From IMG/VR virus record IMGVR_UViG_3300018476_000011, positions 1 through 34,519 of that record: DNA of 34,519 nucleotides; one strand, 5' to 3'. The notes under the pieces were generated by a model. It worked only from the letters and a program-made list of their open reading frames with translations. It was not told the origin of the DNA and did not search any database. Source of the stretch: a virus. Positions 1 through 34,519 of the stretch are shown here, one piece after another. The translations under genes and the position numbers were made by a program. The first letter of the stretch is position 1; each line of letters opens with the position of its first letter.

Positions 1-123
1 AGCATCTTCGACCAGCACAAGAACATCTACGCGCGCGGGCCGCACGGCATCACCGGCAAGTCGGGCTCGGGCGTCATCTCGTCCTTAACCGGCAACGGGC
101 TGATGGAGGATTGGCCGAAGCCG
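1..123. repeat. Left copy of 123-bp terminal overlap
   Basis: Bases 1-123 are identical to bases 34397-34519 at the other end of the window. The tail-tip reading frame is continuous when one copy is removed and the ends are joined. The simplest reading is an assembly overlap of a circular (or circularly permuted) molecule with a unit length of 34,396 bp. A genuine 123-bp direct terminal repeat is the alternative, but it would cut a gene in the middle. Confidence 0.95.
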
Positions 124-1260
124 CTGGCCGAGATCAGCGGCGGCTGGAAGGTAGGAATAAACACATACATCGAGGAGGCGCCGAAATCCTACCGGCGATA
201 CGACTACACGGTGCAGTACCGGCAGATGAACCCGTCGTCGGACGCCGACGCGGCCGAGGAGCACGCACTGTCGCCGGCCGAGGATGTCGCGTTTCAAAAG
301 CGTTTCGGCTACGCCTACACATACTTTGACGGTTACACCGATTATCAGGTGGCGTTCCCGGTCGCCGCGCTGAAGCAGCGGACATATTTCGATTGGACGG
401 CAGACCGGCCGCGCACCGAGATCGTGCGTTGCACGATGGTTGCCGACATCCAGCCGCTGCTGGTCGAGCCAGAGCTTGAGGAGAACACCGGCACTATCAA
501 CGTCTCGGCATCGGACACGATCACCGAGCCGACCGGCGGCGCGATGCCGGTGGGCGACGTGCGCCGGGCGAGCTATCTCAACACCGACCGCGGCACCTTG
601 AGCATGCAATATCTGCTGCTGCTCGGGCGCACCGAGCTGCGGCGACGGGCGCGTGCGGTGGAGGTATCGGTGCGGGTGCCGTGGGCGCTGGGGATTGCGG
701 CGACGCTGCGGCACAACGCGCACGTCGTGGACTACCGGCTGCCGGGCGGCGAAGCGGTCGGCAAGGTTATCGCCTATGAGTTCAGCGCCAGCGGCGAAGG
801 CGAGTTCAGCGTCGGCCTGACCATCGGCTGCGCCATTGGGCACGGCGGCACGGTATCGGCTGCGGCGGGCACGCTCACCTATGTCGATGCGGGCTACGTC
901 GCGGCCGGCTACCAGCAGGCGACGGGCGCCGAGATCATGCTGCCGACCGGCGATCTCGCCTATCAGACGCTGGATGATTTCGTCGTCAGCGACGACGGCA
1001 CGAACCTGCTGGCGATGGATGAGTACAGCGCGGTTGATTCGCTCTCGCTCTCGGGCGGGCTCGATGACCAGACCGGCGTCGTCAGCCATGTCTCCGATCC
1101 GGTCGATGCGCTGCGCCAGATCCCGACCAGGGTGTGCGTGGATCTGCGCCCGGTGTCGGGCATGAATTTTGAGACCATTCTGACGCCCGCTGTCGTGCCG
1201 CTGCCGATCCCGCGGCTGATCGATCTGGAAGCGGCGGCGCCTGGCCGGATGGCTGCCTGA
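1..1260 (+). CDS. Tail-tip / hub protein, C-terminal part (continues from 33758)
   Basis: The frame is open from base 1 and joins in phase to the gene that starts at 33758, giving about 632 residues in the closed genome. An in-frame ATG at 103 is internal and not the true start. The gene lies right after the tape measure and a 144-residue tail protein, and before the lectin and fibre genes. That is the usual place for the tail-tip or baseplate-hub protein that joins tail tube to receptor-binding parts. The sequence is rich in aromatic beta-type segments and has no signal peptide or membrane span. I do not recognise a named family, so the function rests on position and size. It overlaps the next start as TGATG, which suggests translational coupling. 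Confidence 0.75.
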   Translation, partial: SIFDQHKNIYARGPHGITGKSGSGVISSLTGNGLMEDWPKPLAEISGGWKVGINTYIEEAPKSYRRYDYTVQYRQMNPSSDADAAEEHALSPAEDVAFQKRFGYAYTYFDGYTDYQVAFPVAALKQRTYFDWTADRPRTEIVRCTMVADIQPLLVEPELEENTGTINVSASDTITEPTGGAMPVGDVRRASYLNTDRGTLSMQYLLLLGRTELRRRARAVEVSVRVPWALGIAATLRHNAHVVDYRLPGGEAVGKVIAYEFSASGEGEFSVGLTIGCAIGHGGTVSAAAGTLTYVDAGYVAAGYQQATGAEIMLPTGDLAYQTLDDFVVSDDGTNLLAMDEYSAVDSLSLSGGLDDQTGVVSHVSDPVDALRQIPTRVCVDLRPVSGMNFETILTPAVVPLPIPRLIDLEAAAPGRMAA

Positions 1261-1757
1261 TGCCCGGCGGGACCGCGCCATGGTGGCAATACAAGCGGTC
1301 GCTCGCGCTGCTGCCACCGTACAGCACGGCGCGCGACGTATTCCGCGGCTATCGCATGCCGAGGCCGCCGCCAGCGGAGGAAGGCGATACCCCGCCGGGG
1401 CGGATCTGCTGGGGCGCGGTGGGCGATCTGCCCTCGCCCGAGCCGTTGCCGGGCGTGAGTTTGGTCGTGAAGCCTAACGAGGAATGGAAAGAGTGGGGGC
1501 GTAAGAGCGAGCCGGTGCGGATCGAGAACCCCGACGACCCCGAGCAGTACATTATGGACAACCGGCCGAAGACCATCGATTTCAACAAGAAAGAGGGCGC
1601 GAAGTCGGCGCCGAACACCGCGGCGGAAGTGCCGCCCGGCATGGGCGGATACGAGAACACCGACAGCTTCACCGACAGCTTGGGCGAGAAGCGGACCAAA
1701 GTGCGCATGCACTATGTGACGCAGCAGGCGCCGACCACGACGCCCGTGCCGTCGTAA
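1260..1757 (+). CDS. Hypothetical tail-associated protein, 165 aa
   Basis: The start ATG overlaps the stop of the tail-tip gene (TGATG), and the stop overlaps the next gene (TAATG), so it sits inside a tightly coupled tail operon. The protein is Pro-, Lys- and Glu-rich with charged, probably disordered stretches, and its last 20 residues are Thr/Pro-rich. No signal peptide, membrane span or catalytic motif is visible, and I do not recognise the family. Its place between tail tip and lectin-like protein suggests a small tail-tip accessory or an adaptor for the receptor-binding proteins. Confidence 0.7.
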   Translation: MPGGTAPWWQYKRSLALLPPYSTARDVFRGYRMPRPPPAEEGDTPPGRICWGAVGDLPSPEPLPGVSLVVKPNEEWKEWGRKSEPVRIENPDDPEQYIMDNRPKTIDFNKKEGAKSAPNTAAEVPPGMGGYENTDSFTDSLGEKRTKVRMHYVTQQAPTTTPVPS

Positions 1758-2803
1758 TGTCCGACATATCCACCGAAGGCCCGCCCGCCAAACCCTACCG
1801 CGAGAACCCGCCGACGCATTTCAGGGAGGTGCACTGGAAGACCGGCACCACGACATGGCCGACGAAGCCGTTCTCGTATCTCCAAAGCGGCATGGCAAAA
1901 CTCGCTGAGAGTTTCACCGGCACGGCGTCATTCTGGCTACGCACCAACGACGTGCGCTGGACGATCACCGGCACATACGAACCGCATTTTAATGTCGTGT
2001 ATGTCCCTGGTCCGCGCTTCTATGCGACTTACGAGTATGAAGGTGCCGACCATAACACCTATTTGGGCAACGTGCCCGATTACGGATTCTATATCCGCAT
2101 CGCGCGCACCGAGGAGCCATTCATCGCAATACCCGGCTCGCTCTATTGCACCCTGTTCTGCGAGCGCGCCATCGGCGACATCACCAGCCGCTTTAGCTTT
2201 GCAAGCGATGCCTCGATCAGCGGGCCCGCATCCGTGCCGGGCGACATCGTAGACCACAAGTGGGCACACTTTCTGTTTACATGGGATCTTAATGCCGCCG
2301 GCGGCGGCAGGGGCACGCTGACGGTAAACAAGGTTGCGCGCACCGTGTACTACAACCGCGCCTCTTATGATTACAACGAGGAGGCGGCAGAACCCGTGGA
2401 CTTCATACCGCAGCCGGTGCCGTTGCGCGAGCCGGCGCGGTTCTTCGGAGCCGAAGGCATCTACACACTGCCGGGCGCAGTACCGACCATCGGCCCCGCA
2501 GTGCCGTTTCTCGACAATTGGTTCATCTCACTGGCGCATGTCTGGATCAGCACGACGCATGTGATCGACGACGTGAGCAAGTTTGTCAGCGAGGACGGCA
2601 CGCCGGCCAAGCTGGGCAAGGACGGCGCTGTCGTGTTCATTGACCCGGCGACCGGGAAAGTAACCGATGAGCACAAGCCCGATTATTATTTCCGCGGCGG
2701 GCCAAAGGAGTTTGTCCAGAACTTCGCGACGGCGGGCGGGGCGGTAAGTCTCCTCGGCGAGCTGCCGATTGCACAATCCATCAACCCGAAGATCGGCGCC
2801 TAA
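1757..2803 (+). CDS. Concanavalin/LamG-like tail protein (receptor binding)
   Basis: This 348-residue protein looks like a jellyroll lectin of the concanavalin A/laminin G fold used by phages as a tail accessory. Signs are the alternating beta-rich pattern, many aromatic residues, a central segment in which a surface-exposed DNW..SLAHVWI strand matches the conserved late strand of LamG folds, and a C-terminal tail ending in a Gly/Phe-rich stretch seen in related phage lectins. The probable role is binding host surface glycans. It begins at TAATG overlapping the previous stop. Four bases separate its stop from the fibre gene. Fold assignment is from pattern only; a different beta-sandwich adhesin is possible. 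Confidence 0.65.
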   Translation: MSDISTEGPPAKPYRENPPTHFREVHWKTGTTTWPTKPFSYLQSGMAKLAESFTGTASFWLRTNDVRWTITGTYEPHFNVVYVPGPRFYATYEYEGADHNTYLGNVPDYGFYIRIARTEEPFIAIPGSLYCTLFCERAIGDITSRFSFASDASISGPASVPGDIVDHKWAHFLFTWDLNAAGGGRGTLTVNKVARTVYYNRASYDYNEEAAEPVDFIPQPVPLREPARFFGAEGIYTLPGAVPTIGPAVPFLDNWFISLAHVWISTTHVIDDVSKFVSEDGTPAKLGKDGAVVFIDPATGKVTDEHKPDYYFRGGPKEFVQNFATAGGAVSLLGELPIAQSINPKIGA

Positions 2804-2807
2804 CGCG

Positions 2808-4673
2808 ATGACAATAGTTTACCGCACCGATGGCGCGTGGGGCACAGGCAAGGGCGCCAACCTCGCGCCCGACGAAGTCGACGGCAATTTCTACGACATC
2901 ACGACGCGGGTTGAGTTCATCGAAGACAACCCGGTCGAGCCGATCACGCCCATCGCGATAAATATCGAAGGCAGTGCCTTTACGATGGGGCTGTCGGACG
3001 GCTCGACGCTCGGCCCGATCATGATCACCTACCCGATGCCGACCTGGCGGGACCACTGGGCACCCGGCGTCAATTACAACGAGATGGACTTTTTCATCGC
3101 GCCCGATGGCGGCATGGGCGCGGTGATGATCGGACACACGTCGGGCGCCACCTTCGATTGGGGCGCGCTCGATCCGACGCTGGCGCTGCCGCTCTACCGG
3201 CAACTGATCGGCGGCTCGGGCACGACCAGCGGCATCGCCGATCTGGTTGACGTCGCGCTCGGCACACAAGCCGACAACGATATGCTGGTGTGGGACGCGC
3301 CAGCGAGCCTGTGGCGCAATGAAACGCCGGCCGCGGTTACGCTCAACCTGCCGGCTTTCAGCGGCTCCACGGGCTCGACGGCAGGCGCCAAGGGCGTCGT
3401 GCCGGCACCCGCGACCGGCGACAATGTAGCAGGAAAGTTTCTCTCGGCGGCGGGCGGCTGGGCGGTGCCGGCAGCGGGCGGCGGCGGCAGCACCAGCCTC
3501 GCCGGGCTGGCCGACGTAGCGATCTCGTCGCCGGTCGATCTGAGCCTGCTGCAATATCGCTCGTCGGACGGCAAGTGGCACAACGCCACGCTGGCGGCGC
3601 TCGGCTCGGGCACCGTCACAAGCGTGGACACGGGCAGCGGGCTGGCGGGCGGGCCGATCACCACGACCGGCATTCTCAGCCTGGCGCCGATCCCGACGCT
3701 GAACCTTCTTGCCAACACGACCGGCGGCGCTGGAGTGCCGGCAGGCGTAACGCTCTCGGTCTTGCTCGACGCCGCCATCGGCTCGGCTCGGGGCTCGGTA
3801 TTGCGGCGCGGCGCCAGCGGCTGGAGCGTGCTGACGCCGGGCACGGCCGGGACTTATCTCAAGAGCGGCGGCTCGGGCGCTGACCTGTCGTGGGATGCGC
3901 CGGCCGGCTCGGGCACGGTTACGAGCATTGCCACGACCGGCGGCATAACCGGCGGGCCGATCACCGGCAGCGGCACGGTGAGCCTGGAGCAGATAGCGAC
4001 CAGCCGGGTGCTCGCCAACATCAGCGGCGCAACGGCGGCACCGACCGCAATCAGCACGGCGCTGCTGCTCGACAATGCGCTCGGCACGACGCAGGGCTCG
4101 GTGCTCTACCGCAGCGCAACCGCCTGGGTGGCATTGCCTCCTGGCACTGCGGGGCAAGTGCTGGCAAGCGGCGGCGCGGCGGCCAATCCGTCATGGTCGG
4201 CGGGCGGCGCCGGCTCGGGCGATGTCGTCGGCCCAGCAAGCGCCGTCAGTGGCAACCTCGCGACCTTCTCAGGCACCAGCGGCAAGATAATCGCCGATGG
4301 CGGCGCATCGGTTGCGGACCTAAAGCGCGAGGCGATACAGGTGGCCGTCTCCGACGAGACGACGAACCTGACGACCGGCACCGCGAAGCTTACGTTTCGC
4401 ATGCCGTTTGCCATGACCCTGACGGCGGTGCGCTCCAGCCTCTCGACGGTATCGTCGTCGGGGCTGGTCACGGTGGACATCAAGGAAAGCGGCACAACGA
4501 TCCTCTCGACGGCGCTCTCCATCGACGCTAGCGAGAAGACCAGCGTGACGGCGGCAACCGCTGCGGTGATCTCGGATGCGTCGCTGGCCGACGACGCCGA
4601 GATGACAATCGACATCACCGCGGCGGGCACCGGGGCGCGAGGGTTGAAGGTGTCGTTGATCGGCACCCGATGA
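2808..4673 (+). CDS. Tail fibre protein with tandem ~101-residue repeats
   Basis: The 621-residue fibre begins at ATG 2808; an upstream in-frame ATG at 2769 lies inside the previous gene and is unlikely. The N-terminal 130 residues resemble the conserved attachment region of phage fibres (YRTDGAWG..KG..L...EVD.NF). A segment with LADV and LVWDAPASLW follows, typical of fibre shaft modules. Two Gly/Thr/Ser-rich repeats of about 101 residues each open with GSGTVTS. A GDVVGPASAV module leads into a C-terminal beta-rich tip of about 100 residues. No chaperone or peptidase motif is seen. It probably forms a trimeric receptor-binding fibre. Its stop overlaps the next gene as ATGA. Confidence 0.85.
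   Translation: MTIVYRTDGAWGTGKGANLAPDEVDGNFYDITTRVEFIEDNPVEPITPIAINIEGSAFTMGLSDGSTLGPIMITYPMPTWRDHWAPGVNYNEMDFFIAPDGGMGAVMIGHTSGATFDWGALDPTLALPLYRQLIGGSGTTSGIADLVDVALGTQADNDMLVWDAPASLWRNETPAAVTLNLPAFSGSTGSTAGAKGVVPAPATGDNVAGKFLSAAGGWAVPAAGGGGSTSLAGLADVAISSPVDLSLLQYRSSDGKWHNATLAALGSGTVTSVDTGSGLAGGPITTTGILSLAPIPTLNLLANTTGGAGVPAGVTLSVLLDAAIGSARGSVLRRGASGWSVLTPGTAGTYLKSGGSGADLSWDAPAGSGTVTSIATTGGITGGPITGSGTVSLEQIATSRVLANISGATAAPTAISTALLLDNALGTTQGSVLYRSATAWVALPPGTAGQVLASGGAAANPSWSAGGAGSGDVVGPASAVSGNLATFSGTSGKIIADGGASVADLKREAIQVAVSDETTNLTTGTAKLTFRMPFAMTLTAVRSSLSTVSSSGLVTVDIKESGTTILSTALSIDASEKTSVTAATAAVISDASLADDAEMTIDITAAGTGARGLKVSLIGTR
3603..4211 (+). repeat. Two tandem ~303-bp coding repeats in the fibre gene
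   Basis: Copies start at 3603 and 3906, each with GGCTCGGGCAC, and a third, divergent unit begins at 4212 with GGCTCGGGCGATG. The copies keep motifs such as GGPIT, LLANTTG/VLANISG, GSVL.R and PGTAG, but the DNA has diverged. This is an old internal duplication that lengthens the fibre shaft. Confidence 0.8.
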
Positions 4674-5374
4674 ACCTGATCAACCCGTTCTGGTATGCCG
4701 CGGCGGGACCGACCGACCCTAACTTTGCCAACGTCGTCTTGCTCTGCCATTTCGACGGCACGAACGGCTCGACGACGTTCATCGATAGCTCCAGCGTTGC
4801 CCGCAGCGTGACGGCGACGGGCAGCATCAGCCTGACGACGGCGCAGCAGAAATTCGGCACCGCATCGCTCGACGCGGGCGCGGCCAACAGCTATGCCGGT
4901 GCTCCCTTTAGTACAGATTGGAACTTCGGCGCCGGGCAATTCACGGTCGAAGCGTGGATCAGGCCGACAGCGACGATCAGCGGCTTCCGTGGCGTGGTCG
5001 CGCAGTGGGGCGCGGCGCCGAATCAAGGCTGGTATCTCGGGTTCAACGCCACCACGGTCGCCTGGATATACAGCACTACTGGCACCGCCTTCACGCAACT
5101 TACCGCGACGTTCTCCCCAACCCTTAATGCCTGGATGCATCTTGCGGTCGACCGTGATGCCGGCGGCATTCTGCGCGTCTACACCGATGGCACGCAGCGG
5201 ATATTAGCGTCGCCGCCAGCCATTTTTAATAGCACTCTCGGGCTGTACATCGGCAACGACGGGCTACTGACTCACAACTTTGTCGGACAGATAGACGAGG
5301 TGCGGATCACCAAGGGCGTGGCCCGGTATGGCGGTGCGTTTACGCCGCCGGCCGCGCCGTTCCCCGACGCGTGA
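4670..5374 (+). CDS. LamG/concanavalin-like lectin tail protein
   Basis: This 234-residue protein is a clear LamG-like (ConA-like) domain. After a short N-terminal tail it has LLCHFDG near residue 24, F.VEAWIRP near 92, a WYLGF strand, W.HLAVDRD..G.LRVYTDG and a final IDEVRITKGVARY. These are the classical strands of this fold in phage tail proteins. It probably binds host glycans. It starts at ATGA, overlapping the fibre gene, and its own stop overlaps the next start, so the two recognition proteins are coupled. No catalytic residues typical of glycanases can be picked out. Confidence 0.85.
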   Translation: MNLINPFWYAAAGPTDPNFANVVLLCHFDGTNGSTTFIDSSSVARSVTATGSISLTTAQQKFGTASLDAGAANSYAGAPFSTDWNFGAGQFTVEAWIRPTATISGFRGVVAQWGAAPNQGWYLGFNATTVAWIYSTTGTAFTQLTATFSPTLNAWMHLAVDRDAGGILRVYTDGTQRILASPPAIFNSTLGLYIGNDGLLTHNFVGQIDEVRITKGVARYGGAFTPPAAPFPDA

Positions 5375-5610
5375 TCGATGCGCTGATTGCCGCGGCGTTG
5401 TCGATGGTGTTGCTCCACCGGGCCGATGGCGGCGTCGTCGCCGTCATGTCGTCGCATATCACCAGCATGCACGCTAAGGCGCCGCCCGTCGTGGCAAACA
5501 AACTGGTAACGCCCGACGCCCGCTGCGTGCTGTGGCTGGCCGATGGGAAAGTGCTCGCCGTGCTGGAGCCGTGCGAAACGGTGCGACGGCTGTTGGAAGA
5601 TGCGAAATGA
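5371..5610 (+). CDS. Small FlbD-like hypothetical protein, 79 aa
   Basis: The protein has a hydrophobic start (about residues 1-15) and then HRADGGVVAVMSSHI and CVLWLADGKVLAVLE strands followed by a helix (VRRLLED). The strand-strand-DGK-strand-helix order is reminiscent of the short FlbD-type domain also seen in phage genomes, but similarity is only by pattern. It starts at ATG 5371, four bases before the stop of the lectin gene, and ends overlapping the 36-residue membrane gene. The role is unknown; the position after the tail genes and before small membrane proteins fits a late accessory. Confidence 0.65.
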   Translation: MIDALIAAALSMVLLHRADGGVVAVMSSHITSMHAKAPPVVANKLVTPDARCVLWLADGKVLAVLEPCETVRRLLEDAK

Positions 5611-5710
5611 TAGTGGCCCGGACCCGCTTCAATCCCGCGGCCTGTGGCTCGTCGTGCCGGTGGCGCTCGCGGCGCTGGCTGTGCTGATCGCGACGTGGTG
5701 GTGGAGATAG
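5600..5710 (+). CDS. 36-aa single-span membrane protein
   Basis: This short frame starts at ATG 5600 inside the end of the preceding gene and ends at TAG 5710. It has a polar N-terminus of about 14 residues (DSGPDPLQSRG), one continuous hydrophobic helix (LWLVVPVALAALAVLIA) and a terminal TWWWR. The clean polar-helix-Trp/Arg layout argues it is real although it is very short. With the next two-span protein it could form part of a lysis or membrane cassette, for example a holin partner. No lipobox is present. Function is inferred only from topology and place. Confidence 0.6.
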   Translation: MRNDSGPDPLQSRGLWLVVPVALAALAVLIATWWWR

Positions 5711-5713
5711 CCG

Positions 5714-5911
5714 ATGATCACGTTCCTGATCTACCTGCTCGTCGTCGTTATCATCATGGCGCTCGGCTGGTACGTCATCACGCAGATCCCGCTGCCCGAG
5801 CCCATCAGCAATATCGTGCGCGTCGTGTTCGTCGTGGTCTGCGCGCTGATCATCATCCTGATGCTGCTCGGGCTCGTGGGGTATGTGCCGGCGCCGTATC
5901 CGCTGCGCTAG
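5714..5911 (+). CDS. 65-aa two-span membrane protein, candidate holin
   Basis: Start ATG 5714 is preceded by GGTGGAG at good spacing. The protein is almost wholly hydrophobic, with two predicted helices (about residues 2-22 and 34-57) joined by a short IPLPEPISN turn, and a short basic end. The pattern resembles small two-span proteins of the Thivi_2564 type. By size, topology and place at the end of the late operon it is the best holin candidate in the genome, but no endolysin is recognised nearby. Its TAG stop shares the CTAG at 5908-5911 with the stop of the convergent minus-strand gene. Confidence 0.7.
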   Translation: MITFLIYLLVVVIIMALGWYVITQIPLPEPISNIVRVVFVVVCALIIILMLLGLVGYVPAPYPLR

Positions 5912-6360
5912 CGCGGGCTAGTTGCGGGCGCGGCCCCAACAGGCATCGTCACCGATGAGCCTGCCGGCAAGTCGGACAAGTTCGTCGGATGTTCGTGGGC
6001 CTCTGACCAAGTCTCCGATTTGCTGGCGCGCATCACCCGCACGGTTTTCGGCCCCGTTATCACGACGGTTTGGCTCAGCGCCACGCGGCCGTCGGCATCA
6101 ACGGCATAAAGTGTCGTTTTGCCTGCTGTCTTTCCAAACACAAAAATCAAATCCTTGCTGCCCTGTTCGGGTACTTGAACATTCGCGATATCAGGGTTGG
6201 CGATAAACACGCTCGTCAATGGCCGCGGTGACTGAACCAGCGTCCCTGAGTTGATCGAAAGGACAACCGCCGGCCCGCTTGGGCGGATTTCGTCAGCCGC
6301 CAGCGCCGGGACGGCGAGCGCGACGAGCAGCGCGGCGCTTGTTAGAATGCGATAAGCCAT
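5908..6360 (-). CDS. Exported CpaC/secretin N-terminal-domain protein (pilus formation N domain)
   Basis: This 150-residue protein starts at ATG 6360 with AGGT upstream. Residues 1-21 are a Sec signal peptide ending VPALA-ADE. The rest matches the N-terminal domain of Tad/Flp pilus secretins (CpaC/RcpA; Pilus formation N-terminal family). Landmarks are L.INSGT, then TSVFIANPDIANVQV, FVFGKTAGKTTLYAVDADGRV and a closing VVIT strand. In the family this domain sits at the periplasmic base of the outer-membrane secretin ring; here the secretin pore domain is absent and a Ser/Pro tail of about 40 residues follows. A free domain could compete with host CpaC and block Tad pili (receptor removal), though this is a hypothesis. 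A shared CTAG stop marks the end against the convergent late operon; 131 bp without a gene lie upstream. Confidence 0.8.
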   Translation of the reverse strand: MAYRILTSAALLVALAVPALAADEIRPSGPAVVLSINSGTLVQSPRPLTSVFIANPDIANVQVPEQGSKDLIFVFGKTAGKTTLYAVDADGRVALSQTVVITGPKTVRVMRASKSETWSEAHEHPTNLSDLPAGSSVTMPVGAAPATSPR

Positions 6361-6491
6361 GATCGAACCTCATACGTTCGGTTGCGGTTAGGCGCCGGGC
6401 GGGGAATTGCTGACCCGCTCGGCACCGCTCTAACTTGAGCAGCCGCGTCGCTGCCGGATTGATAATGCCGGCCAGAAAATTGATTTCGTGT

Positions 6492-6851
6492 TCACGCCCG
6501 CAGGCGGCGCCACCAGGGCCGGCGGGCCGGGCGCTGATCCGACAGCATCAACCTATCGAGCCGCGCCTCTGCGGCATCCAGCCGGCGGCGCAGGTCGGCG
6601 ATGGTTTCAGCGCGCTCAACGGCGAGAGCCTTCCAGGGCGTTTCTGACCCGTTGCCATTCGTTGCCGGCAGCGTTGCCGCGGCAACAGGTGCGAAAACGC
6701 GGTGCAGCTCGGCCGGCTCGATCTGCCAGCCGCCGGCCTCGGTGCGGGTGGCTGAGATTAGGCCGCTCCTGATGGCTTTCAGGATCGTGGACTTGTTGAC
6801 GCCGGCAGCGTTGCCGGCCTCGGCAAGGCTGTTGTAGCTCGTTGCGGACAT
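6492..6851 (-). CDS. Helix-turn-helix DNA-binding protein with C-terminal coiled coil
   Basis: Start ATG 6851 follows GGGGGAAC. Residues 6-50 form an excisionase/MerR-like helix-turn-helix and wing (SLAEAGNAAGVNKSTILKAIRSGLISATR, then GGWQIEPAELHRVF). A linker follows, then a Glu/Arg/Leu coiled coil (about residues 78-101) and a Trp/Arg-rich end (RRPWWRRLRA). Proteins of this exact layout are familiar from rhizobial and other alphaproteobacterial plasmids and phages, often near replication genes. It probably binds DNA as a dimer. Lying downstream of the winged-helix gene, it may belong to the same replication or maintenance unit. No catalytic motif is seen. Confidence 0.75.
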   Translation of the reverse strand: MSATSYNSLAEAGNAAGVNKSTILKAIRSGLISATRTEAGGWQIEPAELHRVFAPVAAATLPATNGNGSETPWKALAVERAETIADLRRRLDAAEARLDRLMLSDQRPARRPWWRRLRA

Positions 6852-6957
6852 GCGTTCCCCCGCGTTGCCGGTTCGGGGGAACCGCCGCCCTTGTGCGCGA
6901 GCAGCGACCGTGCGTCAAGTGTGGGGCGGGATGTGGGCCACGGCGCGGGCATGCCAG

Positions 6958-6991
6958 TTCCGCCGCGCATCCCCGCGGCACTGCGGCGGAA
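6958..6991. other. Perfect 9-bp inverted repeat between minus-strand genes
   Basis: Arms TTCCGCCGC (6958-6966) and GCGGCGGAA (6983-6991) enclose 16 bases that contain CCGCGG. The structure starts 12 bases past the stop of the winged-helix gene in its direction of transcription. It lacks a T tract, so it may be an mRNA-stabilising hairpin, a factor-dependent terminator or a protein site. The rest of the 152-bp gap 6852-7003 shows nothing else that I can name. Confidence 0.5.
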
Positions 6992-7003
6992 GCTGTATCC
7001 GCG

Positions 7004-7498
7004 CTACAGGTATTGCGCCGGCACCCGGCAGCCCGCCTCGCCCGGCCGCGCACCCCAACTCGATAGCCAGAATGGTTGGCGTCCTGGTTGCGGGTGCCGC
7101 CAGCCGAGCATCCGTCTCGGCCAATCTTCCTCATCCACACCGAAATTATCGCGCGAAGCCTCTTTATTCTTAGCTAGATATTCCTTTGGTTCGCGGCGTG
7201 GGACACCTGGCGCCCGCCCGTGGGACACCGCGCCGCGCGGCAGGAAACGGGCGTTGATCGTGTATTCGTAACCGCCGCCCGCTCGGCGTCGCGTGGCGAA
7301 CGCAAAGGCGCGGGTGAGGATGGCAAGGTGCCGGCTGGCCGTGCTTTTCGAGATGCCGACGAGCCGGGCGAAGGTGCGCACCGACCACCAGCACACGCCA
7401 TCGCGGCGCGCGATACTCACCATGCGGTGAGCGCTTGCGTGCAGGTAGCGCGGCATCGGCGCGTAGAGTTCAAAGATGTGCGGGACGTATTCAAGCAT
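7004..7498 (-). CDS. Winged-helix protein, candidate plasmid-type replication initiator or regulator
   Basis: The 164-residue protein starts at ATG 7498. Residues 36-57 (WWSVRTFARLVGISKSTASRHL) are a clear helix-turn-helix, followed by a long helix and a basic wing with GGGYEYTINARFLP. This HTH_36-like plan is common in plasmid and phage replication initiators and in small regulators. The C-terminal 80 residues are basic and Pro/Trp-rich without a recognised domain. The start codon is directly preceded by a perfect hairpin whose loop carries the likely ribosome-binding bases, and the leader contains a candidate antisense RNA with terminator. Such control is typical of copy-number genes. Assignment as Rep is an inference; a simple transcription regulator remains possible. 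Confidence 0.65.
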   Translation of the reverse strand: MLEYVPHIFELYAPMPRYLHASAHRMVSIARRDGVCWWSVRTFARLVGISKSTASRHLAILTRAFAFATRRRAGGGYEYTINARFLPRGAVSHGRAPGVPRREPKEYLAKNKEASRDNFGVDEEDWPRRMLGWRHPQPGRQPFWLSSWGARPGEAGCRVPAQYL

Positions 7499-7516
7499 GG
7501 CAACCCCCTGGTTGCC
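7499..7516 (-). promoter_or_regulatory. Start-codon hairpin with SD in loop
   Basis: On the minus strand GGCAACC-AGGG-GGTTGCC lies immediately before ATG 7498. The seven-base arms pair perfectly. The only plausible ribosome-binding sequence, AGGGGG, spans the loop and the 3-prime arm, so folding would limit translation of the winged-helix gene. Confidence 0.7.
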
Positions 7517-7577
7517 CGCCGCGCGAAGCCTTCAGGCGCACCTCGCCTGTGACCCAAGAAGGGGCTTGAAAAGCCGG

Positions 7578-7667
7578 CCGAAGTGGGGGAGTATCTGGTT
7601 GTCAGCTAGATACCTTTGCTTCGGCACAGGAAAGCAGCCCGCCTCCTCACGGCGGGTTGTTTTATTT
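7578..7667 (+). ncRNA. Candidate antisense/structured RNA over the leader of the winged-helix gene
   Basis: Read on the plus strand, CCGAAG (7578-7583) pairs with CTTCGG (7619-7624), and inside it GTATCT (7591-7596) pairs with AGATAC (7608-7613) around an 11-base loop. A classical terminator hairpin with a T tract follows directly. No plus-strand coding gene lies upstream, so a short untranslated RNA is the natural reading. It would be fully complementary to the 5-prime leader of the minus-strand mRNA for the winged-helix protein, as in plasmid countertranscripts. A GGCTTGAAAAGCC mini-hairpin lies just upstream (7563-7575). I could not find a convincing promoter: TTGAAA at 7566 has no well-spaced -10. 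Confidence 0.4.
7638..7667 (+). terminator. Rho-independent terminator (plus direction)
   Basis: CCCGCC (7638-7643), loop TCCTCAC, GGCGGG (7651-7656) and then TTGTTTTATTT. The U-rich run follows only in the plus direction. On the minus strand the hairpin comes right after the stop of the 49-residue gene and could serve weakly there too. Confidence 0.75.
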
Positions 7668-7811
7668 CATCGTCTCAATCCCTTGTGACATCGGACGCTT
7701 GTGCTCCCGCATGTTGCGGCGCGCAAGCGGGAAATTATCATTCGCCGGCCGGACGTGGCGGAACAGCTCGGCGACAACCTGGCCGATCAAGCGATACATC
7801 ACGACGATCAC
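7662..7811 (-). CDS. Small hypothetical protein, 49 aa
   Basis: A frame from GTG 7811 to TAA 7662 reads an N-terminal helix (VVMYRLIGQVVAELFRHV) and then RPANDNFPLARRN and a basic end. The PANDN motif is frequent in small alphaproteobacterial proteins. AAGGGA lies nine bases before GTG 7811; ATG 7799 is an alternative start with worse spacing. It follows the 64-residue gene after six bases, in the same leftward operon. Function unknown. It is too short to be sure, but codon pattern and spacing support it. Confidence 0.55.
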   Translation of the reverse strand: MIVVMYRLIGQVVAELFRHVRPANDNFPLARRNMREHKRPMSQGIETMK

Positions 7812-7817
7812 GGCGCG

Positions 7818-8012
7818 TTATCCCTTGCGCCGGAACAGCCCCTCGGCCGCGTCCAGCTTGTCGGCCTGCTGCTCCAACCGGGCCGCAGCCTCGCGCAGCA
7901 TGCGGTTATCCCCGTGCCCGCCCGATGTCGGCACGCTGGCCGCGCGCCGCATCAGCGCCGCCTGATTGCGCAGCCGCTGCGCTTTGCTGAGGCGAATCTG
8001 TCCGTCAGGCAT
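7818..8012 (-). CDS. Small helical protein, 64 aa
   Basis: Start ATG 8012 is preceded by GGGGAGGGG at good spacing, so the longer frame reaching 8096 is rejected. The protein is charged and helical: LSKAQRLRNQAALMRRAA, a short Gly-rich turn (TSGGHGDN) and a second helix MLREAAARLEQQADKLDAAEGLFRR. It resembles a helical hairpin. No DNA-binding motif can be named. It lies between a tiny membrane protein and the 49-residue gene in the leftward operon. Confidence 0.65.
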   Translation of the reverse strand: MPDGQIRLSKAQRLRNQAALMRRAASVPTSGGHGDNRMLREAAARLEQQADKLDAAEGLFRRKG

Positions 8013-8025
8013 CCCATCCCCTCCC

Positions 8026-8118
8026 CTAGATCGTGAGCCACGCCACCGCCACGAATGCGGCGACGCCGAGCGCGCAGAACAGCAGGGCCAGCGCATCAGC
8101 GAGCAGGTCGCGAATCAC
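8026..8118 (-). CDS. 30-aa single-span membrane protein
   Basis: GTG 8118 is preceded by GGGGAGG. The product has RDLLAD followed by one hydrophobic helix (about residues 8-29, LALLFCALGVAAFVAVAWL). It is the first gene of the leftward operon, about 56 bp from a strong promoter match at 8174-8202. A membrane role in the lysogenic state (for example superinfection exclusion) is conceivable, but only the topology is seen. Confidence 0.55.
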   Translation of the reverse strand: MIRDLLADALALLFCALGVAAFVAVAWLTI

Positions 8119-8173
8119 TCCAGCCTCCCCTGTGCAGCAAGCGACCTAGAAGAAAGTCTACGTCTGCAATCGA

Positions 8174-8202
8174 AATAAATCTAGGGTGGTGTTCTAGCGC
8201 AA
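8174..8202 (-). promoter_or_regulatory. Leftward sigma70-type promoter with CTAG operator in spacer
   Basis: On the minus strand TTGCGC (8202-8197), a 17-base spacer and TTTATT (8179-8174) form a promoter pointing at the leftward operon. The spacer holds CTAG (8194-8197) and CTAG (8181-8184), nine bases apart, similar to the CTAG palindrome in the rightward promoter at 9005-9020. A shared repressor is implied. Confidence 0.55.
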
Positions 8203-8299
8203 TTTAACATGGCGCAACGGCGGAATGCGCGGTTCCCTGCCCGCCCATGGCGTGTCACCATTAACCTTAATTGCGATGAACAGGAGGGGGCTCGATGCT

Positions 8300-8533
8300 A
8301 TGCGGCAGCGAGCAGATGTCGGGGCGAATCATTCAGAAATCCGCCCAATCGACCAAGCTCCCGTAAAGCTCGGCGAGGAGTTCCCCGGCCGCTTTATGCT
8401 ATGGGATCGGGCGCATCCGCTGGGGGTTGTGGGCCGGTGGAACGGCGTCGGCTGGTTCGACTTCGACGGGGAGAGGCTGGCTCCTCTCCACTGGTGGCTG
8501 ATTCCTCCGCTGGCCGATTTATCGCCCGCCTAG
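8300..8533 (+). CDS. Small DUF551-like protein, 77 aa, antisense to the repressor end
   Basis: ATG 8300 is preceded by AGGAGGGGG about nine bases upstream, which favours it over upstream starts at 8225 and 8276. The protein reads IDQAPVKLGEEFPGRFMLWD, then VVGRWNGVGWFDFDGERLAPLHWWLIPPL. The alternating W/G pattern ending in HWW.IPPL resembles the short phage proteins of the DUF551 kind. It overlaps the low-complexity C-terminus of the repressor gene by about 140 bases on the opposite strand, so each could influence the other by antisense transcription. No partner gene follows it on the plus strand. Function unknown. Confidence 0.6.
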   Translation: MRQRADVGANHSEIRPIDQAPVKLGEEFPGRFMLWDRAHPLGVVGRWNGVGWFDFDGERLAPLHWWLIPPLADLSPA

Positions 8534-8957
8534 GCCCTGCCTTCCGCTCTTTGCGGTCGTTTATGATGTCCAGCAGTGTCAACATCAGCTCGTCAGCAGC
8601 TAGCGATGCCTCATCGATTTCGCTGCTGTGGCTGTCGGGATGTAACGCGCAGAATAAGTGCGCGGCGAGATTGGCAACCAATCCAACTCGCGCCAGATGC
8701 CTGCGGGATTGCTCCAGCCCCAGAAGCCAGGCCACCGATACGCCGGCCGTATTGGCGAGCTTTATGACGGTGGCAATGTTGCGCCCGCCATTTTCAACAA
8801 GCCCGTGCTTCAGCGGGTCGTGAGCCAGGCCCGCCCGCCGGCATAATTCAGACAACGTCCAGCCGCGGCGAGCCGCCGCGATGGTGCAGCGCTCGATAAA
8901 CCGCGCGTCATCCCATCCCTGACTAACAATCATGCGCGCAACCATGCGCCAAGCCAC
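8394..8957 (-). CDS. CI-like HTH_XRE phage repressor (no peptidase domain seen)
   Basis: The frame opens at GTG 8957, with ATG at 8945 and 8933 as alternatives; no clear SD precedes any. After the start come FIERCTIAAARRGWTLSELCRRAGLAHDPLKHGL and VIKLANTAGVSVAWLLGLE, the five-helix XRE/Cro-CI DNA-binding fold with helix-turn-helix near residues 33-60. The middle is helical (LAADELMLTLLDII), possibly for dimerisation. The last 50 residues are Arg/Ser/Pro-rich and lie over the plus-strand gene 8300-8533. No LexA-type Ser/Lys peptidase is visible, so induction by RecA cleavage is not evident. Divergent from the Cro-like gene with operators between, it is most likely the lysogeny repressor. Confidence 0.75.
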   Translation of the reverse strand: MAWRMVARMIVSQGWDDARFIERCTIAAARRGWTLSELCRRAGLAHDPLKHGLVENGGRNIATVIKLANTAGVSVAWLLGLEQSRRHLARVGLVANLAAHLFCALHPDSHSSEIDEASLAADELMLTLLDIINDRKERKAGPRRAINRPAEESATSGEEPASPRRSRTSRRRSTGPQPPADAPDPIA

Positions 8958-8964
8958 TGAGCTT

Positions 8965-8992
8965 GTATAACGAAAATTTTCTAGAGCCGCAG
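8965..8992 (-). promoter_or_regulatory. Weak promoter of the repressor gene
   Basis: On the minus strand CTGCGG (8992-8987), 16 bases and TTATAC (8970-8965) precede the repressor start at 8957 by only seven bases, so its message may be leaderless. A single CTAG (8981-8984) lies in the spacer, which would allow autoregulation. Confidence 0.4.
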
Positions 8993-8996
8993 CCCC

Positions 8997-9026
8997 TTGC
9001 GTGGCTAGAGATTTCTCTAGTCTAAT
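8997..9026 (+). promoter_or_regulatory. Rightward early promoter with palindromic operator
   Basis: TTGCGT (8997-9002), an 18-base spacer and TCTAAT (9021-9026) form a promoter. The spacer contains a perfect palindrome, CTAGAGA-TT-TCTCTAG (9005-9020), the best operator candidate for the CI-like repressor. The expected transcript start is at about 9033, so the first gene (ATG 9035) would be leaderless. Confidence 0.65.
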
Positions 9027-9034
9027 TTAGGTTA

Positions 9035-9274
9035 ATGACCTCCTCCGAGATCCTGCTGCTCGCCCGCACCTACGCCGAATCGGCAGGCATAGCGCTGTCG
9101 TCAGTGTCCGTGCGGGCAACCGGAGGCCGCAACGACAAGCTGTTTGACCGCCTGGCCGCAGGACACGGCGCCAACATCCTTTCGATAGAGCGGGCCGCGC
9201 ACTGGTTCTGCCAGCACTGGCCCGATGATGTGCCGTGGCCCGAATCGGTGCCGCGGCGGAAGTGTGCCGCATGA
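9035..9274 (+). CDS. Cro-like small HTH regulator
   Basis: This 79-residue protein reads SSEILLLARTYAESAGIALSSVSVRA, then NDKLFDRLAAG and a C-terminal AAHWFCQHWPDDVPWP. This is a well-known small regulator type in alphaproteobacterial phages and prophages, with a helix-turn-helix near residues 9-30. It is the first gene of the rightward operon, eight bases after the -10, and has no SD, consistent with leaderless translation. It sits opposite the CI-like repressor across a palindromic operator, as expected for a Cro counterpart. Its stop overlaps the next start as ATGA. Confidence 0.75.
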   Translation: MTSSEILLLARTYAESAGIALSSVSVRATGGRNDKLFDRLAAGHGANILSIERAAHWFCQHWPDDVPWPESVPRRKCAA

Positions 9275-9567
9275 CCGGCCGCCTCCCCGCCTGCGAAGAC
9301 GTCGCCGCCATCGCCGAGCGCCTGCGCGAGATCCAGACCGAGCGCATGGCCCGGATCGCCGGCTGCCCCTGCGAGCAGCACGACATGAGCGGCAATCTCC
9401 TGCACGCGCCGGGCTGCCCGCTGCGACCGCCGCCGCAGGCAGCGCTGGCGCTCGCCGTCGCGATGGAGCGGCTGCGGGCGCGGCACAAGCGCCGGCCGAT
9501 GACCGCCGACGAGATCTACGCCGAGGGCGTCGCCGCGAAATACGCGCGGCATCGGGTGCTGACGTGA
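9271..9567 (+). CDS. Hypothetical early protein, 98 aa
   Basis: ATG 9271 overlaps the stop of the Cro-like gene; a longer frame from 9235 is rejected for this reason. The protein has a helical N-terminus (CEDVAAIAERLREIQTERMARI), a compact CPCEQH...HAPGCP segment with three Cys and two His that could bind a metal, and a basic C-terminal helix (MTADEIYAEGVAAKYARH). Family not recognised. It overlaps the RuvC-like gene as GTGA, so both are coupled. Confidence 0.65.
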   Translation: MTGRLPACEDVAAIAERLREIQTERMARIAGCPCEQHDMSGNLLHAPGCPLRPPPQAALALAVAMERLRARHKRRPMTADEIYAEGVAAKYARHRVLT

Positions 9568-10106
9568 TCATCGCCGGCTGCGATCCCGGAGCCGATGGCG
9601 CAGTGGCGTTTCTCGATGCGGAAACCTGCCGGGTCATAGCGATTGTAGAAATGCCCATGTCGGCCGGCGAGCTGCGTGTCCGCGAACTCGCCATGGATTT
9701 GCTGGCCGCCCTCGACGAGCGCCGCTGCGGGTGCCTGTGGGTTGAGAGGCAGGCACCTTTTGCCGGCGGCACCCGCCGCATCGGCGCCAGCAGCGCCTTC
9801 GCCCTCGGCCAGCGCTACATGGCCGTGAAGGCAATCGCCGCCTGCCACGGCTGGCCGGTCGAGATCGTGTCGGCCGCGCGGTGGAAGCAGCATTACCGCA
9901 TCGCGGCAACGAAATCGCTCGCGCTGCACTGCGCCGGGCAGCTCATGCCGGAGGATGCCGGCTGGTGGACCGCACGCCGCGGCCACTGCACCCGTGCCAG
10001 AGCGATCGGCCGCGCTGAGGCGGCATTGATCGGCCTCTATGGCATCCGCCTGATCAACGCGGGCGCCGCCACGCTCGCTGCCGCCGCAGCGGAGGCCGCG
10101 GCATGA
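9564..10106 (+). CDS. RuvC-like Holliday junction resolvase
   Basis: GTG 9564 overlaps the previous stop; the upstream frame is rejected. The 180-residue protein begins IIAGCDPGADGAVAFLD, the first strand of the RNase H-like RuvC fold with catalytic Asp near residue 7. Then come LWVERQAPF (the conserved Glu), FALGQRYMAVKAIAACHGWPVEIVSAARWKQHY and RAIGRAEAALIGLYG. In the last motif the family often has Asp; here Glu stands in the AEA triplet. It would resolve branched DNA during recombination or before packaging. It sits in the early operon ahead of the exonuclease and RecT, which fits. Confidence 0.85.
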   Translation: MIIAGCDPGADGAVAFLDAETCRVIAIVEMPMSAGELRVRELAMDLLAALDERRCGCLWVERQAPFAGGTRRIGASSAFALGQRYMAVKAIAACHGWPVEIVSAARWKQHYRIAATKSLALHCAGQLMPEDAGWWTARRGHCTRARAIGRAEAALIGLYGIRLINAGAATLAAAAAEAAA

Positions 10107-10312
10107 GCGAATGGGTTGCGGGATATCGCGCGGCGCTGGCCGATGTCGGCCGCCTGTGGCCGGGCCGCAGCACCGCCGCCCTCGCCGCGCTACTCGTCGA
10201 CCTAGACGCTGACGCGCTGGTCATCGAGCGCGAGCAGGACAACCGCATCAGGCGCCGCCGCCTCGCCGCGGTGCGCGAGGCCACGCTGCCGTTCGATGAG
10301 CCGCCGCCATGA
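10103..10312 (+). CDS. Small helical early protein, 69 aa
   Basis: ATGA overlap with the RuvC gene fixes the start at 10103. The product is helical (VAGYRAALADVGRLW, TAALAALLVDLDADALVIEREQDNRIRRRRLAAVREA) with a basic centre and an acidic/proline end (FDEPPP). No known domain. Its start MSEW is the first of a run of MSxx starts in consecutive small genes. Confidence 0.6.
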   Translation: MSEWVAGYRAALADVGRLWPGRSTAALAALLVDLDADALVIEREQDNRIRRRRLAAVREATLPFDEPPP

Positions 10313-10530
10313 GCGCCGAGCGCGACCTCGCCGAGGCGATCCACCACGAGATCGTATCGCCCGAGAGTGTGGCGCGCGCGCTCTCTCTCTGGCAGCACCG
10401 AAAGATCGGGCCGACCGACCTCGCAGATATGTGGGAGGTGCTCGCCCGCACCAGCAGCGCCGCAATCGAGGCGGTGCTCGCCCGACGGCAGAGCGAGGCC
10501 GCCCGCACCGGGCCGTGGGACGAGCCATGA
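10309..10530 (+). CDS. Small helical early protein, 73 aa
   Basis: Start 10309 overlaps the previous stop. The sequence ERDLAEAIHHEIVSPESVARALSLWQHRKIGPTDLADMWEVLARTSSAAIEAVLARR is mostly helical and ends in PWDEP, like its neighbours. I do not recognise it. A CT-rich microrepeat (GCGCGCTCTCTCTCT) crosses codons near 10377-10391. Confidence 0.6.
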   Translation: MSAERDLAEAIHHEIVSPESVARALSLWQHRKIGPTDLADMWEVLARTSSAAIEAVLARRQSEAARTGPWDEP

Positions 10531-10730
10531 GCGAGCCGCCCGACCTCGATGAACGGTTCGCCAATGCCATCCTCAATTTATGCGCCGGCAAATCGTTCCC
10601 CCAACGCATGCAGTTGATCGCCTGGATTCTCGACGCCTTCGGCAAGCTCGAAGCGGCCGGCGATAACCCACGAGCAGCACGCGTGCTGTTCGATGCGTCG
10701 CTCGCAATCGAGAGGCTGGGCGAGCCATGA
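10527..10730 (+). CDS. Small helical early protein, 67 aa
   Basis: The ATG at 10527 lies in the repeated junction CGAGCCATGAGCGAGCC and overlaps the previous stop. The product (LDERFANAILNLCAGKSF, QRMQLIAWILDAFGKLEAAG, RAARVLFDASLAIERLGEP) is helical and acidic-basic mixed. No family recognised. Confidence 0.6.
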   Translation: MSEPPDLDERFANAILNLCAGKSFPQRMQLIAWILDAFGKLEAAGDNPRAARVLFDASLAIERLGEP

Positions 10731-10807
10731 GCGGCCCCGGCGTGCTCGCCACGATGATTCTGGCCGCCATGCTGCTCGCCGCCGCCATGCTGCACTGGGC
10801 GTCATGA
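10727..10807 (+). CDS. 26-aa single-span membrane peptide
   Basis: ATG 10727 and TGA 10807 overlap both neighbours as ATGA. After MSGPG the peptide is one hydrophobic helix (VLATMILAAMLLAAAML) ending HWAS. The double overlap and the shared junction sequence make it likely to be translated. It would insert in the inner membrane. Role unknown. Confidence 0.55.
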   Translation: MSGPGVLATMILAAMLLAAAMLHWAS

Positions 10808-11028
10808 GCGAGCCGGCGCGCGACCCGTTCGAAATGATTATTCAAGAGTTCGACTCGCCCGATGCGATCAAGAACGCGCGCCTTACCTGGGACAGCTTCC
10901 CAAATTATGAGCCCGACCAACGCTGGGGAGTAACGCTGTGGAGCGTCGCTGTCTTCACACTCGGCGAAGCGCTGAGAAAGCATAACCTAAACATTGTTCG
11001 CCGCCCGGCGCGGAAGGCCGAGCCATGA
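10804..11028 (+). CDS. Small early protein, 74 aa
   Basis: Start 10804 overlaps the preceding stop. The product begins MSEPARDPFEMIIQEFDSPDAI and continues with LTWDSFPNYEPDQRWGVTLWSVAVFTLGEALRKHN. It is acidic at the start and more hydrophobic near the end; no known domain. It shares the MSEPAR start with the next two genes although the rest is unrelated. Confidence 0.6.
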   Translation: MSEPARDPFEMIIQEFDSPDAIKNARLTWDSFPNYEPDQRWGVTLWSVAVFTLGEALRKHNLNIVRRPARKAEP

Positions 11029-11219
11029 GCGAGCCGGCGCGCGAAGCGCCAAAGCGGCGCACCCGGAATACCCGCCCCTCCGCTTATGTCAGCGCGTGGA
11101 TACCGTGGCAGTTACGGGCCAAGCTCGCATACGCCGCAGAGGCCGCCGGCCGCACGCTCAGCGCTGAAATCACGGAGCGGCTGGAGCACAGCTTCCGGCC
11201 TGGCGAGGACGAGCCATGA
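11025..11219 (+). CDS. Arc-like ribbon-helix-helix DNA-binding protein
   Basis: The 64-residue protein has a basic arm (KRRTRNTR) and then AYVSAWIPWQLRAKLAYAAEAAGRTLSAEITERLEHSF. The RIP-like strand, helix, turn and helix with SAEI..RL are the ribbon-helix-helix (Arc/MetJ) plan. It would dimerise and bind operator DNA. Start 11025 overlaps the previous gene; its stop overlaps the exonuclease gene, so it may autoregulate the recombination operon. Confidence 0.8.
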   Translation: MSEPAREAPKRRTRNTRPSAYVSAWIPWQLRAKLAYAAEAAGRTLSAEITERLEHSFRPGEDEP

Positions 11220-12157
11220 GCGAGCCGGCACGCGAGGTGCGGCAGATCGAGTCCACCGGGGCGTGGCTCGACTGGCGCCGCGAAGACCTCACCGCATCCC
11301 GCATTCCAGCGCTCTGGAACCTCCACCCATATCTGTCGCGCGAGCAACTCGCCGACATCATGCGGGCCACAACATCAGCCGGAAGCGGCTCGCCGCCGGA
11401 TAACAGCGCCATGCGCCGCGGGCGCATCTTCGAGGCCGCTGTCGCCGCCGCTATCGCGGAGGAGCGGCCGGAATGGACGCTGACCAAGGCCAGCACCTAC
11501 CACCGCATCCCGGCACTCCGCATTGGATGCACCCCCGACTATTTCGCCACCAGCACGAATCCCCGCGAGCCTGGCCGCGGCATCATCCAGATAAAGACCG
11601 CCGCGCCGCGCGTCTGGGAGAAATGGCAAGGCCGGCCGCCATTGGCCTACACGATCCAAACGCTCGACGAGGCGATGGTCTGCGACTGCGCATGGGCATG
11701 GCTCGTCATCATGGTGATGAGCGACTCCTACCCGGTACACTACTTCAGCGTCCCGCGCCATGCCGAGGCCGAGGCGCGCATCCTCACCGCGGCGGCCGAC
11801 TGGTGGCGGCAGTTTGATTCAGGCGCGCTGCCGGGCACCGCAGCCGGCGCCGCCGAGCTTGAGGCGGCCTTTGACGACGGCAGTCACATCGATCTGAGCG
11901 AGGATAACTTCCTCTGCTCCATGCTGCCCGAGCGGGCGCGTATAAAAACTGTAATTTCCGACGCCGAAAAGCAGATCGCCGAGATCGACGCCGCGCTGAA
12001 GACCGCGATGGGTAGCGCCGCCACCGCTTGGCTCCCCGGCTACAACATCAGCTTTAAGACCCAGCACCGCCGCGAAACGGTGATCGCTGCGCGCGACATC
12101 CGCGTCCTGCGCGTCCGTGCCGTCAGCGATGACGGCGGCGAGGAGAGCGCGGCGTGA
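11216..12157 (+). CDS. YqaJ-type phage recombination exonuclease
   Basis: The 313-residue protein starts at an ATGA overlap. Residues 25-200 match the YqaJ/lambda-exonuclease nuclease fold: DLTASRIPALW, MRRGRIFEAAVAAAI (Glu of the PD-(D/E)XK site), RIGCTPDYFA with the Asp, IIQIKTAAPRVWEKW (Q-I-K core motif) and PPLAYTIQTLDEAMV. The last 80 residues contain a coiled helix (DAEKQIAEIDAALKTAMG). It would resect double-stranded DNA to give ends for RecT. Normally it lies next to the annealing gene; here a PEP-CTERM gene is between them. Confidence 0.85.
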   Translation: MSEPAREVRQIESTGAWLDWRREDLTASRIPALWNLHPYLSREQLADIMRATTSAGSGSPPDNSAMRRGRIFEAAVAAAIAEERPEWTLTKASTYHRIPALRIGCTPDYFATSTNPREPGRGIIQIKTAAPRVWEKWQGRPPLAYTIQTLDEAMVCDCAWAWLVIMVMSDSYPVHYFSVPRHAEAEARILTAAADWWRQFDSGALPGTAAGAAELEAAFDDGSHIDLSEDNFLCSMLPERARIKTVISDAEKQIAEIDAALKTAMGSAATAWLPGYNISFKTQHRRETVIAARDIRVLRVRAVSDDGGEESAA

Positions 12158-12211
12158 GCCGGGATTTCTTACAGGGCAGTCGACGCTGATGTCGACGATA
12201 GGGAGGCATGC

Positions 12212-12970
12212 ATGAAGGCATATCTGGCATTGTTGGCGGGCGCGTCGGCGCTCGCCTTGGCGAATCCGGCTCACGCTGTGCTGCAGTTCTCCGCCGATAT
12301 CGGCGGCACTCTGATCCAGTGCGTCGATCAGACTGCGTGCGACAGCAACCTCGCGATCGGCACGATCACGACGGTCGTGCCCACAGTGGTACCCAACGGC
12401 GGTGGGACTGTAACGTTTCTGGGATCGGCGCAGACCCAGACGGTGGGCAGCAACAACACGTTGACGACGACCAGTTTCCAAATCGAGAACACTGGTCCTG
12501 CAATCGACGTGACTATCGCGGTGGGAGGCACCGACTTCGTCGGTCCAGTCACTTCCATCTCTAATAGCGGCAGCGGCACATGGACCAATGCCGGTGGTTC
12601 TACGATCACGCTGCAGTTCTACGCCGACACTGCCAACGGCCAGGGTGGCGAGAGCCCGACCGACACTCCGGGCACTCAGCTCGCCAATAGCGGCGTGCTA
12701 AACGCTGTCGGGCCAGCCGACTCGATCAACTACAACTCTGGTCTGGTGCCATTTGCCGATGCCAACGCGTACAGTATGACGCTGTTCACCACCGGCACGA
12801 TCATCGCCGGCAGCACGGCGACGCCATCGCAACTCACCGGCCGCAGCCAGACCATGGTGGCGGTCAACGAGGTGCCGGAGCCGGCCAGTCTGTTGATCCT
12901 CGGCGGATCGCTGCTCAGCATGGGGTGGTTCCTGTGGCGGCGGCGCGAAGCGGGAGAGGCTGCTGCCTAG
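12212..12970 (+). CDS. Secreted PEP-CTERM surface protein
   Basis: ATG 12212 has GGGAGG just upstream. The 252-residue product has a signal peptide (residues 1-22, LALLAGASALALANPAHA), a Thr/Gly/Asn-rich beta body with CVDQTAC and at the end the PEP-CTERM signal: VPEPASL, a hydrophobic helix LILGGSLLSMGWFLW and RRRE. In bacteria such proteins are handled by exosortase and end at the cell surface, usually in exopolysaccharide-producing strains. The phage has no exosortase, so it must rely on the host. The gene has its own SD and no overlap with the flanking exonuclease and RecT genes, unlike the rest of the operon, so it looks like an inserted moron. An inverted GTCGAC pair lies at 12179-12198 upstream. 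Confidence 0.85.
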   Translation: MKAYLALLAGASALALANPAHAVLQFSADIGGTLIQCVDQTACDSNLAIGTITTVVPTVVPNGGGTVTFLGSAQTQTVGSNNTLTTTSFQIENTGPAIDVTIAVGGTDFVGPVTSISNSGSGTWTNAGGSTITLQFYADTANGQGGESPTDTPGTQLANSGVLNAVGPADSINYNSGLVPFADANAYSMTLFTTGTIIAGSTATPSQLTGRSQTMVAVNEVPEPASLLILGGSLLSMGWFLWRRREAGEAAA

Positions 12971-13001
12971 CTCGGCGAAATCGAGACAAAGGAGCTTTCC
13001 A

Positions 13002-14048
13002 ATGCCGCAGAATGAAGTGGTGACACTGCCGCGCCAGAACGTCTCCATGCACCGCATGGAGGACATCGAAAAGCTCGCTGAGGCGGTCGCCAAATCCCGC
13101 ATGTTCGGCATCACGACAAAAGAGCAAGCCCTTGTGCTGATGGCGATATCTCAGGCCGAAGGCCGCCACCCAGCCGAAGCCGCGCGCGACTACAACATCA
13201 TCCAGGGGAAGCCCGCCAAGACATCCGAGGCGATGATGCGGGACTTTATCCATGCCGGCGGCCGGGTCGAGTGGCACGCGCTGTCGGACGACGTGGCCGA
13301 CGCTACCTTCACCCACCCGCAAGGCGGCACCATTCGCATCATCTGGGACACCGCACGCGCTGCCAAAGCCGGCCTCGCCAGCAAAGACATGTGGCGAAAA
13401 TTCCCCCGCCAGATGATGCGCAGCCGTTGCGTGTCGGAAGGCGTCCGCACCGTCTGCCCGATGGCGACCAGCGGCATGTATGTGCCTGAGGAGGTCCGCG
13501 ACATGCCGGCAATGGCACTGCCTGAGGTACCCAATGACACCACCGCCGACCTCGACCAGTTCGCCGCCGTCACAGGTGAAGCAGAGCCCATTCCCACGCG
13601 CGACATCCTCGCCGAAGCGCGCGAGCAGGCAGAGTGGGGCCGCGACGCATTCGAGACGTTCTGGAAGTCGCTTTCTCGCTCCGAGCGGGCATCCATTGTG
13701 GAGCATATGGGCGAGTTTCGGCGCATCGCGCTGCGTGCCGACAGCCCGCTCGACCTACCGCCACTGGACGAACCAGAACAGCGCCAGGATGAGACCGCCA
13801 TGCCTCAGCCTGACGCTGGGCCGGCGCCGGGTCCATTCCCCTCCGACGCCGGCCAAACCTTTGCAGAAGGCGATGTTTTCAACCAACTCGACCACGAAGC
13901 CAAAGCTGCCACAAAGGAGGGCGTCGTTGCGTTCCGCGCCTGGTGGAAGACCGTGCCGCGCGCTGACAAAGATCTCATCCGGCACTTCCAGCCCGACTAC
14001 GAGCAGCTCGCCCGCGACGCCGACGCGCAGCGGGGGTTGGCGCTGTGA
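13002..14048 (+). CDS. recT: RecT-family single-strand annealing protein
   Basis: ATG 13002 follows AAGGAG at seven to eight bases. The N-terminal 170 residues match RecT: LMAISQAEGRHPAEAARDYNIIQGKPAKTSEAM, a DFIHAGGRVEW strand, GTIRIIWDTARAAKAGL, WRKFPRQMMRSRCVSEGVRTVCP and GMYVPEEV. The C-terminal half is variable, acidic and Pro-rich with repeated FRAWW/ETFWK segments (FETFWKSLSRSER near residue 219 and FRAWWKTVPRADK near 311), which look like two copies of a small helical motif. It anneals complementary strands made by the exonuclease. Its stop overlaps the following gene as GTGA. Confidence 0.85.
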   Translation: MPQNEVVTLPRQNVSMHRMEDIEKLAEAVAKSRMFGITTKEQALVLMAISQAEGRHPAEAARDYNIIQGKPAKTSEAMMRDFIHAGGRVEWHALSDDVADATFTHPQGGTIRIIWDTARAAKAGLASKDMWRKFPRQMMRSRCVSEGVRTVCPMATSGMYVPEEVRDMPAMALPEVPNDTTADLDQFAAVTGEAEPIPTRDILAEAREQAEWGRDAFETFWKSLSRSERASIVEHMGEFRRIALRADSPLDLPPLDEPEQRQDETAMPQPDAGPAPGPFPSDAGQTFAEGDVFNQLDHEAKAATKEGVVAFRAWWKTVPRADKDLIRHFQPDYEQLARDADAQRGLAL

Positions 14049-14797
14049 TCTGCTATGCCTCCCGCACCGGCACCAAGCGCAATCTGGCAGCACTGCGCGC
14101 CGCCGGATGGCGCTTGATGATTTCCCGCGCCGGTGTCTGGCGAACGGAAGGCTTCCGCTATGCCCTCGATAATGGCGCCTGGACCGATTTCCGTACTGGC
14201 CGAAACTTTGACGACGACGGCTTTCGGTCCCTCGTCGATCGCCTGGGTGGGGCGGCAGACTTCATCATCGCGCCCGATATCGTCGCTGGCGGGCAGCGAT
14301 CACTCCGGTTGTCCCTGGTCTGGCTCGCGCCCCTGCTCGTCAGGACGAAACTGGTTCTGGTCGCGGTTCAAGATGGGATGGGACCGGCGGCTCTGGTCGA
14401 TGTTGTGGTGCCTGGGCATGTCGGGATTTTTCTAGGCGGCAGCACCGATTGGAAGCTCGCCACCATGCGCTCGTGGGGCGAGTTTGCCGCCGAGCGCAAT
14501 GTCTATTTCCATGTCGGACGGGTTAACACCGCACGCCGCTTCCGGTTGGCTCAACAAGCCGGCGCCGACAGCGTCGATGGCAGCGGCGCCAGTCGCTACA
14601 GCAAAGAGCTTCCTATGCTCGATTTTGCTGCTCGCCAACCGGATATGTTTCCGCCGCGCCCGTGGAACGGCTACGCGCCGCCAACCAATCGCGACGAGCA
14701 ATACGAATGGGCCGGTATCCCCGAGCCGGAAATTGCCCGTGAGGCGCCGCGGTTGCGGGCGTGGGCGCCGTTCACTGCGCCAGTGTCACCGCCATGA
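14045..14797 (+). CDS. TGT-fold transglycosylase, DpdA-like (putative 7-deazaguanine DNA modification)
   Basis: GTG 14045 overlaps the RecT stop. The 250-residue protein follows the order of motifs of tRNA-guanine transglycosylases: YALDNGAW, FIIAPDIVAGG, LVLVAVQDGM, VGIFLGGSTDWKL, YFHVGRVNTARR and GADSVDGSG. The short size and the HVGRV/DSVDGS forms resemble phage DpdA proteins, which exchange guanine in DNA for a 7-deazaguanine and so resist host restriction. No FolE, QueC, QueD or QueE gene is in this genome, so the base would come from the host. It could instead be a tRNA-acting or inactive relative. The final 40 residues are Pro-rich. Confidence 0.65.
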   Translation: MICYASRTGTKRNLAALRAAGWRLMISRAGVWRTEGFRYALDNGAWTDFRTGRNFDDDGFRSLVDRLGGAADFIIAPDIVAGGQRSLRLSLVWLAPLLVRTKLVLVAVQDGMGPAALVDVVVPGHVGIFLGGSTDWKLATMRSWGEFAAERNVYFHVGRVNTARRFRLAQQAGADSVDGSGASRYSKELPMLDFAARQPDMFPPRPWNGYAPPTNRDEQYEWAGIPEPEIAREAPRLRAWAPFTAPVSPP

Positions 14798-14973
14798 CAT
14801 GGGCCGAAGCGCTGCGCCACGCCGACCAGCAGATCGCGCAGTGGAAGCGCGACGGCATCGGCCCGGCGGACGCGCTACTGGCACTGCACAACGAGGTGCC
14901 GGGGCGCTGGCAGATCGTGCGCCAGCAACTGGCGGCGTGGGTCATGCTGTACCGTGACAGATGGGAGGATTGA
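14794..14973 (+). CDS. Small helical protein, 59 aa
   Basis: Start 14794 (ATGA overlap) is preferred over a frame opening at 14761. The product reads TWAEALRHADQQIAQWKRDGIGPADALLALHNEVPGRWQIVRQQLAAWVMLYRDRW, helical with several Trp. No family recognised. It lies just before the replication protein. Confidence 0.6.
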   Translation: MTWAEALRHADQQIAQWKRDGIGPADALLALHNEVPGRWQIVRQQLAAWVMLYRDRWED

Positions 14974-14974
14974 G

Positions 14975-15982
14975 ATGGCGCGCATCCGTTCGGTACATCC
15001 GGGCCTGGCGACCGATGCGCGATTTGTCGTGCTCTCCGATGCCGCCCAGATTTTCTATGTGCTGCTCCTGACCGTGGCTGACGATGCTGGCGTATTCCGC
15101 TGGGAGCCGCTCGAATTGCGCATGCAGTTGCGTCCTGCATCCCAGGCGCCGGTCGAGCCGCTGCTCGATGAGCTTGCGGCCGGCAACTTCCTGCGCCGCT
15201 TCGAAGCCGGCGGACACGCCTATGGTGCGGTGCGGAACTTCCGCCGCTATCAGTCGCCGAAAATGCCGACGCGGCGTCATCCGTTGCCGGAAAACCTGTT
15301 TCCGTATGTTGGCCTCGAACCCGGCACGTTAACGCTGGTGCCCAAAAACCGGAAAAAAAAGGCTAAGCAAAAACAGGCCGTTGACGACCGACTTCCCCAG
15401 CCTTTCGGAAGCGATGGGGAAGCGATGGGGAACCCCTTTCCCACGGAAAGGGATATGGAAAGGGAAAGGGATAAGGAAAAGGATAAGGAAAAAACAGAGA
15501 GAGAGCCTCGGGGAACCGTCTCCGCGCGCGCGCGCGAGGCCGAGCCCCCGGCAGCGCCCCCAAGGCCCTCTCCCAAGATTTTGAAAAAGGTTCAGGAAGG
15601 GCAAGCGGAGCCGGCGCAATCGCCGAACGAAATCCCCGAAGGCTGGCTCGCCGAAGCCGAGGCGGCCCGCGACGAGGCCGATCTGCCGCCCGTCAACCTG
15701 ACGCTCGAATGGCTGAAATTCGCCACCCGCGCCGATGGCCCCGTCGAATTGCGCCGTTGGGTCGAGTGGAGCTTGCGAGCGTGGGTCAGCCGCGAACCGC
15801 AGCATCGCGCCAACGGCAACGGTGGCTTCGGGCCGGCCGCCGACGACATGCCAGAAGTGCCGTGGGCCGCCCGCATGCGGCAGTGGCAGCGCAGTGGCTG
15901 GTGGCACCCAAACTTCGGACCCAAACCAGGCGAAACCGGCTGCTTCGTGCCGCCCCAGTTTCTCGCGGAGGCCGCCGAATGA
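14975..15982 (+). CDS. Phage replication protein (O-like, winged-helix N-terminus)
   Basis: ATG 14975 with GGGAGG upstream is chosen over a GTG at 14954. The first 110 of 335 residues (IRSVHPGLATDARFVVLSD, FYVLLLTVADDAGVFRWEPLELRM, VEPLLDELAAGNFLRRFE, YGAVRNFRRYQSPKMP) match the N-terminal domain of many phage replication-module proteins, with a winged-helix character. A long Lys/Glu/Arg linker (about residues 125-200) follows. Its DNA contains tandem 11- and 12-bp repeats and a purine-rich tract. The C-terminal 100 residues (LEWLKFATRADGPVELRRWVEWSLRAWV) are helical. As in lambda O, the origin may lie inside the gene. No helicase gene is seen, so host DnaB is likely recruited. Confidence 0.75.
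   Translation: MARIRSVHPGLATDARFVVLSDAAQIFYVLLLTVADDAGVFRWEPLELRMQLRPASQAPVEPLLDELAAGNFLRRFEAGGHAYGAVRNFRRYQSPKMPTRRHPLPENLFPYVGLEPGTLTLVPKNRKKKAKQKQAVDDRLPQPFGSDGEAMGNPFPTERDMERERDKEKDKEKTEREPRGTVSARAREAEPPAAPPRPSPKILKKVQEGQAEPAQSPNEIPEGWLAEAEAARDEADLPPVNLTLEWLKFATRADGPVELRRWVEWSLRAWVSREPQHRANGNGGFGPAADDMPEVPWAARMRQWQRSGWWHPNFGPKPGETGCFVPPQFLAEAAE
15407..15505 (+). repeat. Iteron-like tandem repeats and polypurine tract, candidate origin
   Basis: GGAAGCGATGG occurs twice in perfect tandem (15407-15417, 15418-15428) with a partial third copy. Then a 61-base tract (15445-15505) has only five pyrimidines and holds a perfect duplicate of GGATAAGGAAAA (15469-15480, 15481-15492). A run of seven CG dinucleotides follows at 15523-15536. 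All are inside the replication gene. Confidence 0.5.
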
Positions 15983-16221
15983 CCCAGCCCCGACGTGACG
16001 AGTGGTCACCGGAAGCCCTCGACCTCTTCGCCGCGTATGCCCCGCACCGCGAGCCGCACCGCCCGCTCGAATGCAATCTTGCCAGCGCCTGCTGGGTGCG
16101 CGACGGCCCGCCGAGCATCACCCGCCGCGGCCCGGCAAGCCACTGCGCCGGATGCGGCGGCCGACCGCGGGCGGTACTCGATCGCCGCCGAACCCGAGGA
16201 GGTGCCAATGGACCGCTATGA
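15979..16221 (+). CDS. Small Cys-containing protein, 80 aa
   Basis: ATG 15979 overlaps the stop of the replication gene. The product reads SPEALDLFAAYAPHREPHRPLECNLASACWVRDG and ends with ASHCAGCGG and a basic RRRTRGG tail. The four Cys (C..C and CAGC) could bind zinc. It overlaps the next start by 14 bases. Family unknown; codon use is like its neighbours. Confidence 0.55.
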   Translation: MTQPRRDEWSPEALDLFAAYAPHREPHRPLECNLASACWVRDGPPSITRRGPASHCAGCGGRPRAVLDRRRTRGGANGPL

Positions 16222-16405
16222 CGCCTGGCAGAGCAACCCGCTGCTGCACGAGATCCGGCGCGCCGCCGGCCTCGACCCGGACGGCCCGCGCCTGGTGCCG
16301 ATGCAGGCGCCGCTATCGCGCGAGCAAACCCGGCGAGCGCTGCGCCGCGTAGCCAAGGCCGCCACCCGTGACGCCATGCTGTGCCGGGCGCTGCGGTTCA
16401 CATGA
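16208..16405 (+). CDS. Small basic protein, 65 aa
   Basis: ATG 16208 has GAGGAGGTG upstream, a good SD, within the end of the previous gene. The product reads DRYDAWQSNPLLHEIRRAAGLDPDGP, then REQTRRALRRVAKAATRDAMLCRALRF, a basic helix. No known family. Its stop overlaps the next gene as ATGA. Confidence 0.6.
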   Translation: MDRYDAWQSNPLLHEIRRAAGLDPDGPRLVPMQAPLSREQTRRALRRVAKAATRDAMLCRALRFT

Positions 16406-16890
16406 GCGACGGCCCGCTTCCCGAGCGCCACCAGCACGACCGGGTGACGCGCGATGCGACAACCGTCGCCGACACGCTCGGTGCCATCGGGCTGCCATTC
16501 CGCGTCGAGGGGCTGCTCGGCCGGCTCGAGCGACACGGCGACATCACCGCCGGCCAACGTCATGCCGGCGAGGAATTCGGCCGCCTGTTCGCGCTGGCGC
16601 ATCTCGACCCGATCCGCGCCGCCGACCTGCTGCGTGGCGAGCGCGGCGGCGCGGCATCGACGGGGCACGGTTCGGAGCGAGCAAGACGCCGCATCTCCGC
16701 TGCCCTCGCCGCACTAGGCGGACACGGCAGCCCGTGCGGCAGTGCGGCGTGGTTCATTTTGGGGTGCGAACTCAGCATGCGCGAGTGGGCCATGCGTGAA
16801 GGATGGGGCGGGCGCCCGCTACGGCCGGAAGTGGCGAAAGGCACTTTGCTCGGCGCGCTTGGTGTTTTGGCAAAACACTTCGGAGTGTGA
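16402..16890 (+). CDS. DUF6456-like protein, possible late regulator
   Basis: The 162-residue protein starts at an ATGA overlap. The C-terminal half (AAWFILGCELSMREWAMREGWGGRPLRPEVAKGTLLGALGVLAKHFG) has the shape of the DUF6456 domain: a helix-turn-helix-like region in which a short W-GRPLR-VAKG motif leads to a last helix ending LAKHFG. The N-terminal half has RDATTVADTLGAIG and AGEEFGRLFALAHLDPIRA. Related domains occur in phage and bacterial regulators. Located at the end of the early operon and ahead of packaging genes, it may turn on late genes, which is an inference. Confidence 0.6.
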   Translation: MSDGPLPERHQHDRVTRDATTVADTLGAIGLPFRVEGLLGRLERHGDITAGQRHAGEEFGRLFALAHLDPIRAADLLRGERGGAASTGHGSERARRRISAALAALGGHGSPCGSAAWFILGCELSMREWAMREGWGGRPLRPEVAKGTLLGALGVLAKHFGV

Positions 16891-16894
16891 GGGA

Positions 16895-17983
16895 GTGGAA
16901 ACAATCTCTCGGGCAGAAGCGAAACGTATCGGAGAAACATATTATTTCACCGGAGAGCCGTGTTGCTATGGGCACATAGCCGAGCGCACGGTTCATAACT
17001 TTACCTGCGTTGAATGCAAAAATGCGAAGGCACGCGGCGAAACGCTAACATTGCAACAGCCGCTACCGGCGTGCTGCATTTGCGGGGCACAGGTACGAGC
17101 GGCCGGACACGCGACGTGCTCGACAGAATGCAAACAACTCTGGGACGAAGTCAAAAAGCGAGCAAAGTATGAGTTGACGCACCGGAAGCTATGTCATGGC
17201 TGCGGCGCGCAGCATGACCGCTTTCACAAGTGGTTCTGCTCCGACGAGTGTCATAAGCATTGGCTGCAAGCTAAGCTCAATGTGACATTACAACCATTCA
17301 CGCAAATACCATGTGCCATTTGCGGCACCATTTTCTATGCAAGGCCCGGAACGAAAGTGTGCTCGCACGAATGCAGGAAGAAGTGGAAGACGCAGCAGCG
17401 GCAGATACTCATGCGCAGGCAAGTCGAAAGCGGGTATATCGCGGAGTACAACCGCAAGCTCCGCGCGAAAGTTGCGGCCGCTGTTGCAGTAGCACGGGAA
17501 CTGGACATCACGCCAAAGCCAACACCGCCAAAGCACCCGCCGCGCCCGAAGCCGGAACCATCAGTAAGCGACGAACGCTGGCTATTCGACTACATGCAAA
17601 TGTGCAAGCGGCCAACACACGCCGGGAAGTGTATTGTTTGCGAAACTCGGTTGCGATACGTGCGGCTGCGCGGGCCAATACCAACGAAATTCTGCTCCTA
17701 CCGATGCCGTATCACATTCAACGTTCTGAAAGCGCGATACGCCGCCGGGCCGAAGCATTGCCCGCATTGCGACGCGCTGTGGTGGCGAACCAATAAACAT
17801 CTGGCCTATTGCTCGACGGCATGCGCCGTCGCCGCCGAACAACACCGAGTGCGTGGACACAATATGGCGCGGGCACAACGACCGGAAGTTAAACAACTCA
17901 AACGGAGGCGCGAACGAGAGAAATATGCAGTGATGCTTGCATTCCAACAAATGGGACTGCTCCAACAGGAGAAACAACAATGA
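16895..17983 (+). CDS. Multi-zinc-ribbon Cys-rich protein
   Basis: GTG 16895 is chosen because homology-like sequence begins there (SRAEAKRIGETYYFTGEPCCYGHIAERT..CVEC) and CGGAG lies upstream; a longer frame to 16742 runs over the previous gene. The 362-residue product starts with the C..GH...C..C module that often precedes HNH nucleases. It then has five C-x2-C...C-S-x2-C units at about residues 60-79, 100-119, 140-160, 246-271 and 289-310, each a treble-clef or ribbon. A Pro/Lys hinge (about 205-224) splits three from two, and a basic tail follows. No HNH His-Asn-His is visible. It probably binds nucleic acid. Its DNA is clearly less GC-rich than its neighbours, which suggests recent transfer. 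Confidence 0.75.
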   Translation: METISRAEAKRIGETYYFTGEPCCYGHIAERTVHNFTCVECKNAKARGETLTLQQPLPACCICGAQVRAAGHATCSTECKQLWDEVKKRAKYELTHRKLCHGCGAQHDRFHKWFCSDECHKHWLQAKLNVTLQPFTQIPCAICGTIFYARPGTKVCSHECRKKWKTQQRQILMRRQVESGYIAEYNRKLRAKVAAAVAVARELDITPKPTPPKHPPRPKPEPSVSDERWLFDYMQMCKRPTHAGKCIVCETRLRYVRLRGPIPTKFCSYRCRITFNVLKARYAAGPKHCPHCDALWWRTNKHLAYCSTACAVAAEQHRVRGHNMARAQRPEVKQLKRRREREKYAVMLAFQQMGLLQQEKQQ

Positions 17984-18513
17984 CGTTTATCGACACCGGA
18001 GTTCGCGGCGCAACCGGGCAATCGTGGCGCGGCGCCAATCCCCGCGACTTGTTGAGGCGGGTAATAGACGACAACCCCGGCTCTGATAGGGTTTCGCTGT
18101 TCCGGTTGTTTGTCGATAAGCTGAAAGAAGAAGACGACGGCGACCATATGGAAACCATCATCGAGTATTGGTTTGCCAACAACTACCACAGCCTCATTGC
18201 CGCCCGCAGCGGTGCCGCCGCCAACCAATCGGGCCGAGCCGCCGCCACAGCCGAGCGCGACCGCTGGGTTGCCGGCACGACCGAGAAGCTCCGCGAGCGC
18301 ATCGCCGAGGAAGCCTCCATCGTGCTGCTCGACATGCTGATGCCGAACGGCAAGCACCTCGCCGAATGCACCGGGGAGGAGTGCGCCGCCCTCGCCAGCC
18401 AGCTCGGCAACTGGCTGCGCAAGGTGGCGCGCCGCGTCAAACCCGAGGAAACCGTTGGCGCCACGCTCACCGAAGCCGACCTGCGCAAGCTGTACGACCG
18501 CAAAGCCGCTTGA
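17980..18513 (+). CDS. Hypothetical protein, 177 aa
   Basis: ATGA overlap fixes the start. The product reads WRGANPRDLLRRVIDDNPGSDRVSLFRLFVDKLKEEDDGDHMETIIEYWFANNYHSL, then a helical ERDRWVAGTTEKLRERIAEEASIVLLDMLMPNG, a GKHLAECTGEECAAL turn and LGNWLRKVARRVKP. It is soluble and helical and returns to the GC-rich codon style. Such proteins are seen just before packaging genes in related phages, but I know no function. Confidence 0.65.
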   Translation: MTFIDTGVRGATGQSWRGANPRDLLRRVIDDNPGSDRVSLFRLFVDKLKEEDDGDHMETIIEYWFANNYHSLIAARSGAAANQSGRAAATAERDRWVAGTTEKLRERIAEEASIVLLDMLMPNGKHLAECTGEECAALASQLGNWLRKVARRVKPEETVGATLTEADLRKLYDRKAA

Positions 18514-18596
18514 CAAGTCGGACGATATAGGAAACATGGCGTTAGGTGTGCGAGTTGTCACTCTGCGCACCTGACCCCACAACCCCATGGGCAACC

Positions 18597-19004
18597 ATGC
18601 CTTCGCTCTACACCTCGCCGGCTTGGAAAGCCGCGCGCAAGGCGGCGTTGATCCGCGCCGGATACCGTTGCCAGATCTGCGGCGTCAGCGTTCGCAAACC
18701 CGGAGCATCCCGCGTTGACCACATCCAATCGGCCCGCACCCGACCCGACCTCGCACTAACTCCAACTAACCTGCGGGTGTTGTGTGTGCTGCACGACAAC
18801 CAGGCGCATCGCGAGAAACGCAGCAAAAACAAAACACGCGACGCTAGATTTAGTGGATGCGATGTTAATGGGTTCCCGCTGGACCCGGAACACCACTGGC
18901 GAACCGTGATAAGTCCAAACCCGCCGGAAAGCAAGAAAGCGCCACCGAACCGTTACCTCGGCGCTAGTCCTATTATTACTTCCATCCCCCCCCTCTCTCA
19001 ATGA
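18597..19004 (+). CDS. HNH endonuclease (packaging-associated)
   Basis: ATG 18597 is preferred because the conserved sequence starts here; a frame from 18546 is possible. The 135-residue protein has YTSPAWKAARKAALIRAGYRCQICGVSV, RVDHIQSARTRPDLALTPTNLRVLCVLHDNQAH, the HNH fold with Cys pairs binding zinc and DH as the catalytic motif. The position directly before the terminase genes matches HK97 gp74-type nucleases that help the terminase cut. An 83-base gap upstream holds an imperfect hairpin (about 18545-18572, AGGTG...CACCT) but no clear promoter. Composition drops in GC towards its end. Confidence 0.85.
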   Translation: MPSLYTSPAWKAARKAALIRAGYRCQICGVSVRKPGASRVDHIQSARTRPDLALTPTNLRVLCVLHDNQAHREKRSKNKTRDARFSGCDVNGFPLDPEHHWRTVISPNPPESKKAPPNRYLGASPIITSIPPLSQ

Positions 19005-19423
19005 ACCAATCCGGCCGCAAGTCATCAATCGCATTGGTGACACCCCGGCCTCTCAATGTCATCGAGCGACCCCGACCTCCGCGTGACTTGAGCGATGAGG
19101 AGCTTGAGGTATGGCACAGCATTGTTGGGCAGGAGCTAGCTGATTGGTTCACCAATGCGACGCTACCCTTGCTGTCACAGTATTGTCGGCATGTCATACA
19201 TGCTAAGCGTGTAGCTGAACTGATCGAGCACACGATTAGCACATCCGACACCATGCCCTGGATGGAGGAGTATGATAGCCTGCTAAAGATACAAGAGCGT
19301 GAGACAAGGGCTATGGTGCTGCTTGCTACAACCATGAGGTTGTCGCAGCAATCGAGCAGACATGACAAATCCCGCAAGACAGAAACGCTCAACAAACGCT
19401 TACCGCACACCATCACGGGCTGA
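19001..19423 (+). CDS. Terminase small subunit (P27-like)
   Basis: The 140-residue protein overlaps the HNH gene by ATGA. It reads ERPRPPRDLSDEELEVWHSIVGQELADWFTNATLPLLSQYCRHVIHAKRVAELIE and MPWMEEYDSLLKIQERETRAMVLLATTMRLSQQS, a P27-type small terminase layout: N-terminal arm, helical DNA-binding domain and oligomerising helices. It recognises the packaging site. It overlaps the large subunit by 62 bases, in another frame. Confidence 0.8.
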   Translation: MNQSGRKSSIALVTPRPLNVIERPRPPRDLSDEELEVWHSIVGQELADWFTNATLPLLSQYCRHVIHAKRVAELIEHTISTSDTMPWMEEYDSLLKIQERETRAMVLLATTMRLSQQSSRHDKSRKTETLNKRLPHTITG

Positions 19424-20924
19424 TCGTGCGATAGCGTGGATCGAGACATGCTGCCGGGTGCCGAGCGGGCGCGCGGATATGGTGGGGCGGCATGTTGTAT
19501 TAAGGGAATGGCAGCGCGACGCTATACGGGCGATATACGACAATCCGTATGGTACACGCCGAGCCATAATAAGCTTTGGCAGAAAGAACGGTAAAACAGC
19601 ACTGTCTGCTTTTCTGACACTACTTCACCTCTGCGGCCCGGAAGCTAAAGCAAATTCGCGTATGTACAGCGCTGCGCAATCGCGGGATCAAGCGGGGCTG
19701 TTGTTCGATTTGGCGTCGCAGTGTGTCCGGCTATCGCCCGACCTGAACGATTCTGTAGTAATCAGGCAAACCGCGAAGGAAATAGCTTATCCTGAGCTTG
19801 GCACGTTCTACAAAGCGCTGTCAGCCGAAGCGACAACCGCATTCGGGCTTAACCCATGTTTGATAATTCACGATGAACTCGGACAGGTGCGCGGGCCGCG
19901 CAGCACATTGTATGAAGCGCTTGAGACAGCAACCGGCGCGCAGGACGACCCGCTGAGTATTGTTATTAGCACGCAGGCACCTACGGATGCGGACTTGCTG
20001 AGCGTGCTGATCGATGACGCAAAGGCCGGGCACGATCCGCGGGTAATCGTGCGGTTGTACACGGCGCCTGAAACGCTGGACCCGTTCAGCGAGGAAGCAA
20101 TCAAGCTGGCCAACCCGGCATTCGGGGATTTCCTGAATGCGACGGAAGTTCTGGCGATGGCGGAAGATGCCCGCCGCATGCCGAGCCGGGAAGGCGAATT
20201 CAGAAACCTCGTCTTGAACCAGCGGGTGGATACAAATAATCCATTCGTATCTGCAAGCGTGTGGAGTAACTGCGGTGCGCCGCCGAAGCCGATTGACGGC
20301 GTTCCGGTATATGCCGGGCTGGACCTGTCGAGCGTGGCGGACCTGACGGCGCTGGTGCTGATCGGCGAGGTGGATGGTGCGTGGCAGGTGCACCCGACAT
20401 TCTGGCTGCCGGGTGTGGGGCTGAGCACGAAGGCAAGGGCGGATCGGGTGCCGTATGACCAGTGGCACAAAGAGGGGTATCTACAAACCGCGCCGGGCAA
20501 GAGTGTGGAATATGAGTTTGTGGCTGAATACCTGCGCGATGTGTTTCAGCGGTACGATGTGCGCAAGCTCGGCTTCGATCGGTGGAACTGGAAGCACTTG
20601 AAGCCGTGGCTGACGCGGGCCGGGTTCAGCGACGACATCCTCGAAAGCCGGTTCGTGGAGTTCGGCCAAGGTGTCGCATCCATGTCGCCGGCACTGCGCG
20701 AGCTTGAGAGTGATTTGCTGAACCGGAAGATTGCGCACGGCATGCACCCAGTGCTGAGCATGTGTGCGGCAGGTGCGGTCGTGTGGAGCGATGCGGCGGG
20801 CAATCGGAAGCTGCACAAGGCGCTGTCGAGCAGCCGCATTGACGGGATGGTGGCGTTGCAGATGGCGCGTGGTGTGGTGCCGGAAGCCGACGCCGAGATC
20901 GACATCATGGGAATGGTGGCTTGA
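19362..20924 (+). CDS. terL: Terminase large subunit
   Basis: The 520-residue protein starts at ATG 19362 inside the small-subunit gene. The N-terminal ATPase has REWQRDAIRAIY, Walker A-like SFGRKNGKTAL (near residue 70) and Walker B LIIHDELGQ (near 168), then VISTQAPT. The C-terminal nuclease has GLDLSSVADLTAL with the first Asp (near 318), FDRWNWK and a last conserved SSRIDGMVALQMA. This is Terminase_1/HK97-like, so cos or pac processing with ATP-driven filling of heads is expected. No intein or frameshift is present. GC is lower in the first third than in the last. Confidence 0.95.
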   Translation: MTNPARQKRSTNAYRTPSRADRAIAWIETCCRVPSGRADMVGRHVVLREWQRDAIRAIYDNPYGTRRAIISFGRKNGKTALSAFLTLLHLCGPEAKANSRMYSAAQSRDQAGLLFDLASQCVRLSPDLNDSVVIRQTAKEIAYPELGTFYKALSAEATTAFGLNPCLIIHDELGQVRGPRSTLYEALETATGAQDDPLSIVISTQAPTDADLLSVLIDDAKAGHDPRVIVRLYTAPETLDPFSEEAIKLANPAFGDFLNATEVLAMAEDARRMPSREGEFRNLVLNQRVDTNNPFVSASVWSNCGAPPKPIDGVPVYAGLDLSSVADLTALVLIGEVDGAWQVHPTFWLPGVGLSTKARADRVPYDQWHKEGYLQTAPGKSVEYEFVAEYLRDVFQRYDVRKLGFDRWNWKHLKPWLTRAGFSDDILESRFVEFGQGVASMSPALRELESDLLNRKIAHGMHPVLSMCAAGAVVWSDAAGNRKLHKALSSSRIDGMVALQMARGVVPEADAEIDIMGMVA

Positions 20925-21151
20925 TCAACCAGGCGAGAAGCGAAGTTGTGCCATCCGAGTTCTGGCGCTTGCGTCAGGACAAGCTCGCCGAGGTGTTGGC
21001 GAGCCATACGCTTGACGCCGATCTGTGCGCCCGCCTTTGGCTATTTTGCGACCGCGACGACGATCCCCCGGAGATCATGGATGTCTTGGTGATCACCCGA
21101 TGGGAAGAGCACCCGGATTTGCCGGAACTACTGGTCGGCGAGCGTCTATAG
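20921..21151 (+). CDS. Hypothetical protein, 76 aa
   Basis: The start is TTG 20921, overlapping the terminase stop as TTGA; no ATG lies near the start. The protein (EFWRLRQDKLAEVLASHTLDADLCARLWLFCDRDDDPPEIMDVLVITRWEEHPDLPEL) is acidic and partly helical. Family unknown. It lies between terminase and capsid. Confidence 0.55.
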   Translation: MINQARSEVVPSEFWRLRQDKLAEVLASHTLDADLCARLWLFCDRDDDPPEIMDVLVITRWEEHPDLPELLVGERL

Positions 21152-21161
21152 CCGGCACCAG

Positions 21162-21208
21162 AGCGCGCCTGACGCGCTGAAGCCTGCCGGCGGCTGAGCT
21201 AGCCGGCA
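21162..21208 (+). other. Two hairpins in the leader of the capsid gene
   Basis: AGCGCG-CCTGA-CGCGCT (21162-21178) and TGCCGGC-N10-GCCGGCA (21185-21208) lie in the 115-base gap before the protease-capsid gene. They have no T tract and look like mRNA structure or processing sites. No convincing promoter or SD is visible before ATG 21267. Confidence 0.5.
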
Positions 21209-21266
21209 ACCCGACAACACCGCATCCAGCGGCCACGGCATCGGCCCGGCCGCAAGGACACCATGC

Positions 21267-23180
21267 ATGCTTAAACGGACCAGGGCCGGCAGCAAGGTAG
21301 CCGGGGCGCTCTCCTATGTGCTCTCGGACGCCACGGCTGACCGTTATGGCGACATCATCGAGCCGGGCGGGTGGCTGCTCGATAACTTCCGCAGCAATCC
21401 GATAGCGCTGTTCAACCACAGCCCGAACCAGCCGATTGGCCGCTGGCGCAACATCCGCGTCGAGGACGAGCGGCTGGTGGCGGATTTCGAGCCGGCGGCG
21501 AAGGGCACCAGCCAGCGCACCGACGAGATCGTCTCGCTCATCGAGCAGGACATCCTGCGGGCGACGAGCGTCGGATTTCTCGGCGTCGAGTCGGAGCCGA
21601 TCGACCCGAAGCGGCCGAGCGCCGGCAAGCGCTACACCCGGCAAGAGCTGCTCGAAACCAGCATCGTGTCCATACCCGCCAACCCGGCGGCACTGCAACT
21701 CGCGAGATCCCTCGGGATCTCGGACGACACCCTAACCCTTGCCTTCGGCACGCCTGCCGCAACCGGGCGAGGGACGGTGACACCCGGCACGCCTGCCGCA
21801 CCGAGGCCCCAATCGAGGGCAACCCACATGGATAATCAACCGACCATCAGTCAGCAGATCGAGGACCGGCAGAGCCGGCTTAACGCCGCAAGAGACAAGC
21901 TTTTTGAGATTACCCACGATCCCGAACACGATCTTGATGTGGCGACCGGTCTCAACGCCGAGATTGCGGAGCAGGAGCGGCGTCTGGTGTCGCTGCGCGC
22001 CACCGAGCAGTCGCTGGCATTGCGCGCGGTGCGGCAAGAGATTCTGCCGCCGGTATCGGCGCCGCATATCAACCGCCGGCCGCTCGGATTGCCGAGTAAA
22101 GAGCGCTCTCCCGGCGACCTCTATGCCAACCACTGCGTGGCGCGGTTTGTGGCCTTTTGCAAAGGCATGCCGGTCGAGCAGGTGCTGGCCGAGCGTTATC
22201 CCGACGACGAGCACACTGCGGTTGTCACTCGCGCGGCGATAGCGGGAGCGACCACGACGACGGCCGGATGGGCCTTGGAGCTGGTGCAGGTTGGGCAGGC
22301 CGAGTTCGTCAACAGCCTGATGCCCAATCAGGTGTTCCCGAAACTCGCGGCGATGGGCACGTCGCTGACCTTCGGGCCGAACTCCGGGGCAATCAAAATC
22401 CCGAGCCGGGCGGCCACACCGAGCATCGGTGGATCGTTCGTGGCGGAGGCGGCGCCGATCCCGGTGCGGCGTCTCGGCACGACCAGCATAACGCTCTACC
22501 CGCACAAGGTCGGCGGCATCAGCGTCTTTTCGCGGGAGATCGCTGCCTACAGCAACCCCGACATCGAGTCGCTGATCCGCAGCGCCATCGTCGACGACAC
22601 GCAGATCAACATCGATGCGCTGTTGCTCGATGCGGTGGCGGTATCGACCACCCGGCCGGCGGGGCTGACGAACGGCGTGTCCACGCTGACGGCGACTGCG
22701 GGCGGCGGCTATGCGGCGTTCCTCGGTGATCTGAACAAATTGACCGCACCGTTCTATGCGGCGAATGCCGGCCGCAACCTGGCGCTGCTGATGAACCCGG
22801 CGCAGCGCAACCAGTTGATGTTCGCACCGGGGCCGGCAGGGGCGCCATTCGGCTGGAGCACGCAGTTCACCGACATGTTCAGCGTGATCGCCAGCACCTC
22901 GGTGACGGCGGGTGCGGTGTACATGATCGATGCCGCTGACTTTGTGAGCGTGACCGGGGCGCCCGAGTTCGACGTGTCGGAGGTGGCGACAATCCACATG
23001 GAGGACACCACGCCGTTGAATATTGCGAGTGGCGCGCAGGGCTCGGGCGTTCTGGCGACACCGACGCAAAGCATGTTTCAGACCGCGCAAATCGCCATTC
23101 GGATGCTGGCGAATGTGAATTGGGCGATGCGGCGCACCGGCATGGTGCAGTTCATCGGCAGCGGCGTGAACTGGGGCTGA
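21267..23180 (+). CDS. Fused prohead protease and HK97-like major capsid protein
   Basis: The 637-residue protein joins two usual genes. Residues 1-160 are a HK97/U35 prohead protease: TADRYGDIIEPGGW, NPIALFNHSPNQPIGRW (catalytic His), DILRATSVGFL (Ser) and ELLETSIVSIPANPAALQLA. A Pro/Thr/Gly-rich linker (about 165-187) has a duplicated GTPAA element. A scaffold-like helical delta region follows (about 188-260) and then the HK97 fold capsid (from about 285: SPGDLYANHCVARF, ATTTTAGWALEL, GGSFVAEAAPIPVRR, KVGGISVFSREI). An internal ATG at 21828 with GAGGG upstream could give capsid alone. The gene ends in a strong terminator. Confidence 0.9.
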   Translation: MLKRTRAGSKVAGALSYVLSDATADRYGDIIEPGGWLLDNFRSNPIALFNHSPNQPIGRWRNIRVEDERLVADFEPAAKGTSQRTDEIVSLIEQDILRATSVGFLGVESEPIDPKRPSAGKRYTRQELLETSIVSIPANPAALQLARSLGISDDTLTLAFGTPAATGRGTVTPGTPAAPRPQSRATHMDNQPTISQQIEDRQSRLNAARDKLFEITHDPEHDLDVATGLNAEIAEQERRLVSLRATEQSLALRAVRQEILPPVSAPHINRRPLGLPSKERSPGDLYANHCVARFVAFCKGMPVEQVLAERYPDDEHTAVVTRAAIAGATTTTAGWALELVQVGQAEFVNSLMPNQVFPKLAAMGTSLTFGPNSGAIKIPSRAATPSIGGSFVAEAAPIPVRRLGTTSITLYPHKVGGISVFSREIAAYSNPDIESLIRSAIVDDTQINIDALLLDAVAVSTTRPAGLTNGVSTLTATAGGGYAAFLGDLNKLTAPFYAANAGRNLALLMNPAQRNQLMFAPGPAGAPFGWSTQFTDMFSVIASTSVTAGAVYMIDAADFVSVTGAPEFDVSEVATIHMEDTTPLNIASGAQGSGVLATPTQSMFQTAQIAIRMLANVNWAMRRTGMVQFIGSGVNWG

Positions 23181-23196
23181 TGAGCGTTTGCGAGAG

Positions 23197-23218
23197 GCGG
23201 GGTTTCGACCCCGCTTTT
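23197..23218 (+). terminator. Rho-independent terminator after the capsid gene
   Basis: GCGGGGT-TTCG-ACCCCGC (23197-23214) with a UUCG tetraloop, followed by TTTT. Outer arms CGAGA (23191) and TCTCG (23218-23222) can extend the stem. It lies 16 bases past the capsid stop and would separate high capsid transcription from the genes that follow, or act partially. Confidence 0.85.
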
Positions 23219-23231
23219 CTCGGAGGAACAC

Positions 23232-23549
23232 ATGGAAAGTAATCAGCCGGAACGCCCGGTGACGCGGCAACCGCGCGCGGAGGCGACCAAGGAGGAACCG
23301 ATGGCAACGACGACGACGACAACCACTCCCGCAACACCGGAGGATCGGCTAAAGGCGGAGAAAGACGCCAAGGAGCAGACCGACAAGGAGATTGCCGAGC
23401 GGCTGACCACGCCGCCGCCGCAACCGACGCCGACGCAGGCTGAGGCCGACGCCATCAAGTCGGGCGAGGCGCCGCCGCCGGAAGCGCGGCAGGAACGCGA
23501 CGTAAAGCCGACGCCGACCGGCTCTGGCGCGGGATACACCACTCGATGA
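23232..23549 (+). CDS. Disordered Thr/Pro/Glu-rich protein, 105 aa
   Basis: ATG 23232 follows GGAGG. The protein has ATTTTTTTPATPEDRLKAE, a charged helix (AEKDAKEQTDKEIAERL) and Pro-rich ends. It has no hydrophobic core and looks disordered, like some head-associated or assembly proteins. Location right after capsid suggests a head role. It is the first gene after the terminator and it overlaps the next gene as ATGA. Confidence 0.65.
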   Translation: MESNQPERPVTRQPRAEATKEEPMATTTTTTTPATPEDRLKAEKDAKEQTDKEIAERLTTPPPQPTPTQAEADAIKSGEAPPPEARQERDVKPTPTGSGAGYTTR

Positions 23550-23902
23550 AACGCCTTGCCGGCGCTGCCGCGGCACTACTGCTGGCGGCGGCGCCGGCAT
23601 GTGCCCAACAGGCATTCCGCTGGGACGGCGCCGCCACCGTCACGCTGTCAGCCACGGCCACGACCAGCCGGGCGCAGGTTCAGACCGCGGAGGGCGGCAG
23701 CCAGGCGGTGCGTGTCTACAATGCCGGTACGGTGCCGGTGTTCGTCGCCTGCGGCACGGTCATCGTGGTAGCCACGGTTGCCGCCGGCTTGCCGATTGCG
23801 CCGGGCAGCGTCGAGGTGCTCGGCTGCAACCAGACGCACATTGCCGGCATCACCAGCACCGGCACCGCAACGGTTTACCTGACGGCGGGCACCGGACTCT
23901 GA
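23546..23902 (+). CDS. Exported small beta protein, 118 aa
   Basis: The start overlaps the previous stop. Residues 1-20 are a Sec signal peptide (MKRLAGAAAALLLAAAPACA-QQ). The mature part, about 98 residues, is beta-rich (ATVTLSATATTSRAQVQ, QAVRVYNAGTVPVFVACG, LPIAPGSVEVLGC, HIAGITSTGTATVYLTAGTG). This body resembles small phage structural proteins that follow the capsid in other phages, there usually without a signal peptide as I recall. Two Cys (about 69 and 94) could pair in the periplasm. It may be an exported decoration-like or adhesin protein. Confidence 0.7.
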   Translation: MKRLAGAAAALLLAAAPACAQQAFRWDGAATVTLSATATTSRAQVQTAEGGSQAVRVYNAGTVPVFVACGTVIVVATVAAGLPIAPGSVEVLGCNQTHIAGITSTGTATVYLTAGTGL

Positions 23903-24780
23903 TGCGCTTCATGCTGCCGCTACTGGCCGCCGGGCTGCTGCTGGCGCCGCCGGCCGAAGCGCGGATGCACGCGCCCTATCGCGCCCACCGCATCGTGCCG
24001 GCGACGGCGCCATTGGACGGGTTCACCCAGCCGGCGGCGGCGTACAGCATGCGCCGGCTGAGGAGCACCTATAGCGGCCCGGCGATTCGTCTGCGGCGGA
24101 CATTGGACACCGTCGAGGCGGATATCGCCTTTCTCGGTTTCACCGGCTTTACCGGCGCGCCCATCGACACGGCAGCGGCGGCAGCGCATTGCACGACACC
24201 CTGCACGGTAGCGGTTTGGTACGACCAGAGCGGCAACGCCAAGCACATGAGCCAAACGACGGTGGCTTTGCAGCCGGCGTATCAGGCCAACTGCCAGGGC
24301 ACCTTGCCGTGCGCGCGGTCCACGTCGGCGACGCAGCAGTTGATCAACAATGCGGTGGTGTGGGCGAGCCCGCTGACGATGAACGCGGTGGGACGGCAGG
24401 CGGTACGGCCGACGCCGGGGAGCTTTCAGTCCTGCTACTTCGTCGGGGCTGCCAGCAATCAGATGTTTCAGTATGCTGATGGCGATCAGTTGTATCTGAC
24501 GGATGGTACGCTGAACATCATCGCCCCGGCCGCCGGGTTGGCGTGGCATGCGGCCACCGGGATTTTGACCGGCAGTGCCGCCAGCCTTCTGCAGGTCGAT
24601 GCTAACGCGCCGGCGACGGGTATCGTTCTGACGCCCGGCACCCCGGGCAATGTTTACACTTACAACGCGCTAGCCGAGACCTGCGATTACGCCGAGATTG
24701 TGGTGTGGAGCGCTTATGCGCTGTCCCCGGCCGAGCGAACGGCGTTGCATGCCAACCAGAAATCGTTCTGGGGCTTCTGA
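23902..24780 (+). CDS. Exported AbfB/ConA-like carbohydrate-binding protein
   Basis: The 292-residue protein begins MRFMLPLLAAGLLLAPPAEA, a signal peptide. The mature part has AAYSMRRLRSTYSGPAIRLRRTLDT, then VAVWYDQSGNAKHMSQ, which matches the N-terminal domain of GH54 alpha-L-arabinofuranosidase B (ConA-like fold). It ends with ETCDYAEIVVWSAYALSPAERTALHANQKSFWGF, also seen in LamG proteins of phages. Catalytic competence is uncertain; the family catalytic Glu is not evident, and it is more likely a lectin. Six Cys (CTTPC, CQGTLPC, SCY, ETC) fit an oxidised, secreted state. TGATG overlaps join it to both neighbours. Confidence 0.75.
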   Translation: MRFMLPLLAAGLLLAPPAEARMHAPYRAHRIVPATAPLDGFTQPAAAYSMRRLRSTYSGPAIRLRRTLDTVEADIAFLGFTGFTGAPIDTAAAAAHCTTPCTVAVWYDQSGNAKHMSQTTVALQPAYQANCQGTLPCARSTSATQQLINNAVVWASPLTMNAVGRQAVRPTPGSFQSCYFVGAASNQMFQYADGDQLYLTDGTLNIIAPAAGLAWHAATGILTGSAASLLQVDANAPATGIVLTPGTPGNVYTYNALAETCDYAEIVVWSAYALSPAERTALHANQKSFWGF

Positions 24781-26282
24781 TGCGCTGGCTGCCTCTCGCT
24801 CTGGCTGGGTTGCTGGCAACCCCGGCGGCGGCCGATATGTATCAGGACGGCAGCAACGCGAGTCAGCCGCAGGCGGCAAACAACCTCGGCAAGATTGCCG
24901 GGAACCACTACGCGCCGGCTTACGGTTCCTGCACTTGGGACGCGACCCACGATGTTGGCCCGTGCGTCAACGCGGCCCTGGCGGCGGCAGCGACGGCTGG
25001 TGGTGGCCAGGTCGGCTTGCCGGCCGGCACCTTTGGCTTATCGACCAAAATCACCTGGCCTCAGACTGGCGCGGTGCGCCTGACGTGCCCGGCCGGCGGC
25101 GGCAGCTTGGCCCCGGCGACGACGTTAAAGTGGATCGGCAGCGCATCGGGCCGGATGGTGGAGCTGAAGCCGACGAGCGGCCACATCTCGGCGCCGTGGA
25201 TCGAGGGGTGCGGATTTGACGGCAATGGCGGGCTGGCGGCGGACGGGATACACGCGGCGAGCGTGTATGGCGGCCGGTTCAGCAGTCTGACCTTTAAGGG
25301 CGGCTTTAACGGCGGCCAGGTATTTGCGCTGACGGTGGACGACGCGGCGGGCGAGGACGCGCAGAACAACACGGTCGATAATCTTTATATCGACAGCCAG
25401 GGTTTCGCCTCGACCAGCACGCAGCTTTACCTCGGGGCTTACATGAACCCGGCGGATGCGTCCGGTGCGAATGCCAGCTTCAACTACCTGCGCAACGTCA
25501 GCATCGTTAACAACAGCGGCGGCACTGGCGCCGGCGTGATCTGCGATGGCTGCGACAACAACTATTTCAGTGGTCGGATTTACGCCACGACGAGCGTGGA
25601 TCTGAAGATCAAGACGGCGGGCGCCGCGACCGGGGCGTTTGTGTTCGGCGCCAACGGCAATGTGTTTTCGCCGGTGTATTACAGTGGTGCGTTTATCGCC
25701 CGTGGCACCCCGACGGTGGCGGCTTGCGTGCCTAACCAGACCTGCACGCGGGCCAATACGTTGTCGATCGACACGACGAACTCGACGCCGCTCCCGACCA
25801 TCGAGGCGGGTGCCGATCTACTGTGGAGCGGTAATAGCGGCTTCCATTACGGCGGCATGCTGATCGGTGACGCGGCCCGGCCGGCGTTGGTGGCGGCGAG
25901 CACGGGTATTCTCAACGGCTGCCGTGATGCGGCGGCCGGTTCGTCTGCGACGCAATATCTCTGCAACTCCGGCGGCACGCCGCTCTTGGCTTACAACTCG
26001 CTTGGCGGCGACCGATTTACCCAGCGTCTGGCGGGCACTGCCGGGGCGGCCAATCTGGTGTTCGAGCGGCCCGCCGGCACCGGCCTTTACGAGTTTGCCG
26101 GTGCGCCGGTAAAGCTACAGATATCGACGGTGGCGGCCTTGCCGGCGTGTAACTCAGCCAGGGCACATTCGGTGGCCAGCGTGTACGACGCGGCGGCGCC
26201 GACCTGGCGCGGTGCCTTGACCGGCGGCGGCGCGCTGGCGGTGCTGGCGTATTGCAATGGCACGAGCTGGGAAGCGCATTAA
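24780..26282 (+). CDS. Exported pectate-lyase-like beta-helix protein
   Basis: The 500-residue protein begins MRWLPLALAGLLATPAAA-D, a signal peptide; the longer frame from 24705 is rejected. Then GNHYAPAYGSCTWDATHDVGPCVNAALAAAATAGGGQVGLPAGTF is the start of a Pectate_lyase_3-type right-handed beta-helix, whose rungs (IEGCGFDGNGG, GGRFSSLTFKGG, NYLRNVSIVNN, CDGCDNNYFSG) run to about residue 270. The C-terminal 200 residues are beta-rich with several Cys and end as a fibre-like cap. It resembles a tailspike but has a signal peptide and many Cys. It may degrade or bind host polysaccharide at the cell surface. Confidence 0.75.
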   Translation: MRWLPLALAGLLATPAAADMYQDGSNASQPQAANNLGKIAGNHYAPAYGSCTWDATHDVGPCVNAALAAAATAGGGQVGLPAGTFGLSTKITWPQTGAVRLTCPAGGGSLAPATTLKWIGSASGRMVELKPTSGHISAPWIEGCGFDGNGGLAADGIHAASVYGGRFSSLTFKGGFNGGQVFALTVDDAAGEDAQNNTVDNLYIDSQGFASTSTQLYLGAYMNPADASGANASFNYLRNVSIVNNSGGTGAGVICDGCDNNYFSGRIYATTSVDLKIKTAGAATGAFVFGANGNVFSPVYYSGAFIARGTPTVAACVPNQTCTRANTLSIDTTNSTPLPTIEAGADLLWSGNSGFHYGGMLIGDAARPALVAASTGILNGCRDAAAGSSATQYLCNSGGTPLLAYNSLGGDRFTQRLAGTAGAANLVFERPAGTGLYEFAGAPVKLQISTVAALPACNSARAHSVASVYDAAAPTWRGALTGGGALAVLAYCNGTSWEAH

Positions 26283-27658
26283 TGCCCAGCTGGCTCACCC
26301 GCGCGCTCGGTTGGGGTGGCGCGACGGCGGCACCGGAAGGTGCGGTGCGGCCGGGACCATACATGCTGTCGAACGGTTGGCTCCCCGCCGGATCACCGTG
26401 GAATTACTGGCAAAGCGGGCAGAACGTGCAGCCCTACGGTTCGCGCTCGGCGATGCTGGAAGCCTGCATTTCGGCCTATGCGCAGACCGTGCCGATGTGT
26501 GCGGGCGATCACTGGCGGCGCCTCGACAACGGCGGCCGGGAGCGGGTGACGAACTCGGCGCTGTCGCGCATCATGCGGCGCCCGAACGATTACCAAAGCA
26601 TTTCCGATTTCCTGTTGAACCTGACACGCCGGCTGTACGAGTGCGGCAACGCCTATGCCGTTGCTGTGAGGAACGACCGGGCGGAAATATCCGAACTGCA
26701 CCTGATGCGAACCGGCGCGGCGACCGTTGCCGAGGACGGCAGCATCTTCTATGCGCTCTCGGGCAACGAGATCATCGAGCGGCGGCTGGATCTGTCGCAG
26801 GGCGTGCCGGCGCGCGAAGTGCTGCACGTTCGCTTACACACGCCGCGGCACCCTCTGAAGGGCGAGTCGCCGATCCTGGCGGCGCAGGTTGACCTGGCTA
26901 TGTCGGGCGCGGCGCTGAACCAACAGGTGCAATTCTACATCAACCAAAGCCGCCCGAGCTTCCTCTTGACCACCGATGTCGTGATGAAGCGGGAGCAGGC
27001 GCAGGAACTGCGCGCCTGGTGGAACGAGCAATCGCAGAGCGAGAACGTCGGCGGCACACCGATCCTGACGAGCGGGCTCAAGGCGCAGCCGGTGCAGACC
27101 TCGGCCGTCGATTCACAGTTGGTCGAGTCGCTCAAGATGAACGACCAGAACATTGCGCTGGCGCTGCGGATACCGCTGCAAATGCTCGGCATCGGCACGA
27201 GCACGTTCGCCAGCACCGAGTTGCTTATGCAGCAGTGGGTGGCGACCGGGCTCGGCTTCACGCTGAACCATATCGAGGAAGCCTTCGGGCTGCTGTTCCG
27301 GCTGCGCGGCGTGCCTGACGAGTATCTGGAACTGGACACCCGCGCTCTGCTGCGCAGCGCTTACCGCGAGCGCATCGAGGGGCTGGCGCGCGGCGTCATC
27401 AGCGGCATCTATTCGCCCGACGAGGCGCGGGCGCAGGAAGACCTGCCGGCGGTGCCGGGCGGGCACGGCGCCGAGCCGCGTGTTCAAATGCAGGTCGTTC
27501 CCCTCTCCTACGGCAGCGACATGCAGCCGCCCGACCCGCAAGCGGCATTGCCGGCGCCGGCCGAGCCGCCGCCACCGGACACCCCACCAGATGACACTGC
27601 CAGCAAACTCGCTGCGTTCCGCGCTGCGTATGACACAAGCCGTCGTGCTGCCGCCTGA
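26282..27658 (+). CDS. Portal protein (HK97 family)
   Basis: ATG 26282 overlaps the stop of the beta-helix gene (TAATG). The 458-residue protein shows portal landmarks: NVQPYGSRSAMLEACISAYAQTVP, RIMRRPNDYQSISDFLLNLTRRLYECGNAYAVAVRND, EVLHVRL..PRHPLKGESPILAA, LRAWWNEQS..NVGGTPILTSGLK, NIALALRIPLQMLGIGTSTFASTE, and the C-terminal RSAYRERIEGLARGVISGIYSPDEARAQEDLP. It forms the dodecameric DNA gate. A Pro-rich tail of about 60 residues ends it. It comes after the capsid gene instead of before it. Confidence 0.95.
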   Translation: MPSWLTRALGWGGATAAPEGAVRPGPYMLSNGWLPAGSPWNYWQSGQNVQPYGSRSAMLEACISAYAQTVPMCAGDHWRRLDNGGRERVTNSALSRIMRRPNDYQSISDFLLNLTRRLYECGNAYAVAVRNDRAEISELHLMRTGAATVAEDGSIFYALSGNEIIERRLDLSQGVPAREVLHVRLHTPRHPLKGESPILAAQVDLAMSGAALNQQVQFYINQSRPSFLLTTDVVMKREQAQELRAWWNEQSQSENVGGTPILTSGLKAQPVQTSAVDSQLVESLKMNDQNIALALRIPLQMLGIGTSTFASTELLMQQWVATGLGFTLNHIEEAFGLLFRLRGVPDEYLELDTRALLRSAYRERIEGLARGVISGIYSPDEARAQEDLPAVPGGHGAEPRVQMQVVPLSYGSDMQPPDPQAALPAPAEPPPPDTPPDDTASKLAAFRAAYDTSRRAAA

Positions 27659-28253
27659 CCCGCTGGCGGCCGAGCTTGGCTCGGTCGTCGGGGCACTGGA
27701 GCGTGAGCTGCGGTTGCAAATGACGGCTATGCTGGCCGAGGCGCGCGAGGAGATCGCGACGTTGAGAGCATGGCGCGCCGAGGCGGCGTTGCAGTTGGCG
27801 ACGCTGGTCGGGCCGCCTGGCCCGACCGGCGAGCGCGGGGAGAGGGGCGAGCCCGGCGAGGCTATCGCTGGCCCGGCCGGCGAACAGGGCATTCCAGGGC
27901 CGCCAGGCGAGCGCGGCGCCGATGGGCGCACACCGGCAATCCGGGGCGCCTGGAAGGCCGCTGAGGCATATGAAGCGCTGGACGTGGTGATGTGCGACGG
28001 CAGCTCATTTATCGCACTCTGCGACGCTCCAGGGGCATGCCCTGGCGACGATTGGCAGATACTCGCGCGCCGAGGCAAATCCGGGCCTCCCGGCCCGAGC
28101 GGCCCGATGGGGGAGAGAGGCTGGCCCGGCCCGCCGGGGCCATCGCCTGGCTCGCTTGACGTTGACGGCGAGGGGCTGTTGACGCTGCGGCTCGGCGACG
28201 GCAGCGCGATAAGCTGCGACCTGTACCCGGTGCTGGCGAAGCTCGTGCGATGA
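27630..28253 (+). CDS. Collagen-like fibre with carbohydrate-binding-type module
   Basis: ATG 27630 (or 27591) lies in the end of the portal gene; neither has a good SD. The roughly 207-residue protein has a coiled coil (LGSVVGALERELRLQMTAML, residues 16-55) and Gly-X-Y collagen repeats near 60-100 (GPPGPTGERGERGEPGE, GIPGPPGERGADG) and 149-172. Between them is IRGAWKAAEAYEALDVVMCDGSSFIAL with CPGDDWQILARRGKSG, a chitin-binding-type (CBM5/12-like) module found between collagen repeats in other alphaproteobacterial phages. A small beta cap ends it. It probably forms a trimeric head or neck fibre that sticks to glycans. Confidence 0.85.
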   Translation: MTQAVVLPPDPLAAELGSVVGALERELRLQMTAMLAEAREEIATLRAWRAEAALQLATLVGPPGPTGERGERGEPGEAIAGPAGEQGIPGPPGERGADGRTPAIRGAWKAAEAYEALDVVMCDGSSFIALCDAPGACPGDDWQILARRGKSGPPGPSGPMGERGWPGPPGPSPGSLDVDGEGLLTLRLGDGSAISCDLYPVLAKLVR

Positions 28254-28897
28254 AGCACGGCTATCGCATCAGCCGCGTGGTGACGCCCGCGGCGAGCATG
28301 GCGCTTGTCAGCCTGGATGCGGCAAAGGCGGCGCTGGGCATCGATGCCGGCGATACCTCGCAAGACGCGGTGCTGACGGCGCAGATCGAGGCGACCTCGA
28401 TGGCGATCAACAACTGGTGCGACCGGATCTTCGTGGTGCAGACCTACCGCGACCAGTTGCGCGGCGCCTATGGCAGCTATGGCGAGCCGTTGGTGACGCG
28501 GCAATATCCGATTGTCGTGGACGACGGTGGCTTGCCGCTGGTGGCTGTCGCGGAAGATGGCGGCGCAGTTGATGCCGCCATGCTGGAGGTGTTCCCCGAG
28601 CAGGGCGCGGTGTACCGGCTCGACGCGACGGCGTTGCCGATGGCGTGGGGCTCGGCGCTGCTCGTGGTGGATTACACCGCGGGCTTCGAGACGATCCCGG
28701 CGGATGTGCAGGGCGCCTGTCTCGAATGGCTGACGGCGCGGCACAACGCCATCGGGCACGACCCGGCGCTGCGCTCGGAAACCATCCCCGACGTAATCAC
28801 GCAAGTCTATGGCAGCAGCGACAGCGCCGGGTCGGCGACGGCGATGCCGGCCGGCGCGCGCGACCTGCTCGGACCTTACAAAATCTGGACGGTATGA
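28250..28897 (+). CDS. Head-tail connector (gp6-like)
   Basis: ATG 28250 overlaps the fibre stop. The 215-residue protein has VSLDAAKAALGIDAGDTSQDAVLTAQIEATSMAINNWCDRIF, the helical QLRGG_connect_gp6-like start, a beta middle with QYPIVVDDGG and VDYTAGFETIPADVQGACLEWLTARHNA, and a C-terminal LLGPYKIWTV. This sits under the portal and joins head and tail. Its stop overlaps the next gene as ATGA. Confidence 0.85.
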   Translation: MKHGYRISRVVTPAASMALVSLDAAKAALGIDAGDTSQDAVLTAQIEATSMAINNWCDRIFVVQTYRDQLRGAYGSYGEPLVTRQYPIVVDDGGLPLVAVAEDGGAVDAAMLEVFPEQGAVYRLDATALPMAWGSALLVVDYTAGFETIPADVQGACLEWLTARHNAIGHDPALRSETIPDVITQVYGSSDSAGSATAMPAGARDLLGPYKIWTV

Positions 28898-29229
28898 AAG
28901 CGGCGACGTGCATCGCCGAGCTTGACGCGGCGATTGCGGGATACGGGCAGAGCGTCACATTGCAGCGCACCGCGGTTGACGCCGAGGGCGCCGAGACGGT
29001 GGCGCAGGAGGTGACGTGCCCGGCGAAGATCAGGCAGTTCGGGCCACAGGATTTGGAAGCCGCCGTAACCGAGATACAGGTGATCCTGTCGCCGACCGGG
29101 CTTGGCGGGTTTGTGCCGCAGAAGGACGACCGGGTGCTGATCGCCGGCAATCCGTCGAACGTCGCCCAGGTGGCGCCGCTGTATTACGGCGGCGTGCTGG
29201 TGCGGGTGAACCTACTCTGCCGTGGCTGA
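28894..29229 (+). CDS. Head closure / head-tail adaptor protein
   Basis: ATG 28894 overlaps the preceding stop; the long upstream frame is rejected. The 111-residue protein has GQSVTLQRTAVDAEGAETVAQEVTCPAKIRQFGPQDLEAAVTEIQVILSPTGL, then KDDRVLIAGNPSNVAQVAPLYYGGVLVRVNL, the all-beta plan of head closure proteins. It follows the connector in the expected order. Confidence 0.75.
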   Translation: MKAATCIAELDAAIAGYGQSVTLQRTAVDAEGAETVAQEVTCPAKIRQFGPQDLEAAVTEIQVILSPTGLGGFVPQKDDRVLIAGNPSNVAQVAPLYYGGVLVRVNLLCRG

Positions 29230-29977
29230 CACGCGAGAGGTGCTGCTCGCCCGGCTGGTGGCGGTCTGCGGCGCGGTAAGCGGCATCCGCGCGGTTGCCC
29301 GCAACACGCTCGACGTGGCGGCGCTGAACCGGCCGGCGATCATCGTACAGGACGGCATCGAGCAGGTGCGCGACATCGCGCAGGGCGCCCGCTACACCGA
29401 GGTTGCCCGCATGGAATTGTCGCCGGGGCTGACGGTGATCGTGCGCGGCGGCGTTGGCGTCGATCCCGGCGGGCTGTTGTCGCTGTACCGGGCGCGGGTG
29501 CTGACGGCGGTACTGACCGACGCCGAGCTTATCGCCGCGACCGGGCGCAACGGCGGCATCCGATACGAGGGCTGCCTGGTGCCGAGCCCCGATCCCGAAG
29601 GCAAGGAGCACCGGCTCGATCTGACGCTGGTATTCGCCTACCCGTTCAAGCTGGCTGACGTTGCCGCGGAGGTGACCTTGACCGTGCCGGTTCGAGTCGA
29701 GCACCCGGCAACCGGGGCGATCATTGTGATGCAGGGCGCCGAGCGCGCGCTGTATGTGGCGAGCGGGCCGCTCGCCGCGCTGACGGTACGGTTGCCGCCG
29801 AGCGTCCCGGCCGGCGAGATGGTGGAGATATCGTTTGCCGCGCCGGTATCCGACCTGATGGTGCGGGATAGCGACGGGGCATCGCTGGCGGGCGCGCCGA
29901 CGAGCGGGTATGGGCCAGGCTCCGGGCTCCAGTTCCGCTACGTCGATGCGACGGTTGGCTGGACCTACTGGAAGTAA
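29222..29977 (+). CDS. Tail terminator-like protein with C-terminal beta domain
   Basis: GTG 29222 lies eight bases before the stop of the adaptor gene. The 251-residue protein begins VLLARLVAVCGAVSGIRAVARN and RPAIIVQDGIEQVRDIA, the alpha/beta fold of minor tail or tail-terminator proteins (about residues 1-150, ending DLTLVFAYPF). The last 95 residues are an extra beta domain (VMQGAERALYVASGPLAALTVRLPP, GLQFRYVDATVGWTYWK) that looks like an added adhesion module. Position between closure and gp10-like genes supports the call. Confidence 0.65.
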   Translation: MADTREVLLARLVAVCGAVSGIRAVARNTLDVAALNRPAIIVQDGIEQVRDIAQGARYTEVARMELSPGLTVIVRGGVGVDPGGLLSLYRARVLTAVLTDAELIAATGRNGGIRYEGCLVPSPDPEGKEHRLDLTLVFAYPFKLADVAAEVTLTVPVRVEHPATGAIIVMQGAERALYVASGPLAALTVRLPPSVPAGEMVEISFAAPVSDLMVRDSDGASLAGAPTSGYGPGSGLQFRYVDATVGWTYWK

Positions 29978-30483
29978 TGGCCGGCACCGGCATCGACTGG
30001 CGCATCGAGGAACTCGACAACCGGGTGCTGGCGAAGCTCGACCAGTTCCCGGAGCAGATCCAGGCTCGGGTGCGCGACGCCATAGCGAAGCTCACCAACC
30101 AGCTTTTGCACGCAGTCGAGGCCGGCGAGCCGAGCCTGCTGCGCCCGCACACCCACGCTTACGTCGACCAAGGGCGCGGCAAGACCGGGGCCTGGGTACG
30201 GGGCCGGGTGCGGGTGCTGCGCGACGAGGCGGCGGGCGTCAACTACGGCAAGATTGCCGGCGCGCTTGAGTATGGCGGGCCGGGCAAGAAGCGGCGCGGC
30301 ATGGTGAAGGTGGGCGCTTATCGCCGGCACGCGGGCGCGGTGCGGGCTTACGAGCGGCGGCAGCCGAGGATTCAGGCGCGGCGCTTTCTGCGCGGGCCGG
30401 CGCAGGCGATGCGCCCGCGGGTCGTGGCCGCGCTGCGCGCCGCCATCGGCGAGGCGTGGAAGGGCGACAAACCAACGACGTAA
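29977..30483 (+). CDS. HK97 gp10-like tail completion protein
   Basis: TAATG overlap fixes start 29977. The 168-residue protein reads IDWRIEELDNRVLAKLDQFPEQIQARVRDAIAKLTNQLLHAVEA, then VDQGRGKTGAWVRGRVRV, GALEYGGPGKK and PRIQARRFLRGPAQAMRPRVVAALRAAIGEAW. This is the basic HK97_gp10 tail-completion pattern. It stands ahead of the tube protein. Confidence 0.8.
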   Translation: MAGTGIDWRIEELDNRVLAKLDQFPEQIQARVRDAIAKLTNQLLHAVEAGEPSLLRPHTHAYVDQGRGKTGAWVRGRVRVLRDEAAGVNYGKIAGALEYGGPGKKRRGMVKVGAYRRHAGAVRAYERRQPRIQARRFLRGPAQAMRPRVVAALRAAIGEAWKGDKPTT

Positions 30484-30495
30484 GGGAGTAATTCT

Positions 30496-31005
30496 ATGGC
30501 AGCCGGCACGTTCAATGTGTTCGCCGCATCCGAGATCATCGGCAAAGTAAAATTTGTCGGGGCCAACGACATCGGCCCGCAGATCACGATGGAGCTTAAC
30601 AAGGTCATGTTTCGGCCCGCCGCCGCGGTCGGGCTCATTCAAGACGAGTGGGGGCAATTGTCGCTAACTGGCGAGGTGCTGGTGGACGATACCGGCGTCT
30701 TCGGCACGCTGACGCATCCCGACACGGGCGCCGTCTCGCCGCTGGTCGATATGTACTACATCGGCAAGGGCGTCGTGTCGGTGATGATCGAGCCGGATGT
30801 TGCTTATCGCGATATCGGCAATGTGCCGACGTTCGAGTTTACCCCGGACATCACCACCCTGCCGCATTTCTCGTCGCGGTACGGCGTGCGGGCGAAGGAT
30901 CTGGAGGTGGTGACTGAGAAAAACGCCAGCCTCAACATCGTCATGGATGAATTTACCTACGACAACCTGATGCTTACCCTGATGGGCGAGCCGACGACGC
31001 CCTGA
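30496..31005 (+). CDS. Major tail tube protein
   Basis: ATG 30496 has a good SD (AAGGGAG). The 169-residue protein is a compact beta protein (FNVFAASEIIGKVKFVG, GLIQDEWGQLSLTGEVLVDDTGVFGTL, FEFTPDITTLPHFSS, NASLNIVMDEFTYDNLMLTLMGE). It lies between the tail completion gene and the chaperones, the normal place of the tube protein, and it has a strong SD as expected for high output. Family assignment is by order and character. Confidence 0.8.
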   Translation: MAAGTFNVFAASEIIGKVKFVGANDIGPQITMELNKVMFRPAAAVGLIQDEWGQLSLTGEVLVDDTGVFGTLTHPDTGAVSPLVDMYYIGKGVVSVMIEPDVAYRDIGNVPTFEFTPDITTLPHFSSRYGVRAKDLEVVTEKNASLNIVMDEFTYDNLMLTLMGEPTTP

Positions 31006-31454
31006 TGGTTTCCCTGGTCGATATCATCCCGCAAACCCGCACGGTAGAGATCGGCGCGGGCGCGCTCGAGCTGCGCGGGCTGGGCTTGCGGCACATCGCG
31101 GAGTTGTTGCTGCGCTTTCCCGAGCTTCGCAAGCTGTGGATTGATGGCGCGCCCGTGCTCGACATCGAGGTGCTGATCGAGACGGCGCCTGATGCCATCG
31201 GCTCGATTATCGCGGAGGCCGCCAGCCAGCCCGAAGCCGCCGGCAATATCTCGTTGTCGCTGTCGCTTGAAGACGTATTCGAGTGCCTGATTGTGATCCG
31301 CGAATTGACGATGCCGGGTGGCGTCAACCCTTTCGTGGAAAGGCTCGGCCGGCTGCTCGGCGCCGACGACGCCCCATCTGGCAAGGCAGCGGCTACGAGT
31401 ACGCCGCGGCTGCCGAGCAACTCATCGCATGCGGCCACAGTGCCGGCGACGTGA
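31005..31454 (+). CDS. Tail assembly chaperone (gpG-like)
   Basis: The start overlaps the tube stop (TGATG). The 149-residue protein has RTVEIGAGALELRGLGLRHIAELLLRFPELRKLW, FECLIVIRELTMPG and NPFVERLGRLLGADDA, then a low-complexity end (AAATSTPRLPSNSSHAATVPAT) that looks untypical. The minus-one frame in this end reads well as protein (GYEYAAAAEQLIACGHSAGDVMSYTPKQ), which suggests a programmed frameshift making a longer product, as in lambda G-GT. The chaperone coats the tape measure during tail assembly. Confidence 0.8.
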   Translation: MVSLVDIIPQTRTVEIGAGALELRGLGLRHIAELLLRFPELRKLWIDGAPVLDIEVLIETAPDAIGSIIAEAASQPEAAGNISLSLSLEDVFECLIVIRELTMPGGVNPFVERLGRLLGADDAPSGKAAATSTPRLPSNSSHAATVPAT

Positions 31455-31612
31455 TGAGCTACACGCCGAAACAGGTCGGCGCCTTCCTGGCGATTGCGGC
31501 GCAGCGCAGGCGCCGCGAGCTTGCCGAGCAACTGAACATCGCCGCGCTGGGCGCACAGGGCGACGGCAAGGCTGTGAAGGAAACGCTGAAAGAATTGAGC
31601 GACGATGCCTGA
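31454..31612 (+). CDS. Chaperone T-like extension (frameshift product or small gene)
   Basis: In the minus-one frame the open frame runs to 31612. Alone it could start at ATG 31454, overlapping the G stop (TGATG), giving 52 residues: SYTPKQVGAFLAIAAQRRRRELAEQLNIAALGAQGDGKAV and ETLKELSDD. The preceding 25 codons in the same frame are also protein-like, so fusion to G by a minus-one shift near GCCCCAT (31371-31377) is more likely. Its last bases overlap the tape measure start by eight. Confidence 0.7.
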   Translation: MSYTPKQVGAFLAIAAQRRRRELAEQLNIAALGAQGDGKAVKETLKELSDDA

Positions 31613-33320
31613 CAACCTGACGATCCAGATTTCGGCCGACACCGGCAAGGCGCGCGCTGATCTTGAGTTGCTCAAGGGCAAGCTGCGGGATCTCGGGAAG
31701 GAGATGCGGGCCGCCCGCGACGAGGCGCTGAAGACCGGCGACCGGACCAACCTCGACCGGCTCGCGAAAGAATACGACAACGTTAGCCGCTCAGCCAAAG
31801 GGTTGCAGACGCAACTCCGGGCGACCAATCGCGAGGTTGCCTCGCCCGCATGGGGGGCCGCCGCCAAGGGCGCCGCGGCGCTTAATGCGGAGATCATCGG
31901 GCTCGTCAAATCAAGCGCCGGCGTTGCGGGCGGCCTCGGCAGCGCGCTGCTCGGCACCGTCAACCTGATCGGCAAGACCGTTGATCAATTGCTCGAGCTG
32001 CGGCGGCTGTCGCAGAGCACTGGGTTTTCCCCCGGCGCCATCAAGGCGGTTAACGAGACGCTGGAGGACACCGGGCAGGAAGCCGGCGCCGGCAATAAAG
32101 CGCTAGTCAAATTATCTCAAGCATTTGCCCAAGTTCGCGAGGACGCCAGGAATGCCGGGCAAGCCGTTGGCGATGCGGTGCGCGTATTCCGCGGTAGCGA
32201 TGCCAAAGAGACCCAGAGCGATCCATTCGGGATCGAGGTCTTTCGCGGCGGCAAGGTAAACAAGACCGAGATAAAGAGTGTCGGCGATGCGTTCAAAGCG
32301 CTCGGCGTCGACATGCGCAAGTTTAAGGATGACGCGGCAGGCAACGACGCGGCGTTGCAAGCGATCATCGACGGGTTCGAGAAGCTGGCGAAGGCCGGAA
32401 AGATTGACCAGGCCAACCTCGCCTCGATGCAGCTTTTCGGCAAGGGCATGCGGGAGATGGTGCCGGCGCTGAGAGAACTCGGGCAGGAAGCCGGCGGCCT
32501 GCAAACCAAGATGAACGAGCTTCGCCAGCAAGGCCGGTTCCCCGACGACGCCGCGATGCAGCAGGCGCGGGACTATCGAAAGGCGCAGAAGGACATCGGC
32601 GATGCTGTCGATAGCGTCGGGTTTTCCCTGCTACGGACGTTCGGGCCAGGCGCCCAAGAGCAGATGAAGCTGTTTAAAAACGACATTAACGCCATTAGCA
32701 GGGCTGGAACCGACCTCAACAACCTGTGGCACCTTCTAACCGATACGATGGTGAAGGACGCTCAGGAGGAGTTGCCGAAGATTGTCCCGATGTTCGAGGA
32801 CATGTTCACGCGGCTCGGCGCCGGGTTTGTCGAATTGGGCAATGTCATCGCCGGTTGGGCGCGGAGCGCGTGGGATGCAATCCGCAGCGTCGTGAGCGCC
32901 ATAGGATCGCTGCCGGGCACCACTGCCGGCGGCGACATGCCGCCGATGCCGGCCCGAGCGGCAGGCGGCATGGTCTACGGACCCGGCAGCGGCACCAGCG
33001 ACAGCATCCTGGCGCGGCTCAGCAATGGCGAGTTCGTCATGCGCGCCGCTGCCGTCAGCAAGTGGGGGCCGCGCTTTATGGCGGCGCTGAACGGCATGCA
33101 GAACCCGTTCGGCTATGCCGGCGGCGGGCTGGTGCGGCCACGCTTTGCCGCGGGCGGCATGGTGACGGCGAGGACCAGCGATGGCGTCACGGTCAATCTC
33201 AGCTTCCCCGGCGGCACCTTCGCGCTGCGCGGCGACGCGGCGATCGTCGGCGGACTGACGCGCGAGGCGCGGCGTGCCGGCATGCTCTCGGCCGGGCGCC
33301 TGGCGGCGGCGATCAACTGA
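31605..33320 (+). CDS. Tail tape measure protein
   Basis: The 571-residue protein starts with a coiled-coil region (KARADLELLKGKLRDLGKEMRAARDEALK) and has long helices, a hydrophobic stretch around residues 95-130 (GVAGGLGSALLGTVNLIG) and a Gly-rich C-terminus with GMVYGPGSGTSDSILARLSNGEFVMRAAAV, the hallmark of phage tape measures. At roughly 0.15 nm per residue the tail would be of the order of 85 nm. No lytic transglycosylase or peptidase motif is visible. Its stop overlaps the next gene as TGATG. Confidence 0.9.
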   Translation: MPDNLTIQISADTGKARADLELLKGKLRDLGKEMRAARDEALKTGDRTNLDRLAKEYDNVSRSAKGLQTQLRATNREVASPAWGAAAKGAAALNAEIIGLVKSSAGVAGGLGSALLGTVNLIGKTVDQLLELRRLSQSTGFSPGAIKAVNETLEDTGQEAGAGNKALVKLSQAFAQVREDARNAGQAVGDAVRVFRGSDAKETQSDPFGIEVFRGGKVNKTEIKSVGDAFKALGVDMRKFKDDAAGNDAALQAIIDGFEKLAKAGKIDQANLASMQLFGKGMREMVPALRELGQEAGGLQTKMNELRQQGRFPDDAAMQQARDYRKAQKDIGDAVDSVGFSLLRTFGPGAQEQMKLFKNDINAISRAGTDLNNLWHLLTDTMVKDAQEELPKIVPMFEDMFTRLGAGFVELGNVIAGWARSAWDAIRSVVSAIGSLPGTTAGGDMPPMPARAAGGMVYGPGSGTSDSILARLSNGEFVMRAAAVSKWGPRFMAALNGMQNPFGYAGGGLVRPRFAAGGMVTARTSDGVTVNLSFPGGTFALRGDAAIVGGLTREARRAGMLSAGRLAAAIN

Positions 33321-33754
33321 TGGCAGACGGCACGCTACTGGAGATCAGCGGGCCGGGCATTGCCAGCTACACGGCGCGTGGAGCCACGCAGACGCTCGAT
33401 CCCATCGATGCGTCGTCGGTCATGGCGCGCACCGTCAACGGCGCGCTGATCGATCTGTCGCCTGCGCAGATGCGCAAGTACAAGAGCACGATCTCCTGCA
33501 ACGACACCGAGACGCCCGCGCTCGGCGATGTATGGCCGGGCATGGTGCTGACGGTCGACTGTATTACCGAGCTTGGATACTTGACGGCGGGCGGCGCGCC
33601 TGCGCGGACGATTGTCCCCGGCTCGTCGCGGGTTAATTCCAGTTGGACTTATTACCGCCCGCGGCTGTCGATGATGGTCATCAACTATACCGTCAGCCGC
33701 GACGAGTACGGCGCGATGACCGATTGGTCCCTGGATCTGGAAGAGCAAATCTAG
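33320..33754 (+). CDS. Minor tail protein, 144 aa
   Basis: TGATG start overlap with the tape measure. The protein reads GTLLEISGPGIASYTARGATQTLDPIDASS, VNGALIDLSPAQMRKYKSTISCND and GDVWPGMVLTVDCITEL, with a C-terminal YYRPRLSMMVINYTVSRDEYGAMTDWSLDLEE. It is beta-rich and follows the tape measure, so it may be a distal tail or tip adaptor. Family not named. The next gene starts three bases after its stop. Confidence 0.7.
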   Translation: MADGTLLEISGPGIASYTARGATQTLDPIDASSVMARTVNGALIDLSPAQMRKYKSTISCNDTETPALGDVWPGMVLTVDCITELGYLTAGGAPARTIVPGSSRVNSSWTYYRPRLSMMVINYTVSRDEYGAMTDWSLDLEEQI

Positions 33755-33757
33755 CGA

Positions 33758-34519
33758 ATGCCAGGGCCACATTATTTTGCCTGGGCCGACGAAGGCGAAC
33801 CGTTCGACCCGCTGGTGCACAACCGCGAAGACGAGGCGATCACCTCGCTGAGCATCAGCCAGAGCGAGGGCGATTTTGCCGGGCTCAACATAACGGTCGT
33901 CAACCCGTGGTCGGGGCTGCTGGAGCCGACCCGGCAGCTCTGGTGCTGGCTATCGTGGGATGACGGCACCGAGATCATCCCGCTGTTCTACGGGCGCATC
34001 GCCGCGGTTCCCGAGAGTATCGACGGCGAGACGGTGCGGCTGCTGTTCGCCGCCCGGCCGCTCGGCTTCGACGCGATGAAGGCGGACTACGCCGAAACGC
34101 TCAAAGTGTTGCCCTACTACGACCCGGTGTGGATCTCGGGCGATCTCGCCGACCCCGACGCCGTGCTGACCGGCTACGGCACGCGCTGGCACATCGACCG
34201 CTGCACGCACGAGCTGTCGCACAGTGACGAGCTGGTCGGCGAGGACGGCACGCTGACCATCGGCGAGGCCGACCACCTCTACGACGATTTCAGCGCATCG
34301 TATGGCGAGCCGCCGCTGGCGCGAGTCAACATCGAGGCCAGCCTCGGCTGGACGCAGGGCGGCACCGGCACCATCGACATGACCTGGCGCATCCAGAGCA
34401 TCTTCGACCAGCACAAGAACATCTACGCGCGCGGGCCGCACGGCATCACCGGCAAGTCGGGCTCGGGCGTCATCTCGTCCTTAACCGGCAACGGGCTGAT
34501 GGAGGATTGGCCGAAGCCG
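33758..34519 (+). CDS. Tail-tip / hub protein, N-terminal part (continues at 1)
   Basis: ATG 33758 opens the gene and the frame is still open at the window end; it continues in phase at base 124 (or base 1 after removing the overlap). This part reads PHYFAWADEGEPFDPLVHNREDEAITSLSISQSEGDF, then LFYGRIAAVPESIDGETVRLLFAARP and SASYGEPPLARVNIEASLGWTQGGTG. It is an all-beta N-terminal domain like those that attach to the tail distal ring. The full protein is about 632 residues. Confidence 0.8.
   Translation, partial: MPGPHYFAWADEGEPFDPLVHNREDEAITSLSISQSEGDFAGLNITVVNPWSGLLEPTRQLWCWLSWDDGTEIIPLFYGRIAAVPESIDGETVRLLFAARPLGFDAMKADYAETLKVLPYYDPVWISGDLADPDAVLTGYGTRWHIDRCTHELSHSDELVGEDGTLTIGEADHLYDDFSASYGEPPLARVNIEASLGWTQGGTGTIDMTWRIQSIFDQHKNIYARGPHGITGKSGSGVISSLTGNGLMEDWPKP
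34397..34519. repeat. Right copy of 123-bp terminal overlap
   Basis: Exact copy of bases 1-123. See the left copy: both lie inside the tail-tip reading frame, so only one is present in the closed molecule. Confidence 0.95.

Follow-up and report, generated by a model that had tools for sequence, protein, structure and literature searches.

Predicted exported, cysteine-rich spike- and lectin-like proteins encoded by a putative mobile cassette in the head-gene operon of a soil phage

Introduction

Tailspikes and depolymerases are regarded as virion parts that are made in the cytoplasm. The tailspike depolymerases (HK620, Sf6, Fri1 gp49, phi29 gp12) combine a right-handed β-helix with a modular build, the N-terminus being constant and the body exchanged. 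One product of the three-gene phage cassette described here (p1, p2 and p3), namely p3, has the same traits, yet departs from these enzymes by a signal peptide, an even number of cysteines, the lack of a recognisable virion anchor, a site in the head operon and its accessory nature. TspA of RcGTA, a detachable biofilm-degrading tailspike, is like the cassette in that a spike enzyme is suggested to act on the EPS around producer and recipients (PMC13420450); TspA is baseplate-associated, however, and its description makes no mention of a signal peptide, the periplasm, secretion or disulfides. A preprint of 2026 on TspA states that soluble depolymerases of the biofilm matrix are not known to be encoded by phages; the present cassette is a candidate.

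Host export is used by Lys44 of fOg44 (a secreted endolysin), by SAR endolysins and by spanins (reviewed in PMC6116005), as it would be by the cassette; these proteins have lysis functions, whereas the cassette encodes putative glycan-active spike and lectin modules. Lysogenic-conversion morons are, like the cassette, accessory and horizontally moved, but the cassette is fused into the late operon through overlapping genes and a transcription unit of its own is not evident.

Results and Discussion

The window, that is, the whole stretch of DNA analysed, is 34,519 bases long and constitutes one IMG/VR virus record. It carries a 123-base terminal direct repeat (1-123 and 34397-34519), and a tail gene reads through the junction of this repeat, so that the genome is very probably complete. 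The gene order comprises the terminase large subunit (19362-20924), a fusion of prohead protease and major capsid protein (21267-23180 (+); PF04586 and PF05065; major head protein phrog_617, E=3e-66), p0, p1, p2, p3, the portal (26282-27658 (+); PF04860, E=1e-63), a collagen-like fibre, connectors and the tape measure. The left border of the insertion is p0 (23232-23549 (+)), a charged 105-residue protein without signal peptide that is retained in siblings lacking the cassette, and the right border is the portal, whose true start is likely the ATG at 26282 within TAATG. Directly 3' of the portal, and overlapping its end, lies the collagen-like fibre gene (27480-28253 (+)), the sequence of which is highly variable among siblings. 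The nearest cellular leads for the window are Acetobacteraceae. In one Acetobacterales-order genome, a capsid relative (full-length) and a relative of the portal lie with too little space between them for the cassette, so that an Acetobacterales host is unproven, and the host can be bounded near this order only loosely.

The initial annotation had described three consecutive, overlapping genes between capsid and portal, and both the coordinates and the overlaps hold. Gene p1 (23546-23902 (+)) encodes a signal peptide (codons 1-20) and a small jelly-roll with 2 mature cysteines, p2 (23902-24780 (+)) a signal peptide (codons 1-20) and a GH54/concanavalin-like domain with 6, and p3 (24780-26282 (+)) a signal peptide (codons 1-18), a variable β-helix body and a C-terminal Cys-pair domain, with 12 mature cysteines in all. 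The start of p1 lies in an ATGA over the p0 stop, those of p2 and p3 in TGATG, and start and stop codons overlap throughout from p0 to the portal, where a promoter of the cassette's own would have no room. Late expression is thus expected, and the cassette should be read together with the head genes. This arrangement bears on one of three roles proposed at the outset, lysogenic conversion, in which p1-p3 would coat or modify the lysogen. Export, accessory status and a moron-like distribution agree with such a role; the genes have no separate transcription unit, however, and lysogens normally keep late head operons silent, which makes lysogen coating very unlikely and the weakest of the three proposals. 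Action on capsule or EPS around lysis fits best.

Signal peptides were called with a crude n/h/AXA rule, under which 0.5% of random internal starts are positive and, in seven phage genomes, 6.8% of all genes, cassette included. In the window, p1 begins with MKRLAGAAAALLLAAAPACA (predicted cut before QQAF), p2 with MRFMLPLLAAGLLLAPPAEA (before RMHA) and p3 with MRWLPLALAGLLATPAAA (before DMYQ); in each, a charged n-region is followed by a hydrophobic stretch and an AXA site rich in Ala. All 52 relatives with readable starts obtained from IMG/VR scans (20 p1, 21 p2 and 11 p3, window included) bear a signal, and 50 of them have Ala at position −1 of the inferred cut. The signal peptides noted earlier are thus borne out, and the search for homologues with and without signals refutes, for the close family, the counter-proposal that these proteins are invariably cytosolic. 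Mean identity within the p1 family is 32% in the signal region versus 61% in the mature part, which argues that the signal property is selected and not its letters. With conserved n-, h- and c-regions and an AXA-type site, p1-p3 are predicted to be exported (Sec) proteins, and the homologues lend strong support to the earlier view that tailspike-like and lectin-like proteins are exported here. Chance hydrophobic starts are ruled out by the 0.5% background rate together with conservation in relatives. The predictor being crude, one might suppose that the N-termini reflect misassigned starts or hydrophobic segments of virion proteins and are no export signals at all; against this stand the retention of signal features and the −1 Ala across three families while the p1 signal diverges, the parity of the cysteines, and the fact that alternative starts would delete the conserved mature N-terminus, so that we give this reading hardly any credence. 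Tat-like RRxFL/RRxxx starts were seen by eye in p2 homologues from loci L012 and L083 and in a WbsX-like neighbour of the cassette in L077 and L084, and NCBIfam returned no Tat-signal or other informative match for the exported cassette proteins.

The cysteine motifs named in the initial annotation (CTTPC, CQGTLPC, CDGC and ACVPNQTC) are all present. The number of mature cysteines is even in 52/52 family members, amounting to always 2 in p1, normally 6 per domain in p2, and 6 to 12 in p3. The p1 relatives in L012 and L088 have each lost one cysteine and gained another nearby. By comparison, p1 homologues without signal (Acetobacterales prophages and two viral contigs) have no cysteine in 14 of 15 cases. 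A Cys pair before WYDQSG, equivalent to the FC..TTC of exported fungal AbfB, is found in 20/20 cassette p2 domains versus about 1 of 56 non-exported phage homologues (Fisher 2e-17, a value that, like the other cysteine counts, ignores kinship). Cysteines that are paired in the exported versions and, for p1 and p2, absent from relatives without signal suggest that the folding of p1-p3 involves disulfides formed in an oxidising compartment.

The p1 body, described earlier as small, β-rich and decoration-like, was modelled with confidence (pLDDT 92) as a small β-sandwich, and its structure matches phage proteins that are likewise small (about 95-110 residues) and uncharacterised, with E down to 5e-8 and TM up to 0.87. 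As would be expected of a head decoration-like protein, relatives are encoded directly behind the capsid gene: cytosolic p1 relatives are flanked by the major capsid gene and the connector in 13/13 readable Acetobacterales loci, seven reverse-strand loci being left out. Compared with these cytosolic relatives, encoded next to the capsid gene, p1 appears to be the version of the family that bears a signal and cysteines. Searches of p1 against PHROG and Pfam gave no significant match, and full-length p1 homologues were not found in isolated phages. An Ena-type disulfide-linked pilin was considered for p1 and rejected, the match (Foldseek E 7e-3, Z 6.7-8.1) being tied with PirA and near the level of unrelated folds.

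The AbfB-like character assigned to p2 is confirmed by a PF09206 match over the first third of the protein (ArabFuran-catal; E=1.7e-8, 34.4 bits versus a cut-off of 25), which ends at profile position 98 of 315, and by a match to AkAbfB chains in the PDB (E=4e-12, residues 15-90 of 482 only). With the GH54 α-L-arabinofuranosidase B (AkAbfB, 1WD3), p2 has in common the N-terminal part of the catalytic β-sandwich and the FC..TTC pair; the similarity is limited to the beginning of the GH54 domain (about 75-90 residues), however, and the remaining catalytic domain is not recognised. In some relatives the p2 domain is duplicated or triplicated, and distant p2 domains occur in Gordonia, Arthrobacter and Aphanizomenon phages. 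Most likely, p2 is a lectin-like domain and putative glycan binder.

The third protein had been taken for a pectate-lyase-like spike, of which a β-helix of tailspike/epimerase type stands, the p3 model being confident in its first half only (mean pLDDT 57.5). The predicted helix spans residues about 18-355 of the mature protein and matches the Fri1 depolymerase spike (Z 24.1), alginate epimerases (Z 23-24) and RbmB lyase (Z 21.4), with Z 21-24 over ~260-280 residues for the HK620, Sf6 and Fri1 tailspikes. Full-length p3 homologues were not found in isolated phages. The predicted mature N-terminus of p3 is a constant tag, DMYQDGSNA (24834-24860 (+)), and a constant-motif search returned 29 distinct DMYQD proteins of 313-931 residues, all of which, unlike cytoplasmic tailspikes, have a signal peptide (one called by eye). 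The p3 bodies are swapped behind this constant "signal peptide + DMYQD-SNA" tag. The cysteine number of the DMYQD proteins is even in 29/29 (range 4-16) with very different bodies, and this diversity is sufficient for cysteine parity alone to be telling. The C-terminal domain of p3 (26115-26279 (+), PAC...GALTGGG...YCNGTSWEAH) recurs in Burkholderia phage Bm1 (PP183292), within a 1001-residue protein with signal peptide and ten cysteines (WVR18150.1), and on signal-bearing proteins from Acetobacterales-order and other genomes, several of which, as judged by eye, adjoin phage genes.

Sixty sibling loci with both capsid and portal visible, including a few near-duplicates, were then compared: 10 have p1 (most of these with p2/p3 as well), 4 have another exported, four-Cys protein at this position and 46 have neither, and the cassette is thus, as a moron would be, present or absent among close siblings. 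In loci L189 and L188 the 2.77-kb cassette is 93% identical in DNA and sits on opposite sides of the capsid gene, following it in one locus and preceding it in the other; capsid and portal DNA of the two can be aligned only in pieces, at 65-76%. The cassette also occurs in phages with unrelated terminase and portal, and in the podovirus-like phages of L077 and L084, on contigs G001 and G003 and with a different type of portal, it lies upstream of the terminase. The order p1-p2-p3 is constant: of 25 contigs with a DMYQD protein, p2 lies directly upstream in 23 and p1 is present in 20; as p1-p2 precede varied DMYQD proteins, p1 and p2 would form a constant base and p3 the variable part. We take the three genes to be a putative mobile accessory cassette inside the head-gene operon of a soil phage.

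Since most siblings are without the cassette, p1-p3 are not obligatory virion parts and the cassette is dispensable. A signal-bearing protein could nevertheless be a virion part, in that exported spikes might complete their maturation in the periplasm and attach to heads or tails once lysis has brought the two compartments together. The position next to the capsid gene, the non-exported p1 relatives directly behind capsid genes, and the tailspike-like p3, whose bodies are exchanged behind an unchanging N-terminus, are consistent with docking. However, the cassette is accessory in siblings and also found upstream of the terminase in podovirus-like phages, the phage has its own signal-free fibre and lectin candidates (27480-28253, 2769-4673 and 4670-5374), and a known anchor domain was looked for in the cassette proteins and not found. 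We consider virion docking, another of the three roles proposed at the outset, rather unlikely.

The explanation that we favour is that the cassette probably constitutes a late glycan-active module, exported and disulfide-folded outside the cytoplasm, whose site of action is the host surface or EPS at about the time of lysis. Export of p1-p3 would proceed through Sec (some homologues have Tat-like RRxFL signals), followed by cleavage by signal peptidase I and folding with disulfides in the periplasm, for which the cytoplasm gives no opportunity. In this scheme, p2 would provide a glycan-binding domain and p3 a depolymerase/lyase-type or glycan-binding β-helix, with the constant p3 tag docking the variable spike to a constant partner, either p1/p2 or the virion. 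Targets are most likely polysaccharides on the surface or in the matrix of the infected cell, of its debris and of its neighbours around lysis, the outcome being that progeny would be neither trapped nor lost (release and receptor clearance). Once in the periplasm, p1-p3 would still depend on lysis, or on some further step, for access to the surface. More tentatively, and with appreciable doubt, these spike and lectin modules may derive from virion proteins, be exported and oxidised in the periplasm and meet particles or matrix only at lysis, as a swappable system of constant p1-p2 base and tagged variable p3 common to unrelated siphovirus- and podovirus-like phages. An exported class that recurs, has disulfides and shares an N-terminal tag would mean that some phages use secreted glycan-active factors or two-compartment virion building. 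Such a class bears on phage escape from, and entry into, exopolysaccharide in soil and rhizosphere communities, and the DMYQD-SNA tag offers a hook for finding many more exported spike-like proteins.

Glycan-active folds and late expression also agree with superinfection exclusion, the exported proteins binding or trimming the receptor glycan on the producer and on debris. Two other genes of this phage encode a PEP-CTERM surface protein and an exported N-domain of a pilus secretin (PF13629), so that envelope remodelling appears as a theme. Receptor masking or removal overlaps in mechanism with action on surface or EPS around lysis, and we hold it to be a real possibility that falls short of probable. 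The secretin-type protein (5908-6360 (-), 150 residues) consists of only the N-terminal domain of a CpaC-type pilus secretin (E=2e-16) and could poison pilus assembly as a form of superinfection exclusion. The PEP-CTERM protein (12212-12970 (+); PF07589, TIGR02595) has a signal peptide and represents an exosortase-sorted surface protein in a phage; its relative in G001 is close (96% over 208 residues) and that in G003 diverged. It was considered as a cassette part and rejected, the scan having found one other phage and inspection by eye a diverged relative in a third.

Further signal-bearing genes were observed at several of the loci. After the cassette, L077 (8078-10682) and L084 (7340-11152) have more of them, encoding a WbsX/GH99-like protein with the Tat-like start and a ~390-residue protein ending in a Cys motif, and in L077 these exported genes lie directly before the terminase. 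A different exported four-Cys protein (QKxCDQVRTN...YLCGYMIVR...) takes the capsid-portal slot in L144 (4703-5104), L147 (6299-6712) and L159 (2796-3212). Finally, in the Acetobacterales-order genome of L243 (7489-11370), at least four consecutive signal-bearing, Cys-containing genes are located near apparent tail genes.
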